Shown here piece after piece: positions 1 through 64,000 of a stretch of 64,000 nucleotides of DNA. Under the pieces are notes generated by a model. It was not told where the DNA came from. It searched no databases and worked only from the letters and a program-made list of their open reading frames with translations. A program made the position numbers and the translations under genes. The number at the start of each line of letters is the position of its first letter. The stretch's first letter is position 1. The DNA comes from Flavobacterium cyclinae (lineage in GTDB: Bacteria; Bacteroidota; Bacteroidia; Flavobacteriales; Flavobacteriaceae): positions 1,550,001 to 1,614,000 of the forward strand of contig NZ_CP089095.1 of NCBI RefSeq assembly GCF_021172145.1. The letters run 5' to 3'.

Positions 1-1
1 A

Positions 2-1363
2 GGAACTACCAATAGTAGTATTTCAGGAAAAGATTTCTTTTGTATTAGATATAATACGGATGGAACATTAGATACTTCATTTGGTACAAACGGAATTGCT
101 ACATTTGATTTACAAGGTGGTAGTGATGATGTTGCTTATGCTATGTCACTTTTATCAGATGGTAATATTCTTTTAGCTGGTTTTTCTGATGATGGTAGTA
201 ATAAAAATGCCGCTATTATCCGTATTACATCTAATGGAACTTTAGATACAACTTTTGGAACTGCAGGAAAAGTTTATACTGAATTTATTTCGGGTAGAGC
301 TGATGAAATTAAAGTAATTAAAATTCACGCTTTAACAGGCAATTTAATTGTGGGCGGAACATCTTCTGCAACTTCTACAAATTCTCAAGGTGTTATTGCA
401 AGATATACAAGCAATGGTGTTCTTGATACTAATTTTAATACCACTGGAATTGTTACCTTGCCTAATGGTTCTGGTAGTGGGACTTACTTTCATACAATTG
501 AAGATTTAGCAGTAAAATCAAATGGTAAAATTTCAGCAGTAGGTTGGATCAATCAACAAGGTTTATCTTGGAGTGCTAATCATTACGGATGTAGATTAAA
601 CAGTAATGGTTCCTTAGATACAACATTTTCAACGGATGGATTAATTGTAACAAATGGAGGCTTTAACGGAGATGATAAATCATTTTCAATAATTTTGAAT
701 TCAGATGATAGTTTTTTATTTGCCGGTGGTGGTTATTTAACAGATTTGCAGTATGATTATTTTTTAGGTTTATATAATTCTTCTGGTTCTACTGCTCAAG
801 GTAAAGCATCATTTAATTTTGCTACACTAAATAAAGATATTATTTATGGCACGGGTGTAGATAGCACAGGCAAGATTGTTATGGTCGGTTCAAGTGTTGC
901 TTCAGTTAGTAGCTCAACTTTTGGCTTGGCTAGAGTGAATTCTGATTATACTGTAGATACTTCATTTGGAACTTCTGGTAAAGTAACAACTACTTTTGGT
1001 ACCAATACAACAAATGAGGCTTTTGATATGGCAATTCAATCGGATGATAAAATTATTGCTGTAGGTTACACAGGTAATGATATTGCAATAGCTCGATATA
1101 ATAATGCAACTTTATCAGCTAATGATTTTGATAAAAATACAATTACAATTTATCCAAATCCAGTTAAAAATACATTACATCTAGATTTATCAAATCATTC
1201 TGAAAATTTAGGAAAAGAATTTCAAATTTTTGATGCTAATGGAAGAGTTGTTTTAAAAGGTAAAATAGATGAAATTAATAAAGCTCTTGATGTTTCAAGT
1301 ATGCAAAATGGATTATATTTTATAAAAATTGGAGAAGTTTTAAGTAAGTTTGTTAAGCAATAA
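2..1363 (+). CDS. T9SS-exported beta-propeller-like protein, 5' end outside the window
   Basis: The reading frame is open from base 2, so the gene begins upstream of the window. About 453 codons are visible. The protein carries repeated units of the form NGxLDxxFGxxGxV spaced about 50-60 residues apart, the signature of delta-60 (DUF5122-type) repeats that build beta-propeller-like surface proteins. The last ~80 residues (from about TITIYPNPVKNTLHLDL to LYFIKIG) form a type A T9SS sorting domain, so the protein is probably exported by the type IX secretion system and anchored or released at the cell surface. A methionine occurs at 143, but the repeats run through it, so it is not the start. 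A hairpin terminator follows the stop codon. The binding target is unknown; the T9SS and repeat assignments are firm. Confidence 0.9.
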   Translation, partial: GTTNSSISGKDFFCIRYNTDGTLDTSFGTNGIATFDLQGGSDDVAYAMSLLSDGNILLAGFSDDGSNKNAAIIRITSNGTLDTTFGTAGKVYTEFISGRADEIKVIKIHALTGNLIVGGTSSATSTNSQGVIARYTSNGVLDTNFNTTGIVTLPNGSGSGTYFHTIEDLAVKSNGKISAVGWINQQGLSWSANHYGCRLNSNGSLDTTFSTDGLIVTNGGFNGDDKSFSIILNSDDSFLFAGGGYLTDLQYDYFLGLYNSSGSTAQGKASFNFATLNKDIIYGTGVDSTGKIVMVGSSVASVSSSTFGLARVNSDYTVDTSFGTSGKVTTTFGTNTTNEAFDMAIQSDDKIIAVGYTGNDIAIARYNNATLSANDFDKNTITIYPNPVKNTLHLDLSNHSENLGKEFQIFDANGRVVLKGKIDEINKALDVSSMQNGLYFIKIGEVLSKFVKQ

Positions 1364-1370
1364 ACACTTG

Positions 1371-1404
1371 AAAAAAAGTAACTGTAAAAGTTGCTTTTTT
1401 TTTT
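1371..1404 (+). terminator. Rho-independent terminator after the T9SS protein gene
   Basis: AAAAAAGTAACT and AGTTGCTTTTTT pair with one G-U across a 4-base loop and run into a T tract. The hairpin ends the upstream gene and rules out the TTG at 1391 as the start of the next one. Confidence 0.75.
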
Positions 1405-1456
1405 ACAACATAAATTACCAGTTATAATAAATAAAAATTACTTTAATTCACTAGTT

Positions 1457-2593
1457 ATGGATAATGATAAATTGATTGAAAAAGTATTTGAAATGCTCAA
1501 AAAAAATGAACTTTCTTATCGTATTGATAATTCTTTAAAAGCTTATAATCTCACTACTTCAGAAATTTCTATTATTAGAGAAGAAGCTACAAGAAAATAT
1601 AAGTACTATGTTGTTGAAACCCTAAAAAAGCGAAATAAAATTTGTTTTTACATCGGTGTAGGTTTAATCGTTTTGGTATCCATACTTTTCTTTTTTTATT
1701 TACCTACAACTAGTATAGTTGATAACGTAACTTTAATATCAATTTTTGGTGCAGTTTTATTGAGTTTTTCTATCTATTTTTCATACGTTTTTTATAACTC
1801 ATGGTATCCTGAAAATATTTCCGAAAACGCTACTCTTGATTTTGATCTTGGTGGCTTTTTCTCTTTTTTTGTTCCATTAGCTTTTATTCCAAGTTTTATT
1901 TTTTTCTTTTTAATTCAAAATCGTATTGAAAATGGAGCTAAAAAAACACTTATAGAAACTAAAGTTGAAACAGTAGGGGTAATAACGTCAGGAGCTTTTT
2001 ATGAGTCAAGAAGCTTAAAAGGGAGACGTTCTAATGATGCTGAGATTACGGTTAAGTTTATAACAAAAGATAAAGATAAAAGAACAATAAAAAAGACTAT
2101 TGAAATTATGCCTAATGAGTTTAACAATTATTACAAAGGGCAAAAAGTCAATTTAATTTACTCAAGTGTAAACCCGTATAATTTTATGCTTCTGAATTCT
2201 GATGAAGAAGTAAGGGCTATTTTTAAAACAGAAGAAAGAGCAATAGTTTTTGATGATTTAACTGCTTTTTTAGAAAAAAATCAAAAGCAAATTTCGGAGA
2301 AACTTAATACTATCTCTTATGGTTGGAATTACGATTCAAACAAGAACTCATGGATCAATTCAAGCAGAGAATCTTTAATAATGAAGAAAGATTCCGATAT
2401 TTTGTTTTTTCCTCGAAAAGGGATGGAAATGTTTTTAGATAATTATTTAAGAAAAAATCAATATGTAAAAGTTAACGAAGATATTCCAGGGGTAATAGAT
2501 TGTTATGAAAAATCAAATTTTAGAGTTGAAAAAATGTCGTTAAGACAAGGTACTGAAATTCAATTTTTCTACAGAATTTATAAAGTTAATTAG
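1457..2593 (+). CDS. Membrane protein with DUF3592-like domain
   Basis: A 378-residue protein of unknown function. The ATG at 1457 is preferred because the upstream in-frame TTG at 1391 lies inside the terminator of the previous gene. Residues 1-60 are charged and helical. Three hydrophobic segments follow at about 62-82, 91-113 and 132-153. Residues ~165-250 contain TVGVITSGAFYESRS and a later GQKVNLIYSSVNPYNF, resembling DUF3592, a small beta-rich domain of membrane proteins that typically ends in a Y-x-x-x-NP motif. The C-terminal ~130 residues match nothing I recognise. It is the first gene of a tight co-directional run of unknown genes and abuts the next one (TAG immediately followed by ATG), so they are probably co-transcribed. 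Confidence 0.75.
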   Translation: MDNDKLIEKVFEMLKKNELSYRIDNSLKAYNLTTSEISIIREEATRKYKYYVVETLKKRNKICFYIGVGLIVLVSILFFFYLPTTSIVDNVTLISIFGAVLLSFSIYFSYVFYNSWYPENISENATLDFDLGGFFSFFVPLAFIPSFIFFFLIQNRIENGAKKTLIETKVETVGVITSGAFYESRSLKGRRSNDAEITVKFITKDKDKRTIKKTIEIMPNEFNNYYKGQKVNLIYSSVNPYNFMLLNSDEEVRAIFKTEERAIVFDDLTAFLEKNQKQISEKLNTISYGWNYDSNKNSWINSSRESLIMKKDSDILFFPRKGMEMFLDNYLRKNQYVKVNEDIPGVIDCYEKSNFRVEKMSLRQGTEIQFFYRIYKVN

Positions 2594-3232
2594 ATGATTT
2601 TAGGATTAGTCACAATTAAACCATACAAGAAGTTGAATAATCAATTTATTGGAACTCAATTTTTTGTTTTAGGAATTCCGTTGTTTCCATTAAATAGCTA
2701 TTTTTTTATTGATAATAACTCAATGCAAAGTATAGAAATAGGAATTCATAACGGACACATTATTAAGATATACTCTAGTATTTTAGTTTTTATTTTATCA
2801 GTCCTATTATTTATACCTCAATTTATTGAAATTGAAACTATTTTTAAGTTTTTGATTTTGTCAATTATGATGGGGCTTCTAGTTGGTCTTTTCATAAAAT
2901 ATGACGCTGATTCAGAGGAGGAAAAAGATTTAAGATTAAAAATTGGTCAAATAGTTGGAATTAATCTTTTACCTAAAGAAATGGATATTAGAACTTCAAT
3001 TTCTTTAAAAAATCAATTTATTAAAACACTTCAAATAAAATGTAATACTATCAAATATTTCAATGAAATTTTAGATACTGAATTATACACTAAGAATGAT
3101 TTGGCTCTAATTTTTATTATCTTGCTTTATGAGTATCGAATAAATCCTAATTTTAAGAACAAAGAAAGAATGGTTTATTTTTACAACAAAGCATACGGAA
3201 ATCCATTTCCAAATATTCTCATTAAACATTAA
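2594..3232 (+). CDS. Unknown two-helix membrane protein
   Basis: A 212-residue protein I do not recognise. It begins MILGLVTIKPYKKLNNQFIG and has two predicted membrane helices, roughly residues 56-76 (IYSSILVFILSVLLFIPQFI) and 82-102 (FKFLILSIMMGLLVGLFIKY), followed by a soluble, Lys/Asn-rich C-terminal half. The start ATG directly follows the stop of the upstream DUF3592-like gene, which indicates translational coupling. The N-terminal GTQFFVLGIPLFPLNSYF resembles segments of small Flavobacteria membrane proteins that sit in similar runs of uncharacterised genes. No catalytic motif is visible. Confidence 0.65.
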   Translation: MILGLVTIKPYKKLNNQFIGTQFFVLGIPLFPLNSYFFIDNNSMQSIEIGIHNGHIIKIYSSILVFILSVLLFIPQFIEIETIFKFLILSIMMGLLVGLFIKYDADSEEEKDLRLKIGQIVGINLLPKEMDIRTSISLKNQFIKTLQIKCNTIKYFNEILDTELYTKNDLALIFIILLYEYRINPNFKNKERMVYFYNKAYGNPFPNILIKH

Positions 3233-3241
3233 ATTAACGAT

Positions 3242-3844
3242 ATGAATTTTTTTAAAAAACTTTTTTCTTCAAAACAGGAAAAACAAGAAACTACAAAAGC
3301 AAAAAATCACGATGCTCCAAAATTTGATGCTATTTATACAGATGAATATTTTAATAAAAGATATCAAGAGGAAAATATTTATGATGAAAACGGAATTCTA
3401 GATGGTTGTTTAAAGATGATTGAGGGATATTTTATAGACAATAAAATAGAAAAATTAAATAAAGAGATTAGCAATCACCCTGAGAATTTAGATCAAGTTG
3501 TTGACGAAGGTTTTGGATTCAGTTTATACTGTAGAGCCTTTGAATTAAGTGATAAAGAGGCTACGTTGTTTTTAAGTCATGCATTTAGCGATTTTATAAT
3601 AAAAAAATACGGTTTTAAATTATTTAGCGATAACGAACCCGAATTTCCTTTACGCTTTTTAACATTAAAGTACGATAATAACGGAGCAGTTGTTTCAATA
3701 TATCCCTATGAATATGCAGCTAAGGTTTTAAATTATGAAGCTAAATTCGTTGATTTACATAACCGTATTGAGGCAAATATTGGTAATCTACCCTCTGTGA
3801 AAGATGTTTTAGATAGCTTCATTAATTCAGCAAAAGAAGAGTAA
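3242..3844 (+). CDS. Unknown soluble acidic protein
   Basis: A 200-residue protein with no signal peptide or membrane helix. It starts MNFFKKLFSSKQEKQETTK, a basic amphipathic opening common in small Bacteroidota proteins that may associate peripherally with membranes. The middle contains GFGFSLYCRAFELSDKEATL and a later PLRFLTLKYDNNGAVVSIYP, which look like an alpha/beta fold. I do not recognise the family. It sits 9 bp after the preceding membrane protein and 12 bp before the next gene, so it belongs to the same unknown operon. An immunity-like or scaffold role would be consistent with the context but nothing in the sequence proves it. Confidence 0.6.
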   Translation: MNFFKKLFSSKQEKQETTKAKNHDAPKFDAIYTDEYFNKRYQEENIYDENGILDGCLKMIEGYFIDNKIEKLNKEISNHPENLDQVVDEGFGFSLYCRAFELSDKEATLFLSHAFSDFIIKKYGFKLFSDNEPEFPLRFLTLKYDNNGAVVSIYPYEYAAKVLNYEAKFVDLHNRIEANIGNLPSVKDVLDSFINSAKEE

Positions 3845-3856
3845 TAAGTTCACGAT

Positions 3857-4969
3857 ATGGAAATACATCCATTTTATATCTTTTCAGTTTTCATAATTAT
3901 TTTCATTTTAGTAGTTATGAAACGCTTTTTTTCTGTTCCAAGAGCCGAACGTAAAGCTTTAGCTCAATCGGAGGAAGGTAAAAAATTAAAAGAGTTTGCA
4001 CTTCATCATTTTAATGAATTAAAAAAAATAAATCCATCAGCTACTTTAGAAGATGATTTTCCTGAAAATGTATTTCCTTCGGCATTAATAAAAATTCTGA
4101 AAACAGAAAATCCTTCACGTGAGGAACAAATTGAGGCTATTACTTCAATTAATATGCATTTTACACAACAACAAAAAACAAATGACATTAATTACATTAA
4201 TAAGAGGGTCAAAGTTCAACGCAATTCTATTTTCATTGATAACAGTTTTTCATTAAGAAACAGACAAATTGAAATTGAACCTATTATCGAATTAGAAGGA
4301 GAAATTCCATCAATTTCAATTTATGAAGGCAGCAAATTAATTCGTAAATTTAGTATTGAACCATTAAAGAGTAATTCTAATTTAAATGGTCAATACTTAC
4401 ATAGTTCCATAAGAATAAATGCTAATTCTTCAGTTCAAATTGACGGTATAATTTCTAATTCTAGTAGTGAATTTGATAAAAATGGAGAAGGAATACGATT
4501 CCAACCTTTCTTCTTATCGGATAAAGAGGAAGAAAATCAAAAGTTAAAAGGATTAGGAATGTTTGATAGAGGTTTGCACTATGTGGGATTGGTTACTCCT
4601 TCAAACGTTCGATTAGTGTGCACTTGTGATGAATGTTCTAAAAGTTTTGGCGTAGAATTTATTCACGCTGGTTTCGCTGAGGTACAATATTTCTATTCTT
4701 CGAATTCAAAGGAAACCTTAATTGTACCTTATGATAATAAACTTAGTCCAGTTCCACATCAAACCCAAAAAGATTTTGATGAAAATCTATTAATTGAAAT
4801 AGAAAGTAAATTGCCAACAACAATTGATGGTAAATTTGAATATTACAATGCGTTCAAATGTCCTCATTGCTTTGCAGATTTTATTAATTTTAGAAATAAT
4901 AAAGAATTAAGGCAAAAAGAATATTATGCAAATTATTATATTAATAACAATCTAAGAAGGTTAGGTTAG
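3857..4969 (+). CDS. Unknown membrane-anchored protein with a Cys-rich zinc-binding-like region
   Basis: A 370-residue protein. An N-terminal helix (about residues 5-22, FYIFSVFIIIFILVVMKRFF) should anchor it in the inner membrane, with the rest cytoplasmic judging by the positive residues after the helix. The C-terminal third carries LVCTCDECSKSF and FKCPHCFADF about 80 residues apart, four or five cysteines that could form a split zinc-ribbon. The central region is beta-rich and Ser/Asn-rich. The family is not recognised. The gene lies 12 bp after its neighbour in the same direction. The Cys pairs suggest metal binding or a structural zinc, which is inference only. Confidence 0.65.
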   Translation: MEIHPFYIFSVFIIIFILVVMKRFFSVPRAERKALAQSEEGKKLKEFALHHFNELKKINPSATLEDDFPENVFPSALIKILKTENPSREEQIEAITSINMHFTQQQKTNDINYINKRVKVQRNSIFIDNSFSLRNRQIEIEPIIELEGEIPSISIYEGSKLIRKFSIEPLKSNSNLNGQYLHSSIRINANSSVQIDGIISNSSSEFDKNGEGIRFQPFFLSDKEEENQKLKGLGMFDRGLHYVGLVTPSNVRLVCTCDECSKSFGVEFIHAGFAEVQYFYSSNSKETLIVPYDNKLSPVPHQTQKDFDENLLIEIESKLPTTIDGKFEYYNAFKCPHCFADFINFRNNKELRQKEYYANYYINNNLRRLG

Positions 4970-5005
4970 GTTCGCAATTCAAATTTTAATGTATTCAATA
5001 AACAA

Positions 5006-5395
5006 ATGAAAAAGATATATTTAGATTCCAATTTGTTTTGGTTAGCTTCAAAATTCATTTTCACCTTTTTTTTGATATTCTTTCCCGGATATGTTTTATT
5101 ACTCGGGGGTTTAAAAATAGAAGAGTTGTTTTACACTCTGTTCTTGTTTTTTGAAGGTATAATTTTAGCAATCACACTAAAAGAAGTTTTTGTTAAAAAT
5201 GCCGATTTATCTGGCTTAAGAAAACTTTCAGGGGGTATTTTAATGCTCTTCGGACTGGGATTAATGATTTTTCTCCTTACTTTGTCAAAAGGAAGTAGAA
5301 ATGATTTATACGGGTTAGGACTGTTTTTATCGTTATGGATGTTCCTAGCAGGTATTTATGATATATTGGGTGTAAAAAAAGAAGAAGAGAATTAA
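5006..5395 (+). CDS. Small polytopic membrane protein
   Basis: A 129-residue protein that is almost entirely hydrophobic, with about four membrane segments (for example FIFTFFLIFFPGYVLLLGG near residues 17-35 and GGILMLFGLGLMIFLLTLS near residues 76-94). It ends in a charged KKEEEN tail. There is no recognisable family and no polar residues within the helices that would indicate transport. It lies 36 bp downstream of the Cys-rich gene and 11 bp upstream of the next one, so it shares their transcript. Confidence 0.6.
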   Translation: MKKIYLDSNLFWLASKFIFTFFLIFFPGYVLLLGGLKIEELFYTLFLFFEGIILAITLKEVFVKNADLSGLRKLSGGILMLFGLGLMIFLLTLSKGSRNDLYGLGLFLSLWMFLAGIYDILGVKKEEEN

Positions 5396-5406
5396 TTTTA
5401 GAATAG

Positions 5407-6129
5407 ATGGGACATAATATTTCGGGTATTGCAATAAATATAAATTTTGAAAACAATGTAGAAGAGTTGTCAAAGCTTTTAGGTGTAGAACTTCAAATTG
5501 AAAATGAAATTATTTTTGAAGAAGCCAGTGAAAATTGGAAAGAGGAAGGATATTTTGATGTGTATTTTTCCAAAAACGGAACTTTAATTTTCGCTAACAT
5601 AGATTATTGTTTAGAACCTTATTCTCATAAAGAAACTAACATACTAACATTTGCACTATCCGAAACATCAATGACTTTTAACATCGGCTATACTGAAAAT
5701 GATGTATTAGTTCGAAGCATTATGAAAGTTAACGATGACATATTAGATGAAGAAGGAGCGCCACTACAATGCGAAATAGATAATGAGGATGATATGACCG
5801 AGGCTATTTTTGATCAAATAGGAGAGGTCATCGGAACACACTTTTATGAAATTGAGTTAGATGAAAAAGCATATCGATTTTCATTAAAAAATACAGCATC
5901 AGTTGAGCAGCCAACGCAAGTTCAAGTGGAAGATGAATCAGCAATTTCTAAATTAGAACCAGAAGTAACAAAAGAAGTTCCACAGCAGTTGTTCAATGCC
6001 AAAACAAATAATCCAGAAACAGCAAATAAAGGTATTGGTATGGAATTAATAATTGGTGTTGCAATTGTAATCATTGCAATGCTAATAGGCTTAATCTATG
6101 TAATAGTTTCAATAATTAATCTTCCTTAA
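5407..6129 (+). CDS. Unknown protein with C-terminal membrane anchor
   Basis: A 240-residue protein beginning MGHNISGIAININFENNVEE. Residues 1-165 form an acidic soluble domain. A Gln/Pro/Glu linker follows (TQVQVEDESAISKLEPEVTK region), and a single C-terminal helix (about 214-236, MELIIGVAIVIIAMLIGLIYVIV) should leave the N-terminal domain in the cytoplasm as a tail-anchored protein. The MGHNISGIAI opening recurs in small Flavobacteriia proteins of unknown role as far as I can tell from memory; I cannot name a family. It is the seventh gene of the run. Confidence 0.6.
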   Translation: MGHNISGIAININFENNVEELSKLLGVELQIENEIIFEEASENWKEEGYFDVYFSKNGTLIFANIDYCLEPYSHKETNILTFALSETSMTFNIGYTENDVLVRSIMKVNDDILDEEGAPLQCEIDNEDDMTEAIFDQIGEVIGTHFYEIELDEKAYRFSLKNTASVEQPTQVQVEDESAISKLEPEVTKEVPQQLFNAKTNNPETANKGIGMELIIGVAIVIIAMLIGLIYVIVSIINLP

Positions 6130-6152
6130 AAACAAGTTCAATCTTTTATTTC

Positions 6153-6203
6153 ATGAATCAAAACATCAAAAAAATACTGGATTTAATTTTACTGAACAGA
6201 TAA
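6153..6203 (+). other. Possible 16-residue leader peptide overlapping the next start
   Basis: An ATG at 6153 opens a 16-codon frame (MNQNIKKILDLILLNR) whose TAA overlaps the ATG of the next gene in a TAATG arrangement. It may be a translationally coupled leader or chance; there is no independent support. Confidence 0.2.
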
Positions 6204-6433
6204 TGAAAAAATATAACGGATACATAAAGTTAGCAGCTATAACACTTCTAATTTTAGCTTTAAAGGAAATAGAACAATTGAATTTTACAGCTCAACAAAT
6301 GAGTGAGTTTGACTTGCAACAATACAACATGAATTTTGAAGTAATAACAAATAGAATGTATGCCCAATTAGCAGTTATTTTAATTGCGTTACTAGTATTA
6401 ATCCTTTCATTCCGTAAAAATTATGCAAAATAA
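6203..6433 (+). CDS. Small two-helix membrane protein
   Basis: A 76-residue protein with hydrophobic segments at about residues 7-22 and 50-69 separated by a polar loop. It is unrecognised. Its start overlaps the stop of a 16-codon frame (TAATG), and its last codons overlap the start of the next membrane protein by 11 bp in another frame. The two are therefore very likely co-translated and may form a complex. Confidence 0.55.
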   Translation: MKKYNGYIKLAAITLLILALKEIEQLNFTAQQMSEFDLQQYNMNFEVITNRMYAQLAVILIALLVLILSFRKNYAK

Positions 6434-7220
6434 AACTGCAATTAAAATAGGGTTTTTAATGATACTATTTTCCGTTTTAAACAGTATCATTCTTTCATTT
6501 ACACTCATAATAGTTTTATTATGTTTAGCTTACGTAATCATAAATACCAAAATAGTAGAAAAACTTAAGCTAATCAGTAATACTGAAGAATCAGAAGATA
6601 TTGATATTCTGTTTTCCAAAGGATTAAAAAGCTTCTTAATAATAAAACTTTCAATTACCATTTATCAAGTAATAAATACGCTAATAATACATTTCACAAA
6701 ACTAAACATAAGTGATTCTAATGATGCATTACAAAAGTATATTTCTTATCATGTTATGGATATAGTGATTGCAATTATTGCTTATTTTTTAGTAATGAAA
6801 CTATATGAAAATGGTAAAGCTAAATTCACCAATACATTAGTAAGCGCTATTTCATTCATAATTGCGTTTTATCTACTAAGTTTTAAAATTTCTAATTTAG
6901 TAATATTGAAAATAGAAGAAGTAACCTATGCAACAAAATTGTTATTATATTACTTTGGTTTAGTTACAATACTATTATTTTTATCCAATAAGATTTCCGT
7001 TTGGTTCGATAACTCAAATGATAATGAAAAACAATTAAGTACAGGAATTAAATTAACAGCAGCTGCTTTATTTGTATGCTTAGTATTCGATTTTGAAATG
7101 TTCAGTTACATGTTACATGATGGTTTTAACATGCTTGATTTCTTCTATTATACAATTACATTAATAGCTTTAGCTTCGTTTGTTTTTAATAAAAAACTGG
7201 CTAAAATTATTTTGAAGTAG
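6423..7220 (+). CDS. Polytopic membrane protein of unknown function
   Basis: A 265-residue protein with about seven hydrophobic segments (for example IGFLMILFSVLNSIILSFTL near the N-terminus and LLLYYFGLVTILLFLS near residue 180). It is unrecognised and carries no conserved charged transporter motif. It overlaps the preceding small membrane gene by 11 bp. A 55-bp gap separates it from the next gene, which carries a signal peptide. The pairing of a tiny and a larger membrane protein resembles bicistronic membrane complexes, but no function can be assigned. Confidence 0.6.
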   Translation: MQNKTAIKIGFLMILFSVLNSIILSFTLIIVLLCLAYVIINTKIVEKLKLISNTEESEDIDILFSKGLKSFLIIKLSITIYQVINTLIIHFTKLNISDSNDALQKYISYHVMDIVIAIIAYFLVMKLYENGKAKFTNTLVSAISFIIAFYLLSFKISNLVILKIEEVTYATKLLLYYFGLVTILLFLSNKISVWFDNSNDNEKQLSTGIKLTAAALFVCLVFDFEMFSYMLHDGFNMLDFFYYTITLIALASFVFNKKLAKIILK

Positions 7221-7275
7221 TTGTAATTTATAATATTAAAATAGTTGTGTGCTCCATATATAAAAAATCAATTCC

Positions 7276-8370
7276 ATGAAAATAATAATAATTTTAGCGA
7301 CTTTTTTCTCCTCTGTAGTTTTTGCTCAAGAGCTTATAACAAAACGTAATTTTGAAAACATTCAATACGTTGAGGATATAGAATGGTATGGTGATGAGAT
7401 CTATTGTTCAGGTTATACGTTTAATACAAAAATTAATGACGGTAATGCAACGGATGCTTACTTAATAAGATATGATAAAAATCTAAGTCCTTTATGGACT
7501 CTTAAAATTAGCGAAGAACACACCAATATTGTTTACTCGTTTAAAAGACATAAAAATAAAATTTATGCATTGGTAACTCAAGGAAATGTTAAGCCTTTAG
7601 AACAAGATGTTTTTATTAGTTTATTTATAATTAGTTTAGACGGAAAAATTGAAGACAGGATCAATTTGGGAAAAACATTTCATAGCCCATCGAATATTGA
7701 ATTCGTAGGTGATGATTTAATTTTCGGGAATAAAGTTAGTGATGGTGTTAGATATTCTAGCAGCTCTCTATCTGAAATAATAAAATATAACATTAAAACT
7801 AAAAAAGTTTCAAGGCATAAAAGTAGCAGATACATGGCTAGACCAAAAAAGATAATAGTTGACAAATCAAATATCTTTTTGTTTGGAATTTATTTACACA
7901 AAAACCAACCCAATATTTTAGCTTACATAAATGGTAAATATTCTGAAATATCCTTAAATGTAAGTAAAGAAGAGTATTTTTTAGACAGCTACATTGACAA
8001 TAACATCTTAACTGTTGTTTGTCTGTTTCCAGGAACATATCATGACAAGGAACAATATTTAAAAATTTATAGTTATAATATAGTAGATAAATCAATTAAG
8101 TCTAAGAAAATTTCATATGCTGAACTAGATTGGTCAGACCAAAAATTTGACACATTTACAACAAGTGAGGGGTCTTGGTTAATCATGCAAAACAATACAA
8201 CTAAAGAATTAAATTTTGAATTATTTAATAAAGACTTAAAGAAAATTAAGACAATCAAATACGATTCAAATAATGGAAATGGCAACTGGGATAGATTTAT
8301 TTTTAAAAATGGGTATTTATTAAATGCCAATACATATGGTATTATGTTATATAAAATGATTAACAAATAA
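7276..8370 (+). CDS. Secreted, beta-propeller-like protein of unknown function
   Basis: A 364-residue protein with a clear signal peptide (MKIIIILATFFSSVVFAQ, likely cleaved before E19). The mature part is rich in beta-strand motifs of the type V-D-K-S-N-I-F-L-F-G-I, with repeated blade-like units, suggesting a periplasmic or extracellular beta-propeller. It lacks a T9SS sorting tail, so periplasmic retention is likely. No enzyme motif is visible. It is followed after 4 bp by another secreted protein, which suggests a functional pair. Confidence 0.6.
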   Translation: MKIIIILATFFSSVVFAQELITKRNFENIQYVEDIEWYGDEIYCSGYTFNTKINDGNATDAYLIRYDKNLSPLWTLKISEEHTNIVYSFKRHKNKIYALVTQGNVKPLEQDVFISLFIISLDGKIEDRINLGKTFHSPSNIEFVGDDLIFGNKVSDGVRYSSSSLSEIIKYNIKTKKVSRHKSSRYMARPKKIIVDKSNIFLFGIYLHKNQPNILAYINGKYSEISLNVSKEEYFLDSYIDNNILTVVCLFPGTYHDKEQYLKIYSYNIVDKSIKSKKISYAELDWSDQKFDTFTTSEGSWLIMQNNTTKELNFELFNKDLKKIKTIKYDSNNGNGNWDRFIFKNGYLLNANTYGIMLYKMINK

Positions 8371-8374
8371 TTAG

Positions 8375-9073
8375 ATGAAAATGAAAATGAAACTAAAACT
8401 AAAACTTTGCTTTGTATTTATTTTATTACACACACTTGTGAGTTCTCAAGAAAATGTAATCATTAATGATTTAAAATTTTATAACTATTCAGGTAATCCA
8501 AAAAAAGTTACAGAAATAATTACTTTTTCAAATCATGATATTGACAAAAGTATATCCTATTTTGATAAAGAAGGATTTTTAGTAAAAGTCGAATACTACA
8601 ATTTAACCAAAAGTGAAGCTCCTAATAAAAGATTCTTAAATAAAGTTATTAATTATAATTCAAAGAATAAAGAGAAGCGTTATTTTACAAGTGTTTTAAC
8701 AGATAAAAATAAAATTGAAGGAGAAGGATATTTTGAAAAAATTACAGATTCATTATACAAGAGAGTTTCAAAATTTAATGTTTACAATATATCGCTCAGT
8801 AAATTGATTTATTTTGATAAAAGCAACAAAATTATAAAGACAGAGGAAACCGGTAATTTTAGAGAAGCTAAAATTAATACTACTATTACTTATTCATATA
8901 ATAATTCAGAAAAAGAAGGTATGGTTGTTGAAGATTTTATTAATAATACAAAAACAATTCTTTTTTATGACAACATAAAACTTGACCATAATTTTAATGC
9001 TGTCTACGAAGAATTATTTGATAATGGTGGAGTTCTTCAACAAAAAATAGAACGAGAATTTGAATACTATTAA
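8375..9073 (+). CDS. Secreted protein of unknown function
   Basis: A 232-residue protein with an unusual Met/Lys-repeat start (MKMKMKLKLKLC, encoded by a short ATGAAA/CTAAAA microrepeat) running into a signal peptide ending near LVSSQ. The mature domain has a repetitive pattern of Tyr-rich strands (ISYFDKEGFLVKVEYYN, FEYY at the end), somewhat like YD/RHS-type strands but without a convincing repeat. The gene starts 4 bp after the preceding secreted protein. The start could be any of the three leading Met codons. It closes the ten-gene run. Confidence 0.6.
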   Translation: MKMKMKLKLKLCFVFILLHTLVSSQENVIINDLKFYNYSGNPKKVTEIITFSNHDIDKSISYFDKEGFLVKVEYYNLTKSEAPNKRFLNKVINYNSKNKEKRYFTSVLTDKNKIEGEGYFEKITDSLYKRVSKFNVYNISLSKLIYFDKSNKIIKTEETGNFREAKINTTITYSYNNSEKEGMVVEDFINNTKTILFYDNIKLDHNFNAVYEELFDNGGVLQQKIEREFEYY

Positions 9074-9408
9074 TTAGCAAGACTTCTGCGAATCGAAGTA
9101 TGTCAAAAAAGTGGGTCAGGTGCTAATTTAGTTTAGACTTTTAATAATTACTTTTAACAAATCTCCCGCACGAATCCTTTCGCGTGGTTCTAATAAAAAA
9201 ATCATTTTATTATATTTGATAAAAAATCAAATATAACTAGAAATTATGATCCTAACTGGCAAAAATGGATTGTTAGACAACGTTTATGTTTTTCAAAATT
9301 TTAAATTGTAAAACCAAGCGAAAGGATTCGCGCAGTAGCGAGGGGATAGCGGGGTTAGTAAAATTTAAAAATAGGTATAATATATTTTGCCATCTAAAAT
9401 TATAATTT
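9074..9408. other. Intergenic region with palindromic repeat elements
   Basis: No gene is seen in these 335 bases. The region holds two inverted copies of a small palindrome: CGAATCCTTTCGCG at 9171-9184 and its complement GCGAAAGGATTCGCG at 9318-9332. The second is followed by a GC-rich stretch (agtagcgaggggatagcgggg) that stands out against the local A+T-rich background. The same palindrome recurs at 10010 and, degenerate, at 12894. Confidence 0.6.
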
Positions 9409-9993
9409 ATGATTAATACTAAAGATTTATTAGGAATAGGAATTGTTATTCTAGTAGCTTTTCTAATTGTGAAATCTATTTCAAAATGTGTTACTGAAAT
9501 TAGATGGAAGTTGGAAATTAAAAAAGAACCCAAAATTAAAAAACTCAGTTCTGTTGAAAAAGAAATAGCAAGCAAAGAATTACAAAAACAAATAATTGAT
9601 TACAATAATAGATATTATGAGAAAATGTTTGAAGGTAAAGAATTTATTAATAAAAACACTACTACTTTGTCTAAATTCATAATCAACAGTGATATCAATA
9701 GTTATGACTTACATAAGTTAGCTCAATTGAACGGAATTAAAATTGAAATGTTCGAAGGATGGAATAATCTAGTTTTAGACTTAATGATAGAACTTGACAA
9801 GGTTGGTTGGAATAGAAAAGTATCTGCAATAAAAGAAAAATTTGGCGAATTGAGATTTTATGCTGGGCCAGATTATGAAGACATCATTGAAAAGTATACT
9901 GAAAAATCAAAAACTATTTGTGATGTATGTGGTAATTCAGGTGTTCACTTTAATAAAAACGGATGGGATTATACAAGATGTGATAAACATTAA
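9409..9993 (+). CDS. Membrane-anchored unknown protein with C-terminal Cys motif
   Basis: A 194-residue protein with an N-terminal helix (about residues 8-26, LLGIGIVILVAFLIVKSIS) and a long Lys/Glu-rich helical region. The C-terminal part includes WNRKVSAIKEKFGELRFY and ICDVCGNSGVHFNKNGW, ending DYTRCDKH. The C-x2-C plus the final Cys/His could form a zinc site. KFGELRFY followed by a CxxCG element recurs in small Bacteroidota proteins annotated only as hypothetical, from memory. It is flanked on both sides by the same palindromic repeat, so it may have arrived as a one-gene cassette. Confidence 0.6.
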   Translation: MINTKDLLGIGIVILVAFLIVKSISKCVTEIRWKLEIKKEPKIKKLSSVEKEIASKELQKQIIDYNNRYYEKMFEGKEFINKNTTTLSKFIINSDINSYDLHKLAQLNGIKIEMFEGWNNLVLDLMIELDKVGWNRKVSAIKEKFGELRFYAGPDYEDIIEKYTEKSKTICDVCGNSGVHFNKNGWDYTRCDKH

Positions 9994-10009
9994 AGTAATG
10001 CTCTCCCTT

Positions 10010-10024
10010 GCGAATCCTTTCGCG
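10010..10024. repeat. GCGAATCCTTTCGCG palindromic element
   Basis: GCGAA and TTCGC pair around a 5-base loop. Copies lie at 9171-9184, 9318-9332 (inverted), here, and as a variant at 12894-12910. It looks like a small REP-type hairpin that marks the ends of accessory genes around the first umuDC locus. Confidence 0.6.
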
Positions 10025-10078
10025 TACAATTTTAAACATCAAAATCATTTTGTCGAAAGGTTAATATAACTATTTTTT

Positions 10079-10119
10079 CAACATTACTATTTTCTAAAAC
10101 AATACTTACTTAATTTTGT
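10079..10119 (+). promoter_or_regulatory. umuD promoter/operator block, locus 1
   Basis: This 41-base block is nearly identical (two mismatches) to 24757-24797 in front of the second umuD, although the flanks differ. It includes the -7 element TAATTTTG at 10111-10118, only 8 bp before the ATG, so the leader is very short. Conservation across the whole block suggests an overlapping operator, plausibly damage-responsive given the downstream genes; that role is inferred. Confidence 0.55.
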
Positions 10120-10125
10120 GGTATC

Positions 10126-10575
10126 ATGAAGTTAAGAAGTTTACATACTACAACAATACTAGATTTTTACGCACCTGATTACTCAACAGAATTGGAGCTT
10201 CCTTTTGTTGATGTAGGTATTAGTGCCGGTTTTCCTTCTCCTGCAGATGACTTTATCGAATTAAGAATCGACTTGAACAAAGAATTGATAAAACATAAAG
10301 ACAGTACATTCTTTGCGAAAGTAAAAGGTAATTCCATGAAAAACGCAGGTATTTTCGATGGTGATTTATTAATCATTGATAAGAGCTTAGAACCGCAAGA
10401 TGGTAAAATTGCTATTTGTCAAATAGATGGAGATTTTACAGTTAAAAGAATCAAAATAGAAAACGAAGTAGTTTGGTTAATTGCCGAAAATGAAGACTAC
10501 AAACCCATAAAAGTTACAGAAGAAAATGAACTAATGATTTGGGGAATCGTAATCCATAGCATTAAAACATTTTAG
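10126..10575 (+). CDS. umuD: UmuD-like S24 peptidase, DNA polymerase V accessory subunit
   Basis: A 149-residue LexA/UmuD-family protein. In the SOS response RecA filaments trigger self-cleavage of UmuD and the processed form joins UmuC in an error-prone polymerase. The expected cleavage bond is Ala34-Gly35 in SAGFPSPADD, with catalytic Ser70 in VKGNSMKNAG and Lys107 in FTVKRI. Length and motif spacing are normal. It is the first gene of an operon with an unknown 123-aa gene and umuC. It differs from the second copy at 24.8 kb by 11 residues, all outside the catalytic positions. Note Asn69 here versus Asp69 in the other copy, next to the nucleophile. Confidence 0.93.
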   Translation: MKLRSLHTTTILDFYAPDYSTELELPFVDVGISAGFPSPADDFIELRIDLNKELIKHKDSTFFAKVKGNSMKNAGIFDGDLLIIDKSLEPQDGKIAICQIDGDFTVKRIKIENEVVWLIAENEDYKPIKVTEENELMIWGIVIHSIKTF

Positions 10576-10581
10576 TTAGTT

Positions 10582-10953
10582 ATGGATAGATTTAATTTAA
10601 TTATCAATCATTTAGAAAGAATAAAATCCAAAACAGCTAGTAAAGAAGATTATAAATTTATTGAGGATATTATCAAAATAGAAGCAGCAAATTACAATAC
10701 ATTTTCAAAGCTTGTTTACGATATTTTTCTCTTTTTTATTCAGGATGTAAAAGATTCAAATTACACATTTGAGGCTTATAAATCTTGGTATATCAAAACG
10801 AAAGAATTAGAAATGTTTTGGGATGGTCGAGATAGTTATCTTATACTTTGGGATATTAGTAACGGAGATAGAAAAACTCTCAAAATAGAAAGTTCCGATA
10901 TTACTAACTTTAAATTAATTGAAGAATACTTAGAAATTATTTCCAAAAACTGA
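10582..10953 (+). CDS. Unknown 123-aa protein inserted between umuD and umuC
   Basis: This unrecognised soluble protein (MDRFNLIINHLERIKSKTAS... ending LIEEYLEIISKN) is helical at the N-terminus with a Trp/Tyr-rich centre (YKSWYIKTKELEMFWDGRDS). It lies 6 bp after umuD and 33 bp before umuC. Both umuDC loci in the window carry it in the same position, and the two copies are identical at the nucleotide level. Its strict placement suggests it is translated with the polymerase subunits and could modulate their assembly or activity. That is inference; no domain is visible. Confidence 0.75.
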   Translation: MDRFNLIINHLERIKSKTASKEDYKFIEDIIKIEAANYNTFSKLVYDIFLFFIQDVKDSNYTFEAYKSWYIKTKELEMFWDGRDSYLILWDISNGDRKTLKIESSDITNFKLIEEYLEIISKN

Positions 10954-10980
10954 ACACTAGTAACTGAACACTGAACACTA
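10950..10980 (+). repeat. ACTGAACACT intergenic microrepeat
   Basis: Three imperfect units of ACTGAACACT lie between the unknown gene (including its stop codon) and umuC. The same pattern occurs at 25628-25658, at 59249-59280 before hsdM, and as an ACTGATCACT/ACTGACCACT variant near 52622-52652. Confidence 0.6.
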
Positions 10981-10986
10981 TATAAA

Positions 10987-12246
10987 ATGTTTGCCTTAGT
11001 AGACTGCAACAACTTTTACGCCTCTTGTCAAAGAGTATTCGAACCACATTTAATTGGAAAACCTGTAGTAATACTTTCCAATAATGATGGTTGTGTTATT
11101 GCGCGTTCTAACGAAGCTAAAGCATTAGGCATTCCAATGGGAGCTCCTGCATTCGAATTCAAAAAACTATTCGAAGACAATAATGTATTTGTCTATTCTT
11201 CAAACTATGCCTTGTATGGTGACATGAGCAGCAGAGTAATGAACATCCTTGCAACCTACACACCGGAAATAGAAGTCTATAGTATTGACGAAGCTTTTCT
11301 AAAATTCGAAGGTTTTGAATTCTTTAACCTGGAAGAATACGGAATTAAAATTCAAAGAACCGTAACTAAAAATACAGGTATTCCAATCAGTGTAGGATTT
11401 GCACCAACAAAAGCACTAGCTAAAGTAGCCAATAAAATAGCAAAGAAGTTCCCTGAACGAACCAAAAGTGTCTATGTGATAGACAATGAAGAAAAGAGAA
11501 TAAAAGCTCTTAAATGGACTAAAATTGAAGATGTTTGGGGTATTGGTAGAAAACACGCTAAACGCTTACAGGCAGTTAATGTTTTTAATGCCTATCAATT
11601 CACTCAATTACACGATGATTGGGTAAGAAAAGAAATGGCAGTTGTAGGACTGAGATTAAAACACGAATTGGAAGGAAAACCAACATTGGATTTAGAAACT
11701 CCAAAGAGTAAGAAAATGATTGCTACAACAAGATCATTTGAAAAACCAATGACAAAATTGGAAGATGTTTCAGAGCGTATTGCAACATTCACAACTTCCT
11801 GTTCCGAAAAACTAAGAAGACAAAACAGTCATAGCAACATGATAATGGTTTTTCTTCATACCAACTATTTCAGAAAGGACCAACCACAATACTCCAGAAG
11901 TATTGTAATCAACACCGATTTCCCAACAAACTCAACAATAGAGCTAAACAAGTATGCACAAATAGGGCTAAAAGCAATTTTCAAAGAAGGCTACAATTAC
12001 AAAAAAGCAGGCGTAATAGTAATGGGTTTAACACCAAACGACCAAACTCAATTATCACTATTCAACACCTCAAATCCAAAGCATCAACCTTTAATGTCAG
12101 TAGTTGATAAACTTAATAGAGCATACGGCAAAAACAAAATCAAGTTCGCCAATCAATCCCTCGGCAGACAATGGAAAATGAAACAAGAAAAATTATCCAA
12201 ATCATATACAACTAGAATTGATGAAATAATTACAATTAAAATATAA
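10987..12246 (+). CDS. umuC: UmuC-like Y-family DNA polymerase, locus 1
   Basis: A 419-residue Y-family translesion polymerase subunit. The N-terminal catalytic domain opens MFALVDCNNFYASCQRVF with metal-ligand Asp6 and continues with PVVILSNNDGCVIARSNEAK. The second acidic pair, Asp101-Glu102, is in YSIDEAFLKF. The helix-hairpin-helix/thumb part follows (EDVWGIGRKHAKRL), then the little-finger domain. With UmuD' it would synthesise across damaged DNA and raise mutation rates. It is 12 residues different from the copy at 25.7 kb, with all differences after residue ~107, because the 5' part lies in a nearly identical tract. Its 3' end is partially duplicated downstream at 12934. Confidence 0.94.
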   Translation: MFALVDCNNFYASCQRVFEPHLIGKPVVILSNNDGCVIARSNEAKALGIPMGAPAFEFKKLFEDNNVFVYSSNYALYGDMSSRVMNILATYTPEIEVYSIDEAFLKFEGFEFFNLEEYGIKIQRTVTKNTGIPISVGFAPTKALAKVANKIAKKFPERTKSVYVIDNEEKRIKALKWTKIEDVWGIGRKHAKRLQAVNVFNAYQFTQLHDDWVRKEMAVVGLRLKHELEGKPTLDLETPKSKKMIATTRSFEKPMTKLEDVSERIATFTTSCSEKLRRQNSHSNMIMVFLHTNYFRKDQPQYSRSIVINTDFPTNSTIELNKYAQIGLKAIFKEGYNYKKAGVIVMGLTPNDQTQLSLFNTSNPKHQPLMSVVDKLNRAYGKNKIKFANQSLGRQWKMKQEKLSKSYTTRIDEIITIKI

Positions 12247-12281
12247 AAAAGTTGTATATATTTGATGATATTTACTAGTTG
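12143..12281 (+). repeat. umuC 3'-end direct repeat, copy A (intact gene)
   Basis: This 139-bp segment spans the last 34 codons and 35 bp beyond the umuC stop codon. It recurs ungapped at 12934-13072 with 10 mismatches by eye. The post-stop part includes a TATATTTG -7 promoter element at 12257-12264, placed to transcribe the following cargo gene. Confidence 0.85.
12257..12264 (+). promoter_or_regulatory. TATATTTG promoter element behind umuC
   Basis: It matches the Bacteroidota -7 consensus TAnnTTTG, about 42 bp before the next gene. The same element follows the umuC fragment at 13048-13055 and, in altered context, the second umuC at 26934-26941. Confidence 0.5.
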
Positions 12282-12306
12282 TGTGTAAGCTGAAAAAAAA
12301 TACTGT

Positions 12307-12846
12307 ATGATAAAAAACTATATTCATCTTAAGGATGTTAATAAAACAAAATTAAATTCTACAGTCACGGAATTGGTCGATTCAATGAAAATTGAACAGT
12401 CCGATATTTACAGTAACAATTCTGAAACTGAATTTATTGTAACCTTTCCGAGAGGTATCTCAAACGAACTTTTCATATTTTTTTATTGTGCGTTAATGGC
12501 ACCTGATTTGACTAATTCTAGAAATCTGAATGGATGGTTCTCTGCTAATGATGATATGACTCTGAATTTAAAGAATGGAGATTTTAGCAAATTTCAATCT
12601 TCTCAGTACTCTAAGCTAATAATGATTTTGCCTGACGGAGATGATAAAGGAAATATGCATCAATATGGAATTACAGAAAACGGAAAAGAAATACATTTTG
12701 GGATGGACGGAACTTATAAGGTTATGGAGAGTACAGAATATAAATATCAAAATCCAATTTCAAATCTATATGACTTTGAGAAAATTAATAGTATTGAGCG
12801 GAAAAAAGGATTTTTAGAAAAATTGAAAGTTAAATTAGGAATATAA
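12307..12846 (+). CDS. Unknown 179-aa cargo protein behind umuC
   Basis: A soluble protein I do not recognise. It contains ETEFIVTFPRGISNELFIFF and MHQYGITENGKEIHFGMDGT, with a mixed alpha/beta look and a Lys-rich C-terminus (KKGFLEKLKVKLGI). There is no signal peptide or catalytic motif. It is bracketed by umuC's 3' end on the left and a second copy of that 3' end on the right, so it appears to be an inserted unit. A degenerate GCGCGAATC palindrome and a GC-rich stretch follow it. Position suggests accessory cargo read from the promoter behind umuC. Confidence 0.65.
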   Translation: MIKNYIHLKDVNKTKLNSTVTELVDSMKIEQSDIYSNNSETEFIVTFPRGISNELFIFFYCALMAPDLTNSRNLNGWFSANDDMTLNLKNGDFSKFQSSQYSKLIMILPDGDDKGNMHQYGITENGKEIHFGMDGTYKVMESTEYKYQNPISNLYDFEKINSIERKKGFLEKLKVKLGI

Positions 12847-12893
12847 AAAGCCTACACACAACAATGTATAACCGCAATTACGGCCCCGCTCGT

Positions 12894-12910
12894 GCGCGAA
12901 TCTTTTCGCG
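12894..12910. repeat. Degenerate GCGCGAATCTTTTCGCG palindrome
   Basis: A variant of the element at 10010, lying in a short GC-rich stretch between the 179-aa cargo gene and the duplicated umuC tail. Confidence 0.45.
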
Positions 12911-12933
12911 TTCTTAAATATTTTCCCACTGTC

Positions 12934-13037
12934 AGTTCGCCAATCAATCCCTTGGCAGACAATGGAAAATGAAACAAGAAAAACTATCAAAATCCTACAC
13001 AACAAGAATTGATGAAATCATTACTATAAAAATTTAA
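12934..13037 (+). pseudogene. umuC: Duplicated 3' fragment of umuC
   Basis: This fragment encodes the last 33-34 residues of UmuC (FANQSLGRQWKMKQEKLSKS and onward) and its stop codon, without the rest of the gene. Compared with the umuC just upstream, every difference within the coding part appears synonymous, so the fragment was copied from a functional umuC allele rather than decaying in place. The match continues 35 bp past the stop to 13072, including the TATATTTG element. The arrangement suggests cargo insertion or recombination between alleles with different downstream genes. Confidence 0.85.
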
Positions 13038-13047
13038 AAAAGTTGTA

Positions 13048-13055
13048 TATATTTG
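13048..13055 (+). promoter_or_regulatory. TATATTTG promoter element in the duplicated umuC tail
   Basis: This is the second copy of the post-umuC element, 41 bp before the GTG of the next two-gene unit. It probably serves as that unit's promoter. Confidence 0.5.
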
Positions 13056-13095
13056 ATGATATTTACTAGTTGGCAGAAATATTAAAACACGAAAT

Positions 13096-13665
13096 GTGAA
13101 AAGAACAAATATAGAAGTTAAAAACCAATTTGATTTTTTCAATGAATTGGTTTACGAAGAAAAAATAATTCGTGAAAAATCGATAATTCTACAGCCAAAA
13201 AAGAGCAATATTTATTGGTCTGTTGGACAATCCGATATTCAACATAATACAATTAATGAAGAAATTGTATTTATGATTGAACAAAGTAAAAGAGACAATA
13301 AATATGGTATAAAGCTTCGTTGTCAAAATTTCATCAAAGAGCCTTTCTTTAGATTTGACTCTGATGGTCCTGCTCACAGAAATGAAAATCCGAAAATTCC
13401 TCTTGAAGAACAATCAGTCAAAACACCACATTTTAATTCGTTTGACGAGAATGGAAATTACATAGCATACCAAAACGAAACTTTAAAAAATGAAAATGAA
13501 GCTCAAATTATAGCAAATGATATAAATTTTGGTATTTCATTATTTTGTATGGAAACAAATTCAAAGTTAAGTGATAGAAATTTTCCGAATATAATTGATT
13601 CAATTCAAGAATTAGAATTTGTAGAAAAAAATAATATTAACTTTGACAATATTAATTTTGAATAA
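13096..13665 (+). CDS. Unknown protein, first gene of a two-gene cassette (DUF6978-like)
   Basis: A 189-residue soluble protein. GTG at 13096 is the likely start since no in-frame ATG lies near. The sequence includes GIKLRCQNFIKEPFFRFDSDGPAHRN and KTPHFNSFDENGNYIAYQ, recalling proteins listed as DUF6978 in which a PHFH-like motif follows a RFD segment; this naming is from memory and tentative. Its stop overlaps the ATG of the next gene by one base (TAATG), so the two proteins are coupled. It has its own promoter copy in the duplicated umuC tail and a strong hairpin element after the second gene, giving it the look of a mobile two-gene module, perhaps toxin-antitoxin or defence. Confidence 0.6.
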   Translation: MKRTNIEVKNQFDFFNELVYEEKIIREKSIILQPKKSNIYWSVGQSDIQHNTINEEIVFMIEQSKRDNKYGIKLRCQNFIKEPFFRFDSDGPAHRNENPKIPLEEQSVKTPHFNSFDENGNYIAYQNETLKNENEAQIIANDINFGISLFCMETNSKLSDRNFPNIIDSIQELEFVEKNNINFDNINFE

Positions 13666-14477
13666 TGGAAAATAAAATAGTCATAGAGCAAATAAAAAAA
13701 TCTTTTTGCAACTTAACAAGTTTCAAAGAAAGAGAAAATGCTCTTGAAATAATAACTGCATTTTCAACAATTAATAACAAATTTGTTTCAGTTTTTATAA
13801 CATTCACAAATCAGAAAATTGTTATAACTGATAGTGGTTGGATAGACCAAAACTATTATGAAACTCCTTATTTTGAAGAATCAGAAGATTTAATACGCAG
13901 AATAATTGCTTCTTATGCTTCAAATTTTAGAATAAAATCTACGCTTGATAAATCAGGCGTCGAATTCTATTACAAAATTTGTGAGAAAATAGAAGAAATT
14001 CCAAGTGCAGTTTTTGATTTAGCTAATTTTATTGTCGGTGCTGTCAATTCGTTTTGCATACAATACAAAGACGAAAAAGAAGAAAAAGAAAGAGAAACTT
14101 TTAGAAGTGACGCAAATACATTTTTAAAAATAAGCTATAATGAAGATGTAAAATTGAGACATTTTTTAGATGACTTCAAAAACATTAAGTTTAATGCAAT
14201 TATAACAAGAAAATCAAAATTGAATTTGATAACTTATGTTACAGGCTCAACACCAAATTATTTTGAAAACGACCTAAGAAAATCAATTGTTAACTTTGAG
14301 ATTGCGCAGAAATCAAAATATTTAGATTATATCGATGAAAGAATCACAATAATAAATGATAAATCTGAAGGATATTCTCCAGAAAAGTCTTCATCAATAT
14401 TTCAGCTTTTAAATGAAAAAACAACACGTGAACCAATTAAATGGTCTGAAAAAGAACGAATTTTGGAATACATATAA
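13665..14477 (+). CDS. DUF1828-like protein, second gene of a two-gene cassette
   Basis: A 270-residue soluble protein. The N-terminal ~120 residues contain FVSVFITFTNQKIVITDSGW, resembling DUF1828, in which a beta-hairpin ends in a (V/I)TD(S/G)G turn. The C-terminal half (residues ~145-245, FLKISYNEDVKLRHFLDD and SKYLDYIDERITIINDKSEG) would correspond to the often-associated DUF1829-like region. DUF1828 proteins are uncharacterised but are often found in accessory islands next to small partner genes. The start overlaps the upstream stop by 1 bp. Function is unknown; the family call is from motif memory only. Confidence 0.6.
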   Translation: MENKIVIEQIKKSFCNLTSFKERENALEIITAFSTINNKFVSVFITFTNQKIVITDSGWIDQNYYETPYFEESEDLIRRIIASYASNFRIKSTLDKSGVEFYYKICEKIEEIPSAVFDLANFIVGAVNSFCIQYKDEKEEKERETFRSDANTFLKISYNEDVKLRHFLDDFKNIKFNAIITRKSKLNLITYVTGSTPNYFENDLRKSIVNFEIAQKSKYLDYIDERITIINDKSEGYSPEKSSSIFQLLNEKTTREPIKWSEKERILEYI

Positions 14478-14486
14478 AATACTTCT

Positions 14487-14617
14487 GCCAACACACGTTT
14501 GGCGCAATTGCGAATTTTTCGGTAAATTCACGATTACATTTCGCAAGAAATTTTATCTTTAACAGAAAATAATCAGTTCCGAAGTTCGCAACTGACGCCA
14601 AGCGTGGGAACGTTAGC
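14487..14617. repeat. attC-like imperfect inverted-repeat element
   Basis: GCCAAC at the left and GTTAGC at the right bracket inner arms GTTTGGCG and CGCCAAGC, and further in TTGCGAA and TTCGCAA. The order of outer 6-7-mers, inner arms and a variable core is like integron attC sites (RYYYAAC...GTTRRRY), although the right core is imperfect. It sits exactly behind the two-gene cassette. It could instead be a lineage-specific palindromic element. Confidence 0.45.
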
Positions 14618-14761
14618 AGCAAGTTGACAAGAAACCCGAATCAAATACACGAAATGAAAATAACAGATGGATTCAATTTTGGGATATCAACTTATTTTTA
14701 AAATAATAGCTCAATTTGTAATTATTTTTATTTTTTGTAAAAATATACTACTTTTACAACG

Positions 14762-15088
14762 ATGAAAATCTTAAACATCATATTATCAATATATATAATT
14801 ATGCTTACTGCCTATCCTTGTGCAGATGAGCATAATGATGTTACTACTATTTCATCGCATTCACAAGCTCACTCACAACACAATCATTCGCACGATGAAG
14901 AAACAGATTTATGTTCTCCCTTTTGTGTTTGCAATTGTTGTGGTCAACAAACATTAACTTTTTTTGAAGTTCAATCTTTTCAATTCTTAGTTCGATTTCA
15001 AGAAATAAAAACTTCTATTTCTTTTTATAAGTCAACTTCGTTTTCAAATTTCTACGGAAGCATTTGGCAACCACCACAGTTAGTGTAA
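14762..15088 (+). CDS. Small His/Cys-rich secreted protein of metal efflux locus (DUF6660-like)
   Basis: A 108-residue protein with a signal peptide (MKILNIILSIYIIMLTAYPC). A His-rich stretch (HSQAHSQHNHSHDEE) is followed by a Cys cluster (CSPFCVCNCCGQQ), and the tail ends YGSIWQPPQLV. Small proteins of this design commonly precede CusA/CzcA-type pumps in Flavobacteriia (DUF6660 group, from memory). The likely job is periplasmic metal binding or sensing. It is 95 bp upstream of the RND pump with a small hairpin in the gap, consistent with one operon. An analogous Cys-rich protein precedes the second RND system at 37.0 kb. Confidence 0.75.
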   Translation: MKILNIILSIYIIMLTAYPCADEHNDVTTISSHSQAHSQHNHSHDEETDLCSPFCVCNCCGQQTLTFFEVQSFQFLVRFQEIKTSISFYKSTSFSNFYGSIWQPPQLV

Positions 15089-15091
15089 TGA

Positions 15092-15111
15092 AGCCCGATT
15101 AATTTCGGGTT
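15092..15111 (+). other. Short hairpin between DUF6660-like gene and RND pump
   Basis: AGCCCGA and TCGGGTT pair around a TTAATT loop, directly after the stop codon and without a T tract. It may stabilise the upstream mRNA or act as a weak attenuator. Confidence 0.4.
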
Positions 15112-15183
15112 AATAAGTTGTGTCTTTTAAGCAACTAAAAAAAATAACAGTTCTCTGTTTATTAATTCATTACACAAAATAAA

Positions 15184-18100
15184 ATGTTAGATAAAATCAT
15201 TCATTTTAGTATCAATAATAAATTTATTATTGGTCTTTTTACTCTCGTATTAGTCATTGTAGGCAGTTATTCGTTATATAATTTGCCAATAGATGCTTTA
15301 CCAGACATTACAAATAATCAAGTACAGATAATTACAAGTTCACCTACTTTAGCAACTCAAGAAGTAGAGCAGTTTATAACATATCCAATAGAGCAATCAG
15401 TTAAATCAATTCCTAATGTTGTGGAGCTTCGTTCCATAAGTCGTTTTGGTCTAAGTGTGGTTACCGTTGTTTTTGAAGAAGATGTCGATATTTATTGGGC
15501 AAGAGCACAAATAACAGAACGTATTAAAGAAGCAGAAAATACCATACCAAAAGGTGTTGGAACTCCTGAAATGGCTCCAGTAAGTACAGGTTTAGGCGAA
15601 ATATACCAATATGTAGTATATCCCAAAAAAGGGTACGAAGAAAAATACAACGCTACTGATTTAAGAACCATTCAAGATTGGATAATAAAGCCCCAATTAA
15701 TTGGTACAAAAGGTGTAGCTGAAGTAAATACTTTAGGTGGAAACTTAAAACAATATGAAATAGCTGTGGTTCCAGACAAGCTAAGAAGTATGAATACAAC
15801 CATCACTGAAATATTTGAAGCATTAGAAAATAATAATGAAAATACAGGTGGTGCATACATAGATAAAAAACCTTATGCTTATTTTATTAGAGGTGTCGGA
15901 ATGGTTAGCAGCATCGACGATATAAATAAAATAGTGGTTAAAAATCAAAACGGAATACCTATTCTTATTCGTGATGTAGCCAATGTTCAAATAGGTAGTA
16001 GTATCAGATATGGAGCAGTAACCAAAGACGGAAATGGCGAAGAAGTTTCGGGAATGGTTATGATGCTTAAAGGTGAGAACAGTGGTGAAGTAGTTAAGGT
16101 GGTTAAAGACAAAATGGAACAAATCAAAAAATCACTGCCGGAAGGGGTAGAAATTGAGGCGTTTATGGACAGAACCGTTTTAGTAAACAAAGCTATAAGT
16201 ACAGTTCAAACTAATTTAATTGAAGGAGCATTAATAGTTATTTTCATTTTAGTATTACTTCTTGGTAATTGGAGAGCAGGTTTAGTGGTTGCTTCGGTTA
16301 TTCCATTAGCTTTATTATTTGCCATTTCTATGATGAAACTTTTTGGAGTTAGTGGTAATTTAATGAGTTTAGGTGCTATCGATTTTGGGCTAATTGTAGA
16401 TGGTGCGGTTATCATTGTAGAAGCGATAATACACCGACTCCAAGTTAGTAATAAAGGCAAACTCACCACTCAAGAAATGAATGACGAAGTATATCAAGCA
16501 TCATCAAAAATTAGAAGTAGTGCGGCTTTTGGAGAAATAATAATCTTAATTGTTTATCTTCCTATCTTAGCTTTAGTAGGTATCGAAGGAAAAATGTTTG
16601 GTCCAATGGCACAAACGGTTTCTTTTGCCATATTAGGAGCATTTATATTGTCTTTAACGTACGTCCCTATGATGTCGGCTTTGGCATTAAAAAAACAAAC
16701 AGGACATAAAAAGAATTTTAGCGATAAAATTATTGATGCCATCTATAATTTTTACACTCCAATTTTAGAAAAAGCACTACAGGTTAAAGCAGCAATTATT
16801 GCGGTTGCCATTGGTTTATTTGTTGCAAGTTTATTTCTTTTCAATTCGTTGGGTGGTGAATTCATTCCTACATTAGATGAAGGTGATATTGCAACGCATT
16901 TAATCATAGCTTCCGGTAGTTCATTATCTCAAGAAGTGGAAGCAACTACAAAAGCAGAACAAATTTTAAGAGCAAAATTTCCAGAAATTAAAATGATTGT
17001 AACCAAAATTGGCTCAGCTGAAATTCCTACTGATCCAATGCCTATTGAAGCAGGAGATATGATTATTCTCTTGAAGGATAAAAGTGAATGGACTTCCGCA
17101 GAAACTAAAGAGGAACTAATGGAAAAAATGGAACATGCTTTGTCAGATATTCCAGGTGCGTTTACGGAGTTTTCCCAACCTATTCAAATGCGTTTTAATG
17201 AGTTAATGACTGGTGTAAGAAGTGATGTCGCCGTTAAAATTTTTGGTGATGATATTGATATGTTAGTTAGCAAAGGCGAGGAAGTTGTGCAATTAATTAA
17301 TGGTATTGAAGGTGTTTCAGATGCTAAAGCAGAACGAGTTGCAGGTTTGCCACAAATAACAATTAGATACAATAAAGATAAATTAGCATTGTATGGTTTA
17401 AAAATTGGCGACTTGAATAAAGTAGTTCGTATGGGATTTGCAGGTGAAACAGCAGGTGTTGTCTATGAAGGAGAAAAACGTTTCGATTTAGTAGTGCGTT
17501 TAGCAAATGATAGCCGAAAAGATATTGAAAACTTAAAGGCGTTATTTGTAACATTACCATCAGGCAATCAAATTCCGTTAGAACAAATTGCTGATGTAAA
17601 GTATGAAGATGGACCAATGCAAATTTCTCGTGAAAATGGAAAACGTAGAATCGTAGTAGGTTTCAATGTTCGTGGTGCTGATGTAAAAACAGTGGTAGAA
17701 ACCATTCAAGCTAAATTAGACGATAAACTAAAATTACCTGAAGGATATTACACTACTTATGGCGGACAATTTGAAAATCTTATCGAAGCAAACAAACGAC
17801 TTTCTGTTGCTGTTCCGGTAGCATTAGGTTTAATTTTAGTCCTACTTTATTTTACATTCAAATCAATTAAACAATCGTTATTAATATTTACAGCAATTCC
17901 ATTATCTGCTATTGGAGGTATTGTTGCGTTATGGTTACGCGATATGCCGTTTAGTATTTCCGCAGGTGTCGGATTTATTGCTCTTTTTGGTGTAGCGGTA
18001 TTAAACGGAATTGTTTTAATTGGTTATTTTAATGAACTTAAAAAACAAGGTATGGATAATGTATATGACCGAATAAAAGAAGGAACTAAAGTACGTTTAA

Positions 18101-19533
18101 GACCTGTTATATTAACTGCTGCTGTAGCTTCACTTGGGTTTTTGCCAATGGCAATAAGTAGTAGTGCTGGTGCCGAAGTTCAAAAACCTTTAGCTACAGT
18201 AGTAATAGGTGGTTTAATAACTGCTACTTTACTAACATTAATAGTTTTACCAATTCTGTATTTATATTTTGAAAAAGGAATAAAAATCAAAAGAAAAACC
18301 ATGAAAAATTCAGCTATGCTACTTGCATTTTTATTTAGTTCATTAGCAATCAATGCACAAGAAAAGCAAAAGTTAAGTTTAAATGAAGCATTAGAAATGG
18401 GGCTAAAAAACAACTTAAACATTCAAGCGGTTACCTTAGAAACTAAAATGCAATCACAATTAGTTAAGACTGCATTCGAATTGCCTAAAACAGAAATTTC
18501 AGGAACTTTTGGACAAATAAATTCGCAAGCTCAAGATAAAAATTTTCAAATTAGTCAGAGTTTCAATCCTTTTCAAATAAGTGCAAAAAGAAAATTGTTG
18601 CAAGAAAATAGTTCGGCTAGTCTAAATAAATTAAGTGTATCAAAGCAAGAAATAACATTTTCTATTCGTCAATCTTGGAATACCATTCTATACTTTGAAA
18701 AGCAAAATGCATTATTAGAAAAGCAAAATGAACTAATGCAAAAATTTGTAAAATCAGCAACATTAAAGTTTCAAACAGGTGAAACTAGTGCTTTAGAAAA
18801 AACAATTGCAGTAGCTAAACAACAAGAATTAGAACAAAAAATAAAACAATTCAAAACGCAAATTGCTATCGAAAAATCTAAACTTAAAACACTTTTAGAT
18901 TTAGAAAATGATATTGAAATTTCGGATACAACTTTTGTGCCTATGCCTTTTATTGCAAAAATGGATAGCACATTAGTGAAACAAAATCCGGTAGTTCAGT
19001 TAGCTAATCAACAAGTAAAAATAGCACAAGCCAATCATAAATTAGAAAAATCAAATTTATTTCCAGAGTTTTCAGTAGGCTACTTTTTGCAATCCATAAC
19101 AGGGAATCAAGAAGTAGATGGTGTAACGAAATATTATGATAATTCACCACAATTTCAAGGTTTTTCTGTTGGACTTTCAGTACCTATATTTATGGGTAGT
19201 ACTATTAAAAAAAGTAAAGCAGCACAAACAAATATAGAAATGGAGCAAAAAAATGCTAACTATATAAACCAGCAATTTAAAAGTCATTTAGAGCAGCAAA
19301 TGGAGCAACTTACAACCTATCAATCATTGATAGATTATTATAAAAATACAGCGATTCCTAATGCTGATTTAATAATTAAAAATGCTACAAAAAGTTATCA
19401 AAATGGAGATATTTCGTATGTAGAATATGTACAAGGTATTGAAACGGCTACCGAAATACTAACCAATTATAATGAAGCTATAAATAACTTTAATCAAACT
19501 ATAATAGCTATACAATATACTATCAATCAATAA
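15184..19533 (+). CDS. czcA: CzcA/CusA-family heavy-metal RND pump fused to a TolC-family outer-membrane factor
   Basis: A 1449-residue fusion. Residues 1-~1035 are a full heavy-metal RND pump: TM1 at the N-terminus, porter loops, and the TM4 signature D400-F-G-x3-D406-G-A-x3-V-E413, the pattern of divalent-cation (Zn/Co/Cd-type) exporters. The methionines used by CusA for Cu(I)/Ag(I) are largely absent in the equivalent loop (THLIIASGSSLSQ), which also favours divalent metals. Residue 1040 is a Met that opens a signal peptide (MKNSAMLLAFLFSSLAINAQ) and a TolC-like protein of ~410 residues rich in coiled-coil helices. Such in-frame fusions are known in Bacteroidota. The internal ATG at 18301 could also allow separate TolC synthesis. 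The periplasmic adaptor follows 11 bp downstream. Confidence 0.92.
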   Translation: MLDKIIHFSINNKFIIGLFTLVLVIVGSYSLYNLPIDALPDITNNQVQIITSSPTLATQEVEQFITYPIEQSVKSIPNVVELRSISRFGLSVVTVVFEEDVDIYWARAQITERIKEAENTIPKGVGTPEMAPVSTGLGEIYQYVVYPKKGYEEKYNATDLRTIQDWIIKPQLIGTKGVAEVNTLGGNLKQYEIAVVPDKLRSMNTTITEIFEALENNNENTGGAYIDKKPYAYFIRGVGMVSSIDDINKIVVKNQNGIPILIRDVANVQIGSSIRYGAVTKDGNGEEVSGMVMMLKGENSGEVVKVVKDKMEQIKKSLPEGVEIEAFMDRTVLVNKAISTVQTNLIEGALIVIFILVLLLGNWRAGLVVASVIPLALLFAISMMKLFGVSGNLMSLGAIDFGLIVDGAVIIVEAIIHRLQVSNKGKLTTQEMNDEVYQASSKIRSSAAFGEIIILIVYLPILALVGIEGKMFGPMAQTVSFAILGAFILSLTYVPMMSALALKKQTGHKKNFSDKIIDAIYNFYTPILEKALQVKAAIIAVAIGLFVASLFLFNSLGGEFIPTLDEGDIATHLIIASGSSLSQEVEATTKAEQILRAKFPEIKMIVTKIGSAEIPTDPMPIEAGDMIILLKDKSEWTSAETKEELMEKMEHALSDIPGAFTEFSQPIQMRFNELMTGVRSDVAVKIFGDDIDMLVSKGEEVVQLINGIEGVSDAKAERVAGLPQITIRYNKDKLALYGLKIGDLNKVVRMGFAGETAGVVYEGEKRFDLVVRLANDSRKDIENLKALFVTLPSGNQIPLEQIADVKYEDGPMQISRENGKRRIVVGFNVRGADVKTVVETIQAKLDDKLKLPEGYYTTYGGQFENLIEANKRLSVAVPVALGLILVLLYFTFKSIKQSLLIFTAIPLSAIGGIVALWLRDMPFSISAGVGFIALFGVAVLNGIVLIGYFNELKKQGMDNVYDRIKEGTKVRLRPVILTAAVASLGFLPMAISSSAGAEVQKPLATVVIGGLITATLLTLIVLPILYLYFEKGIKIKRKTMKNSAMLLAFLFSSLAINAQEKQKLSLNEALEMGLKNNLNIQAVTLETKMQSQLVKTAFELPKTEISGTFGQINSQAQDKNFQISQSFNPFQISAKRKLLQENSSASLNKLSVSKQEITFSIRQSWNTILYFEKQNALLEKQNELMQKFVKSATLKFQTGETSALEKTIAVAKQQELEQKIKQFKTQIAIEKSKLKTLLDLENDIEISDTTFVPMPFIAKMDSTLVKQNPVVQLANQQVKIAQANHKLEKSNLFPEFSVGYFLQSITGNQEVDGVTKYYDNSPQFQGFSVGLSVPIFMGSTIKKSKAAQTNIEMEQKNANYINQQFKSHLEQQMEQLTTYQSLIDYYKNTAIPNADLIIKNATKSYQNGDISYVEYVQGIETATEILTNYNEAINNFNQTIIAIQYTINQ

Positions 19534-19544
19534 CATAAACAGAA

Positions 19545-20831
19545 ATGAAGAAATCAAATATCATATATGCATCAATAGTTGGAGCAATAATCCTTGCTAT
19601 TATTTTATATTTTTCTTTGCGTCATACGGAAGGTGATGGACATGACCATGCTGATGGCGAAACACATACAGAAGAAAGTCATTCAGATGAAAAAGAGCCT
19701 ACAGCTATAAAAGAAGTAGAACTAAACGAAGCACAGTTTAAAGCATCAAGTATCGAATTAGGTACTTTTTCAGATAAAAATTTAAGCGAAGTAATAAGTG
19801 TTAATGGCTATACCAAGTTACCACCACAAAATCAAGCCGATGTTTCTGTTTATACTTCAGGAATTGTAAAAACTATTAATGTGTCAGAAGGACAATATGT
19901 AAGCAAAGGGCAAACCATTGCAACTATTGAAAGTCCAGAATTTACTAAATTGCAAGAAGCCTATTTAACTTCAAAGAGCAATTTGGAGTTTTTAAAATTA
20001 GAATTTGAAAGACAAAAAACATTAAGCGATGAAGAAGTAAATTCTAAAAAAACGTTTCAAAAAACAAAGGCAGAATACGAAATTGAAAGTGCACGATTTA
20101 ATTCGCTGCAAAAACAATTAAATACTTTAAACATTAGTGGTAATGGAAACGCAACAGCAACCGTTCCTGTGCTTGCTCCAATTTCTGGAAACTTAACCGA
20201 AATTTATATTAAAATTGGAAGTAATGTAGAAGCAGGTAAACCACTAATGAATATTGTGGATAATTCAAAAATGCACGTAGATTTATTAGTCTATGAAAAA
20301 GATTTATTTAAAGTAAAAATTGGTCAAAATGTACGTTTTGTTTTAGTGAATCAAGATAATTCGGAGGTAAAAGGAAAAATATTTAGTGTGGGTAAATCTT
20401 TTGAAAACGATACAAAATCAGTAGCTGTACATGCAAATATTTCAAACAACCAACAAAAATTAATACCAGGAATGTATGTAAATGCGCTTATAGATGTAGG
20501 TTCAAATAACGTAAAAGCATTACCAAATGAAGCTATTATTAAGGCTGATGGACGCGAGTTTATTTTTGTTTTAGAAGAAGGACATAAAAAAGAAGCTCAC
20601 GATGAAAAAGAAGGGCATAATCATGAAGACGGACACGAACACGAAGAAACAGAAGGTAAAACATTCCATTTTCAACGTATTGAGATAAAATCAGGTACCA
20701 CGCAATTAGGATATACACAAGTTACTTTATTACAAAAAATCGATGCTAATGCAAAGATTGTTTTAAAAGGAGCGTATTACATTCAAAGCCATTTAATTAA
20801 AAACGAAGGTGGTGGTGGTCATGAACATTAA
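19545..20831 (+). CDS. RND periplasmic adaptor (CzcB/CusB family) with His-rich segments
   Basis: A 428-residue membrane-fusion protein linking the RND pump to its outer-membrane channel. It has an N-terminal membrane anchor (residues ~5-25), then a His-rich stretch (HTEGDGHDHADGETHTEE). The barrel-sandwich/lipoyl part (SVYTSGIVKTINVSEGQYVS), an alpha-hairpin (~135-185), the second lipoyl half (VPVLAPISGNLTEIYIKIGS) and a beta-barrel follow. A second His-rich insertion near residue 350 (HKKEAHDEKEGHNHEDGHEH) lies before the membrane-proximal domain, and the protein ends GGGGHEH. The His stretches suggest Zn/Co/Ni/Cd binding and delivery. It is part of the operon starting at 14.76 kb. Confidence 0.9.
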   Translation: MKKSNIIYASIVGAIILAIILYFSLRHTEGDGHDHADGETHTEESHSDEKEPTAIKEVELNEAQFKASSIELGTFSDKNLSEVISVNGYTKLPPQNQADVSVYTSGIVKTINVSEGQYVSKGQTIATIESPEFTKLQEAYLTSKSNLEFLKLEFERQKTLSDEEVNSKKTFQKTKAEYEIESARFNSLQKQLNTLNISGNGNATATVPVLAPISGNLTEIYIKIGSNVEAGKPLMNIVDNSKMHVDLLVYEKDLFKVKIGQNVRFVLVNQDNSEVKGKIFSVGKSFENDTKSVAVHANISNNQQKLIPGMYVNALIDVGSNNVKALPNEAIIKADGREFIFVLEEGHKKEAHDEKEGHNHEDGHEHEETEGKTFHFQRIEIKSGTTQLGYTQVTLLQKIDANAKIVLKGAYYIQSHLIKNEGGGGHEH

Positions 20832-20871
20832 TATTTTTAAATAACAATTAATATAAATAAACTAAATTATC

Positions 20872-21192
20872 ATGAAAAAATCAATTGTAATTATGGCACT
20901 TGCCATTGCTTTAGGTACAACGGTTTCTTGTAATAAAAAAGAAGAAACTACAAAAACAGCAACAGAACACGAAGGACACAATCATAAAGAGGGTGAAGAG
21001 CATAAAGTAGCTTATGAATGCCCAATGGATTGTGAAAAAGGTAAAACTTATGATGAAAAAGGAACTTGTCCTGTTTGTAAAATGGAATTAATAGAAGCGA
21101 AAGCTGAAAACCACGAAGGTCATGATCATGCAACTGAAAACCATGAAGGACACGACCATTCTGAAGAAAACCATGAAGGACATAATCATTAA
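20872..21192 (+). CDS. Heavy-metal-binding lipoprotein with HEGHDH repeats
   Basis: A 106-residue lipoprotein with lipobox ending TTVSC (Cys20). A small Cys-based metal-binding domain follows, YECPMDCEKGKTYDEKGTCP with VCKMEL after it, a four-Cys fold related to the heavy-metal-binding domain found on adaptors. The C-terminus holds three tandem ENHEGHDH-type repeats, encoded by near-identical codons. It is likely a periplasmic metal buffer feeding the adjacent efflux pump. It lies 40 bp after the adaptor gene. Confidence 0.85.
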   Translation: MKKSIVIMALAIALGTTVSCNKKEETTKTATEHEGHNHKEGEEHKVAYECPMDCEKGKTYDEKGTCPVCKMELIEAKAENHEGHDHATENHEGHDHSEENHEGHNH

Positions 21193-21211
21193 TATTTGAA
21201 ATATTAAATCT

Positions 21212-21811
21212 ATGAAAATAAAATCTAACATAGATAAATTGGGGACAATAGGGCTTTTTATTACAGCCTTTTTCTCGCCTTGTTGTTTTCCATTATTTGC
21301 TTTTGGAGCATCTGCACTTGGATTAGGAAGTTTTGAGCTTTTTGGAGGTTGGACAATGTGGGTATTTATGATAATGGTAGCTATTTCTTTAATAGGATTT
21401 TACATTTCTTATACAAAACATAATTGTATGTATCCTTTAATTATTGCAATTCCAAGTGGTGGGTTAATCTTTTACGGTTTCTTTGCTAATAATTACATAT
21501 CACTTATTTATATAGGAATGTTCGGAATTTTAGTGGCTACAATTGTAAATTATTATCAAAATAAAATACAAAAAAACTGTAAAACATGTACAATTTATGA
21601 AGGCAAAACAGTCGAATTAAAATCAACTTTAACTTGTCCAAATTGTGGTCATAAAAAAGACGAGTTAATGCCAACAGATGCTTGTCAGTACTTTTACGAA
21701 TGTGTAAAATGCAAAAAAGTACTCAAGCCATTAGGAGGTGATTGTTGTGTTTATTGTAGTTATGGTTCTGTAAAATGTCCACCTATTCAAGCAGAAATAA
21801 AATGTTGTTAA
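21212..21811 (+). CDS. MerC-like membrane protein with C-terminal GDCC domain
   Basis: A 199-residue protein. The N-terminal ~120 residues have four membrane helices, with a Cys-Cys pair in the first (AFFSPCCFPLFAFGASALG) as in MerC mercury transporters. The C-terminal ~75 residues are cytosolic and Cys-rich: CKTC, CPNCGHKK, CVKCKKVL, then GDCCVYCSYGSVKCPPIQ, a motif otherwise found as a small stand-alone protein in metal-resistance loci. There is no merA, merP or merR here, so mercury specificity is not supported. Transport or sensing of another soft metal within this operon is more likely. Confidence 0.85.
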   Translation: MKIKSNIDKLGTIGLFITAFFSPCCFPLFAFGASALGLGSFELFGGWTMWVFMIMVAISLIGFYISYTKHNCMYPLIIAIPSGGLIFYGFFANNYISLIYIGMFGILVATIVNYYQNKIQKNCKTCTIYEGKTVELKSTLTCPNCGHKKDELMPTDACQYFYECVKCKKVLKPLGGDCCVYCSYGSVKCPPIQAEIKCC

Positions 21812-21845
21812 AATATAATAAAAATAATCAAAAAATAAATAAAAC

Positions 21846-22202
21846 ATGAAAAATTCAGTATTAAAATCTATCGTATTAGTTGTATCAATATTTTTCTTTT
21901 CAAATTTTACTTCAGCTCAAAAAACAACCCAAAAAGCAGTTATCAAAACTTTCTTACATTGAGACCATTGTAAAGAATGTGAAACCTTCGGTCAAAAATT
22001 CAAAACAGAAATGCTTAAAATAAAAGGTGTAAAAATGTATGAGTTAGATGATGAAGCTATGACTTTTACAATTTATTATAATTCAAAGAAAACTACTTTA
22101 CAAGCAATTAAAGAGGGTATTTCTAAATTAGGATATGATGCAGATGAAGTAAAAGCTGACCCAGAAGCTTATAAAAGTTTAGACGGTTGTTGTAAGGCAT
22201 AA
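21846..22202 (+). pseudogene. Secreted HMA-type metal-binding protein interrupted by in-frame TGA (nonsense, or selenocysteine candidate)
   Basis: From the ATG at 21846 the frame encodes a signal peptide ending NFTSAQ, then KAVIKTFLH, a TGA at codon 39 (21960-21962), and DHCKECETFGQKFKTEM, continuing without other stops to YKSLDGCCKA. Homologues, from memory, have Cys at the TGA position (CDHCKEC...) and a second Cys where Phe stands in ETFG. TGA differs from TGT/TGC by one base. The rest of the frame is intact and the operon context is normal, so the mutation is recent or the codon is recoded. The stretch after the TGA has only a weak stem (GACC/GGTC plus GAA/TTC), so a bacterial SECIS is not convincing. 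Internal ATGs at 22011 and 22029 would give a fragment lacking the metal site. Confidence 0.75.
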
Positions 22203-22204
22203 GT

Positions 22205-22570
22205 ATGAAGCTTTATATTAAAATGCCAAATAAACTTATTCCTTTTTATCAAAAAGAGTTAGAAATGGTTAAAGACAATTTAAAGCAAGATAATTTGCAA
22301 AATGCTTGGCTTCATTTAGAGAGAGCACACATCATCGGACAAAAATATCCTTATGAGCATTCCTTTGTTCATTGGAAAATGTTACAATTTGGTATTAAAA
22401 TAAAAAGCACTAAAGAAGTAGTTGGTCAAATACCAAGATTATTGGTAGGTGGAGTAAAATCATTTGTTGGTCATATTCCAGTAGGTAATACAGGTGGTGC
22501 GAATGTACCACCTTTAAAAACAATGGAAATACCAGAGGATATTCAAGAAATTTTAAAGTTGAACGCTTAA
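22205..22570 (+). CDS. DUF3703-like protein of metal resistance operon
   Basis: A 121-residue soluble protein with AWLHLERAHIIGQKYPYEHS and FVHWKMLQFGIK, the core pattern of DUF3703, a small helical family common in Zn/Cd and mercury resistance loci. Its biochemical role is unknown. The start at 22205 is 2 bp after the preceding stop; an alternative start is ATG 22223 (MPNKLIPF), which is closer to the usual family N-terminus. It lies 10 bp before the P-type ATPase gene. Confidence 0.8.
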   Translation: MKLYIKMPNKLIPFYQKELEMVKDNLKQDNLQNAWLHLERAHIIGQKYPYEHSFVHWKMLQFGIKIKSTKEVVGQIPRLLVGGVKSFVGHIPVGNTGGANVPPLKTMEIPEDIQEILKLNA

Positions 22571-22580
22571 TTTATATAGT

Positions 22581-24572
22581 ATGGAACATAAACACATTTA
22601 TGACAAAGATGGAAAACAAATTTGTTGTTCATTAGAAGATAAGATTAATAATGATAGTGAACATCATTCTGATGGTGATGGTCACGACCACGACCATTCT
22701 AACCAAGAAAAATCTACGTTTCAAATGTTTTTGCCAGCAATTATGAGCTTGGTGTTATTGATGTTTGCCATTGGATTGGATAACTATTTTACCCCATCTT
22801 GGTTTACAGGTTATATTAGAATAGGTTGGTATATTTTAGCGTACATTCCAGTTGGTTTTCCTGTTATAAAAGATGCATTTGAAAGCATCAAAAAGGGCGA
22901 TATTTTTTCAGAATTTCTATTAATGAGTATTGCTACAATTGGTGCTTTTGCAATTGCCGAATTTCCCGAAGGTGTAGCAGTAATGTTATTTTATGCCATT
23001 GGCGAAATCTTTCAAGCATTAGCCGTAAAAAGAGCTAAAGCCAATATCAAAACCTTACTCGACCAACGACCAGACGAAGTAACTATTCTCGAAAATAATG
23101 TTGCTAAAACAATCAAAGCATCAAATGCAAAGATTGGAGATATTATTCAATTAAAAGCAGGTGAAAAATTAGGATTAGATGGCGAATTACTTTCAGATAC
23201 TGCTTCTTTCAATACGGCTGCATTAACAGGAGAAAGTAAACCAGACACAAAAGCAAAAGGCGAAACTGTTTTAGCAGGAATGATAAACTTAAATTCGGTT
23301 TGTCAAGTAAAAGTGACTGTTGCTTACACCGATAGTAAATTGTCAAAAATTCTCGAAATGGTGCAAGATGCTACTGCCAAAAAAGCACCAACCGAATTAT
23401 TTATCAGAAAGTTTGCCAAAATATATACACCAATTGTAGTTGCTTTAGCTATCGCAATATGTGTTGTACCGATGTTATTTGTAGAAAATTACCAGTTTAG
23501 AGATTGGTTGTATCGAGCTTTAGTTTTCTTAGTTATTTCATGTCCTTGTGCATTAGTTATAAGTATTCCTTTAGGATATTTTGGTGGAATTGGAGCAGCT
23601 TCTAAAAACGGAATTCTTTTCAAAGGAAGTAACTTCCTTGATGTTATGGCTTCGGTTCAAAATGTTGTAATGGATAAAACAGGTACAATGACGGAAGGAG
23701 TTTTTAAAGTGCAAGAAGTTATTTTTAATTCCGATTTCAACAAAGATGAAATCTTACAATTGGTAAATGCTTTAGAAAGTCAAAGTACACACCCTGTAGC
23801 AACTGCCATTCATCAATTTGTTGGAAATATTGATAGTACTATAACACTAAAAGATGTAGAAGAAATATCAGGACACGGATTAAAAGCCTATGTAAATAGT
23901 AAAGAATTATTAGTGGGTAATTTCAAACTAATGGACAAATTCTCTATTTCGTATGATATTGATCCATCAAGTATCGTTTATACATTAATTGCTGTAGCTT
24001 ACGATAAAAAATTTGTTGGATATTTAACCATTGCAGATAGTATCAAAGAAGATGCACAAATCACAATTGATAAATTAAAAGCATTAGGAGTAAAAACCAC
24101 AATGTTAAGTGGTGATAAAACCACAGTTGTCCAGTTTGTAGCTCAAAAACTCGGAATCACTAATGCTTTTGGAGATTTATTACCCGAAGATAAAGTAAAT
24201 AAAGTAAAAGAAATCATTGCAAAAAAAGAAACAGTTGCTTTTGTTGGCGATGGTGTAAACGATGCACCAGTGGTCGCATTAAGTAATGTCGGAATAGCAA
24301 TGGGTGGTTTAGGAAGCGATGCCACCATAGAAACCGCTGATGTTGTCATTCAAGATGATAAACCAAGTAAAATTCCAATGGCTATAAATATAGGCAAGCA
24401 AACCAAGAAAATTGTTTGGCAGAATATCATTTTAGCATTTGGTGTTAAAGCAATAGTTTTAATCCTCGGTGCAGGTGGATTAGCCACCATGTGGGAAGCC
24501 GTTTTTGCAGATGTCGGTGTGGCGTTATTAGCTATTTTAAATGCGGTTAGAATACAAAGGATGAAGTTTTAA
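22581..24572 (+). CDS. Zn/Cd/Pb-type P1B-ATPase (ZntA/CadA-like)
   Basis: A 663-residue heavy-metal P-type ATPase that exports divalent ions from cytoplasm to periplasm using ATP. The His-rich N-terminus (HSDGDGHDHDHSN) replaces an HMA domain. Key features are TGES in the actuator domain, the membrane metal site C321-P-C323 (ISCPCALVISIPLGYFGG), the phosphorylation site D365-K-T-G-T, H404-P, GDGVNDAP, and the final-helix motif DVGVALLAILNAVR with the Asp typical of the Zn/Cd/Pb subgroup. It is the last gene of the operon and would supply the periplasmic metal that the RND pump then removes. A terminator follows. Confidence 0.93.
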   Translation: MEHKHIYDKDGKQICCSLEDKINNDSEHHSDGDGHDHDHSNQEKSTFQMFLPAIMSLVLLMFAIGLDNYFTPSWFTGYIRIGWYILAYIPVGFPVIKDAFESIKKGDIFSEFLLMSIATIGAFAIAEFPEGVAVMLFYAIGEIFQALAVKRAKANIKTLLDQRPDEVTILENNVAKTIKASNAKIGDIIQLKAGEKLGLDGELLSDTASFNTAALTGESKPDTKAKGETVLAGMINLNSVCQVKVTVAYTDSKLSKILEMVQDATAKKAPTELFIRKFAKIYTPIVVALAIAICVVPMLFVENYQFRDWLYRALVFLVISCPCALVISIPLGYFGGIGAASKNGILFKGSNFLDVMASVQNVVMDKTGTMTEGVFKVQEVIFNSDFNKDEILQLVNALESQSTHPVATAIHQFVGNIDSTITLKDVEEISGHGLKAYVNSKELLVGNFKLMDKFSISYDIDPSSIVYTLIAVAYDKKFVGYLTIADSIKEDAQITIDKLKALGVKTTMLSGDKTTVVQFVAQKLGITNAFGDLLPEDKVNKVKEIIAKKETVAFVGDGVNDAPVVALSNVGIAMGGLGSDATIETADVVIQDDKPSKIPMAINIGKQTKKIVWQNIILAFGVKAIVLILGAGGLATMWEAVFADVGVALLAILNAVRIQRMKF

Positions 24573-24590
24573 AGTTAATTATATAGTTAT

Positions 24591-24629
24591 AAAAAGATGT
24601 TTACTAATTTAAGTAAGCATCTTTTTTTT
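24591..24629 (+). terminator. Rho-independent terminator of the divalent-metal operon
   Basis: AAAAAGATGTTTACT and AAGTAAGCATCTTTTT form about a 15-bp stem with one G-U, followed by T8. It lies 18 bp after the ATPase stop codon. Confidence 0.8.
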
Positions 24630-24740
24630 GTATATATTCATTACCTCATTCATATGCACAAAAATCGCTCCTATGCCTGTACCGAAAACAATCGGTATCC
24701 AAGTATTCCTAGCATCAATGCTGCCGTTTGCTTCATTTCG
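24609..24740 (-). pseudogene. Possible 3' remnant of a membrane protein gene
   Basis: On the minus strand an open stretch of 43 codons has protein-like composition (NEANGSIDARNTWIPIVFGT then GIGAIFVHMNEVMN) and a Gly-rich hydrophobic segment, but no start codon; a stop lies just upstream. It overlaps the terminator of the metal operon. It could be the tail of a gene displaced when the umuDC copy or the metal operon arrived. Evidence is composition only. Confidence 0.25.
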
Positions 24741-24756
24741 TTAATAACTATTTTTA

Positions 24757-24797
24757 CAACATTACTATTTTCTATTACAATACTTACTTAATTTTGT
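24757..24797 (+). promoter_or_regulatory. umuD promoter/operator block, locus 2
   Basis: This is the counterpart of 10079-10119 with two mismatches. The -7 element TAATTTTG is at 24789-24796, 7 bp before the ATG. Surrounding sequence is unrelated, which makes selection on the block itself likely. Confidence 0.55.
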
Positions 24798-24803
24798 AGA
24801 ACT

Positions 24804-25253
24804 ATGAAGTTAAGAAGTTTACATACTACAACAATACTAGATTTTTACACGCCTGATTTCTCAACAGAATTGGAGGTTCCATATGTTGATGTAGGTATTA
24901 GTGCCGGATTCCCTTCTCCTGCAGATGACTTTATCGAATTAACAATCGACTTAAACAGAGAATTAATAAAACATAAAGACAGTACTTTTTTCGCTAAAGT
25001 AAAAGGGGATTCCATGAAAAACGCAGGTATTTTCAATGGTGATTTACTAATAATTGATAAAAGCTTAGAACCACAAGATGGTAAAATAGCTATTTGTCAA
25101 ATAGATGGAGATTTTACAGTAAAAAGAATCAAAAAAGAAAACGACATAGTTTGGTTAATAGCCGAAAATGAAGACTACAAACCCATAAAAGTCACCGAAG
25201 AAAACGAACTAATGATTTGGGGAATTGTAATCCATAGCATTAAAACATTTTAG
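24804..25253 (+). CDS. umuD: UmuD-like S24 peptidase, locus 2
   Basis: A 149-residue paralogue of the protein at 10.1 kb with the same Ala34-Gly35 cleavage bond, Ser70 (VKGDSMKNAG) and Lys107 (FTVKRI). It differs at 11 positions, including Thr16, Phe19, Val25, Tyr27, Asp69 and Asn78. Asp69 before the nucleophile Ser is the commoner residue in the family (G-D-S-M), so this copy looks the more canonical. It is followed by the identical 123-aa gene and umuC. The two UmuD proteins could form heterodimers, which is inference. Confidence 0.93.
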   Translation: MKLRSLHTTTILDFYTPDFSTELEVPYVDVGISAGFPSPADDFIELTIDLNRELIKHKDSTFFAKVKGDSMKNAGIFNGDLLIIDKSLEPQDGKIAICQIDGDFTVKRIKKENDIVWLIAENEDYKPIKVTEENELMIWGIVIHSIKTF

Positions 25254-25259
25254 TTAGTT

Positions 25260-25631
25260 ATGGATAGATTTAATTTAATTATCAATCATTTAGAAAGAAT
25301 AAAATCCAAAACAGCTAGTAAAGAAGATTATAAATTTATTGAGGATATTATCAAAATAGAAGCAGCAAATTACAATACATTTTCAAAGCTTGTTTACGAT
25401 ATTTTTCTCTTTTTTATTCAGGATGTAAAAGATTCAAATTACACATTTGAGGCTTATAAATCTTGGTATATCAAAACGAAAGAATTAGAAATGTTTTGGG
25501 ATGGTCGAGATAGTTATCTTATACTTTGGGATATTAGTAACGGAGATAGAAAAACTCTCAAAATAGAAAGTTCCGATATTACTAACTTTAAATTAATTGA
25601 AGAATACTTAGAAATTATTTCCAAAAACTGA
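25260..25631 (+). CDS. Unknown 123-aa protein between umuD and umuC, locus 2
   Basis: Identical at protein and nucleotide level to 10582-10953 and in the same operon position, while the flanking umuD and the later part of umuC have diverged. The identical tract extends from the last ~27 bp of umuD into the first ~300 bp of umuC, which points to recent gene conversion rather than selection on this gene alone. No domain is recognised: it is a soluble, helical, 123-residue protein with a WYIKTKELEMFWDGRDS centre. Confidence 0.75.
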   Translation: MDRFNLIINHLERIKSKTASKEDYKFIEDIIKIEAANYNTFSKLVYDIFLFFIQDVKDSNYTFEAYKSWYIKTKELEMFWDGRDSYLILWDISNGDRKTLKIESSDITNFKLIEEYLEIISKN

Positions 25632-25658
25632 ACACTAGTAACTGAACACTGAACACTA
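25628..25658 (+). repeat. ACTGAACACT intergenic microrepeat, locus 2
   Basis: Identical to 10950-10980; it lies inside the gene-conversion tract between the unknown gene and umuC. Confidence 0.6.
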
Positions 25659-25664
25659 TATAAA

Positions 25665-26924
25665 ATGTTTGCCTTAGTAGACTGCAACAACTTTTACGCC
25701 TCTTGTCAAAGAGTATTCGAACCACATTTAATTGGAAAACCAGTAGTAATACTTTCCAATAATGATGGTTGTGTTATTGCGCGTTCTAACGAAGCTAAAG
25801 CATTAGGCATTCCAATGGGAGCTCCTGCATTCGAATTCAAAAAACTATTCGAAGACAATAATGTATTTGTCTATTCTTCAAACTATGCCTTGTATGGTGA
25901 CATGAGCAGCAGAGTAATGAACATCCTTGCAACCTACACACCGGAAATAGAAGTCTATAGTATTGATGAAGCTTTTCTAAAATTCCAAGGATTTGAATTC
26001 TTTAACCTTGAAGAGTACGGAATTAAGATTCAAAAGACCGTTACCAAAAACACAGGTATCCCAATCAGTGTAGGATTTGCACCAACAAAAGCATTAGCTA
26101 AAGTAGCCAATAAAATAGCAAAGAAGTTCCCAGAAAGAACAAAAAGTGTCTATTTGATAGATACAGAAGAAAAAAGAATAAAAGCTCTTAAATGGACTAA
26201 AATTGAAGATGTTTGGGGTATTGGAAGAAAACACGCTAAACGCTTACAAGCATTAAATGTTTTTAATGCATATCAATTCACTCAATTACACGATGATTGG
26301 GTTAGAAAAGAAATGGCAGTAGTAGGGTTGAGGTTAAAACACGAATTGGAAGGAAAACCAACATTGGATTTAGAAACTCCAAAGAGTAAAAAAATGATTG
26401 CTACAACAAGATCATTTGAAAAACCCATTACTAAAATTGAAGATATTTCCGAACGCGTAGCAACGTTCACAACTTCTTGTGCCGAAAAACTAAGAAGACA
26501 AAACAGTCATTGTAACATGATAATGGTTTTTCTTCACACCAATTATTTCAGAAAGGACCAACCTCAATACTCAAGAAACATAGTAATCAACACCGATTTC
26601 CCAACAAACTCCACAATAGAGCTAAACAAATACGCTCAAATTGGATTAAAAGCAATATTCAAAGAAGGCTACAATTACAAAAAGGCAGGAGTAATAGTAA
26701 TGGGATTAACTCCAAATGACCAAACCCAATTATCACTATTCAACACCTCAAATCCAAAACATCAGCCTTTAATGTCAGTAGTTGATAAACTTAATAGAGC
26801 CTACGGCAAAAACAAAATCAAGTTCGCCAATCAATCCCTCGGCAGACAATGGAAAATGAAACAAGAAAAACTTTCAAAATCCTACACCACAAGAATTGAT
26901 GAGATTATAACAATTAAAATTTAA
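25665..26924 (+). CDS. umuC: UmuC-like Y-family DNA polymerase, locus 2
   Basis: A 419-residue second copy of the translesion polymerase, with Asp6, Asp101 and Glu102 conserved (MFALVDCNNFY, YSIDEAFLKF). Twelve residues differ from the first copy, starting at position ~108 (Gln versus Glu in LKFxGF). The changes are mostly conservative (V/L, I/V, S/A), so both copies are under purifying selection. A TATATTTG-like element lies just after the stop (26934-26941), but the long post-stop segment shared by the first locus and its tail fragment is not preserved here. Confidence 0.94.
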   Translation: MFALVDCNNFYASCQRVFEPHLIGKPVVILSNNDGCVIARSNEAKALGIPMGAPAFEFKKLFEDNNVFVYSSNYALYGDMSSRVMNILATYTPEIEVYSIDEAFLKFQGFEFFNLEEYGIKIQKTVTKNTGIPISVGFAPTKALAKVANKIAKKFPERTKSVYLIDTEEKRIKALKWTKIEDVWGIGRKHAKRLQALNVFNAYQFTQLHDDWVRKEMAVVGLRLKHELEGKPTLDLETPKSKKMIATTRSFEKPITKIEDISERVATFTTSCAEKLRRQNSHCNMIMVFLHTNYFRKDQPQYSRNIVINTDFPTNSTIELNKYAQIGLKAIFKEGYNYKKAGVIVMGLTPNDQTQLSLFNTSNPKHQPLMSVVDKLNRAYGKNKIKFANQSLGRQWKMKQEKLSKSYTTRIDEIITIKI

Positions 26925-27033
26925 AAAAATTATTATATTTGATAATAAAATAAATCAATACAAAACTTTCGCCAATCTTGCCAATTTGGAATAAAAGTAG
27001 TCTGAAAGTTTCGCATATAAACAAGTTGTAGGC

Positions 27034-27041
27034 TATATTTG
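27034..27041 (+). promoter_or_regulatory. TATATTTG promoter element before the toxin-like lipoprotein
   Basis: It matches TAnnTTTG, 42 bp before the ATG at 27084. No clear upstream TTG at the right spacing was found. Confidence 0.45.
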
Positions 27042-27083
27042 CCCAACTAACTTAAAAAAAATGTAACCTAAACAACGTTCAAA

Positions 27084-28475
27084 ATGAAAATTAAATTAAA
27101 TCAATTAAGTAAAATTACTTTATTTTTATTTTCTTTACTTCTGCTGAGTTGTGAGAAAGACGAAAATTCTCCTTCCAATATAGAAAAAAACATTAAACGT
27201 GAAGTAAAATTATCTGAAATTCCTAATCTTTTTAATTCAATTCAAAACAGACAACATAACATTAATCATGCAAAAAATTCTACAGACTATTTAAGCCTTA
27301 TAAACACCGAGAGCATTACAGAGATTTCTCAAAGTAATGGTAATAAAACTTATACTTTTTCTCTAAATATAAATGAAACTGACACCTTAACAAACCTTGT
27401 TGCAATTGAAAACAATAATGGTTTTGATTATCATTTGGTACAATATTCTTCATCTCAATTAGAACAATGGAAAGATGATATTCATAATCATCAAAATACA
27501 AATGTATTAGTCGATGTTAATAACATTCCTTTAAGTAGCTATACAAACTCAACAGAAAACATTTGTACTGAAACTGGTTGGACTTGTCCTTCTGGTCAAC
27601 ATAATTTAAATAGCTTAGCTCATTGTGTTTATCCATTTATTGAATGGAGTATGTCTACTTATACAGTTCCTTGTGACGATAATTCAGGTGGTGGAAGTAG
27701 TTCTGGCAGCAATAATCCTAATCCTATACCAGAACCATACACTGAACCTGTATTTCCAACTTTAAGTCCTGAAATTGCTATTTTTATTGCTAATCTTTCT
27801 CCTACACAAACTATTTGGTGGAATAATGCTGATAATAACGTAAAAAATGATATCCTAAATTATTTAACACAAAATATAAAGAATGGCGAAATTAAAACCG
27901 AAGCGCAACAGTTTATAAATGAGTTGATTGGAGTATTAGCAGCTAATCCACAAACTATATATACATCAACAGATTATCCAGGAAAAAATAATGGAATGCC
28001 TTTTGAATGGTGGAAAGATAATGATTATATGACTTCCAATTTTGAAGTTTTAGAAGAAGACCCAAATCCAGCTGAATTACTCGCTTTTAGCTTATTTCCA
28101 GACAAAGCATTATTACATATTCAGAATTCTACAACTGCTCTTAACAAAACTCAACAGTTAGTTCTTAATAACACTCTAACAGGTATTGAAGACGGAAGAG
28201 CCGACGCATTTAGACATGCTTATTGGAATGCATTAGGTACTGCTGAATTTGGTTCAAATATTACTCAAATATTTACTGATGCTCATGAAGCATATTCAAG
28301 TGGTTTACCAAGACAAATGGATTTACATAATAACCTAAAAGGTCGAGAAAAAGCTTTAATAATGTCATTTAATTTTCTAACAAGTGATTCCGTTATAGCT
28401 GATTCAATTTTAATTGAGGTTTATGTTGGACATTTACTTTTTATACTTAATGGAGTTTTAACACCTACTGACTAA
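27084..28475 (+). CDS. Lipoprotein with toxin-like C-terminal domain (DUF6973-like)
   Basis: A 463-residue lipoprotein with lipobox LLLLSC (Cys23). A variable ~170-residue region follows, then a Cys-containing segment (ENICTETGWTCPSGQHN, CVYPFIEW, YTVPCDD), a GGGSSSGSNNPNPIPEP linker, and a C-terminal domain. That domain carries GRADAFRHAYWNALGTAEFG, AHEAYSSGLPRQMDLHNN and GREKALI, which resembles DUF6973, a domain I recall at the C-termini of secreted polymorphic toxins with conserved D-A-F-R-H and D-L-H-N. The His and Asp residues could be catalytic. A small exported protein gene follows 11 bp later, as toxin-immunity pairs often do. Toxin function is inference. Confidence 0.65.
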   Translation: MKIKLNQLSKITLFLFSLLLLSCEKDENSPSNIEKNIKREVKLSEIPNLFNSIQNRQHNINHAKNSTDYLSLINTESITEISQSNGNKTYTFSLNINETDTLTNLVAIENNNGFDYHLVQYSSSQLEQWKDDIHNHQNTNVLVDVNNIPLSSYTNSTENICTETGWTCPSGQHNLNSLAHCVYPFIEWSMSTYTVPCDDNSGGGSSSGSNNPNPIPEPYTEPVFPTLSPEIAIFIANLSPTQTIWWNNADNNVKNDILNYLTQNIKNGEIKTEAQQFINELIGVLAANPQTIYTSTDYPGKNNGMPFEWWKDNDYMTSNFEVLEEDPNPAELLAFSLFPDKALLHIQNSTTALNKTQQLVLNNTLTGIEDGRADAFRHAYWNALGTAEFGSNITQIFTDAHEAYSSGLPRQMDLHNNLKGREKALIMSFNFLTSDSVIADSILIEVYVGHLLFILNGVLTPTD

Positions 28476-28486
28476 TCTAAAATCCT

Positions 28487-28843
28487 ATGAAAACAAAATT
28501 TATACTATTATTTGCAGCAATTCTCATTATTATTCTTTGCTTCTTTTATTTTTTAAAACCTGATTTTTCAAGTAAAGTTTATAACCAAAAAGAGTGGAAC
28601 AATAATCCAAACATTAGGATAAATATGGCTAACAATATAATTGAGAGCAGAATGCTAATTGGTAAAGATTCTATTGAAATACTGAATGAATTAGGCAAAT
28701 ACCATAATGTACCAATAAAGAATAAATGGAAATATTTATTAGGATATAAAGGATATTTAAGGGCTGAATTCTATTTTTTAACAATAAGTTTTAATAATGG
28801 TAAAGTGGATGAAGTTGATATTGAAACAGTAGAAGAAAATTAA
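28487..28843 (+). CDS. Small membrane-anchored BamE-like protein, possible partner or immunity protein
   Basis: A 118-residue protein with an N-terminal membrane helix or signal (FILLFAAILIIILCFFYFL). The soluble part has RMLIGKDSIEILNELGKYHN, then YLLGYKG and FLTISFNNGKVDEVDI, the loop-strand pattern of the SmpA/BamE-like fold (LIGKS...LG...Y.LG...I.F..GKV). It lies 11 bp after the toxin-like lipoprotein, so co-transcription is likely. BamE-like folds also appear in inhibitors and immunity proteins. No direct evidence separates these roles. Confidence 0.6.
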   Translation: MKTKFILLFAAILIIILCFFYFLKPDFSSKVYNQKEWNNNPNIRINMANNIIESRMLIGKDSIEILNELGKYHNVPIKNKWKYLLGYKGYLRAEFYFLTISFNNGKVDEVDIETVEEN

Positions 28844-29249
28844 TACAGCCTACAACAACAGTTTGCTTCAATGGCTACTTCCGGATTTTCCTACGGAAAA
28901 TCCTCTGCTCAATGGAATGTTTTGTTATATTTGTAATGGCTTGGTGTTAGTGCAACGCCACTGAGAGCAAGCCGCAGAACGTTAGTGGCAATGACAGGAC
29001 GACTACCCGAACCGACACTTCGACACCTGACCAGACAACAGTCCGACACAGAAAAAAATAAAAAATACCCAACGCACAGGAAAGGAAATTTTTTGCCAAC
29101 GCATTTGGCACATTTGGTTTTTCCCGACACACAAACCAACGCTTCAAAAAACCAAAAGAGCCAAGCCGACCAAAGCCCACCCACCACCCCAAACTATTTT
29201 TAAAACATTTTCTAACTTTGTAACGAAATAACGTGAGTAAGAAATAAAT
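28844..29249. other. Module boundary with hairpin element and AC-rich leader
   Basis: No gene is supported in these 406 bases. At 28883-28903 GGATTTTCC and GGAAAATCC form a perfect 9-bp hairpin. Around 28946-28990 GTTAGTG occurs twice, the second copy starting AACGTTAGTGGCAATG. From there to about 29195 the strand is strikingly C/A-rich and poor in G, unlike neighbouring DNA. The right-hand end (GTTA...CAATG..AGGACGAC) is closely similar to 34411-34432, so the copper module between them is bounded by related sequences. A -7 promoter element is at 29213-29220. Confidence 0.55.
29213..29220 (+). promoter_or_regulatory. TAACTTTG promoter element of the copper module
   Basis: A match to TAnnTTTG 29 bp before the regulator ATG, at the end of the C/A-rich segment. 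Confidence 0.5.
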
Positions 29250-29813
29250 ATGACAACACTCTTTATTAAAAATATGGTTTGCAACCGTTGTATTATGGTG
29301 GTGCAAAATGAATTGGATAAATTGGACTTTGATGTAAAGAATATCAAATTAGGGGAAGTTATGCTTGCCAAAGAACCCACACCCGAAGAAAAAAGCAATT
29401 TAGATAAGGTTTTAATTCCATTGGGTTTTGAAATCATTGACGATAAAAAAAGCCGTATCATTGAGCAGATAAAGAATATAATTATTGACTTGGTACATCA
29501 TCAGGACAACGATATTAAAACCAATCTTTCAGATGTATTAAGCAGTAAGTTATACCACGATTATAATTATTTATCCAACCTTTTTTCAGAAGTAGAGGGT
29601 ACAACCATTGAAAAATATTTTATTGCCCAGAAGATAGAAAAGGTAAAAGAACTATTGGTATATGATGAATTGTCTTTGAGTGAAATTGCCTTTCGTCTGA
29701 ACTATTCGAGTGTGGCGTATTTAAGCAATCAATTCAAAAAAGTAACAGGGCTAACACCGAGCCATTTCAAACAAATAAAGGTAGATAAAAGGAAGCCGGT
29801 AGACAGTTTGTAA
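29250..29813 (+). CDS. AraC-type regulator with N-terminal HMA-like metal-sensing domain
   Basis: A 187-residue protein. Residues 1-70 resemble a heavy-metal-associated fold with a Cys pair (IKNMVCNRCIMVV, Cys11 and Cys14), and residues ~95-185 are an AraC-type double helix-turn-helix (LSEIAFRLNYSSVAYLSNQF, then KVTGLTPSHFKQIK). Fusion of a Cys-x2-Cys metal domain to a DNA-binding domain suggests a one-component copper or soft-metal sensor. It sits 85 bp upstream of copA and probably controls it. Such proteins are common beside Bacteroidota copper genes; direct metal sensing is inferred. Confidence 0.85.
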   Translation: MTTLFIKNMVCNRCIMVVQNELDKLDFDVKNIKLGEVMLAKEPTPEEKSNLDKVLIPLGFEIIDDKKSRIIEQIKNIIIDLVHHQDNDIKTNLSDVLSSKLYHDYNYLSNLFSEVEGTTIEKYFIAQKIEKVKELLVYDELSLSEIAFRLNYSSVAYLSNQFKKVTGLTPSHFKQIKVDKRKPVDSL

Positions 29814-29898
29814 ATCTTACAAATCAATCCCAAAATTCCACAATAGCCACCACTATTATAATTGCCAACTTTGCAGTGTTAATTAAAACAATCGCAAA

Positions 29899-32316
29899 AT
29901 GGCAGCAAATAATAATAAAGAAATCATCTATCTTCCGTTAGAAGATGTCGAAAGCGAACATTGTGCTTTAATCGTTGAAAAAGGATTGGCACAGGTTAAG
30001 GGAGTAGAAACCCACAAAGTAGAACTAAACAACCGCAGAGCAGCTATAACAGTAACAGATACCGAAGCAGTAGGTGAAGCGGTTAAAGCTATAAAAGAGT
30101 TGGGTTATGGCGTTTCCACTGTAAAAAATTCCTTTCCTGTTTTGGGTATGACTTGTGCATCTTGTGCAGGAAGTGCCGAAAGTATTGTAAAGTATCAGGA
30201 GGGCGTTGTAAATGCTTCCGTAAACTTTGCAACAGGTAATCTTACCGTTGAATACCTGCCCAATATGACCGATGCCACCAAGCTACAAAAAGCGGTACAG
30301 TCTATCGGTTATGATTTGCTGATTGAAGATGAAACCAAACAGCAGGAAACATTAGAAGCAATCCACGAAAAGAAATTCAAACAATTAAAGACGAAAACCA
30401 TTTGGGCAGTTGTCTTATCCTTACCTGTTGTTGTAATTGGAATGTTTTTTATGGATATGCCTTATGGCAATGAAATTATGTGGGCATTCTCTACACCCGT
30501 TGTATTATGGTTGGGCAGGGACTTTTTTACAAATGCGTGGAAACAAGCCAAACACCGTTCTGCCAATATGGACACGCTTGTAGCGTTGAGTACAGGTATT
30601 GCCTATATTTTTAGTGTGTTCAATATGTTGTTTGCCGACTTTTGGCATCAGAGAGGATTACACGCACACGTTTATTTTGAAGCAGCGGCTGTCATTATAG
30701 CTTTTATTCTGTTGGGTAAATTATTGGAAGAAAAAGCCAAAGGAAATACATCATCAGCCATTAAAAAACTAATGGGATTGCAACCCAAAACAGTTATCGT
30801 AATACAAGCAGACGGAACAGAAAAACAAACTGCTATCGAAGATGTGAACACAGGCGATATTATCTTGGTAAAACCAGGTGAAAAAATTGCAGTGGACGGT
30901 ATGGTTACTTCAGGTAATTCCTATGTTGATGAAAGTATGTTGAGTGGTGAACCTGTACCTGTATTGAAAAAAGAAAACGAAAAAGTATTTGCAGGAACGA
31001 TAAACCAAAAAGGCAGCTTTCAGTTTGAAGCCGTTAAGGTTGGAAAGGAAACAATGCTTGCTCAGATTATCAAAATGGTACAAGATGCACAAGGAAGCAA
31101 AGCACCTGTACAAAAATTGGTAGATAAGATTGCGGGTATCTTTGTCCCCGTAGTTATCGGCATTGCCATTCTCACATTTATATTATGGTTCTTTTTAGGA
31201 GGCGATAACGGAGTTGTACAGGGATTATTAGCAGCCGTTACCGTATTGGTTATTGCTTGTCCTTGTGCGTTGGGATTGGCTACCCCTACGGCAATTATGG
31301 TAGGCGTTGGCAAAGGTGCTGAAAAAGGTATTTTAATAAAAGATGCTGAAAGCCTTGAATTAGCCAAAAAAGTAGATGCAATCATATTAGACAAAACAGG
31401 AACAATTACAGAGGGCAGACCACAGGTAACAGGCATTCAATGGCTCAACAATGATGATACCGCAAAAGATATTCTTTTGAGTATCGAAAAGCAATCAGAA
31501 CACCCTTTGGCAGAAGCCGTGGTAAAACATTTGGACGGTGTTACAGCTACTCCATTATCAGACTTCGATAGCATTACAGGTAAAGGAGCAAAAGCCAATC
31601 ATAATAACGAAACCTATCTTGTAGGCAATAAAAAACTATTGGCAGAAAACAACATCAATATTCCAAACCAATTACAACAACAAGCCGATGAATGGGGCAA
31701 ACAATCGAAAACCGTTATTTGGTTTTCAGACAGCAAACAAGCTCTATCTGTAATTGCTATTTCTGATAAGATAAAAGAAACATCGGTAGCAGCCATAAAG
31801 GAAATGCAGGAAATGGGTATTGATTTGTATATGCTTACAGGCGATAACGAAGCCACAGCAAAAGCCATAGCAGAGCAGACAGGCATCAGACACTATAAAG
31901 CCGAAGTATTGCCACAACACAAAGCCGATTTTGTAAAAGAATTGCAACAACAAGGCAAAACTGTTGCAATGGTTGGGGACGGTATCAATGACAGTACCGC
32001 ATTGGCAACAGCAGATGTGAGTATAGCGATGGGTAAAGGTTCGGATATAGCAATGGACGTAGCCAAAATGACAATCATTTCATCAGATCTTACCAAGATT
32101 CCACAAGCAATTAGGCTTTCAAAACAAACTGTAGCTACTATTAAACAAAACTTGTTCTGGGCATTTATCTATAACCTTATCGGTATTCCAATTGCAGCAG
32201 GTATTCTCTACCCGATAAATGGATTTTTACTTAATCCAATGATTGCAGGAGCAGCAATGGCATTGAGTTCTGTGAGCGTGGTAAGTAACAGTTTGCGGTT
32301 AAAATGGAAAAAGTAA
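29899..32316 (+). CDS. copA: Copper-exporting P1B-ATPase CopA
   Basis: An 805-residue Cu(I) exporter. Residues ~8-70 are a degenerate HMA-like domain lacking CxxC (EDVESEHCALIVEKG), followed by a functional HMA with GMTCASCAGSAE (Cys86, Cys89). Then come eight membrane helices, the actuator SGEP, the transmembrane site C454-P-C456 (IACPCALGLATPTAIM), phospho-Asp498 (DKTGTITEG), H535-P, and GDGINDSTAL, where Ser-Thr replaces the usual Ala-Pro. The last helices have YNLIGIPIAAGILYP and MALSSVSVVSNSLRL, which carry the Cu(I)-coordinating Asn/Tyr/Met/Ser of the P1B-1 subgroup. It follows the AraC-type regulator. Confidence 0.94.
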   Translation: MAANNNKEIIYLPLEDVESEHCALIVEKGLAQVKGVETHKVELNNRRAAITVTDTEAVGEAVKAIKELGYGVSTVKNSFPVLGMTCASCAGSAESIVKYQEGVVNASVNFATGNLTVEYLPNMTDATKLQKAVQSIGYDLLIEDETKQQETLEAIHEKKFKQLKTKTIWAVVLSLPVVVIGMFFMDMPYGNEIMWAFSTPVVLWLGRDFFTNAWKQAKHRSANMDTLVALSTGIAYIFSVFNMLFADFWHQRGLHAHVYFEAAAVIIAFILLGKLLEEKAKGNTSSAIKKLMGLQPKTVIVIQADGTEKQTAIEDVNTGDIILVKPGEKIAVDGMVTSGNSYVDESMLSGEPVPVLKKENEKVFAGTINQKGSFQFEAVKVGKETMLAQIIKMVQDAQGSKAPVQKLVDKIAGIFVPVVIGIAILTFILWFFLGGDNGVVQGLLAAVTVLVIACPCALGLATPTAIMVGVGKGAEKGILIKDAESLELAKKVDAIILDKTGTITEGRPQVTGIQWLNNDDTAKDILLSIEKQSEHPLAEAVVKHLDGVTATPLSDFDSITGKGAKANHNNETYLVGNKKLLAENNINIPNQLQQQADEWGKQSKTVIWFSDSKQALSVIAISDKIKETSVAAIKEMQEMGIDLYMLTGDNEATAKAIAEQTGIRHYKAEVLPQHKADFVKELQQQGKTVAMVGDGINDSTALATADVSIAMGKGSDIAMDVAKMTIISSDLTKIPQAIRLSKQTVATIKQNLFWAFIYNLIGIPIAAGILYPINGFLLNPMIAGAAMALSSVSVVSNSLRLKWKK

Positions 32317-32354
32317 AGCATTGAACCAAAATAGTAACGGATAAAAAGAAAAAT

Positions 32355-33296
32355 ATGGGACAAGAACACAACCATTCGCACAGTTCGAACAAAAAAACCT
32401 TAACCATCAGCCTTGTTATTATTACGACTTATATGGCAGTAGAGGTTATCGGTGGTTTGATTACAAACAGCCTTGCTTTATTGGCAGATGCAGGGCATAT
32501 GCTGAGCGATGCTATTTCATTGTTCATTGCCTTAATGGCTTTTAAATTCAGCAGTAAAGTAGCCGATTATGGTAAAACGTATGGATATAAACGGTTTGAA
32601 ATATTAGCTGCGATTATCAATGGAGCAACGCTGATACTGATTTCAGTTTATATTATATATGAAGCAATCGAACGTTTCCAAAATCCGCCCGAAATTCAAT
32701 CCTACGGAATGCTCATTATTGCATTTATAGGCTTATTGGTCAATGTGCTTGTAGCTTGGATAATGATGCGTGGAGCTGATGTAAAGGAAAACCTCAATAT
32801 GCGTGGAGCGTACCTGCACGTCATCAGTGATATGTTGGGTTCGGTTGGTGCCATCATCGCAGCTTTGCTCATTCTATTCTTTGGTTGGAGTTGGGCAGAC
32901 CCTCTAGCAAGTGTTATCGTTTCCATATTGGTATTGCGAAGCGGATACTTAGTTACCAAATCATCGGTACACGTACTTATGGAGGGTACACCCAATAATG
33001 TAGAAATAGAAAAAGTAACGGACAAAATCTTAAAAACAGACGGTATTCAAAACATTCACGACTTACATATTTGGACAATTACAAGCGGACTGAACGCTTT
33101 GACTTGCCACGCAGTTGTGAATGAAAAAATGACGATTGAAGAAAGCGAAAAAATGCTTCGTAAAATAGAACACGACTTGGAACACTTAAACGTTCATCAC
33201 GTAACCATTCAGTTGGAAACACCTGCACACAAACACGATAATTCAATATTGTGCAGCGTAAAGGCAGAACCAACAGCACACGAACATCATCACTGA
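32355..33296 (+). CDS. Cation diffusion facilitator (CzcD/ZitB-like)
   Basis: A 313-residue CDF antiporter exporting Zn or similar divalent ions from the cytoplasm in exchange for protons. It has a His-rich N-terminus (GQEHNHSHSSNKK), six membrane helices, and the intramembrane metal site from two helices: ALLADAGHMLSDAIS (H-x3-D) and YLHVISDMLGSVGA (H-x3-D). The C-terminal cytoplasmic domain includes IHDLHIWTITSG, and the protein ends in His-rich HEHHH. It lies 39 bp after copA, so the module mixes Cu and Zn/divalent handling. Confidence 0.93.
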   Translation: MGQEHNHSHSSNKKTLTISLVIITTYMAVEVIGGLITNSLALLADAGHMLSDAISLFIALMAFKFSSKVADYGKTYGYKRFEILAAIINGATLILISVYIIYEAIERFQNPPEIQSYGMLIIAFIGLLVNVLVAWIMMRGADVKENLNMRGAYLHVISDMLGSVGAIIAALLILFFGWSWADPLASVIVSILVLRSGYLVTKSSVHVLMEGTPNNVEIEKVTDKILKTDGIQNIHDLHIWTITSGLNALTCHAVVNEKMTIEESEKMLRKIEHDLEHLNVHHVTIQLETPAHKHDNSILCSVKAEPTAHEHHH

Positions 33297-33396
33297 TTTC
33301 AGTAAATCTCACAAATCAAACAATAAATAACACAACAACGCAGAATGATAATGTACTGAAATTTGCAGTATCAAATATCAATTAAAATTTTAAAAA

Positions 33397-33759
33397 ATGA
33401 TAGTAAGAAAAACAGCAATAGCAGCACTTGCATCAATAGCGATGTTTGTTGCATCTTGTGGAAACAGTAACAACCACAACCAACACGATGGCCACGACCA
33501 CGCAACCGAAACAGCCGTAAGCAGTACGGAAACACAAAAAGCCAATCGTAATGAAAATGGCGAATTGATTGATGCAGAAGGTAATATCATTACAGGTTGT
33601 CCCGGACATAAAGAAATGATAGGCTCGCAAGGCGATATGTGTCCGAAATGTGAGTATATGACAATGATACCTATCACTTGGGATATTGACGGAGTAGATA
33701 CCGTAAGAGTTACAAGTTTGCCCGACTATAATCCACCTGCCGACAAACTCAAAAAATAA
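33397..33759 (+). CDS. Periplasmic metal-binding lipoprotein
   Basis: A 120-residue lipoprotein with lipobox MFVASC (Cys22). A His-rich stretch (NHNQHDGHDHATE) is followed by a small four-Cys-like domain, GCPGHKEMIGSQGDMCPKCE and YMTMIP, related to the heavy-metal-binding domains on Cus adaptors. It lies 100 bp after the CDF gene and 37 bp before the CopZ-like gene. Its likely job is to hold metal in the periplasm after export. There is no pump adaptor in this module, so it may cooperate with the RND systems elsewhere in the window. Confidence 0.8.
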   Translation: MIVRKTAIAALASIAMFVASCGNSNNHNQHDGHDHATETAVSSTETQKANRNENGELIDAEGNIITGCPGHKEMIGSQGDMCPKCEYMTMIPITWDIDGVDTVRVTSLPDYNPPADKLKK

Positions 33760-33795
33760 AAACAATCATTAAATAACAATTCAAAATTCAATAAA

Positions 33796-34014
33796 ATGGA
33801 AAATAAAGAATTTCAATTCAAAACCAATCTCAACTGTGGAGGTTGTGTATCAAAAGTAAAGTCAGATTTAGATAATGCCGAAGGAGTCTGCCATTGGAAG
33901 GTGGACACGGATAATGCCGATAAAATCCTTACCGTGAGTTCAAAAGGAATTACGGAAGAAGAAGTAATTGCTATCGTTAAAAGCAAAGGTTTTAAAGCTG
34001 AACCAATAGCGTAA
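33796..34014 (+). CDS. copZ: CopZ-like HMA metallochaperone
   Basis: A 72-residue single HMA domain (FKTNLNCGGCVSKVKSDLDN, Cys14 and Cys17) with the beta-alpha-beta-beta-alpha-beta pattern and an ending typical of chaperones (IAIVKSKGFKAEPI). No signal peptide is present, so it acts in the cytoplasm, most likely delivering Cu(I) to the CopA ATPase upstream. It is the last gene of the copper module; a boundary element resembling the left one follows. Confidence 0.88.
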   Translation: MENKEFQFKTNLNCGGCVSKVKSDLDNAEGVCHWKVDTDNADKILTVSSKGITEEEVIAIVKSKGFKAEPIA

Positions 34015-34807
34015 AGACTTTTGAATATCGGGTAGTCAAAATAGTTATTCCGATAATAAATCCAACACACAGGCAAGCACATTACGCATTTTGGCAACCA
34101 CACAAAGCCAATAAAAATGCGTAAAGAGCTTGCCTTTTCCCAACCCGAGAAAAAATTTCCTTCCCCCTCTTTTTTTTTTCAGCCGACACACAACCCAATA
34201 GACAACGGACGACCAATAGCCACAGCCACTAACATCAGTTTTCCGCAATGCAGGCTGACGTTGAGTTTTGAGCATTTGTAATTCTAATGTCGCTATTTGG
34301 CGTTTGATGTTGCTGAAAAGATTAAATTAGCAAATCAAACGCCAATAGCTTGCAGTAGTGCTTGGTTGAAAATTTGTTTTTCAAACACCTGCACTGCGTA
34401 AAGCTGGTGGGCGTTATAGCCAATGGTAGGACGACCGTTCACAAGACGACTGACCGACCAAAATTTAAACATAAACACAAAGACATACCATTTTGACAAG
34501 TGACCAACATACAGACCATATTTTAAACGAGCAACGAGTAAGCCGACACTCTTTGCCGACCCTTCTGTATTTTTTATTTTTTCCTACCACACTTTTTTTT
34601 AATTCAATTATAGCCAGACACACATTGCACACATTTGTCTTTGCCTGCCATCACACAATGCCAGCCCGAAGGCAAAGCCAAAAGAGTGCAATCTTCCACG
34701 CTCTGTTCAAGAAACGAGTTACTTAACTTGACAGCAATCATTAATTACTTTGATAACCATCAGTTTATTAAGGTAACTTTATAAACATATTAGTAAATAA
34801 TTCAAAA
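34015..34807. other. Gene-free boundary region with hairpins and AC-rich sequence
   Basis: No gene is supported in ~790 bases. There is a long inverted repeat at 34292-34349 and a further arrangement at about 34350-34440 (TTGCAGTAGTGC ... GGTGGGCGTTATAGCC). The motif GTTA...CAATG..AGGACGAC at 34411-34432 matches the left boundary at 28981. Two C/A-rich, G-poor stretches (about 34160-34230 and 34430-34720) resemble the one at 28990-29195. A near-consensus -7 element (TTACTTTG) lies near 34745, about 55 bp before the CopB-type gene. Confidence 0.55.
34292..34349. repeat. Long imperfect inverted repeat
   Basis: GCTATTTGGCGTTTGAT and ATCAAACGCCAATAGC pair over 16 bp with one bulged base around a 25-base loop. 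There is no T tract, so it looks like a recombination or REP-type element rather than a terminator. Confidence 0.7.
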
Positions 34808-36829
34808 ATGGAACATTCACATCATAATCATACCGAAAGCCAACAATCACACGACCATCATGCCACAAATGATGCAGAAGGTCACGACAAACACGCAGGA
34901 CACAATGTTGCGGATTTTTGGAAGCGATTTATAATCTGTTTGATTGTATCCATTCCTGTGCTTGCATTATCGCACATGATACAACAGTGGTTAGGATTTG
35001 AATTCACATTTGTAGGCGACAAATATGTATTAGCAACTCTTTCCACTTTCATTTTTGTTTATGGTGGTTATCCCTTTCTGAAAGGTTTATATGACGAAGT
35101 AAAAGATAAAGCCATCGGTATGATGACACTGATTGGCGTAGCAATTACGGTTGCATGGGCATACAGTGTAGCTATTACTTTCGGTTTGCAGGGTATGGAT
35201 TTTTATTGGGAAATGGCAACCCTGATAGACATTATGCTTATTGGGCATTACTTTGAAATGAAGTCGGTCATGGGTGCTTCCCGTTCGTTGGAATTGCTGG
35301 TTAAGATGATGCCTTCTACTGCTCATCATCTAAAAGACGGACACATTCACGATATGCCGGTCAGTGAATTGAAAATTGGAGATATGGTGATGGTGAAGCC
35401 GGGTGAAAAAGTTCCTGTGGACGGCATTGTGACAGAAGGGGAAAGTTATGTTGACGAAAGTATGCTCACAGGCGAGAGCAAACCTGTGAAAAAAGAAAAG
35501 GAAAGTAAAGTAATTGGCGGAGCAATTAACAGCAATGGTTCACTCACCATAAAAGTAATTAGTACAGGCAAGGACAGTTATCTGAATAAAGTGGTGAAAC
35601 TGGTAGAGGACGCACAGAAAATAAAATCCAAAACTCAAAATTTTGCAGACCGAGCCGCAAAGGTTTTAACATTTGTTGCTTTAGGTGGTGGTGTAATAAC
35701 GCTAGTTGTTTGGCTACTATTAGGGTTTCCATTTGTGTTTGCATTGGAAAGAATGGTAACCGTTATGGTTATTTCCTGCCCTCATGCTTTGGGTTTAGCA
35801 GTGCCATTGGTGGTAGCTATTTCAACTTCAATCGCTGCACAAAAAGGTTTGCTCATTCGCAACAGAACAGCTTTTGAAAATGCTCGATTGATTTCAACTA
35901 TCATTTTTGACAAAACCGGAACACTAACCAAAGGTTCTCATGAATTACAGGAAGTAAAAGTGTTGAACTCAAAATTTAATGACAAAGAATTACTCCGTCT
36001 GGCATCAGGCATAGAGCAACATTCTGAACATTATATCGCAGCGGGTTTATTGCGAAAAGTAAAGGAATTGAACATTGCAATTCCAAAATCAGAAAATTTC
36101 AATTACCTGCCGGGTAAAGGATTGGAAGGCATTGTAGAAGAGAAAGAAATTAAAGTAGTAGGTCCGAATTACCTGAACGAACAAAACATCAAGATTGCTG
36201 AAACGATTGATGAATTTACAGGCACAGTTGTTTATGTTCTGATTGACAAAAATGTTGCGGGGTATTTTACTTTTTCAGACCAGATAAGAGAAAGCTCTCT
36301 TGAAGCCATTCAAATTTTAAAAGAGGCGGGAATTAAGAACCTGCTGCTTACAGGCGACAACGAAAAAGTAGCCATGAAAGTAAGCGATGAATTAAAAATG
36401 GACGGCTTCATAGCCAATGTATTACCGCATGATAAATTAGAGAAAGTAAAAGAACTTCAGGAAAAAGGTGAATACATTGCCATGACAGGCGATGGCGTAA
36501 ATGATGCACCTGCTCTTGCACAAGCAGATGTTGGTATTGCAGTTGGTTCAGGCACTGATGTAGCAGCCGAAACAGCAGATATAATTTTGGTAAACTCAGA
36601 CCCGAAAGATATCGCCAACCTGATATTATTTGGAAAAGCTACCTACAACAAAATGATACAAAACTTATGGTGGGCTGCGGGCTATAACATTCTTGCTATT
36701 CCATTGGCAGCAGGTGTATTATACAAATGGGATATTATGCTCAGTCCGGCTATTGGTGCAGTGCTGATGAGTTTAAGCACAATTGTGGTTGCGATAAATG
36801 CACAACTTTTAAAAAGAAAAATTTCATAA
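34808..36829 (+). CDS. copB: CopB-type P1B-ATPase (CPH motif)
   Basis: A 673-residue heavy-metal ATPase with a His-rich N-terminus (HSHHNHTESQQSHDHHATND) and no HMA domain. The transmembrane site is C324-P-H326 (ISCPHALGLAVPLVV), the hallmark of the P1B-3 subgroup, which is associated with Cu(II)/Cu(I) or Ag export. Other motifs are TGES, D368-K-T-G-T, GDGVNDAPAL, and YNILAIPLAAGVLY near the end. In place of the usual HP it has QHSEHYIA, as in other CopB proteins where the S-E-H-P site varies. It stands alone between boundary regions and complements CopA. Confidence 0.92.
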   Translation: MEHSHHNHTESQQSHDHHATNDAEGHDKHAGHNVADFWKRFIICLIVSIPVLALSHMIQQWLGFEFTFVGDKYVLATLSTFIFVYGGYPFLKGLYDEVKDKAIGMMTLIGVAITVAWAYSVAITFGLQGMDFYWEMATLIDIMLIGHYFEMKSVMGASRSLELLVKMMPSTAHHLKDGHIHDMPVSELKIGDMVMVKPGEKVPVDGIVTEGESYVDESMLTGESKPVKKEKESKVIGGAINSNGSLTIKVISTGKDSYLNKVVKLVEDAQKIKSKTQNFADRAAKVLTFVALGGGVITLVVWLLLGFPFVFALERMVTVMVISCPHALGLAVPLVVAISTSIAAQKGLLIRNRTAFENARLISTIIFDKTGTLTKGSHELQEVKVLNSKFNDKELLRLASGIEQHSEHYIAAGLLRKVKELNIAIPKSENFNYLPGKGLEGIVEEKEIKVVGPNYLNEQNIKIAETIDEFTGTVVYVLIDKNVAGYFTFSDQIRESSLEAIQILKEAGIKNLLLTGDNEKVAMKVSDELKMDGFIANVLPHDKLEKVKELQEKGEYIAMTGDGVNDAPALAQADVGIAVGSGTDVAAETADIILVNSDPKDIANLILFGKATYNKMIQNLWWAAGYNILAIPLAAGVLYKWDIMLSPAIGAVLMSLSTIVVAINAQLLKRKIS

Positions 36830-36846
36830 ACTAAAAACAATTCATC

Positions 36847-36975
36847 ATGAAAAAACAAATCATCACAGCAGCATTACTACTTACTGTATTGGATAGAAAA
36901 GTAAGTGATGATATGCGAATTTTAAAAGAAAAATATTTAGGCAAAAATGTACAGTTAAATCATAAAACAAATTGA
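36847..36975 (+). pseudogene. Chimeric 42-codon ORF, likely deletion scar
   Basis: It begins MKKQIITAALLLTVL like a signal peptide but continues DRKVSDDMRILKEKYLGKNV, a charged segment that does not fit a mature secreted protein. The most economical reading is that a deletion joined the 5' end of an exported-protein gene to the 3' end of another. It lies between the CopB gene and the next promoter. Confidence 0.4.
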
Positions 36976-37013
36976 TTTTAACATTTTTTTTAAAATATTT
37001 AATTTATTTTGAT

Positions 37014-37021
37014 TAACTTTG
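37014..37021 (+). promoter_or_regulatory. TAACTTTG promoter element of the Cus operon
   Basis: A TAnnTTTG match 19 bp before the ATG at 37041, giving a very short leader. A clear -33 TTG is not evident. Confidence 0.5.
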
Positions 37022-37040
37022 ATACGTTTTTTAACAAAAA

Positions 37041-37397
37041 ATGAAAAAGTCATACATCATAATAATATTGCTTTTAGGTATATTTTTTATTCCTAACAGC
37101 TCTTTTGCATGTGGTAGTGACAATCAACAATCTTGTGAAAAAGAAGTTTCTACTTCTAATACAAAAGAAAAAAGCTGTTGTGACAACAGCATGGATGATG
37201 AAGGATGTAATGGAAGTTGCGGACACTCAAATTGCACAACAACTTCTTCTGTTAGTTTCATTGCTTTTTTCTTTAATGAAATAGAATTTACAAATAATAA
37301 TTTTGATTTTTCTACAAGTAAAACAAAATTTTACCATACTGTAAACTTACCGTCAGATGGTTATTCTTCTATATGGCTTATACCTAAAATAAGCTAA
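37041..37397 (+). CDS. Cys-rich secreted protein of the Cus locus
   Basis: A 118-residue protein with a signal peptide (SYIIIILLLGIFFIPNSSFA) and a dense Cys region: CGSDNQQSCEKE, KSCCDNSMDDEGCNGSCGHS and NCTTTSS. The C-terminal end SDGYSSIWLIPKIS mirrors the YGSIWQPPQLV tail of the His-rich protein before the first RND pump, so the two probably belong to one broad family. The Cys content suits Cu(I)/Ag(I) rather than Zn. Its position at the head of the Cus genes suggests periplasmic metal binding. Confidence 0.7.
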   Translation: MKKSYIIIILLLGIFFIPNSSFACGSDNQQSCEKEVSTSNTKEKSCCDNSMDDEGCNGSCGHSNCTTTSSVSFIAFFFNEIEFTNNNFDFSTSKTKFYHTVNLPSDGYSSIWLIPKIS

Positions 37398-37583
37398 ATT
37401 TAAAATTTGACAGCCATACTTATGTCAAATTTATAGCATTTGCTATTTTTTTATAACAGTTTTGAATCTTAAATTATACATGTTTAACATGTGTATTTAA
37501 TTCATTATAGCTGCTATTCAATTTAAATTTATTTCAAAAATTCATTCAAAAAAAAATCTTTTTGAATACTAAAATCATATAAA

Positions 37584-37925
37584 ATGAAAAAATCATTATT
37601 AAAAATAATGATAGCAATCACTGTATTGTTATCAACCACAATGAACGCACAAACAAAAAACACAAAAACAGAGGAAGTGAAAGTTTCAGGTAATTGTGGA
37701 ATGTGTAAAAAAACGATAGAAAAAGCAGGAAACATCAAAGATATTGCTACAGTAGTATGGAACAAAGAAACTAAAATAGCAACAGTAACTTATGATGAAT
37801 CTAAAACAAATAAAGAAGAAATAGCAAAGCGTATAGCTTTAGCTGGATATGATTCAGAGCTTGTTAAAGCAAAAGATGAAGATTACGACAACCTTCCGGG
37901 ATGTTGTCAGTATGACCGCGAGTAA
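37584..37925 (+). CDS. Secreted HMA-domain metal-binding protein
   Basis: A 113-residue protein with a signal peptide (MKKSLLKIMIAITVLLSTTM, cleavage near NAQ). An HMA domain follows with VSGNCGMCKKTIEKAG (Cys38, Cys41), and a C-terminal GCC (LPGCCQYDRE). It is an intact relative of the TGA-interrupted gene at 21.8 kb, which has the same architecture and a GCC tail. It likely binds Cu(I) in the periplasm and passes it to the CusCBA pump encoded 127 bp downstream. A strong hairpin separates the two. Confidence 0.88.
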   Translation: MKKSLLKIMIAITVLLSTTMNAQTKNTKTEEVKVSGNCGMCKKTIEKAGNIKDIATVVWNKETKIATVTYDESKTNKEEIAKRIALAGYDSELVKAKDEDYDNLPGCCQYDRE

Positions 37926-37953
37926 TTGTACTTTAATAAATTGTAATTAACCT

Positions 37954-37986
37954 ATTCCTCTAAAGTATTTTCTACTTTAGAGGAAT
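37954..37986. terminator. Perfect 14-bp hairpin between HMA gene and cusA
   Basis: ATTCCTCTAAAGTA and TACTTTAGAGGAAT pair perfectly around a 5-base loop. There is no long T tract, so it may be a partial terminator or a processing site that reduces read-through into cusA. Confidence 0.6.
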
Positions 37987-38051
37987 ATTCAACAAATATT
38001 CATCAAAAACCTTGATAAATATTTTTTGTTGGTTGTAAATATTATATTCAG

Positions 38052-41000
38052 ATGTTAAATAAAATAATAAAATATTTCCTAGAAAATAGATTAGTAACTG
38101 TACTTATTCTAATGGTGCTAATTTTATGGGGTATTGCTACAGCTCCATTTAACTGGAAAATACCTTTCCTGCCTTCTGATTCAGTTGCGGTAGATGCTAT
38201 TCCTGATATTGGTGAAAACCAACAAATTGTTTTTACACAATGGCAAGGCAGGTCACCTCAAGATATTGAAGACCAAATCTCTTATCCTTTAACTACTTAT
38301 TTATTAGGTATTCCAGGGGTAAAATCAATTAGGAGTAATTCTATTTTTGGTTTTTCAAGTATTTATATAATCTTCGATGATGATATTGAATTTTACTGGT
38401 CTAGATCCAGAATATTGGAAAAATTAAATTCATTACCTAATAGTTTATTACCCGAAAATGTAAAACCATCACTTGGTCCAGATGCAACAGCATTAGGGCA
38501 AGTATATTGGTACACAGTTGAAGGAAGAGATAAAGACGGTAATCCTACTGGTGGATGGGATTTACAAGAAATAAGAACAGCACAAGACTTCTATATTAAG
38601 TACGGTTTAAATGCTGTGCAAGGAGTTTCAGAAGTAGCATCTATTGGTGGATTTGTCAAAGAATATCAAATTGATGTCAATCCAGACGCATTGAAAGCTT
38701 ACAATATTAGTTTGATGCAGGTAATGACTGCAGTACAAAAATCAAACAAAGATGTTGGTGCAAAAACCATAGAAATCAACCAGGCCGAATATTTAGTTAG
38801 AGGTCTTGGTTATGTGAAAAAAGTGGAAGATATTGAATTAGCAGTTGTTGCTGTTAAAGATAATGTACCTATTCGTGTAAAAGATATTGGTGTAGTCGCT
38901 TTAGGTCCAGAAACTAGAAGGGGTATTTTAGATAAAGGTGGTGCTGAAGCTGTTGGTGGTGTTGTCATTGCCCGCTATGGTTCTAATCCATTAGAAGTCA
39001 TTAACGGAGTAAAGGCTAAAATTAGTGAAATTGCATCTGGTTTACCTAAAAAAACATTGGCTAATGGTGTAGAAAGTCAATTAACAATTATTCCTTTTTA
39101 TGATCGTACAGAATTAATACAAGAGACTATTGGAACTTTAGAAACAGCTCTTTCTCATGAAGTACTAATCAGTATTATTGTTGTTTTACTTTTGGTTTTA
39201 AATTTAAGAGCCTCTTTAATTATTTCCAGTTTACTTCCTGTTGGAGTATTAATGACTTTTATTGTCATGCGATATGCTGGAGTAGATGCAAACGTTGTGG
39301 CTTTATCAGGTATTGCAATCGCTATTGGAGTGATGGTAGATGTAGGAGTCGTTTTTGTTGAAAATATTATTCGACATCTCGAAATGCCAGAAAACCATGG
39401 AGCAAAAGGTGCAAAATTAATGCAAGTAATTTACGAGGCAAGCACAGAAGTAGTTTCTGCAATTACAACTGCTTTAGCAACTACAGTTGTTAGTTTCATT
39501 CCAGTTTTTGCTATGGAATCAGCTGAGGGAAAACTATTCAGACCTTTAGCATTTACTAAAACATTCGCTTTATTAGGTGCTTTTGTTTTAGGGTTAGTTA
39601 TCCTACCATCTTTAGCTCACTATATTTTCGGTATTGATTATGATAAAAAAAGGGTAAAACGTTTCTGGTCATATGTATTTATTTCAGGAGGTATTTTATT
39701 AAGTATTTATTTTAAAATTTGGATTCCTTTAGGATTAACCTTAATGGGTTTATATGACCTGTTTAATCATAAAATTCCTTTGAAATTTCAGTCCTATACA
39801 AAGCATTTCAATTTAATATTGGTATTATTTATTGTTTCTTTTTTCCTTACGGAAGAATGGATGCCGTTAGGCCCACAAATCAGTATTATAGGTAATTATC
39901 TATTTGTAATTGTTTTGTTAGGAATAATATTAGGTATACTTCTATACATTGTAAGCTCATATGAAAAAGTACTGCGTTGGTGTTTGGAAAATAAAGGTAA
40001 ATTTATGTTATTACCAATTCTTACGTTGCTTTTCGGTTTGTTGGTATGGATAGGTTTTGACAGTACTTTTGGCTTTGTTGCTAATGGATTGGATAAAGTA
40101 GGCTGGAATATTAGATCCTCGAAAATTTGGTCAGTTTCGTCACATGCATTTCCTGGAATTGGTTCCGAATTCATGCCAACACTTAATGAAGGAAGCTATC
40201 TTTTAATGCCAACATCTATGCCTCATGCTGGTGTAGAACAAAACAGAAAAGTGGTTGGTCAATTGGATATGATTCTTAATCATATTCCCGAAGTCGATAT
40301 GGCAGTTGGTAAATTAGGACGTGTAGAAAGTGCGTTAGACCCTGCTCCTATTTCTATGTATGAAAATATTATCAATTATAAACCAGAATTTATTTTAGAT
40401 ACTGATGGTCATCGAATGCGATTTAAGACAGACAATAAAGGGCGTTTTATTACAAAATCTGGTGATAGTCTTACCCATGATGAGGCTTTAAAACAGGCTA
40501 TTTCGATTAAAAATCTTATTCCAGATGATGATGGTGCTTTCTATAGAAATTGGCGAGATATAATTCAATCACCAGATGATATTTGGAATGAAATTGTAAA
40601 AGCATCAAAAATACCTGGTGTTACATCAGCTCCTAAACTACAACCTATAGAGACTCGATTAGTAATGCTTCAAACAGGAATGAGAGCACCAATGGGAATA
40701 AAAGTTTTTGGTCCCGATTTAAAAACGATTGAAGAGTTTGGTTTAGAACTAGAAGGAATAATTAAAGAAGTACCTTCTGTAAAACGTGAAGCTGTTTTTG
40801 CTGATAGAATTGTAGGAAAACCTTATTTACATTTAAATATTGATAGAGAAAAAATTGCTCGATTTGGCTTAAATATAGAAGATGTTCAACAAGCTATTGA
40901 AACAGCAATTGGAGGAATGAAAATTTCTTCAACTGTTGAAGGAAGAGAACGCTATCCTATAAGAGTTCGCTATCCTAGAGAATTAAGAGATAGCCCTGAA

Positions 41001-41876
41001 GCATTAGGAAAAATATTAATAGCTACTCCTACTGGCGCACAGATTCCGTTAGGTCAATTAGTTCAGTTTGAATATAAAAAAGGACCTCAAGCCATTAAAA
41101 GTGAAGATACTTTTCTGGTTGGTTTTGTCTTATTCGATAAAAATGATGGCTATGCCGAAGTTGATGTAGTAAATGATGCTCAAAAAGCAATTCAAACTAA
41201 AATTGATTCAGGCGAATTGGTAGTGCCTCAAGGTGTAAATTATAAATTTTCAGGAAGTTATGAAAATCAAATAAGAGCAATGAAAAGACTTTCAATTGTA
41301 ATTCCTATTTGTTTAATCGTTATCTTTTTATTACTTTATTTTCAATTCAAGACTGTTATTGCATCGTCAATCCATTTCTCTGGAGTATTTGTTGCATTTG
41401 CAGGAGGATTTATAATGCTATGGTTATACGGACAAGATTGGTTCATGAATTTTGCTGTTGCAGATGTAAACATGCGCGATTTATTTCAAATGCATCCCAT
41501 CAATTTAAGCGTTGCCGTTTGGGTAGGTTTTATTGCATTATTTGGTATCGCTACCGATGATGGAGTAATCATGGGCTCTTATATTCATCAAGTTTTTGAA
41601 GAGAAAAATCCTCAAACCATCACTGAAGTTCGAAATGCAGTAGTAGAAGCCGGTAAAATGAGAGTTAGACCTGCTGTTATGACAGCAGCGACAACAATTA
41701 TTGCTTTGCTTCCTGTTTTAACCTCAACAGGGAAAGGTTCAGATATTATGATCCCAATGGCTATTCCAACTTTTGGAGGAATGACCATTCAAATTATGAC
41801 CATGTTTGTAGTGCCAGTATTACAAGCGTATTGGAGAGAAACAGTAATTAAAAATAAAGAAAAGAGAAATGCGTAA
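38052..41876 (+). CDS. cusA: CusA-type Cu(I)/Ag(I) RND efflux pump
   Basis: A 1274-residue RND transporter, longer than E. coli CusA (~1047) because of an extra hydrophobic stretch around residues 530-640 and an enlarged porter loop. The TM4 signature is A424-I-G-x3-D430-x3-V-x-V-E437-N438, the monovalent-metal (Cu/Ag) pattern. Counterparts of the three E. coli CusA metal methionines are visible by alignment in the mind's eye: YLLMPTSMPHAGVEQNRK, PAPISMYENIINYKPE and TRLVMLQTGMRAPMG. It extrudes periplasmic Cu(I)/Ag(I) using the proton gradient. Its 3' end overlaps the outer-membrane factor gene by 8 bp. Confidence 0.93.
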   Translation: MLNKIIKYFLENRLVTVLILMVLILWGIATAPFNWKIPFLPSDSVAVDAIPDIGENQQIVFTQWQGRSPQDIEDQISYPLTTYLLGIPGVKSIRSNSIFGFSSIYIIFDDDIEFYWSRSRILEKLNSLPNSLLPENVKPSLGPDATALGQVYWYTVEGRDKDGNPTGGWDLQEIRTAQDFYIKYGLNAVQGVSEVASIGGFVKEYQIDVNPDALKAYNISLMQVMTAVQKSNKDVGAKTIEINQAEYLVRGLGYVKKVEDIELAVVAVKDNVPIRVKDIGVVALGPETRRGILDKGGAEAVGGVVIARYGSNPLEVINGVKAKISEIASGLPKKTLANGVESQLTIIPFYDRTELIQETIGTLETALSHEVLISIIVVLLLVLNLRASLIISSLLPVGVLMTFIVMRYAGVDANVVALSGIAIAIGVMVDVGVVFVENIIRHLEMPENHGAKGAKLMQVIYEASTEVVSAITTALATTVVSFIPVFAMESAEGKLFRPLAFTKTFALLGAFVLGLVILPSLAHYIFGIDYDKKRVKRFWSYVFISGGILLSIYFKIWIPLGLTLMGLYDLFNHKIPLKFQSYTKHFNLILVLFIVSFFLTEEWMPLGPQISIIGNYLFVIVLLGIILGILLYIVSSYEKVLRWCLENKGKFMLLPILTLLFGLLVWIGFDSTFGFVANGLDKVGWNIRSSKIWSVSSHAFPGIGSEFMPTLNEGSYLLMPTSMPHAGVEQNRKVVGQLDMILNHIPEVDMAVGKLGRVESALDPAPISMYENIINYKPEFILDTDGHRMRFKTDNKGRFITKSGDSLTHDEALKQAISIKNLIPDDDGAFYRNWRDIIQSPDDIWNEIVKASKIPGVTSAPKLQPIETRLVMLQTGMRAPMGIKVFGPDLKTIEEFGLELEGIIKEVPSVKREAVFADRIVGKPYLHLNIDREKIARFGLNIEDVQQAIETAIGGMKISSTVEGRERYPIRVRYPRELRDSPEALGKILIATPTGAQIPLGQLVQFEYKKGPQAIKSEDTFLVGFVLFDKNDGYAEVDVVNDAQKAIQTKIDSGELVVPQGVNYKFSGSYENQIRAMKRLSIVIPICLIVIFLLLYFQFKTVIASSIHFSGVFVAFAGGFIMLWLYGQDWFMNFAVADVNMRDLFQMHPINLSVAVWVGFIALFGIATDDGVIMGSYIHQVFEEKNPQTITEVRNAVVEAGKMRVRPAVMTAATTIIALLPVLTSTGKGSDIMIPMAIPTFGGMTIQIMTMFVVPVLQAYWRETVIKNKEKRNA

Positions 41877-43089
41877 AATACTAATAATATCAATTCTATT
41901 TATGGCATATAATGTTGTAGGGCAATCTATAAACGACTATTATACTATTGCGGCAGAAAATAATCCTGAATTAAAAGCAAAGTATAAAGAGTTTGAAGCA
42001 GCCATGCAAAAAATACCACAAGTGAGTTCTTTACCAGATCCTAATCTTTCTATGGGGTATTTTATTTCACCCGTAGAAACAAGACTTGGCCCTCAAAACA
42101 TGAGGTTTTCACTAACTCAAATGTTTCCTTGGTTTGGTACTTTAAAAGCTCAAAAAAATGCAGCAACTTTAATGGCAGAAAGTAAATACCAAGCCTTTTT
42201 AAATGCTAAAAATCAATTGTATTCTCAAGTTGCTACTGCTTATTATCCTTTGTATGAGCTATTAAAACTAAAAGATATTGAACAAGAAAACATCAAAATT
42301 CTAGAATCATACAAAAACATTGCCAATGCGAAATTTGAAAATGGTAAAGGAAGTTTAGTAGATGTCTTGCGTGTGGATATTATGATAAAAGATGCTCAAA
42401 CTAATTTAGAAATTTTAAATAAAAAAGAACCCGCATTAACATCTTGGTTCAACAGTATTCTAAATAGAAAGTATGATGAAAAAATTGTTGTTTCTAAAAA
42501 AATAGAAACAATAGAATTACCCATAGAATATCGTAAAGATTCAATAGCTACTAACCCTATACTACAAGAACTTGAATTAAAAAAGCAAGCTTCGGAAGCT
42601 ACAATTGAAGCAGCCAGAAAGCAAGGTTTGCCAAAATTAGGTATTGGTTTAGATTATGTTTTTGTAGGTAACGGAATGAATAATTTTCCAGATTCGGGTA
42701 AAGATGTTATCATGCCTATGGTTACAGTTAGTTTGCCCATTTTTAGAAAAAAATACGACGCAGCAGTTACCGAAGCAAAATTAATGCAGGAAAATTATTC
42801 TTTTCAAAAAGAAGCTTATGAAAACAAATTGAACGGAACCTATTACAAACTTGTTTTTGAATTGCAAAAAGAAAGAGATTTGTTAAAATTATATGAAGGA
42901 CAAGTAATAACACTATCCAAAAGTTTAAGTCTATTATTTGCCTACTACAGTAACGCCAATAAAGATTTTGAAGAAGTATTACGTATGCAACAAGAGCTTT
43001 TAAAATATCAAAAATTGCAATTGTCAAGTATAAGTACTTTTCATGTAAAATTAGCAGAATTAGATTATTTAACCGCAAAACAATTTTAA
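41869..43089 (+). CDS. TolC-family outer-membrane factor (CusC-like)
   Basis: A 406-residue protein with a signal peptide (MRKILIISILFMAYNVVGQ) and the paired long alpha-helical/coiled-coil segments of TolC-family channels (for example YYTIAAENNPELKAKYKEFE, and ENIKILESYKNIANAKFENG followed by KGSLVDVLRVD). The strand segment PDPNLSMGYFISPVETRLGP is typical of metal-efflux members. It overlaps cusA by 8 bp and precedes the adaptor by 2 bp, so all three pump components are translationally linked. In the first RND system the equivalent protein is fused to the pump. Confidence 0.88.
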   Translation: MRKILIISILFMAYNVVGQSINDYYTIAAENNPELKAKYKEFEAAMQKIPQVSSLPDPNLSMGYFISPVETRLGPQNMRFSLTQMFPWFGTLKAQKNAATLMAESKYQAFLNAKNQLYSQVATAYYPLYELLKLKDIEQENIKILESYKNIANAKFENGKGSLVDVLRVDIMIKDAQTNLEILNKKEPALTSWFNSILNRKYDEKIVVSKKIETIELPIEYRKDSIATNPILQELELKKQASEATIEAARKQGLPKLGIGLDYVFVGNGMNNFPDSGKDVIMPMVTVSLPIFRKKYDAAVTEAKLMQENYSFQKEAYENKLNGTYYKLVFELQKERDLLKLYEGQVITLSKSLSLLFAYYSNANKDFEEVLRMQQELLKYQKLQLSSISTFHVKLAELDYLTAKQF

Positions 43090-43091
43090 TC

Positions 43092-44867
43092 ATGAACATA
43101 GATAAAAAAACAAAAATCTTATTAGCAATAACCTTATTAGTTGGGCTACTATTAGGAGCTTTGTTATTTGGTGGAAGCTCTGAAGAAAAAGATGAAAATA
43201 AAACAGATGCTTCATCAAAAGCAGAAACATGGACCTGTTCTATGCATCCACAAATTAGACAGCCAGAACCAGGTGATTGTCCTATATGTGGAATGGATTT
43301 AATCCCTTTGGAAGCAGGAGATGAAGATATAGATCCTGATGCAATTAGCATGTCGGAATCGGCCATGATTATTGCTGGAATCTCTACTTACAAAGTAGGA
43401 AATACCGATGGTGTTAAAGAAATTTCACTTAATGGAAAAGTTGAAGTTAATGAAAGAACCGTTTATAGCCAATCATCACATATACCAGGTCGAATCGAAA
43501 AAATTCAAGTTTCGTTTGTGGGCGAATATGTAAAAAAAGGTCAAGTGGTTGCTTATGTGTATTCTCCTGAATTAGCCAGCACACAACAAGAATTAATTGA
43601 AGCATATACTGTAAAAGACATTCAACCTGAATTATTTGAATCGGTAAAAATGAAATTGAAAAATTGGAAAGTTTCAGATGCTACTATTAACAGTATTATT
43701 TCTTCAGGTAAAACCCAAGATAGATTTCCTGTTTATGCCGATGTATCGGGATATATTATCAAGAAAAATGTTGAGTTAGGCGATTATCTTCAAAAAGGAC
43801 AAACATTATATGATGTTGCAGATTTATCAAACGTATGGGTTCTTTTTGAAATTTACGAATCAGATATGAGTTGGGTTAAAAAAGGAGATAAAATCAACTA
43901 TACAGTGGCATCTTTTCCAGGAGAAACATTTTCAGGAACAATTGCATTTATTGACCCATTTATAAACCCACTGACACGAATTGCAAAAGCAAGAGTTGAG
44001 GTAGCTAATTCTGGATTAAAATTCAAACCTGAAATGTTTGCAACGGGTACTTTAAAAACTAAAGTAGTTGGCAATAAAGCGACATTAAGTGTTCCTAAAT
44101 CAGCTGTAATGTGGACAGGAAAACGCTCTATTGTTTATATTAAAAATGAAACCGATAAGGGAATAACATTCAAACTACGTGAAGTGACATTAGGACCATT
44201 ATTAGGAAATGACTACATAATTGAAGAAGGTTTAAAAGTTGGTGAAGAAATAGTAGCAAATGGTACTTTTAATGTGGATGCAGCTGCACAATTAGCAGGA
44301 AAACCAAGCATGATGAATTTGGAAGGTGGCAAAGCAAATACAGGTCACAATCATGGAGATTCTTCTATGCCTATGAATGAAGATAAAAAAGTAGTATTAA
44401 AAGCAGAAAAAACAACGATAAGTTCTGAAGCTAAAAAGAGTTTACAACCCTTATACAAAGAATATTTTGAATTTAAAGATGCCTTAACAAAAGATGATTT
44501 TAATTCGGCTAAAAAAGCCTTGTTAGCATTTGAAAAATCTTTCAATAAAATAAACATGAGCGTATTTAAAGGAGAATCTCATAAAGTATGGATGAATTAT
44601 CAAACAGAGCTGAAAAAGCAGACACTTCATGCTTCACATATTAAAAACATTAAAGAATTAAGAATGTCTTTTGAACCAATATCAAATGTAATGATAGCCA
44701 TGACAAAAGCTTTTAATCCTTTAAATGAGAGTGCATACGTTCAGTTTTGTCCTATGGCAAATAGTGATAAAGGTGCCAATTGGTTAAGTAAAGAGAATAA
44801 AGTAGTTAACCCATATTTTGGAGCTTCAATGATAAAATGTGGAGAAGTTAAAGAAACAATTAAATAA
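43092..44867 (+). CDS. cusB: CusB-like adaptor with N-terminal metal-binding and C-terminal DUF3347 domains
   Basis: A 591-residue protein in three parts. After a membrane anchor (residues 9-28), WTCSMHPQIRQPEPGDCPIC with GMDLIP after it (from Trp47) is the small heavy-metal-binding domain found on Cus adaptors. The membrane-fusion core follows (ERTVYSQSSHIPGRIEKIQV to about residue 400). A His/Met-rich linker (NTGHNHGDSSMPMNED) leads to a C-terminal DUF3347 domain of ~150 residues ending AYVQFCPMANSDKGANWLSK, with NPYFGASMIKCG. The Cys/Met content suits Cu(I) capture. The separate lipoprotein encoded next carries the same DUF3347 domain. Confidence 0.9.
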   Translation: MNIDKKTKILLAITLLVGLLLGALLFGGSSEEKDENKTDASSKAETWTCSMHPQIRQPEPGDCPICGMDLIPLEAGDEDIDPDAISMSESAMIIAGISTYKVGNTDGVKEISLNGKVEVNERTVYSQSSHIPGRIEKIQVSFVGEYVKKGQVVAYVYSPELASTQQELIEAYTVKDIQPELFESVKMKLKNWKVSDATINSIISSGKTQDRFPVYADVSGYIIKKNVELGDYLQKGQTLYDVADLSNVWVLFEIYESDMSWVKKGDKINYTVASFPGETFSGTIAFIDPFINPLTRIAKARVEVANSGLKFKPEMFATGTLKTKVVGNKATLSVPKSAVMWTGKRSIVYIKNETDKGITFKLREVTLGPLLGNDYIIEEGLKVGEEIVANGTFNVDAAAQLAGKPSMMNLEGGKANTGHNHGDSSMPMNEDKKVVLKAEKTTISSEAKKSLQPLYKEYFEFKDALTKDDFNSAKKALLAFEKSFNKINMSVFKGESHKVWMNYQTELKKQTLHASHIKNIKELRMSFEPISNVMIAMTKAFNPLNESAYVQFCPMANSDKGANWLSKENKVVNPYFGASMIKCGEVKETIK

Positions 44868-44886
44868 ATTAATAAATTTTTAAATC

Positions 44887-45501
44887 ATGAAAAAAGTAAT
44901 CGGAATTTTAGCAGTAGCGTTATTAAGCGTAACAATCTCTTGTAAAGACAACAAAGAACAAGAAGAAGGAACAATGCCTAACGAAGGAATGCAAACGGAA
45001 TCGCATGAAGGACATGAACATGCCGCAGGTACAGAATCTACCGAAAGAGAAATTAACCAAAACAGCGCAAAAAACCCTGAAACAGCAGCAATTTTAGATG
45101 CTTATTTCGAAATCAAAAATGGTTTAGTAGCAGACGGTAAAGAAAAAGCTGCAGAAGGTGGTAATTCTCTTATAGCTGCTATTGAAAAATTTGATATGTC
45201 AAAATTAACTGGAGATACACATACAAAGTATATGGAAATTGCAGAAAGTGCTAAAGAACATGCAGAACATATCGTAAAAAGCCCAATTGATCATCAAAGA
45301 GAACATTTTGAAGCATTAAGCACTGATATGACTGATTTAGTAGCACTTCTTGGAACAGACAAAGTAATTTATCAAGACTATTGCCCTATGGCTAATAACA
45401 ATAAAGGAGCAAATTGGTTAAGTGAAGTTAAAGAAATTAAAAACCCCTATTTTGGTTCAAAAATGCTAAAATGTGGAAGTGTAAAAAAGCAAATCAACTA
45501 A
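44887..45501 (+). CDS. DUF3347 lipoprotein
   Basis: A 204-residue lipoprotein with lipobox SVTISC (Cys19) and an acidic/His-containing linker (MQTESHEGHEHAAGTES). A DUF3347 domain follows, with DYCPMANNNKGANWLSEVKE and NPYFGSKMLKCGSVK near its end. This closely parallels the C-terminus of the adaptor encoded immediately upstream, so it may have arisen by domain duplication. The conserved Cys/Met residues suggest periplasmic Cu(I) binding. It lies 19 bp after the adaptor and abuts the next gene (TAA-ATG). Confidence 0.85.
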   Translation: MKKVIGILAVALLSVTISCKDNKEQEEGTMPNEGMQTESHEGHEHAAGTESTEREINQNSAKNPETAAILDAYFEIKNGLVADGKEKAAEGGNSLIAAIEKFDMSKLTGDTHTKYMEIAESAKEHAEHIVKSPIDHQREHFEALSTDMTDLVALLGTDKVIYQDYCPMANNNKGANWLSEVKEIKNPYFGSKMLKCGSVKKQIN

Positions 45502-45957
45502 ATGAAAATTTCTAAAATCATCTTATTGATTTTACTGATTGTGTTTGTGGGAATTCAATTCATTCCCACAAAACGCAATCTAAGTGAAATTGTACCCAAT
45601 ACTGATTTTATGATAGTTAACAATGTGCCTAATAGTATTAAAAATACATTACAAACGTCTTGTTACGACTGTCACAGTAATAACACCTATTATCCGTGGT
45701 ACAATAAAGTGCAACCAGTTGCTTGGATTTTAGAAAGTCATATTGAAGAAGGCAAAGCAGAATTAAATTTTAGTGATTGGAATACTTATTCTAATAGAAG
45801 AAAAAAAAGTAAGTTAAAATCCATTGTTAGTCAAATTGAGGACGATAAAATGCCGCTTATATCATATACATTAATCCACAAAGATGCAGTTCTTACACAA
45901 AAACAGAAAACAGAAATCATAGATTGGATAACCAAGTTACAAATGGAAAATGAATAA
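45502..45957 (+). CDS. Haem-binding-domain protein (single CxxCH)
   Basis: A 151-residue protein with an N-terminal signal anchor (KIILLILLIVFVGIQFIP) and a Haem_bd-type domain: TSCYDCHSNNTYYPWYNKVQ (Cys54-x2-Cys57-His58), PVAWILESHIEEGKAELNFS and, near the end, a second Met/Lys-rich helix. One covalent c-type haem in the periplasm is expected. Such proteins are often next to copper efflux genes in Bacteroidota, possibly as redox partners that set the Cu oxidation state; that role is inferred. It starts directly at the stop of the DUF3347 lipoprotein gene. Confidence 0.85.
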   Translation: MKISKIILLILLIVFVGIQFIPTKRNLSEIVPNTDFMIVNNVPNSIKNTLQTSCYDCHSNNTYYPWYNKVQPVAWILESHIEEGKAELNFSDWNTYSNRRKKSKLKSIVSQIEDDKMPLISYTLIHKDAVLTQKQKTEIIDWITKLQMENE

Positions 45958-46009
45958 CCTTAATCAAATACATATTCTTTTCAGAATTAAGAGATAATTG
46001 CGATGCCAT

Positions 46010-46183
46010 TTGCAACTAATGGCAGAAATTCACAACACAAAGAAAAGAATGCCAATCATTCTAAAACCAGAAGACGAATCCAAATGGTTACAGCACGAAC
46101 CAATCAATAATTTTGCCTATCCCTATGAAGTAAATCTAACAGCAACTAAATTAGATAATTCTCCACAAGGTCTTTTGTTTTAG
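46010..46183 (+). pseudogene. 3' fragment of an SRAP (YedK/HMCES-like) gene
   Basis: About 55 codons encode LMAEIHNTKKRMPIILKPED and onward to DNSPQGLLF. This is the C-terminal core of the SOS-response-associated peptidase family, which crosslinks to abasic sites in single-stranded DNA; the IHN and RMP motifs are conserved there. The N-terminal catalytic Cys2 region is missing, and upstream sequence is unrelated, so the gene is truncated. It marks a junction between the Cus operon and mobile-element debris. Its SOS link matches the umuDC copies in the same island. Confidence 0.75.
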
Positions 46184-46475
46184 TACTCATATACAGAATA
46201 TTATGAAGCGAAAGGCTCGGGCATTCTTGGTTTCCATATTCCCGCTGTCCGTTAAACACGGTATCACTCCCATCGGGGCTAAAAAGTAAACAAATGGCTT
46301 TCTTGGTTTCTTTGTTTTTAATAGGAACGCTTCGCTAAGTTATTTGCGCCCACCCAGTCCAACGCTCCCCAACGCTCCTGTGGTATTTTGTGTGTTTTTA
46401 GCACTTGTTTTCCCTATAGTAAGTCAATAAAAAAAGGCTCCCTGTTTTCAACTAAAAAGCACAAATCCGTTAACC

Positions 46476-46498
46476 GTCATCCTGAGCTTGTCGAAGGG
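46476..46498 (+). repeat. CCTGAGCTTGTCGAAGGG dispersed repeat, copy 1
   Basis: A 23-bp sequence containing CCTGAGCTTGTCGAAGGG occurs identically at 51975-51997. It is a known type of short dispersed repeat in Bacteroidota genomes, by recollection. Confidence 0.75.
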
Positions 46499-46590
46499 CC
46501 CTCGCGCACAGTCCGCCTTTTTTTATCCACTTACATCCAATCCAAAAAACAAACGCTAAAAACACACAAAAACCACTCCCAAGCTATGTT

Positions 46591-46662
46591 TACATAATAA
46601 GTGTTATAATGCCTTCCATCTCCCAATGCTACGCCAACGGCAGTCATAACAGTTATTATGTA
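46591..46662. repeat. TACATAATAA inverted repeat
   Basis: TACATAATAA (46591-46600) and TTATTATGTA (46653-46662) are perfect inverted arms, with a nested GTTAT/ATAAC pair inside. The core is GC-richer. It may be a recombination site, origin-like hairpin or RNA structure of an element. Confidence 0.6.
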
Positions 46663-47276
46663 AAATATCCTCGCCCAGCCGCACCCACCCGAAAGATAAT
46701 AGGAACGCTACCGCTGACGTAGTTTGCATTGTTTTTTGAAAATGCCTCCCATTTTCATAAGACCTAAACTGCTAACTGAAAACCGCGACTGCCAACTAAA
46801 CTATCAGGCATTATCAAAAATCAAACCGCTACAAGAGTGTGTTTTTATTTGCAGAAGCACAGCATTCAATACGATTACAAATAAAACCACACCCTTGTTT
46901 ACGAATCCTGATTGAGCTCCCCCAACCAATCACCCAACACCCATCATCCATCACCAGACAATAGGAAAACATTTTTACAAAAAAAAGGATAAAAAAGAAG
47001 CCAAAGGTTTGTTCCGGGTATTCAAAAAAGCAAGTTCAAGCCGTCCCGGTTATTTGAATTTTTTTTCGAGTGAAAGCCTGCAAAACAGTAAATCAAACAA
47101 GAAAAAAAAATTCAAAAAAAACTTGCTTTTTTGAAACCCTCCACAAAGAAAGACGGCTTTCTTTTTTTTCCTTTTTTCTTTTGCAAAAATGTGTGTGGGG
47201 CATCTCGGTTTTCAATCACATTTTGTGCAATCACGGAGGAAAGACGAAGGAATTTAACCTTTTAAATCCTTGTTTT

Positions 47277-47699
47277 ATGGACACAATTTTTATCAAAACC
47301 CACCAACCTGGGGCGAAGTATGACAAACCGCATTTTTTCGTATTATCAAAAGGACTAAATAGCGGAAAACCTCAAAACGAACCTTTTACAAACAGCTTTG
47401 TATTAGTATTCCAGACCGAAGAGCAAAAAGAAAACATTTTCTATGTAGCGTTAAGCTTATGGAAAACGAAGTTCTGGCATCCGTTCTTAAAAGGTTCTGT
47501 AATCCCTTTTATTACCCTTTACGACTTCAAAAAAGAGTTCAATCCAAAAGCCGCCCGAATGATGAGAGAACACGAGCAGCACCTGAAACACATTCAAGCA
47601 CTCAAGCTGCTGCAAGAACAAGAAAACCACCACCACAAAAACATCCACCTCATCAACGAACTCAAAAACGCTATTATGATGAGGTATAGAATGAAATGA
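47277..47699 (+). CDS. DUF6943-like mobile-element protein
   Basis: A 140-residue soluble protein. The ATG at 47277 is chosen because the upstream part of the open frame runs through poly-A/T filler. It contains FIKTHQPGAKYDKPHFFVLS, NSFVLVFQTEEQKENIFYVA and a highly charged helical C-terminus (MMREHEQHLKHIQALKLLQE) rich in His, Gln and Lys. This pattern matches a family I know as DUF6943, found in integrative conjugative elements of Bacteroidota, with unknown function. An A/G-rich stretch with GGAGG lies ~40 bp upstream, too far to be its ribosome-binding site. A terminator follows. Confidence 0.7.
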   Translation: MDTIFIKTHQPGAKYDKPHFFVLSKGLNSGKPQNEPFTNSFVLVFQTEEQKENIFYVALSLWKTKFWHPFLKGSVIPFITLYDFKKEFNPKAARMMREHEQHLKHIQALKLLQEQENHHHKNIHLINELKNAIMMRYRMK

Positions 47700-47704
47700 T
47701 AGTT

Positions 47705-47733
47705 AGCCTTGACTAATATGTCGAGGCTTTTTT
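47705..47733 (+). terminator. Rho-independent terminator after the DUF6943-like gene
   Basis: AGCCTTGAC and GTCGAGGCT pair (one G-U) around a TAATAT loop and run into T5-6. Confidence 0.8.
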
Positions 47734-47876
47734 ATTAAAATTGTACAGATAAATTAAATAATGTATAAATTTGAATGGTAGTCAAAAATTAAGAGTAAAT
47801 ACACCCAAAATGTTGTGACTATGGAGATTTTACACTAAAAGCAAATAATCAAAAACCAAGGTAACTTAAAAATAAC

Positions 47877-47905
47877 TTTGTGATAATAATAGATTACTAA
47901 TTTTG
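47877..47905 (+). promoter_or_regulatory. Bacteroidota promoter (TTTG-N17-TAATTTTG)
   Basis: The -33 TTTG at 47877-47880 and -7 TAATTTTG at 47898-47905 are 17 bp apart, matching the consensus well. An overlapping TAACTTTG (47873-47880) could be a second -7. The ATG follows at 47923. Confidence 0.65.
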
Positions 47906-47922
47906 AAAAAAATAAAAAAGAT

Positions 47923-48432
47923 ATGAAAAAAATTTTATTACTCTTGCTCACCACTTTTACTTTAAGTTGCTGCAACAATGAAGATGACACCCCACAAAAC
48001 CCTATTGACCAACTACCACCAGCTACACAAGATGGTGCAAACACTTTTGGGTGCTTAATTAACGGTGAACCTTTTGTAGTATTAAACACATCAAACCAAA
48101 CTGCAATATATCAAGGAGGTGTTTTACAAATTGGTGGAAGTATTGATAATTCGGACATGGATGTAAATATAATTTTAAGGATAAGCGAAAGCATTTCTAT
48201 AAATACAAGTTATAGCTTAACTAATATACCATTTAATCAATCTTTATTCATTAACAACGGAAACGGTTGTTATTATGACTTTGCTAACACTATATCTGGT
48301 TCGGTAACTATAACAAATTTTGATCAAACTAACTTTATTATTTCAGGTACATTTAATTTTTCTACTCAAACAAATGAATGTGAAAATATAAATATTACTA
48401 ATGGTCGTTTCGATTTACAATACATACCCTAA
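47923..48432 (+). CDS. DUF6252-like lipoprotein
   Basis: A 169-residue lipoprotein with lipobox FTLSCC and a DDTPQNPIDQLPPATQDGAN linker. The segment TFGCLINGEPFVVLN is characteristic of a family I know as DUF6252 (PPAT...NTFGCL(I/V)NG motif). The remainder forms alternating beta-strands (LRISESISINTSYSLTNIPF). Function is unknown; these are surface or periplasmic lipoproteins in Flavobacteriia. It has its own promoter and lies 18 bp before the large esterase-like gene. Confidence 0.8.
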   Translation: MKKILLLLLTTFTLSCCNNEDDTPQNPIDQLPPATQDGANTFGCLINGEPFVVLNTSNQTAIYQGGVLQIGGSIDNSDMDVNIILRISESISINTSYSLTNIPFNQSLFINNGNGCYYDFANTISGSVTITNFDQTNFIISGTFNFSTQTNECENINITNGRFDLQYIP

Positions 48433-48450
48433 CTTTTAAAATCTATAAAA

Positions 48451-51400
48451 ATGAAAAGAATTCTATTATTTCTTGTGTGTTTGGCTACATTTAATATACA
48501 AGCTCAAAACACGTCTTATGCCAATCGTATGCAATATATTTTTGGTAACATAGACAAAACCAAAGTAACTACAGGTTATCTCAAAGAATTTGGTATCCGT
48601 TTTTGCGATGTAGAACTGTACAACGGAATTATTACACCAAACAATACTGTTGACAAAACACGTTGGCAATCGCTCTATTCATCGCTTTATACTATGCGTG
48701 TGGGTACTGTTGCCCAGAATATGATGGCACCTAGCATTGTAAATACTAATTTAAAAACGGCACAAAGCAATTCAAACGATATTCTTTTAGCTGTACAACA
48801 TTATAATTATCAGCAATATAAAACCAATGCATATACTAATGGTGATGTAACTATCACAAACGATAAAATTTATGATGTAACAGGTAGAAATCCTTACGAT
48901 AGTAAAACATTATTTGCTATTACACCATTAAAACAACAGCTACAAGGTAGTAATTTCAATTTCAAACTACCAAGTAATTTAATTTACTCTAATGTTGGAA
49001 TTACAATAAGTCAAATTACTGTTGATTTCAGCAATGGACAAGGATATCAAAATGTAGCTGTTAATGAAGTTAAAAATATATCTTATACGTCAGGCGGAGA
49101 AAAAACCATAAAAGTAAAATTCGAATATACCAATGGAACTATTGTTGAAAGTCATTCTAAAATTTGGGTAGATTATGTAGATTCAACTCAAAATGCACAA
49201 GCTCGCTTTAACGGTTTTGGTAGCGATATGTTTTGGGTAAACCATGCGGTTACAGGAAACAATTGGAATGGTAGTGCTGCTACGGGTCTTGTAACTATTG
49301 AGTTAGCACCAGGACACACACAAGTAACCAAACCATTAATTATCATTGAAGGTTTTGATCCTGAAAATAGTTTCAATTATTTGGATTTAATTAATGATGA
49401 TGGTCTAGGAGGTTTAAATATCCAAATAAGTCAAACTGGACAACCATTTTTAACTCTCAACCAAGCCATAGAAGATGAAGATTATGATTTAGTTTTTGTA
49501 GATTTTGTAAACAGCACCGATTATATTCAGCGTAATGCCTATATGGTAGAAGAGGTTATAAGACAAATTAACCAATTAAAAGTAGGCAACGAGAAAAATG
49601 CCGTTTTAGGTATGAGTATGGGTGGTTTAGTTGGTCGTTATGCTTTGAGAGATATGGAAATTAATGGTGAAACTCATGAAACTAAACTTTATATAAGTCA
49701 TGATAGCCCTCATCAAGGAGCAAATTTACCTTTAGCATATCAGGCATTGGTACGTCATTTAGCTGGCGAAGGTATTAGTATTCCTGTATTAATGGGGTTA
49801 TTTAATATCGATTTATTTGAATTGACAGATATTATTCCTGAACTAGAGAATGGGTTGAACTTATTACAAAGTCCCGCAGCACAGCAAATGATTAGTTATC
49901 AGTTACAAGGCACTGGTACCAATACAACAAACATTTCCACAACACTTCAAAATAGCTTTATGACAGAATATGTAAATATGGGAATGCCACAACAAAACGG
50001 AATACGAAACATTGCCATTGCTAACGGCTCTGAATGTGGTACACCTTTAGACTTTAACCCTTATGCAACACTTGTAGATATAAACGAAAAAATTGATATA
50101 GGTTGGTTTACTTCTATGGTTTATTATGGTCTTACACTAAACCCAGTAGGGTATCTAACGGGTGTACTATCTACAAACACCGATATTAAAGGTGAATTTA
50201 ATTTAAAAGCACTACCTAACCAACAATCACAACAAATTTATAAAGGTAAATTATATGTTAAGAAAAAAGTGCTTGGTTTCATAAATGTAGAAGAACAAAT
50301 AATTGGACAAAAAACAATTAACTCTACCACAAATATGTTGCCACTGGATAATGCCAGCGGTGGTGTTTATAATCTAGAACTTTTTATTCCTGCATCTTCT
50401 GGCATTGGTCAATATGTATTAGAACCAAGATTTAATTTCATTCCTACATACAGTAGTTTAGATGTTGGTAGTGGTAATACAACAATTATTCCAAGTGATT
50501 TAACAAAAAAATATAACCCTCAATCACCACCTCCAGCTCCAAAAAATGTGCCCTTTCATAACTTTTTCACAAATTCAATAACAAGTGAAGCTCATATTCA
50601 ATTTACATTAAACAATGGATTTTGGTTAAGAAATGAAATTGCAGGAACACCAGAAATATTTTCTTGCTCTTTTGTTTGTAGCGATAAAGTTAATAACATT
50701 TCAGGTACAAGTATTATTTGCAATTCAAATACAGCTACTTTTACAGCACCAACTGGTGGAGCATTTTACAATTGGCAAATTATTGATGGCTCTCATTTAA
50801 TTGCTTCTTCCACTGGTAGCAACGCACAGAATTTTTCATTTACCACACTTTCAACTGGTTATGGTCGTGTAAAAATACAAGTAACCATGGGCGATGACCC
50901 AAATAATACGGGCAACGGTCGCTGTGGAAATGCCATCTTTACAAAAAATATTTGGGTAGGCAAACCTTATGTTTTTGGTGCAAATCCTAACCCTAATGAA
51001 CTTGAATATTTTGTAGACGACACTACTTGTCCTGTTGAATCAACAACACTATGTGCAGGAAATTACCGTGAAGAAAACAGCAGAACAATTTGTGTAGCAG
51101 GTTTGGACAGTAGTTCACAATGGGAAATAGTAAAACTATCTGGATATTTTAGCTACAGTCATTACAATGGTATCATTACTATAAACCCTTCTATTCCTGG
51201 CACATTATCATTCAAAGTAAGAGTTTCCAACACTTGTGGAATTTCTGATTGGAAAACATTTACCTATAATGCGATTAATTGTAATTCAAATATAGTATTA
51301 AGAAGTACAGAAACTTCAACCTATGTAGTTTATCCAAACCCTTCAAAAGATATTGTCAATATAGATTTGAGAGATAGTAATAATCAACCCGAAAAAGACG

Positions 51401-51567
51401 CCCAAATATCGGGTGAGCTATTCGATTTAATGGGATTATCTAAAGCAAGAGTTGAAATAATTAACAACAAAGCTGTTTTTTCAGTCACGGATTTATCAAA
51501 GGGAATTTATGTTTTAAAAATTTACATAGACAACGATGTTGAAAGTCATCAAATAGCTGTAGAATAA
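48451..51567 (+). CDS. Large T9SS-exported alpha/beta-hydrolase-like protein
   Basis: A 1038-residue exported protein. The signal peptide is MKRILLFLVCLATFNIQAQ. A central alpha/beta-hydrolase-like region shows TKPLIIIEGFDPENSFNYLD (strand plus oxyanion-like turn) and VLGMSMGGLVGRYALRD, with nucleophile Ser389 in G-x-S-x-G. A candidate His is in ISHDSPHQGANLP. The C-terminal part has PKD-like beta domains (from ~770, SGTSIICNSNTATFTAPTGG) and a type A T9SS sorting domain (VVYPNPSKDIVNIDL to KGIYVLKIYIDN). It is likely a secreted lipase or esterase; the substrate is unknown. A bidirectional-looking terminator follows. Confidence 0.85.
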   Translation: MKRILLFLVCLATFNIQAQNTSYANRMQYIFGNIDKTKVTTGYLKEFGIRFCDVELYNGIITPNNTVDKTRWQSLYSSLYTMRVGTVAQNMMAPSIVNTNLKTAQSNSNDILLAVQHYNYQQYKTNAYTNGDVTITNDKIYDVTGRNPYDSKTLFAITPLKQQLQGSNFNFKLPSNLIYSNVGITISQITVDFSNGQGYQNVAVNEVKNISYTSGGEKTIKVKFEYTNGTIVESHSKIWVDYVDSTQNAQARFNGFGSDMFWVNHAVTGNNWNGSAATGLVTIELAPGHTQVTKPLIIIEGFDPENSFNYLDLINDDGLGGLNIQISQTGQPFLTLNQAIEDEDYDLVFVDFVNSTDYIQRNAYMVEEVIRQINQLKVGNEKNAVLGMSMGGLVGRYALRDMEINGETHETKLYISHDSPHQGANLPLAYQALVRHLAGEGISIPVLMGLFNIDLFELTDIIPELENGLNLLQSPAAQQMISYQLQGTGTNTTNISTTLQNSFMTEYVNMGMPQQNGIRNIAIANGSECGTPLDFNPYATLVDINEKIDIGWFTSMVYYGLTLNPVGYLTGVLSTNTDIKGEFNLKALPNQQSQQIYKGKLYVKKKVLGFINVEEQIIGQKTINSTTNMLPLDNASGGVYNLELFIPASSGIGQYVLEPRFNFIPTYSSLDVGSGNTTIIPSDLTKKYNPQSPPPAPKNVPFHNFFTNSITSEAHIQFTLNNGFWLRNEIAGTPEIFSCSFVCSDKVNNISGTSIICNSNTATFTAPTGGAFYNWQIIDGSHLIASSTGSNAQNFSFTTLSTGYGRVKIQVTMGDDPNNTGNGRCGNAIFTKNIWVGKPYVFGANPNPNELEYFVDDTTCPVESTTLCAGNYREENSRTICVAGLDSSSQWEIVKLSGYFSYSHYNGIITINPSIPGTLSFKVRVSNTCGISDWKTFTYNAINCNSNIVLRSTETSTYVVYPNPSKDIVNIDLRDSNNQPEKDAQISGELFDLMGLSKARVEIINNKAVFSVTDLSKGIYVLKIYIDNDVESHQIAVE

Positions 51568-51684
51568 GTTACAAGTTTTAGCTTTTATTGTACATTTAGT
51601 TTTTCTAATGTATTGATTATTTTTAATCAATATGTTACATATACAACATTGCTCAAGTTAATACAAAAAAATGAAAAAACTTAA

Positions 51685-51712
51685 AAAGCCTAATCGTAAA
51701 TGATTAGGCTTT
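51685..51712. terminator. Hairpin terminator between convergent genes
   Basis: AAAGCCTAATC and GATTAGGCTTT pair perfectly over 11 bp around GTAAAT, with A and T runs on both sides. It can serve both the hydrolase gene (+) and the minus-strand cluster. Confidence 0.8.
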
Positions 51713-51748
51713 CTAATACTCAGTAAAGGTTACCAATCAAAACTGAGC

Positions 51749-51922
51749 TTATTTCTTTTTTGAGGTGAGGCGTTTTAAAAACACCGTAACACCAAAACTC
51801 ACTACTGCTCCAATAAAGGCTAAAACTATTGTTTTCAAGACATCTGCTGAGGTTAAATTAGGTATAACACTCAAAACAAATCCTCCAAAAGTTCCTGCCT
51901 TCAAAGTTAAAGAATTATCCAT
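51749..51922 (-). CDS. Small membrane protein of the minus-strand cluster
   Basis: A 57-residue protein starting at the ATG at 51922 (MDNSLTLKAGTFGGFVLSVI). It has one hydrophobic helix (VLKTIVLAFIGAVVSFGVTVFL) and a basic tail (KRLTSKKK). The upstream in-frame codons translate only the dispersed CCTGAGCTTGTCGAAGGG repeat and are not a genuine N-terminus. Its start overlaps the end of the upstream 94-codon gene by 8 bp, indicating coupling. Proteins like this accompany the DUF5675-type gene and a 250-aa conserved protein in Flavobacteriia. Holin-like behaviour is possible but unproven. Confidence 0.6.
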   Translation of the reverse strand: MDNSLTLKAGTFGGFVLSVIPNLTSADVLKTIVLAFIGAVVSFGVTVFLKRLTSKKK

Positions 51923-52199
51923 TCCGTCCAACGTCAGTTTCGGGTTTTGCCTCATCTTTTTTGTTGCCTCGGGTGTCATCCTGAGCTTGTCGAAGGGTGT
52001 CATCAACCGTAATCTGGCTCACTGCCGATAAAACACCACCTGCAACGGCTGCATAACCCGCAACGGTTACAACAACAGCAGGTAAAGCTACTGGAGCAGC
52101 TACAATGCTTCCACTTACTGCTAATAAGGCTAATCCAATGGTGCGCAACACCTTAAAAAATTTCGGAGTGGGTGCCTTAGCACGTTCTACTACATTCAT
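51915..52199 (-). CDS. Small membrane protein containing an in-frame dispersed repeat
   Basis: A 94-residue protein with a hydrophobic N-terminal half (VLRTIGLALLAVSGSIVAAP, VVVTVAGYAAVAGGVLSAVS) and a polar tail. The tail includes VDDTLRQAQDDTRGN, of which TLRQAQDD is encoded by the 23-bp CCTGAGCTTGTCGAAGGG element lying in frame. The repeat has therefore inserted into or extended the coding region without a frameshift. Overlap with the next small gene suggests the reading frame is used. Function is unknown. Confidence 0.55.
   Translation of the reverse strand: MNVVERAKAPTPKFFKVLRTIGLALLAVSGSIVAAPVALPAVVVTVAGYAAVAGGVLSAVSQITVDDTLRQAQDDTRGNKKDEAKPETDVGRNG
51975..51997. repeat. CCTGAGCTTGTCGAAGGG dispersed repeat, copy 2 (inside a coding region)
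   Basis: Identical over 23 bp to 46476-46498. On the minus strand it reads in frame within the 94-codon gene. Confidence 0.75.
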
Positions 52200-52229
52200 A
52201 ATCTTTCTTTTTATAATCCTGCAAAGGAT

Positions 52230-52622
52230 CTATTGTACAATCAATTCCACACTTTCTTTGTTATCCAAAGCTTTATAAACTAAGTCTTTCAACTTTGTAA
52301 AAGCTTTTCTAGACATCAAACCTAATCCAGGTCCAGAAAGTTTCGTAACAGGAGCAATACAGCCACGCAATTCCTTTTTCGCATTATTGGCAGGATGTAT
52401 CAAAATATACGTTCTGTTTGGCACATCCACCAATTCCAAATGCCATTTGTACTTCGCACTATATCGCTTTCTAATAAAATATTTCCCTTCCGGAATACAG
52501 GAAATTCCACGTTCATTTCGCTTCCACGGCAATTCAATTGTATAACAAATTAATTTGCCCTCACATTCCAATTTTCCATTTGTTCCTTCAGGGAAATAAG
52601 TTCTTGTCAAAAACAGTATCAT
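52230..52622 (-). CDS. DUF5675-like protein
   Basis: A 130-residue protein starting at the ATG at 52622 (MILFLTRTYFPEGTNGKLEC). It contains CYTIELPWKRNERGISCIPE, GKYFIRKRYSAKYKWHLELV, YILIHPANNAKKELRGCIAP and GLMSRKAFTKL. This Glu/Trp/His/Gly-Cys pattern matches DUF5675, a small beta fold related to L,D-transpeptidase/endopeptidase-type domains seen in phage and secretion loci; the HPAN...GC layout is reminiscent of a YkuD site but shorter. Function is unproven. It is followed on the same strand by two small membrane proteins, so a peptidoglycan-related or lysis-like module is conceivable. Confidence 0.75.
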   Translation of the reverse strand: MILFLTRTYFPEGTNGKLECEGKLICYTIELPWKRNERGISCIPEGKYFIRKRYSAKYKWHLELVDVPNRTYILIHPANNAKKELRGCIAPVTKLSGPGLGLMSRKAFTKLKDLVYKALDNKESVELIVQ

Positions 52623-52654
52623 ACTGACCACTTAAAACTGATCACTGACCACTA

Positions 52655-53413
52655 TTAAACGCCTCCATCAACCGCCACAATCGATAACGGGTTAAAAGCT
52701 CCATTTTTCAACGGATACATTTGCCCATTAATTTGTTGGTAGAACTCCACACCAAGTGCCAAAACAAGTGGGTGAGTAGAGTTAGCTGTTACAGTATTAC
52801 TCAAGTTAATTACAGACGTAGCCGTAGCATCCCATGGTAAAATTGCAGTTTCAGAAGTATTCACTTCATACGATTCCGCAGTAAAGTCAATCGCAGCACC
52901 ACCAGAGATCACTTTAAAGTGAGTAGTTCCACTAGGAGCAGCAATCATATTCGCAGGAATAAAAGAAGGAATACTTACATCCAAAGTACCCGCCACTCGG
53001 TCAATATCCGTTGTAAAAGGAGCAAACAATGAAGTACCTAATTTCCCACGAATATTAAATTCGAATCCAAGAACCAATGTAATTTCCCCATCAATTACAT
53101 TACGTAATCCTCTCTCACTCACAGCATCCATCTGGATAACTTTAACCATTTGTTGCGTCAAACGACTCACCATTCTACCATCGGCAGAATTCAATAACAA
53201 TGGGCGTAAAGCCGTTCTCAAAAGCTTACCTGCTTTCCCAGCTCTACCAAACTCAGAACCGTTTTCACGCGTTCTTTGAAACGCAGGGTCACTAGCAATT
53301 CTACTAGCATCAATACCACCTTTTTCACGAGCTAAATGCCCATCCTGCGTCTTGTAAAAAGTAATATCCCCGATAGTACCTTTTAATTTAATTATGCCTT
53401 TCTGTCTAGCCAT
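52655..53413 (-). CDS. Conserved Flavobacteriia protein of unknown function
   Basis: A 252-residue protein starting MARQKGIIKLKGTIGDITFY with KTQDGHLAREKGG following. It has a conserved basic N-terminal region (RTRENGSEFGRAGKAGKLLR) and a beta-rich C-terminal half (VAGTLDVSIPSFIPANMIAA). I recognise it only as a recurrent conserved hypothetical of Flavobacteriia, found with DUF5675-type genes and the small HTH-like gene divergent from it. No catalytic motif is visible. The order of this cluster suggests a domesticated phage- or element-derived unit, which is inference. Confidence 0.7.
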   Translation of the reverse strand: MARQKGIIKLKGTIGDITFYKTQDGHLAREKGGIDASRIASDPAFQRTRENGSEFGRAGKAGKLLRTALRPLLLNSADGRMVSRLTQQMVKVIQMDAVSERGLRNVIDGEITLVLGFEFNIRGKLGTSLFAPFTTDIDRVAGTLDVSIPSFIPANMIAAPSGTTHFKVISGGAAIDFTAESYEVNTSETAILPWDATATSVINLSNTVTANSTHPLVLALGVEFYQQINGQMYPLKNGAFNPLSIVAVDGGV

Positions 53414-53679
53414 AACTTCAAAATTTTAGTTCAACATTCATTCACTTTCATAAATCATTCAAAACTCGGTTGCAACACTTTTTGAAATAATTACAAGGCA
53501 AATTTCCCACACAAAACCCATCAAAAAACAACACCCCATACCAAATGTCCTAAATCGACATATTTGTCGTTAAACGTCCTAAAACAAGTCAATTCATCCA
53601 TATCAATCGACGTTAAATGAAAAGATTAATTAAGTACCTTTAACCTATCTCAAAGCCAACTTAAAAGCAAGGTTAAAGT

Positions 53680-53880
53680 ATGAATCAAATATCAAAACGA
53701 GTTTGTATCTATCCAAAGGACATACAACGTATTACAGGTAAAAGCTATCGTCAAAGCACAAGAATATTAAATGAAATAAGAAAGTCGCTTAGAAAGCCTA
53801 AAAATAGCCTTGTAAGTATTGAAGAGTTTTGTTTGCATACTGGCTTAAATATCGAACATGTTTTACCACTAATTGATTAG
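53680..53880 (+). CDS. Small HTH-like DNA-binding protein
   Basis: A 66-residue protein (MNQISKRVCIYPKDIQRITG, then KSYRQSTRILNEIRKSLRKP) with a helix-turn-helix-like arrangement in the first 45 residues, rich in Arg and Lys. The C-terminal half (VSIEEFCLHTGLNIEHVLPL) could be a second small helical part. It lies divergently from the conserved 252-aa gene across a 266-bp gap and may regulate it. Assignment rests on charge pattern and context. Confidence 0.55.
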   Translation: MNQISKRVCIYPKDIQRITGKSYRQSTRILNEIRKSLRKPKNSLVSIEEFCLHTGLNIEHVLPLID

Positions 53881-53929
53881 CAAAATCAACTTATTTAATT
53901 TTTAAACTGCTTAATAAAAGATTTTTTAT

Positions 53930-53937
53930 TATATTTG
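53930..53937 (+). promoter_or_regulatory. TATATTTG promoter element before the tRNA-end-like site
   Basis: The sequence TTATATTTGCA is the usual strong Bacteroidota -7 context for stable RNA genes. It lies 110 bp before the tRNA-Ser-like 3' end and no gene follows it, so it may be the promoter of a disrupted tRNA transcription unit. Confidence 0.4.
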
Positions 53938-54046
53938 CATTATAAGATTTGTCAGAAAAACGAATGCTTTTTTGAGGTTTAAAATCGAGACCCAAGATTT
54001 GAACAATTGAAAAAACTTTTAAAATATAGGCTTGACGAAAGAGATA

Positions 54047-54065
54047 CGAATCCCTCTTTCTCCGC
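54047..54065 (+). other. tRNA-Ser-like 3' end, probable attachment-site remnant
   Basis: CGAATCCCTCTTTCTCCGC matches the T-loop-to-acceptor end of a bacterial tRNA-Ser, but the 5' half of a tRNA (a GGAGAAA acceptor strand with D and anticodon arms) is absent upstream. A terminator follows a few bases later, as behind real tRNA genes. Integrative elements use exactly this part of tRNA genes as att core, so this is a likely island end, with the intact tRNA expected outside the window. Confidence 0.5.
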
Positions 54066-54070
54066 AGGGT

Positions 54071-54102
54071 AAAACCGGTTCAGAAATGAATCGGTTTTTT
54101 TT
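54071..54102 (+). terminator. Rho-independent terminator behind the tRNA-like end
   Basis: AAAACCGGTTCA and TGAATCGGTTTT pair over 12 bp (one G-U) around GAAA and run into T8. Confidence 0.85.
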
Positions 54103-54132
54103 ATGCTTTTTTTTAACACATAGGCTCATAGT

Positions 54133-54459
54133 TTTTACACCGAGCTTCACGGAGTTTCTTTTACTTGTATTGCGTTGAGAGAGCCACACAGAGCGTTTCA
54201 CTTATTTGTGTTTTCTAACCACACAGTTTGTCATGCTGGAAAGCATCTTTTGGATAAGTGATTGATGATAGGTGATGGGTTGGCTTTTGCTTCGTAAAGC
54301 TTTGTGTTCTTTGTGCTTTCTTAGTGCGCCTTGTGGTTAAGATTTTACACCGAGCTTCACGGAGTTTCTTTTTATTTTGATTGCGTTGAGAGAGCTACAC
54401 AGAGCGTTCCACTTATTTGAGTTTTCTAACCACACAGTTTGTCATGCTGGTAAGCATCT
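54133..54459. repeat. Two ~116-bp direct repeats in non-coding DNA
   Basis: Copy 1 (54133-54248) and copy 2 (54343-54459) share TTTTACACCGAGCTTCACGG, GCGTTGAGAGAGC, ACACAGAGCGTT and a TTTGTCATGCTGG end, with a few substitutions and one indel. The unit spacing is 210 bp. No open frame is shared. The AGCTTCACGGAG and TGTCATGCTGG motifs resemble short dispersed repeats of Bacteroidota genomes. Confidence 0.75.
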
Positions 54460-54612
54460 CTTTTGATTTTTACTCTTGTTTTTGTTCTTGAACTTGCCTT
54501 TTTTTATCCTCGTACGGTTTTCCTCATTTCTATTTTTTTTACTTTACGTATCTTAGCTGTTGTATTTTCCTACGTATAAATACTTGGTTTGAAAATCAGG
54601 TATTTTTACGGG

Positions 54613-54643
54613 TTGTAAATGACCTTTTTTTTCGCTATGTTTG
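54613..54643 (+). promoter_or_regulatory. Promoter of the type I restriction-modification operon
   Basis: TTG at 54613-54615 and TATGTTTG at 54636-54643 are 20 bp apart, fitting the Bacteroidota consensus. An AAGGAG-like sequence at 54650-54655 precedes the hsdR start at 54681. Confidence 0.6.
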
Positions 54644-54680
54644 GGGATTAAGGAGCACTTGTATATAAAATAAATTTTAA

Positions 54681-57600
54681 ATGGGTTCAAAATTTTCATT
54701 CCTAAAATCAAACTATCCTGAATTATTTACAATCAGTGAATTATCTGAGCGTTTGTTAGAGATTGATTCAAACTCTTCTTTAGCTAAGTCTCGTTTATTT
54801 TCTGAAAAAATAGCTCTATTAATCTGGGATTTTGAAGATTTAGAGGATTTCAATGGAAATCTAGCAGAACGAATCAATCAACTTTTTTATAAAAACTGTA
54901 TTCCTGAGATAGTAAAAGATATATTACACACAATTCGTAAGTCAGGAAACAAGGCAGCTCATGATGGTAATAGTAATAGACATGAAGCTTTATTCATATT
55001 AAAAAAATGTTTTTCATTAGCCAAATGGTTTTATGAGACGTATGAAAATGATTACTTAGGAGACATTGAATATGTATTACCTATTCAACAGGAAGCTATT
55101 GATGTTAAAGCTTTACAACAACAACTAGAGACATTATCTAAACAAGTTTATGATTATAAACAAAAAATTGAAAGTCTAAATAGCTCACCAGAGGTTGTTG
55201 AAAACAGAAAGCAACGTGGTTTTTCTAATGCCAATAACATCCATTTAGATGAAGCGGATACACGTATAACTTTAATTGATAAACAACTAACTGAAGCAGG
55301 TTGGGAGTGTGATACCAACACTATTAATTACAAGAAAAATAAAACCTTACCTGAAAAAGGAAAAAACAAAGCGATTGCAGAATGGCCCTGTAATGGCAAA
55401 TGGGCAGATTATGCTTTATTTGTTGGAACAGAACTATACGGAATTGTAGAAGCTAAAAAATATGCTACTGATATTTCAACTGATTTACATCAATCTAAAA
55501 TTTATGCTAAACTTGTTGAACCAAACGATTTTTCTACTTTTTTAGGAAAGTGGGAAGATTACAAAGTTCCATTTTTATTTTCAACCAATGGAAGAAATTA
55601 CCTAGAGCAAATAAAAACAAAAAGTGGTGTTTGGTTTTTAGATGTTAGAAATTCGAGAAATAAATCACAAGCTTTGCGCGGATGGTTTTCTCCTGCTGGT
55701 TTAGTGGAGCAGTTTAATAGAAATATTGAAAATGCTAATAGTAGATTAGAAGAAAGTGAGTATGATTATCTACAAAACGCTAATGGTCTGGGATTACGCT
55801 ACTATCAAATTGATGCTATCAAAGCTGTTGAAAGTAAGATCATCAATAATCCAGATGATAAACGTTCACTGTTAGTAATGGCTACAGGAACGGGAAAAAC
55901 AAGAACAACAATTGGTTTAGCTTATCGCTTGATAAAATCAGACCGATTTAAAAGAATATTATTTTTAACCGATAGACGTTTATTGGCTTCACAAGCTTTA
56001 GGTAGTTTTAAAGACAATAAAGTGGAAGAGATTAATACTTTTGCCAATATTTACAAAATGGAAGAAATGAAAAATGTTTTTCCAGAATCTGAAACGCGTT
56101 TGCATTTTGCTACCGTTCAAAGTATGGTGAAAAGATTATTTTATTCTGATGATAAAGTTTTACCTATTGATACTTATGACTGCATTATCATTGATGAAGC
56201 ACACCGTGGCTATAATTTAGATAAGGAAATTAATGAAGAGGATTTATCCTTTAAAGATGAAAATGACTACGTGGGTCAATACAAAAGGGTTATTGAATAT
56301 TTTAACGCATACATTATAGGTTTAACAGCAACTCCAGCCTTACATACTACTGAAATTTTCGGAAAACCCGTTCACAATTATTCGTATCGTGAAGCGGTTA
56401 TTGATGGTTTTTTAACCGATCATGAGCCGCCGTATATTATTAAAACAAAATTAAGTGAGGAAGGTATTGTTTGGGAAAAAGGAGAAAAACCAAAAGTTTT
56501 TAATCCTGAGACTAATGGAATTGAGGAGCTTTCAGAATTAGAAGATGAATTGCATATCGAAATTGAACAATTCAATAAATTGGTAATAACCGAGCCATTC
56601 AACAGGGCGGTTATTAAAGAATTGGTTAAAAACTTAGACCCTGAAGGTGATGAAAAGACCTTAATTTTTGCAGTTAGAGACCATCATGCCGATTTAATTG
56701 TACAAATTTTGTTTGAAGAATTTGAAGCTATTGGAATTGATGTGCCTCAAGGTGCTATTCAAAAATTGACAGGAAATGTTTATGATGTAGAAAATTTAAC
56801 GGCTCGTTTTAAAAATGAGAAATTTCCAAACATTGTGGTAACCGTTGATTTATTAACTACTGGAATAGATGTTCCCCAAATTTGCAATCTTGTTTTTTTA
56901 CGAAGAGTGCGTTCCCGTATTTTATTTGAGCAAATGTTAGGACGTGCTACTAGATTATGTCCTGAAATTGATAAACAGTTCTTTAAAATTTATGATGCCG
57001 TTCGCGTATATGAAGCATTGGAAGATTTCACGCAAATGAAAACGGTTTCCAATCCTTCTATTTCTTTTCAAAAATTAATTGAGGAGTTAGAATTCATTGA
57101 TACTCCTGAGCGTGCTAAAAAGCAAATAGAACAAATTGTAGCTAAGTTGCAACGCAAGAAGAAACAAATTAACAATGGGCAGTTAGAACAGTTTATGTAT
57201 TTGGCAAAAGGGGATACCCCAGAGGAGTTTATCGAAAATTTATTAGCTATTGAAGGTGATGAGGTAAAAAGAGTACTCACTAATTATTCTAGTCTTTGGG
57301 ATTTTTTGGATACAAAAATATACCAACCCAAAATGCAACTGGTTTCAGAACATATTGATGAAGTAATAGGTGTGGATAGAGGGTATGGAAATGCTGAAAA
57401 GCCTGAGGATTATATTGAAGGTTTCAAAAACTTTATTGAAGAAAATAAAAATGAGATTTTGGCTATCAAGACTATTTGTACAAAACCAGCTGAATTAGAC
57501 AGAAAATCTCTGAAAGAATTAAAATTATTATTAGACCAAAAAGGATACAATCAAGTTACTTTATCTACGGCATGGAAAAATGCTAAAAATCAGGATATTG

Positions 57601-57896
57601 CGGCTGATATTATTTCTTTTATCAGAACTTTAGCTTTAGACACTGTTTTAGTAAGCCATGAAGACCGCATTAAAAAGGCAATAACTAAAGTTAAGGAAAT
57701 GAAGCCTTGGAATATGCACCAATTAAAATGGATTGACCGTTTTGAAAAACAATTATTATTGGAAGATATTTTCGATAGAAATTTTATAGACCAAACCTTC
57801 AAAGAAGAAGGTGGTTTAAATCGTATTCAAAAAATATTCAATAACGAATTAGACGATGTTATTCAGTTATTGAATGACAACTTATTTACAGCATAA
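54681..57896 (+). CDS. hsdR: Type I restriction enzyme, R subunit
   Basis: A 1071-residue motor-nuclease subunit. It has an N-terminal DUF4145-like helical domain (~1-130, HTIRKSGNKAAHDGNSNRHE), then the PD-(D/E)xK endonuclease region with WADYALFVGTELYGIVEAKK (E257-A-K259). The SF2 helicase follows with Walker A (LLVMATGTGKTRTT, Lys406), D505-E-A-H508, GLTATP, and motifs V/VI (TTGIDVPQICNLVFLRRVRS, MLGRATRL). It cleaves DNA at a distance after ATP-driven translocation when the HsdMS complex meets unmethylated sites. The C-terminal region (~760-1071) is helical and binds the methylase. The stop overlaps the next start by 1 bp (TAATG). Confidence 0.94.
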   Translation: MGSKFSFLKSNYPELFTISELSERLLEIDSNSSLAKSRLFSEKIALLIWDFEDLEDFNGNLAERINQLFYKNCIPEIVKDILHTIRKSGNKAAHDGNSNRHEALFILKKCFSLAKWFYETYENDYLGDIEYVLPIQQEAIDVKALQQQLETLSKQVYDYKQKIESLNSSPEVVENRKQRGFSNANNIHLDEADTRITLIDKQLTEAGWECDTNTINYKKNKTLPEKGKNKAIAEWPCNGKWADYALFVGTELYGIVEAKKYATDISTDLHQSKIYAKLVEPNDFSTFLGKWEDYKVPFLFSTNGRNYLEQIKTKSGVWFLDVRNSRNKSQALRGWFSPAGLVEQFNRNIENANSRLEESEYDYLQNANGLGLRYYQIDAIKAVESKIINNPDDKRSLLVMATGTGKTRTTIGLAYRLIKSDRFKRILFLTDRRLLASQALGSFKDNKVEEINTFANIYKMEEMKNVFPESETRLHFATVQSMVKRLFYSDDKVLPIDTYDCIIIDEAHRGYNLDKEINEEDLSFKDENDYVGQYKRVIEYFNAYIIGLTATPALHTTEIFGKPVHNYSYREAVIDGFLTDHEPPYIIKTKLSEEGIVWEKGEKPKVFNPETNGIEELSELEDELHIEIEQFNKLVITEPFNRAVIKELVKNLDPEGDEKTLIFAVRDHHADLIVQILFEEFEAIGIDVPQGAIQKLTGNVYDVENLTARFKNEKFPNIVVTVDLLTTGIDVPQICNLVFLRRVRSRILFEQMLGRATRLCPEIDKQFFKIYDAVRVYEALEDFTQMKTVSNPSISFQKLIEELEFIDTPERAKKQIEQIVAKLQRKKKQINNGQLEQFMYLAKGDTPEEFIENLLAIEGDEVKRVLTNYSSLWDFLDTKIYQPKMQLVSEHIDEVIGVDRGYGNAEKPEDYIEGFKNFIEENKNEILAIKTICTKPAELDRKSLKELKLLLDQKGYNQVTLSTAWKNAKNQDIAADIISFIRTLALDTVLVSHEDRIKKAITKVKEMKPWNMHQLKWIDRFEKQLLLEDIFDRNFIDQTFKEEGGLNRIQKIFNNELDDVIQLLNDNLFTA

Positions 57897-58243
57897 TGAG
57901 TGAAATAATTTTATATAAATCTGCTGATAATCAAACTGAAATTGAGGTGCAGTTTGAAAAGGAAACGGTTTGGCTTTCATTAAATCAATTAGCTCAATTA
58001 TTTGGAAGAGATAAATCGGTAATTTCTAGACATTTAAAAAATATTTATAATTCTCAAGAATTGGATTTTGAAGCAACTGTTGCAAAAAATGCAACAGTTC
58101 AAAATGAAGCCAACAGAGAAGTAAAAAGAACAATCGAATATTATAATCTTGATGCCATTATATCTGTTGGTTATCGAGTAAATTCAAAACAAGGAAAACC
58201 AATGTCAATGGACAACATCATTTATAAATTTCAAGAATTTTAA
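57896..58243 (+). CDS. Truncated RhuM-family protein
   Basis: A 115-residue protein matching the first ~100 residues of the RhuM-type protein encoded next (WLSLNQLAQLFGRDKSVISR, TIEYYNLDAIISVGYRVNSK), with an HTH-like N-terminal domain. It stops early after QGKPMSMDNIIYKFQEF, where a full-length protein would continue with a FRIWATxxL segment, so the C-terminal part has been lost. The ATG overlaps the hsdR stop. It may still bind DNA. The loss looks like an in-family deletion or a remnant of duplication. Confidence 0.8.
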   Translation: MSEIILYKSADNQTEIEVQFEKETVWLSLNQLAQLFGRDKSVISRHLKNIYNSQELDFEATVAKNATVQNEANREVKRTIEYYNLDAIISVGYRVNSKQGKPMSMDNIIYKFQEF

Positions 58244-58257
58244 CTAGTTTGCTTTAT

Positions 58258-59247
58258 ATGAAAGATATTGTTATTTATAAAGGACTTAATAATGAAACAC
58301 AAGTAGATATTTTATTTGATAATAATTCATTATGGTTAAATCAAAAGCAAATAGCTCAAATTTTTGGAACTGAGGTACCTGCTATTAATAAACACATAAA
58401 AAATATAATAAAAGACCTGGAACTGCAACCCGAGGCAACTATTTCCAAAATGGAAACAGTTCAAATTGAAGGAACCCGAAAAGTATCCAGAACGCTTGAT
58501 TACTATAACCTTGATATGATTATTTCAATAGGTTATAGAGTAAATTCCGGGAAAGCTACACAATTCAGAATTTGGGCAACGCAACGTTTAAAAGAGTACT
58601 TAGTAAAAGGATATGCCTTAAACGAAAAACGATTAAAAGAATTAGATTATAAGTACACTGAAATACAAAAGGCATTGCAATTGGCAACAAAAGCAGCCCA
58701 TATTGAAAATTTAACTTCTTCTGAAGCGAAAGGCATCTTAAAAGTGTTAGAACAATATGCCTATGCTTTAGAAACCTTAGATAAATACGACCATCAAAAG
58801 CTAAGTATTGAAGCTACTTCTAAAACAGAAAACGTATATCGTTTATCGTATGAAGAAGCAATAGAACAAATTTACATTTGGAGAGATTTTCAAAAGGCGG
58901 GTGCTTTATTTGGTAATGAAAAAGACCAATCGTTTAAAAGTTCATTAGAAACTATTTATCAAACCTTTGATGGCGAAGATTTGTATCCTACCATTGAAGA
59001 AAAAGCAGCCAACTTATTGTATTTCGTAGTAAAAAACCATTCGTTTTCTGATGGTAATAAAAGAATTGCAGCCGGATTGTTTGCCTATTTCCTAGATTTA
59101 AACCATAAACTTTTAAACCAAGAGGGGAATAAAAAAATAGCCGATAATGCTTTAGTAGCTATCACCATTATGATTGCCGAAAGCAAACCCGAAGAAAAAG
59201 ACATGATGACCAAATTAGTTGTAAATCTAATTAACGATAAAAATTAA
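58258..59247 (+). CDS. RhuM-type protein with C-terminal Fic domain
   Basis: A 329-residue protein starting at the ATG at 58258 (MKDIVIYKGLNNETQVDILF). Residues 1-120 are the RhuM/virulence-type HTH domain (WLNQKQIAQIFGTEVPAINK, FRIWATQRLKEYLVKGYALN). A helical linker follows. The C-terminal half is a Fic/Doc domain with the catalytic H261-S-F-S-D-G-N-K-R motif (NHSFSDGNKRIAAGLF). Fic proteins transfer AMP or related groups to target proteins. No inhibitory helix (S/T)xxxE(G/N) was identified with certainty. Such genes are often embedded in type I RM operons, where their role is unresolved. Confidence 0.9.
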   Translation: MKDIVIYKGLNNETQVDILFDNNSLWLNQKQIAQIFGTEVPAINKHIKNIIKDLELQPEATISKMETVQIEGTRKVSRTLDYYNLDMIISIGYRVNSGKATQFRIWATQRLKEYLVKGYALNEKRLKELDYKYTEIQKALQLATKAAHIENLTSSEAKGILKVLEQYAYALETLDKYDHQKLSIEATSKTENVYRLSYEEAIEQIYIWRDFQKAGALFGNEKDQSFKSSLETIYQTFDGEDLYPTIEEKAANLLYFVVKNHSFSDGNKRIAAGLFAYFLDLNHKLLNQEGNKKIADNALVAITIMIAESKPEEKDMMTKLVVNLINDKN

Positions 59248-59248
59248 A

Positions 59249-59280
59249 ACTGAATACTAACCACTGAATACTGAACACTA
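59249..59280 (+). repeat. ACTGAATACT/ACTGAACACT intergenic microrepeat before hsdM
   Basis: Three degenerate copies of the unit seen between the unknown gene and umuC in both umuDC loci. It lies between the RhuM-Fic stop and the hsdM start, just upstream of the ATG. Confidence 0.6.
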
Positions 59281-59285
59281 AAAAT

Positions 59286-60746
59286 ATGAGCGCACAAGAA
59301 ATAGCTAATAAACTTTGGAACCTTTGTAACGTATTGCGTGACGATGGTGTAACCTATCACGAATACCTAAACGAGCTTACTTATATTTTATTCTTAAAAC
59401 TAAGCGAAGTAAAAGGATTTGACCAACACATTCCAGAGGAATACCAATGGCAATACTTTGTAAAAGAACACGATAACAACGAAGCTTTTGCCAGATACCG
59501 TGAGTTTTTAGCTACCGTAAGTAACAAAACCGATAGCGTAAGTATTCAAGAAATTTACAGCAATGCTTCTACGAGTTTACGTAAGCCGGTTAACTTTCGC
59601 TCTTTAGTTACTGCTATTGATAAATTAGATTGGTACGAAGAAGACGACCGTGATGTAATGGGCGATATTTACGAAAGCTTATTACAAAAAAATGCAGGCG
59701 AAAAGAAAAGTGGTGCGGGACAATATTTTACACCTCGTCCATTAATTAATATTATGGTGGATTTATTGGCACCAAAATTAGGCGAACGTTGGACAGACCC
59801 TGCAGCTGGAACTTTCGGATTCATGATTTCGGCAGACCATTACTTGCGAAGCAAATACGATAACTATTACGATTTACCAGAAAAAGACCGTAAATTTCAA
59901 ATAGAAGAAGCGTTTTCAGGTGTTGAATTAGTACCTGATGCCCACCGATTGGCTTTAATGAATGCACGTTTACACGGAATGGAAAGCACCATTCATTTAG
60001 GCGATACTTTAACCGAGTTTGGTAAGAGTTTAAAAAATTACGATGGGGTATTAGCGAACCCTCCTTTTGGTACCAAACAAGGTGGCGAACGCCCAACACG
60101 TGATGATTTTACCTTTCCTACAAGCAACAAGCAATTAAACTTTTTACAGCACATTTACCGTAGTTTAAAAAAAGACGGAAAAGCTAGAGCCGCTGTAGTA
60201 TTACCCGATAACGTTTTGTTTGAAGATGGTGACGGGCAAAAAATACGCCGTGATTTATTAGACAAATGCGAGTTACACACTATTTTACGTTTGCCTACAG
60301 GTATTTTTTATGCCGCTGGTGTAAAAACCAATGTCTTATTCTTTACCCGTGGCAAAACCGAAACCGGTAATACCAAGCAAGTATGGTTTTACGACATGCG
60401 TACCAATGCACCAAGCTACGGAAAACGCACGCCTTTTGAAGAAAAAGCCTTTGCCGATTTTGTAACCGCTTACACTGGTGGTATTACCATAGACCAAGTA
60501 GAAACCGATTACGATGGCACAGTTGACCACGAAAAACGAGCAACAATTAAAGACGAGCGTTGGCAAAGCATTAGCGTAGAAACCATTGCTAAGAAAAACT
60601 ACAGTTTAGATTTAGGATTGATTGCCGACAGCAGTTTAACCAACAGTGACGATTTAGGCGAACCGATTGATATTGCCAAACAGGCTTTACATGAATTAGA
60701 AGCCATTACGAAGGAGTTGAATGCCATGATTAAAGAATTACAGTAA
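59286..60746 (+). CDS. hsdM: Type I restriction enzyme, methylase M subunit
   Basis: A 486-residue N6-adenine methyltransferase. The N-terminal helical HsdM_N domain includes NKLWNLCNVLRDDGVTYHEY. The catalytic domain has the AdoMet-binding motif D171-PAAGTFGF and the catalytic N258-P-P-F (VLANPPFGTKQGG). It ends with a helical HsdS-contacting segment. It methylates host sites and forms the M2S core to which HsdR binds. Codon use here is slightly more GC-rich than in hsdR, but the operon order is normal. The stop overlaps the hsdS start by 1 bp. Confidence 0.95.
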   Translation: MSAQEIANKLWNLCNVLRDDGVTYHEYLNELTYILFLKLSEVKGFDQHIPEEYQWQYFVKEHDNNEAFARYREFLATVSNKTDSVSIQEIYSNASTSLRKPVNFRSLVTAIDKLDWYEEDDRDVMGDIYESLLQKNAGEKKSGAGQYFTPRPLINIMVDLLAPKLGERWTDPAAGTFGFMISADHYLRSKYDNYYDLPEKDRKFQIEEAFSGVELVPDAHRLALMNARLHGMESTIHLGDTLTEFGKSLKNYDGVLANPPFGTKQGGERPTRDDFTFPTSNKQLNFLQHIYRSLKKDGKARAAVVLPDNVLFEDGDGQKIRRDLLDKCELHTILRLPTGIFYAAGVKTNVLFFTRGKTETGNTKQVWFYDMRTNAPSYGKRTPFEEKAFADFVTAYTGGITIDQVETDYDGTVDHEKRATIKDERWQSISVETIAKKNYSLDLGLIADSSLTNSDDLGEPIDIAKQALHELEAITKELNAMIKELQ

Positions 60747-62209
60747 TGGAAAAGCAATTGCAGAAAAATTGGGTTGAAACCGACTTAGAACATCTATTTA
60801 ATTTAGTTTATGGAAAAGGACTTTCTGTTGGTGAATTATTAGATGAAGGTTTTGATGTTTATGGAGCAAATGGAATAATTGGTAAATATGATAAGTTTAC
60901 TTATGAAAAATCTAAAGTAATTATTTCTTGTCGTGGTGCAGCTAGTGGAGTTATACATAAAACAAAACCTCAATCTTTTATCACAAGTAATTCAATTGTT
61001 TTAGATGAAGTTTCAGATGAACTATTGAATTTAGATTTTGTTAAATACGCAATGACAATTGCAGATAAGTCCGATGTAATTACAGGAACTGCTCAACCTC
61101 AAATAACAATTCAGCTATTAAAGTATTTGCAATTTCCCCTCCCACCATTAACTGAGCAAAACCGTATTGTAGCCAAGTTAGATGCTTTATTTGCCCAATT
61201 GGAAACTATCAAAACCAGTATGGCAAAAGTACCGTTATTGCTCAAAGATTTCAGACAACAAGTCTTAACACAAGCGGTTACCGGGAAGTTAACAGAAGAA
61301 TGGAGGAAAGGGAAGGAGTTGGAGAGTGGATTAAGCACTATTTTACAAAATAGAAATAAGTATTATGAAAGTTTAGTAAAAGAGAATAAAAAATATGGGT
61401 TAAAAGTTCCAAAGAAATTAGATTATTCTGAATATGAAGAATTTGAATTATCAGATTCTTATAAATTGCCCGAATATTGGAAAAAATCAAATTTAAAAAA
61501 TATCGCTGATTTAATTACAGATGGAGAACATGCAACTCCAAAAAGAACTGAAGATGGTTATTATCTTTTATCTGCAAGAAATGTACAAAATGGTTTTATT
61601 AGTCTCAATAATGTAGATTATGTACCCAAAGAGGAATATGACAGAATAAAAAAACGATGTAATCCTGAACATAAAGACATTTTAATATCATGTTCAGGAA
61701 CAGTTGGAAGAGTTTCCATTGTTCCTGAAAATTTAGAATTTGTGATGGTTAGAAGTGCAGCTTTAGTAAAATTTCAATCAAATACTGAAATTTCTAAATT
61801 TATTGAATATACTTTAAGATCAGATTTTGGACAGTCACAAATATTAAAATTACAAAAGTCAACAGCACAAGCAAATTTATTCCTTGCTCCAATCGGTAAA
61901 ATAGTTGTACCAATACCATCTATAATTGAGCAACAAGAAATTGTTTACCGTGTAGAAAGTTTGTTTGCTAAAGCAGATGCTATTGAAAAGCAATATGAAA
62001 CTTTAAAAGCTAAAATAGATAGTTTACCACAAGCTATTTTACACAAAGCATTTAAAGGCGAGTTAACCCAGCAGTTGGATAGTGATGGTGATGCAAGGGA
62101 GTTGTTACAACAAATACAGGAGTTGAAGGTGACAGCTAGTAAAACAGTAAAAAGTAAAACGAATAAAACAGCAACCAAAAACGTGAAATCGTATTCTGAA
62201 CAAGATTAG
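60746..62209 (+). CDS. hsdS: Type I restriction enzyme, specificity S subunit
   Basis: A 487-residue DNA-recognition subunit with two target-recognition domains separated by conserved helical spacers. TRD1 is about residues 5-130. The first central spacer contains PPLTEQNRIVAKLDALFAQL and ETIKTSM. TRD2 is about 245-390 (NLKNIADLITDGEHATPKRT at its start). The second spacer has PIPSIIEQQEIVYRVESLFA. The C-terminus is Lys/Thr-rich. The first half is normal in length but the two TRDs differ, so the recognised site is bipartite and asymmetric. The exact site cannot be read from sequence. Confidence 0.93.
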   Translation: MEKQLQKNWVETDLEHLFNLVYGKGLSVGELLDEGFDVYGANGIIGKYDKFTYEKSKVIISCRGAASGVIHKTKPQSFITSNSIVLDEVSDELLNLDFVKYAMTIADKSDVITGTAQPQITIQLLKYLQFPLPPLTEQNRIVAKLDALFAQLETIKTSMAKVPLLLKDFRQQVLTQAVTGKLTEEWRKGKELESGLSTILQNRNKYYESLVKENKKYGLKVPKKLDYSEYEEFELSDSYKLPEYWKKSNLKNIADLITDGEHATPKRTEDGYYLLSARNVQNGFISLNNVDYVPKEEYDRIKKRCNPEHKDILISCSGTVGRVSIVPENLEFVMVRSAALVKFQSNTEISKFIEYTLRSDFGQSQILKLQKSTAQANLFLAPIGKIVVPIPSIIEQQEIVYRVESLFAKADAIEKQYETLKAKIDSLPQAILHKAFKGELTQQLDSDGDARELLQQIQELKVTASKTVKSKTNKTATKNVKSYSEQD

Positions 62210-62257
62210 GTTTTGGGATGGTGGCGGAGTTTGATTCTATGAATTTTAAAAACTGAG

Positions 62258-62986
62258 ATGGTAGATATTTTAAAAATATGCACTAAGGTTTTAGAACGTT
62301 TAAAGTCTATGGACTGCGAACTTAACGGTGGCAATTCCGCTGAACAACTTATATTCCCTTTAAATAATCAGACTAAAGGAAAAGTTGATAGAATATCTGA
62401 ACAAGAACTTCGATTTCTATTTGTAGAACAATTTAAAATTGAATATCCAGAGTTATTTTATTCGGTAGAAACACCTACTGAAAAAAAATATAAGTTTGGA
62501 GACACTTATGAAGATATTGTTAAAAACAAAAATACCCATAAGGTTTCAGCCTCGACTGACATGTGTGTATTTAAAAGAAATGAAGTTGATTTTAAATATG
62601 AAAGAATCTTAAATATTGAATTTAAACATGAAAATGGTGCACTTAAAAACACAGCCAAAGACATTTTAAAATTAACGCGAGAAAAACAAGATGGTGTATT
62701 TATCCATCTACTAAAAAACACAGCAAGAGATACAGTTTGTAATGATGGCAAAACAGGAGTTTTTGATAAATACTTAAAAGCGTTTTTAGCATTTAATGAC
62801 GAATGGATTGATGAAAATAAATCTATTCAGCTAGTACTGATTTCTCTAAATGAAAACACTATAATATATCGTAAAATAAACAAAAATGATAATTTTAATA
62901 GTATTTTTTCTTTTAATAGTGCTAATGGAAACATTACAGAAGTAAATAAAAATGAATGGAAAATAGAAAATGTAGAAATAAAATAG
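62258..62986 (+). CDS. Unknown protein with PD-(D/E)xK-like nuclease motif
   Basis: A 242-residue soluble protein I do not recognise. A possible PD-(D/E)xK core is seen as STD101 in VSASTDMCVFKRN and E121-F-K123 in YERILNIEFKHENGALKN, with a conserved-looking Glu in an N-terminal helix (EQELRFLFVEQF). This is the layout of restriction-endonuclease-like nucleases. The C-terminal part has alternating strands (SIQLVLISLNENTIIYRKIN). It follows hsdS by 48 bp and precedes a GIY-YIG-like gene by 59 bp. In this position accessory defence genes are common. Confidence 0.65.
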   Translation: MVDILKICTKVLERLKSMDCELNGGNSAEQLIFPLNNQTKGKVDRISEQELRFLFVEQFKIEYPELFYSVETPTEKKYKFGDTYEDIVKNKNTHKVSASTDMCVFKRNEVDFKYERILNIEFKHENGALKNTAKDILKLTREKQDGVFIHLLKNTARDTVCNDGKTGVFDKYLKAFLAFNDEWIDENKSIQLVLISLNENTIIYRKINKNDNFNSIFSFNSANGNITEVNKNEWKIENVEIK

Positions 62987-63045
62987 CTTAAAACTATTTA
63001 CAAACATTTTACTTATTCTAATAATAAGTTTGAAAATATATAACA

Positions 63046-63657
63046 ATGAAAAAAATTACTTCTGATAATTTAGAATGCGAAAATAATATTATAGATTTTA
63101 TTTCTTCATTTGATTTAAAAATTTCTTCATTTGTTAATGAAATATCAAATAAAATAAAAGAAATATCCTTTGATCAGGAGCAAGCTATCACTTTTGTTTT
63201 GACAAATGATTTGGATAGTAAAAGTGTATTTAATAACCCTAAAAAGCAAGGTATTTATCTTTTTGAACTCAATTTAGAAAGTGCTAATTTAACTGGTACA
63301 AAAAGGGAAACAAAAATTAAAAATTTTGCTGAAGATTGGTCTAATAAGAAAAATAATCCTTTATTTTCTTCTGGTGTCATAAAAAAACGTTTGGAACTAC
63401 GAGCAAATTTCAACGAACAGTGGTTGCCTTTGTATGTTGGTAAAAATAAGGATGTTTATAAGCGCATTATTGAGCACATCGATTTGTCTTCAATAAAGAG
63501 TACTTATGCTATGAAACTTAAAGAAAGGACTAACCTACATGGTTTAGAATTTAGGGTGTCAATAATTGAAATAGATGTCAATAATTACGATTTTATTGTA
63601 CCACATATTGAACGATCTCTCAGAGATATTTATCATCCATTGATTGGAAAGCAATAA
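63046..63657 (+). CDS. GIY-YIG-like protein of unknown function
   Basis: A 203-residue soluble protein. The last ~140 residues look like a GIY-YIG nuclease fold: G69-I-Y71 in KKQGIYLFEL, then Y130-V-G-K133 in PLYVGKNKDVYKRIIEH with Arg140 and Glu143, and a C-terminal HIERSLRDIYHPLIGK with a candidate metal-binding Glu189. The usual R/N positions are partly retained. The N-terminal 65 residues are helical. It forms a pair with the PD-(D/E)xK-like gene upstream and is 87 bp before a DUF262 gene, so it probably belongs to a defence module. Enzymatic activity is inferred. Confidence 0.7.
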   Translation: MKKITSDNLECENNIIDFISSFDLKISSFVNEISNKIKEISFDQEQAITFVLTNDLDSKSVFNNPKKQGIYLFELNLESANLTGTKRETKIKNFAEDWSNKKNNPLFSSGVIKKRLELRANFNEQWLPLYVGKNKDVYKRIIEHIDLSSIKSTYAMKLKERTNLHGLEFRVSIIEIDVNNYDFIVPHIERSLRDIYHPLIGKQ

Positions 63658-63744
63658 AAAAAGCGATTAAAAAGTAAAACGACACAGTTTGTCTTTCTAA
63701 CAAAATAATTTTACTACATAATAAACTCAAATAAATAAATACCC

Positions 63745-64000
63745 ATGGTTGAAGTTCAAAGTATAAGCTTACAAAGTTTATTTGAAAAAAAATTAACAAT
63801 ACCAGAATATCAAAGACCTTACGTATGGACTAAGGTAGAAATAGATAAACTTTTGTATCAATTTAGTGAGCATATAAATAGAAATGTGGCTACGGGTGAT
63901 AAACCTAATTTTTACTTGGGTAGTATTGTACTTCATAAAGAAGGCGATCATTTCAATATAATTGATGGTCAGCAACGAATTACTACGCTTCAAGTTTTAG
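63745..64000 (+). CDS. DUF262 (GmrSD-like) protein, 3' end outside the window
   Basis: The first 85 codons are present: EVQSISLQSLFEKKLTIPEY with QRPYVW after it, then LGSIVLHKEGDHFNIIDGQQ and RITTL. IPxYQRPYxW and IDGQQRITTL are the hallmark motifs of DUF262, the ParB-like nuclease/GTPase domain of GmrS/GmrSD and related anti-phage systems (DGQQR is catalytic). The window ends in the domain, so a DUF1524 (HNH) partner domain or gene cannot be checked. It extends the restriction operon into a larger defence island. Confidence 0.85.
   Translation, partial: MVEVQSISLQSLFEKKLTIPEYQRPYVWTKVEIDKLLYQFSEHINRNVATGDKPNFYLGSIVLHKEGDHFNIIDGQQRITTLQVL

Follow-up and report, generated by a model that had tools for sequence, protein, structure and literature searches.

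Behind a complete umuC gene (umuC-1) in the window, the whole 64,000-nucleotide stretch of Flavobacterium cyclinae analysed here, cargo genes begin at a short site that recurs in the genus. We consider it highly probable that this is an attI-type site 3' of umuC belonging to an integron-like system, and that attI has spread; a second umuC tail in the window is most likely what a deletion left behind. This reading builds on the sites, cassette geometry, attC structure, genomic distribution and isolated umuC tails documented below. The umuC end had been proposed as a docking site in an earlier sequence-only reading of this DNA, and the data support it, with the cargo beginning at the attI-like site behind umuC.

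The repeated umuC end and the attI-like site

In the window, positions 12143-12281 and 12934-13072 form a 139-bp repeat with 92.8% identity, the copies lying 791 bp apart (BLAST E 5e-52) with a single gene (12307-12846) between them, as the sequence-only reading had described. Its claims about the differences and the box were also confirmed: 10 codons differ in the coding part, 10/10 synonymously, the 35 bp 3' of both umuC stops show no differences, and the promoter-like TATATTTG lies directly 3' of both stops, that of umuC-1 and that of the second tail. This tail matches umuC-1 at 90/100 nt, umuC-2 at 92/100 and the five closest foreign alleles at 87-91. Since it is no closer to umuC-1 than to umuC-2 or the foreign alleles, it represents a third allele, in agreement with the different umuC allele proposed before. 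The gene between the copies has no family match in Pfam, NCBIfam or PADLOC, neither the cassette-1 protein nor the umuC region matched plasmid records, and an Rfam search of the window from 10 to 35 kb returned nothing at the gathering score.

Table 1. Positions of the umuDC operons, attI-like sites and cassettes in the window, and of the recombinase gene
Feature	Position	Strand	Basis and remarks
umuD-like S24 peptidase, operon 1	10126..10575	+	PF00717, NF007621
umuC-1, complete	10987..12246	+	best NCBIfam match NF002955 UmuC, 390.8 bits (cut-off 431)
attI-like site 1 behind umuC-1, with TATATTTG box	12246..12278	+	crossover G12278/T12279; same sequence at G000:C1:1176432
Cassette 1: gene 12307-12846 and left attC half	12279..12933	+	10-nt reverse complement of own start at 12853
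Cassette 1 attC boxes: R'' CACACAAC, L'' TATAACCGCAATTACGG	12855 (R'')	+	right half missing
Isolated umuC tail, codons 386-419 and stop, third allele	12933..13037	+	sequence comparison
attI-like site 2	13037..13069	+	crossover G13069/T13070
Cassette 2: genes 13096-13665 and 13665-14477, complete attC 14485-14619	13070..14612	+	attC 92.8 bits, E 3e-19
Cassette 2 R'' TTCTGCCAAC	14483	+	reverse complement of own start
umuDC operon 2, umuC-2 at 25665-26924	24744..26947	+	94.2% over 2206 bp to operon 1; complete
Second-type attI-like site behind umuC-2	26934..27025	+	crossover G27025/T27026; resembles (by eye) sites behind shorter recombinases
Cassette 3: genes 27084-28475 (DUF6973) and 28487-28843, attC 28849-28988	27026..28981	+	PF22322; attC 47.4 bits
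Cassette 3 R'' AGCCTACAAC	28847	+	
Cassette 4, 5.4 kb: AraC-type regulator, copper-type P-type ATPase, CDF transporter	28982..34413	+	attC 34226-34420, 42.4 bits
Cassette 4 R'' GCCACTAAC	34225	+	reverse complement of own start
Tyrosine recombinase, 580 aa	G000:C1:1176483-1178222		PF13495 and PF00589; ~385 kb from the window umuC site

The site comprises about 35 bp behind the umuC stop and reads AAAAAAGTTGTATATATTTGATGATATTTACTA|GTT, with the cargo starting at GTT. When the tail and its following bases were compared with the rest of the genome, three umuC copies were recovered, plus two copies of the last 38-45 bp only; one of these two lies about 20 bp 3' of the stop of a tyrosine recombinase gene and is followed by cassettes with attC-like ends. 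With up to 3 mismatches allowed in a 30-bp core, 53 copies were found in 29/398 genus genomes, and the reversed pattern gave 0. The long recombinase immediately precedes 17 copies and recombinase tails precede 2; another 7 follow umuC or a umuC tail, and tblastn detected neither gene upstream of the other 27. Over 51 main-type sites, conservation drops at the crossover from 1.71 bits per position before to 0.57 after, and the sequence behind the core differs from site to site, except for two G127 sites with an identical cassette start. In the named long-recombinase loci (26, with 25 examined and the incomplete L180 left out), a site occurs within 177 bp in 25/25 (0-6 mismatches). Cargo starting at the site, as expected of attI in an integron, was found in these 25/25 named loci and at the 53 sites in 29/398 genomes.

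A site that is A+T-rich and carries a promoter-like box could be the product of chance or of ordinary terminator or promoter conservation behind umuC, but we give this practically no credence, given the reversed-pattern control (0 vs 53 sites in 398 genomes), the end of main-type conservation at GTT and the pairing rule described below. The attI-type reading departs from the sequence-only one over the umuC tail, which had been taken as the recombining segment: the crossover sits in the attI-like sequence 3' of the stop. That sequence is also found behind the recombinase (17/53) and behind other sequence (27/53). The umuC tail is not the recombining part; it is a passenger with ragged 5' ends.

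A second type of site is longer, shows direct repeats and lies behind shorter recombinases (15/23 loci used), the repeats and the motif order in these short-type sites being judged by eye. Its conservation is nearly flat across the crossover (0.75 vs 0.63 bits). This type also follows umuC-2 in the window and the umuC genes of G253, G208 and G007. The umuC-2 site is in a genome without the short recombinase and the G032 site in one without the long recombinase (E <= 1e-40), so that, with the matching enzyme absent, some sites look like orphans. Elsewhere in the F. cyclinae genome, TIR (ThsB-like) and caspase-like genes lie behind the site at 1487297 (-) of L022 (G000:C1:1480000-1492000); they are a candidate defence cargo, and the cassette rule does not hold there.

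Each tail leaves TATATTTG ahead of the cargo, fitting TAnnTTTG, which we take to be the Bacteroidetes -7 box. The motif is present within 140 nt in 66/73 sites, with 7.9 expected, but the main-type search pattern itself contains it. The box being part of the core pattern, only the rows outside the main type test it independently; among rows labelled short it was found within 140 nt in 14/21, and at the umuC-2 site it lies 91 nt 5' of the crossover.

Cassette geometry and attC

A cassette of an integron starts with bases that are part of its own attC, and these have to be complementary to the R'' box 3' of the cassette gene. We examined this pairing rule in a set drawn from the 53 pattern sites, 15/23 short-recombinase loci, L056-L059 (long-recombinase loci with diverged sites, counted under the label "short") and two umuC-linked short-type sites; with one duplicate taken out, 66 sites of both types had at least 500 bp. 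Eight short loci were left out, L061 and L066 for too little DNA behind the site, L075, L078 and L079 for GATG instead of GTT, and L064, L067 and L077 for having no recognised site. A 9-nt reverse-complement match to the cassette start was found in 43 of the 66 sites (swapped starts: mean 0.7, maximum 3.2), and in 14/66, including the umuC-linked G240 and G352, the rule fails even at 7 nt. At 8 nt it holds in 21/21 named long-recombinase loci with enough DNA, where swapped starts would give 1.4.

In the window, the rule holds over 10 nt for cassettes 1, 2 and 3 and over 9 nt for cassette 4. No plausible R'' partner was found for the start behind cassette 2 (14612), and the start behind cassette 4 (34413) has a 9-mer partner inside an ATPase gene, where the attC model gives no match. 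Cassette 4 is itself unusually large, with metal-transport genes packed as a single cassette.

Most of the attC-like elements that follow the genes measure 126-137 nt. Their covariation is 0.783 vs 0.192 in shuffled sets (0/500; 24 elements, none from the window, 19 pairs), but the training elements were selected for having a stem and the pair counts lean that way, so independent checks weigh more. Outside the training set, the covariance model gave 92.8 bits for the window attC at 14485 and 89.7 bits for the attC of the recombinase array. This model was used in place of a hand-written attC scanner, which returned several candidates at shuffle level beside real ones.

In the named loci, 50/51 attC matches are oriented as the recombinase and attI, and 49 are downstream of the recombinase. 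Matches (E <= 1e-4) were obtained in 87/101 genomes, with a median, among the best 33 per genome, of 18 in recombinase-positive (n=54) vs 3 in recombinase-negative genomes (n=47; p 4e-8). Genomes without any match number 2/54 in the positive group vs 12/47 in the negative one, and 18/47 recombinase-negative genomes still have at least 5. In the minus strand of G000:C1:1138908-1143763 there are six matches in 4.9 kb (two weak), with none of the four attI pattern sites near; this is a cassette array apart from the recombinase.

The recombinase and its relation to known systems

The best NCBIfam match of the 580-aa recombinase is the integron integrase TIGR02249 (210.8 bits, under the curated cut-off of 265), followed by the XerA-type NF040815 (197.7 bits), and structure comparison gave 140.6 bits for XerA vs 132.6 for IntI4. 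Nine relatives reach 183-222 bits with TIGR02249, NF040815 being the best match in 8/9, and seven short-type recombinases score 195-229 bits with NF040815, three of them above the cut-off of 220. By these scores the enzyme falls between integron integrases and XerA. The IntI-specific insertion is absent: the 68 residues of VchIntIA (2a3v 179-246) face 26 of the recombinase (470-495), about 42 fewer, and the alignment to XerA runs in a single stretch. A predicted model of low to moderate confidence (mean pLDDT 73, pTM 0.34) has no extra helix at 475-492. The N-terminal ~285 aa (L021:12369-13223) have no Pfam match, and three similar small alpha/beta units are predicted there with the same confidence values. 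Residues R426, K451/K453, H516, R519, H542 and Y551 are invariant in 18 recombinase sequences, and we presume that this R-K-H-R-H-Y set is catalytic. In a search of the phylum, homologues were found in 75/247 genomes and 50/121 genera. The Flavobacterium-trained model found attC in just 3/12 of the phylum loci scanned (~3.5 kb each), and generality beyond the genus is therefore weakly supported.

In the mechanism that we favour, this recombinase, ~385 kb away from the window site, would join the folded attC of circular cassettes to double-stranded attI. We infer that it is the agent of cassette entry. Cassettes would enter at CTA|GTT, 3' of the TAnnTTTG box within or beside attI, which would put each new gene behind a probable promoter and the umuDC operon. 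Putative SOS induction of umuDC carrying on into the cassettes is plausible, and both the promoter and umuDC transcription probably matter for them. The attI site would have spread through the genus in copies that bring along ragged fragments of the preceding gene, umuDC operons being one recurrent carrier.

Several features are shared with sedentary integrons as given in the available text of PMC9024848: a tyrosine recombinase beside attI, entry at G|TT, an attC of the form R''-L''-loop-L'-R', a promoter-like box near attI, and cassettes that share an orientation, most of those in the window being made up of unknown genes. In contrast to those, the enzyme here is without the IntI insertion and in its long type bears the ~285-aa N-terminal extension, recombinase and cassettes run the same way, and attI copies are found far off, behind umuC and other sequences. 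In the parts of PMC9024848 and PMC8138268 at hand, integron integrases are marked by an extra domain tied to the handling of folded attC. With the IntI insertion absent, and with attI, folded attC and the pairing of cassette start and R'' box present, we call the system an integron variant, one that would work like an integron functionally but falls outside the strict definition on the additional domain. The XerA-type family NF040815, named "site-specific tyrosine recombinase/integron integrase", shares the one-stretch alignment, but here attI-like sites and attC cassettes lie behind the recombinase genes.

The rulB elements of Pseudomonas, as far as the accessible text of PMC4542609 goes, are alike in that cargo linked to a recombinase has an insertion hot spot in an SOS polymerase operon of the umuC type. 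There the whole element is inside rulB with a GAT repeat and, in that text, no attI found, whereas umuC-1 here is intact and the cargo starts 32 bp after its stop at attI. According to the available part of the 2022 survey, Bacteroidetes proper have one complete integron, in Salinibacter ruber (PMC9024848), and older surveys, likewise in the parts at hand, count Bacteroidota or the Bacteroidetes/Chlorobi group as carriers of integrons or intI. We found no account of the present system in the text available from the literature searched (PMC8618304 and PMC2426708 included), most subscription papers and all preprints being outside the search.

The system is common in one genus and combines attI, attC and the pairing rule with a recombinase lacking the IntI insertion, which makes it testable whether the extra domain is needed. 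Integron finders rely on that domain, and IntegronFinder would probably miss this enzyme. Dispersed attI behind an SOS polymerase operon would be a new route to the spread of captured genes. The system may also explain attC-like cassettes without a known integrase. One example is from Riemerella, a member of Flavobacteriales: aph(3')-IVb of R. anatipestifer is taken up independently of homology and has a 140-bp attC-like end, but no recombinase or attI is described in the accessible text (PMC13148043). The arrays, if active, speak against part of the view of Smyshlyaev et al. on the integron-integrase insertion, as stated in the available portion of that work.

Isolated umuC tails and the origin of the second tail

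A umuC survey gave 34 matches of at least 74% identity in 33/396 genomes, and the two of the window plus 30/32 others were read. At these 30 other loci, a clear site was seen in 7 cases and a decayed one in 1 (G237); 20 lack a site, and 2 have too little DNA to judge. All umuC genes of at least 97% identity (7/7: the window twice, G032, G164, G173, G240, G253) are followed by a site, which is present too behind umuC of G208 and G007. Instead of the same cargo in fixed order behind every umuC, the eleven umuC-linked sites, two of them tail-borne (window 13042 and G352), have eleven different first cassettes, matching the variable downstream genes that the sequence-only reading had anticipated. 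The cassette starts differ again at three more tail-borne sites (L201, L202, L203).

That reading had also looked to isolated umuC tails elsewhere, and umuC tails do occur without the gene, with at least nine cases in at least seven genomes; their first codons range from 336 to 401, and they run to the stop or close to it. Some of nine such tails are decayed. Judged by eye, attI behind the nine is clear in 5 (window, L201, L202 first, L203, L204), degenerate in 2 and absent in 2. The clear attI behind tails and the scattered start codons indicate a 3' side that tends to be fixed by attI and a ragged 5' side, and we suggest that stray tails are places where the landing site outlived the gene.

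In the window, cassette 1 keeps R'' and L'' of its attC and the right half is absent, with no L' or R' before 12934 and no match of the attC model there. At ~12933 the sequence switches to codon 386 of the third allele, without homology to umuC at the joint. Most likely, the tail is what remains of a second, neighbouring platform of umuDC, attI and cassette. In the simplest account, an illegitimate deletion would have removed the upstream part of that platform, fusing codon 386 of its umuC to the attC loop of cassette 1 and keeping its downstream attI with its cassette.

The repeat might instead have been made by homologous recombination or gene conversion between umuDC copies, with no site-specific system involved, and the window does hold two such operons, 94% identical, in the same orientation and 14.7 kb apart. 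We regard this as very improbable: the tail matches neither umuC copy clearly better than foreign alleles, its 5' joint is without homology to umuC, and it adjoins attC-loop sequence that derives from neither copy, while the pairing rule and the attI copies that follow the recombinase or lie in 27 further contexts would be left unexplained.

A stronger competitor, although we rate it as unlikely, is a mobile unit that ends in attI (12279-13069, made up of the gene, the half attC, the tail and attI); its circle would insert into another attI and so stack units that each end in a tail plus attI. The same crossover sequence bounds the unit on both sides, G352 has on contig 18 four serial sites with a common non-coding upstream tail, and two sites 1266 bp apart on contig 8 have the same upstream tail. 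Against this, the window junction was unseen in 395 other genomes among the few candidates scored in each, the truncated attC half is equally explained by deletion, and class 1 integrons recombine attI with attI inefficiently. Slightly less doubtful in our view, and held only tentatively, is a wider reading in which flavobacteria would have a separate integron lineage built on XerA-like enzymes that lack the IntI insertion, with a network of dispersed attI, SOS-linked umuDC operons as preferred docks and attI x attI moves; one enzyme might then serve many attI, and cassettes might end in attI plus a captured gene tail. The deletion remnant remains the origin that we prefer for the window tail.

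Serial cargo units, each behind a common upstream tail and attI, were seen in L122 (the contig 18 locus, which also has a REP-like palindrome besides its sites) and L119 (the contig 8 locus), an architecture like that of the window. Palindrome halves GCTCGTGC/GCACGAGC are found up to 90 nt upstream of 3/9 isolated tails (window 12888, L202, L203); for the GCTCGTGC palindrome 0.01 would be expected at tails, but the motif was chosen post hoc and serves as a lead only. Elsewhere in the window, positions 54130-54255 and 54340-54467 form a 128-bp direct repeat with 91% identity.
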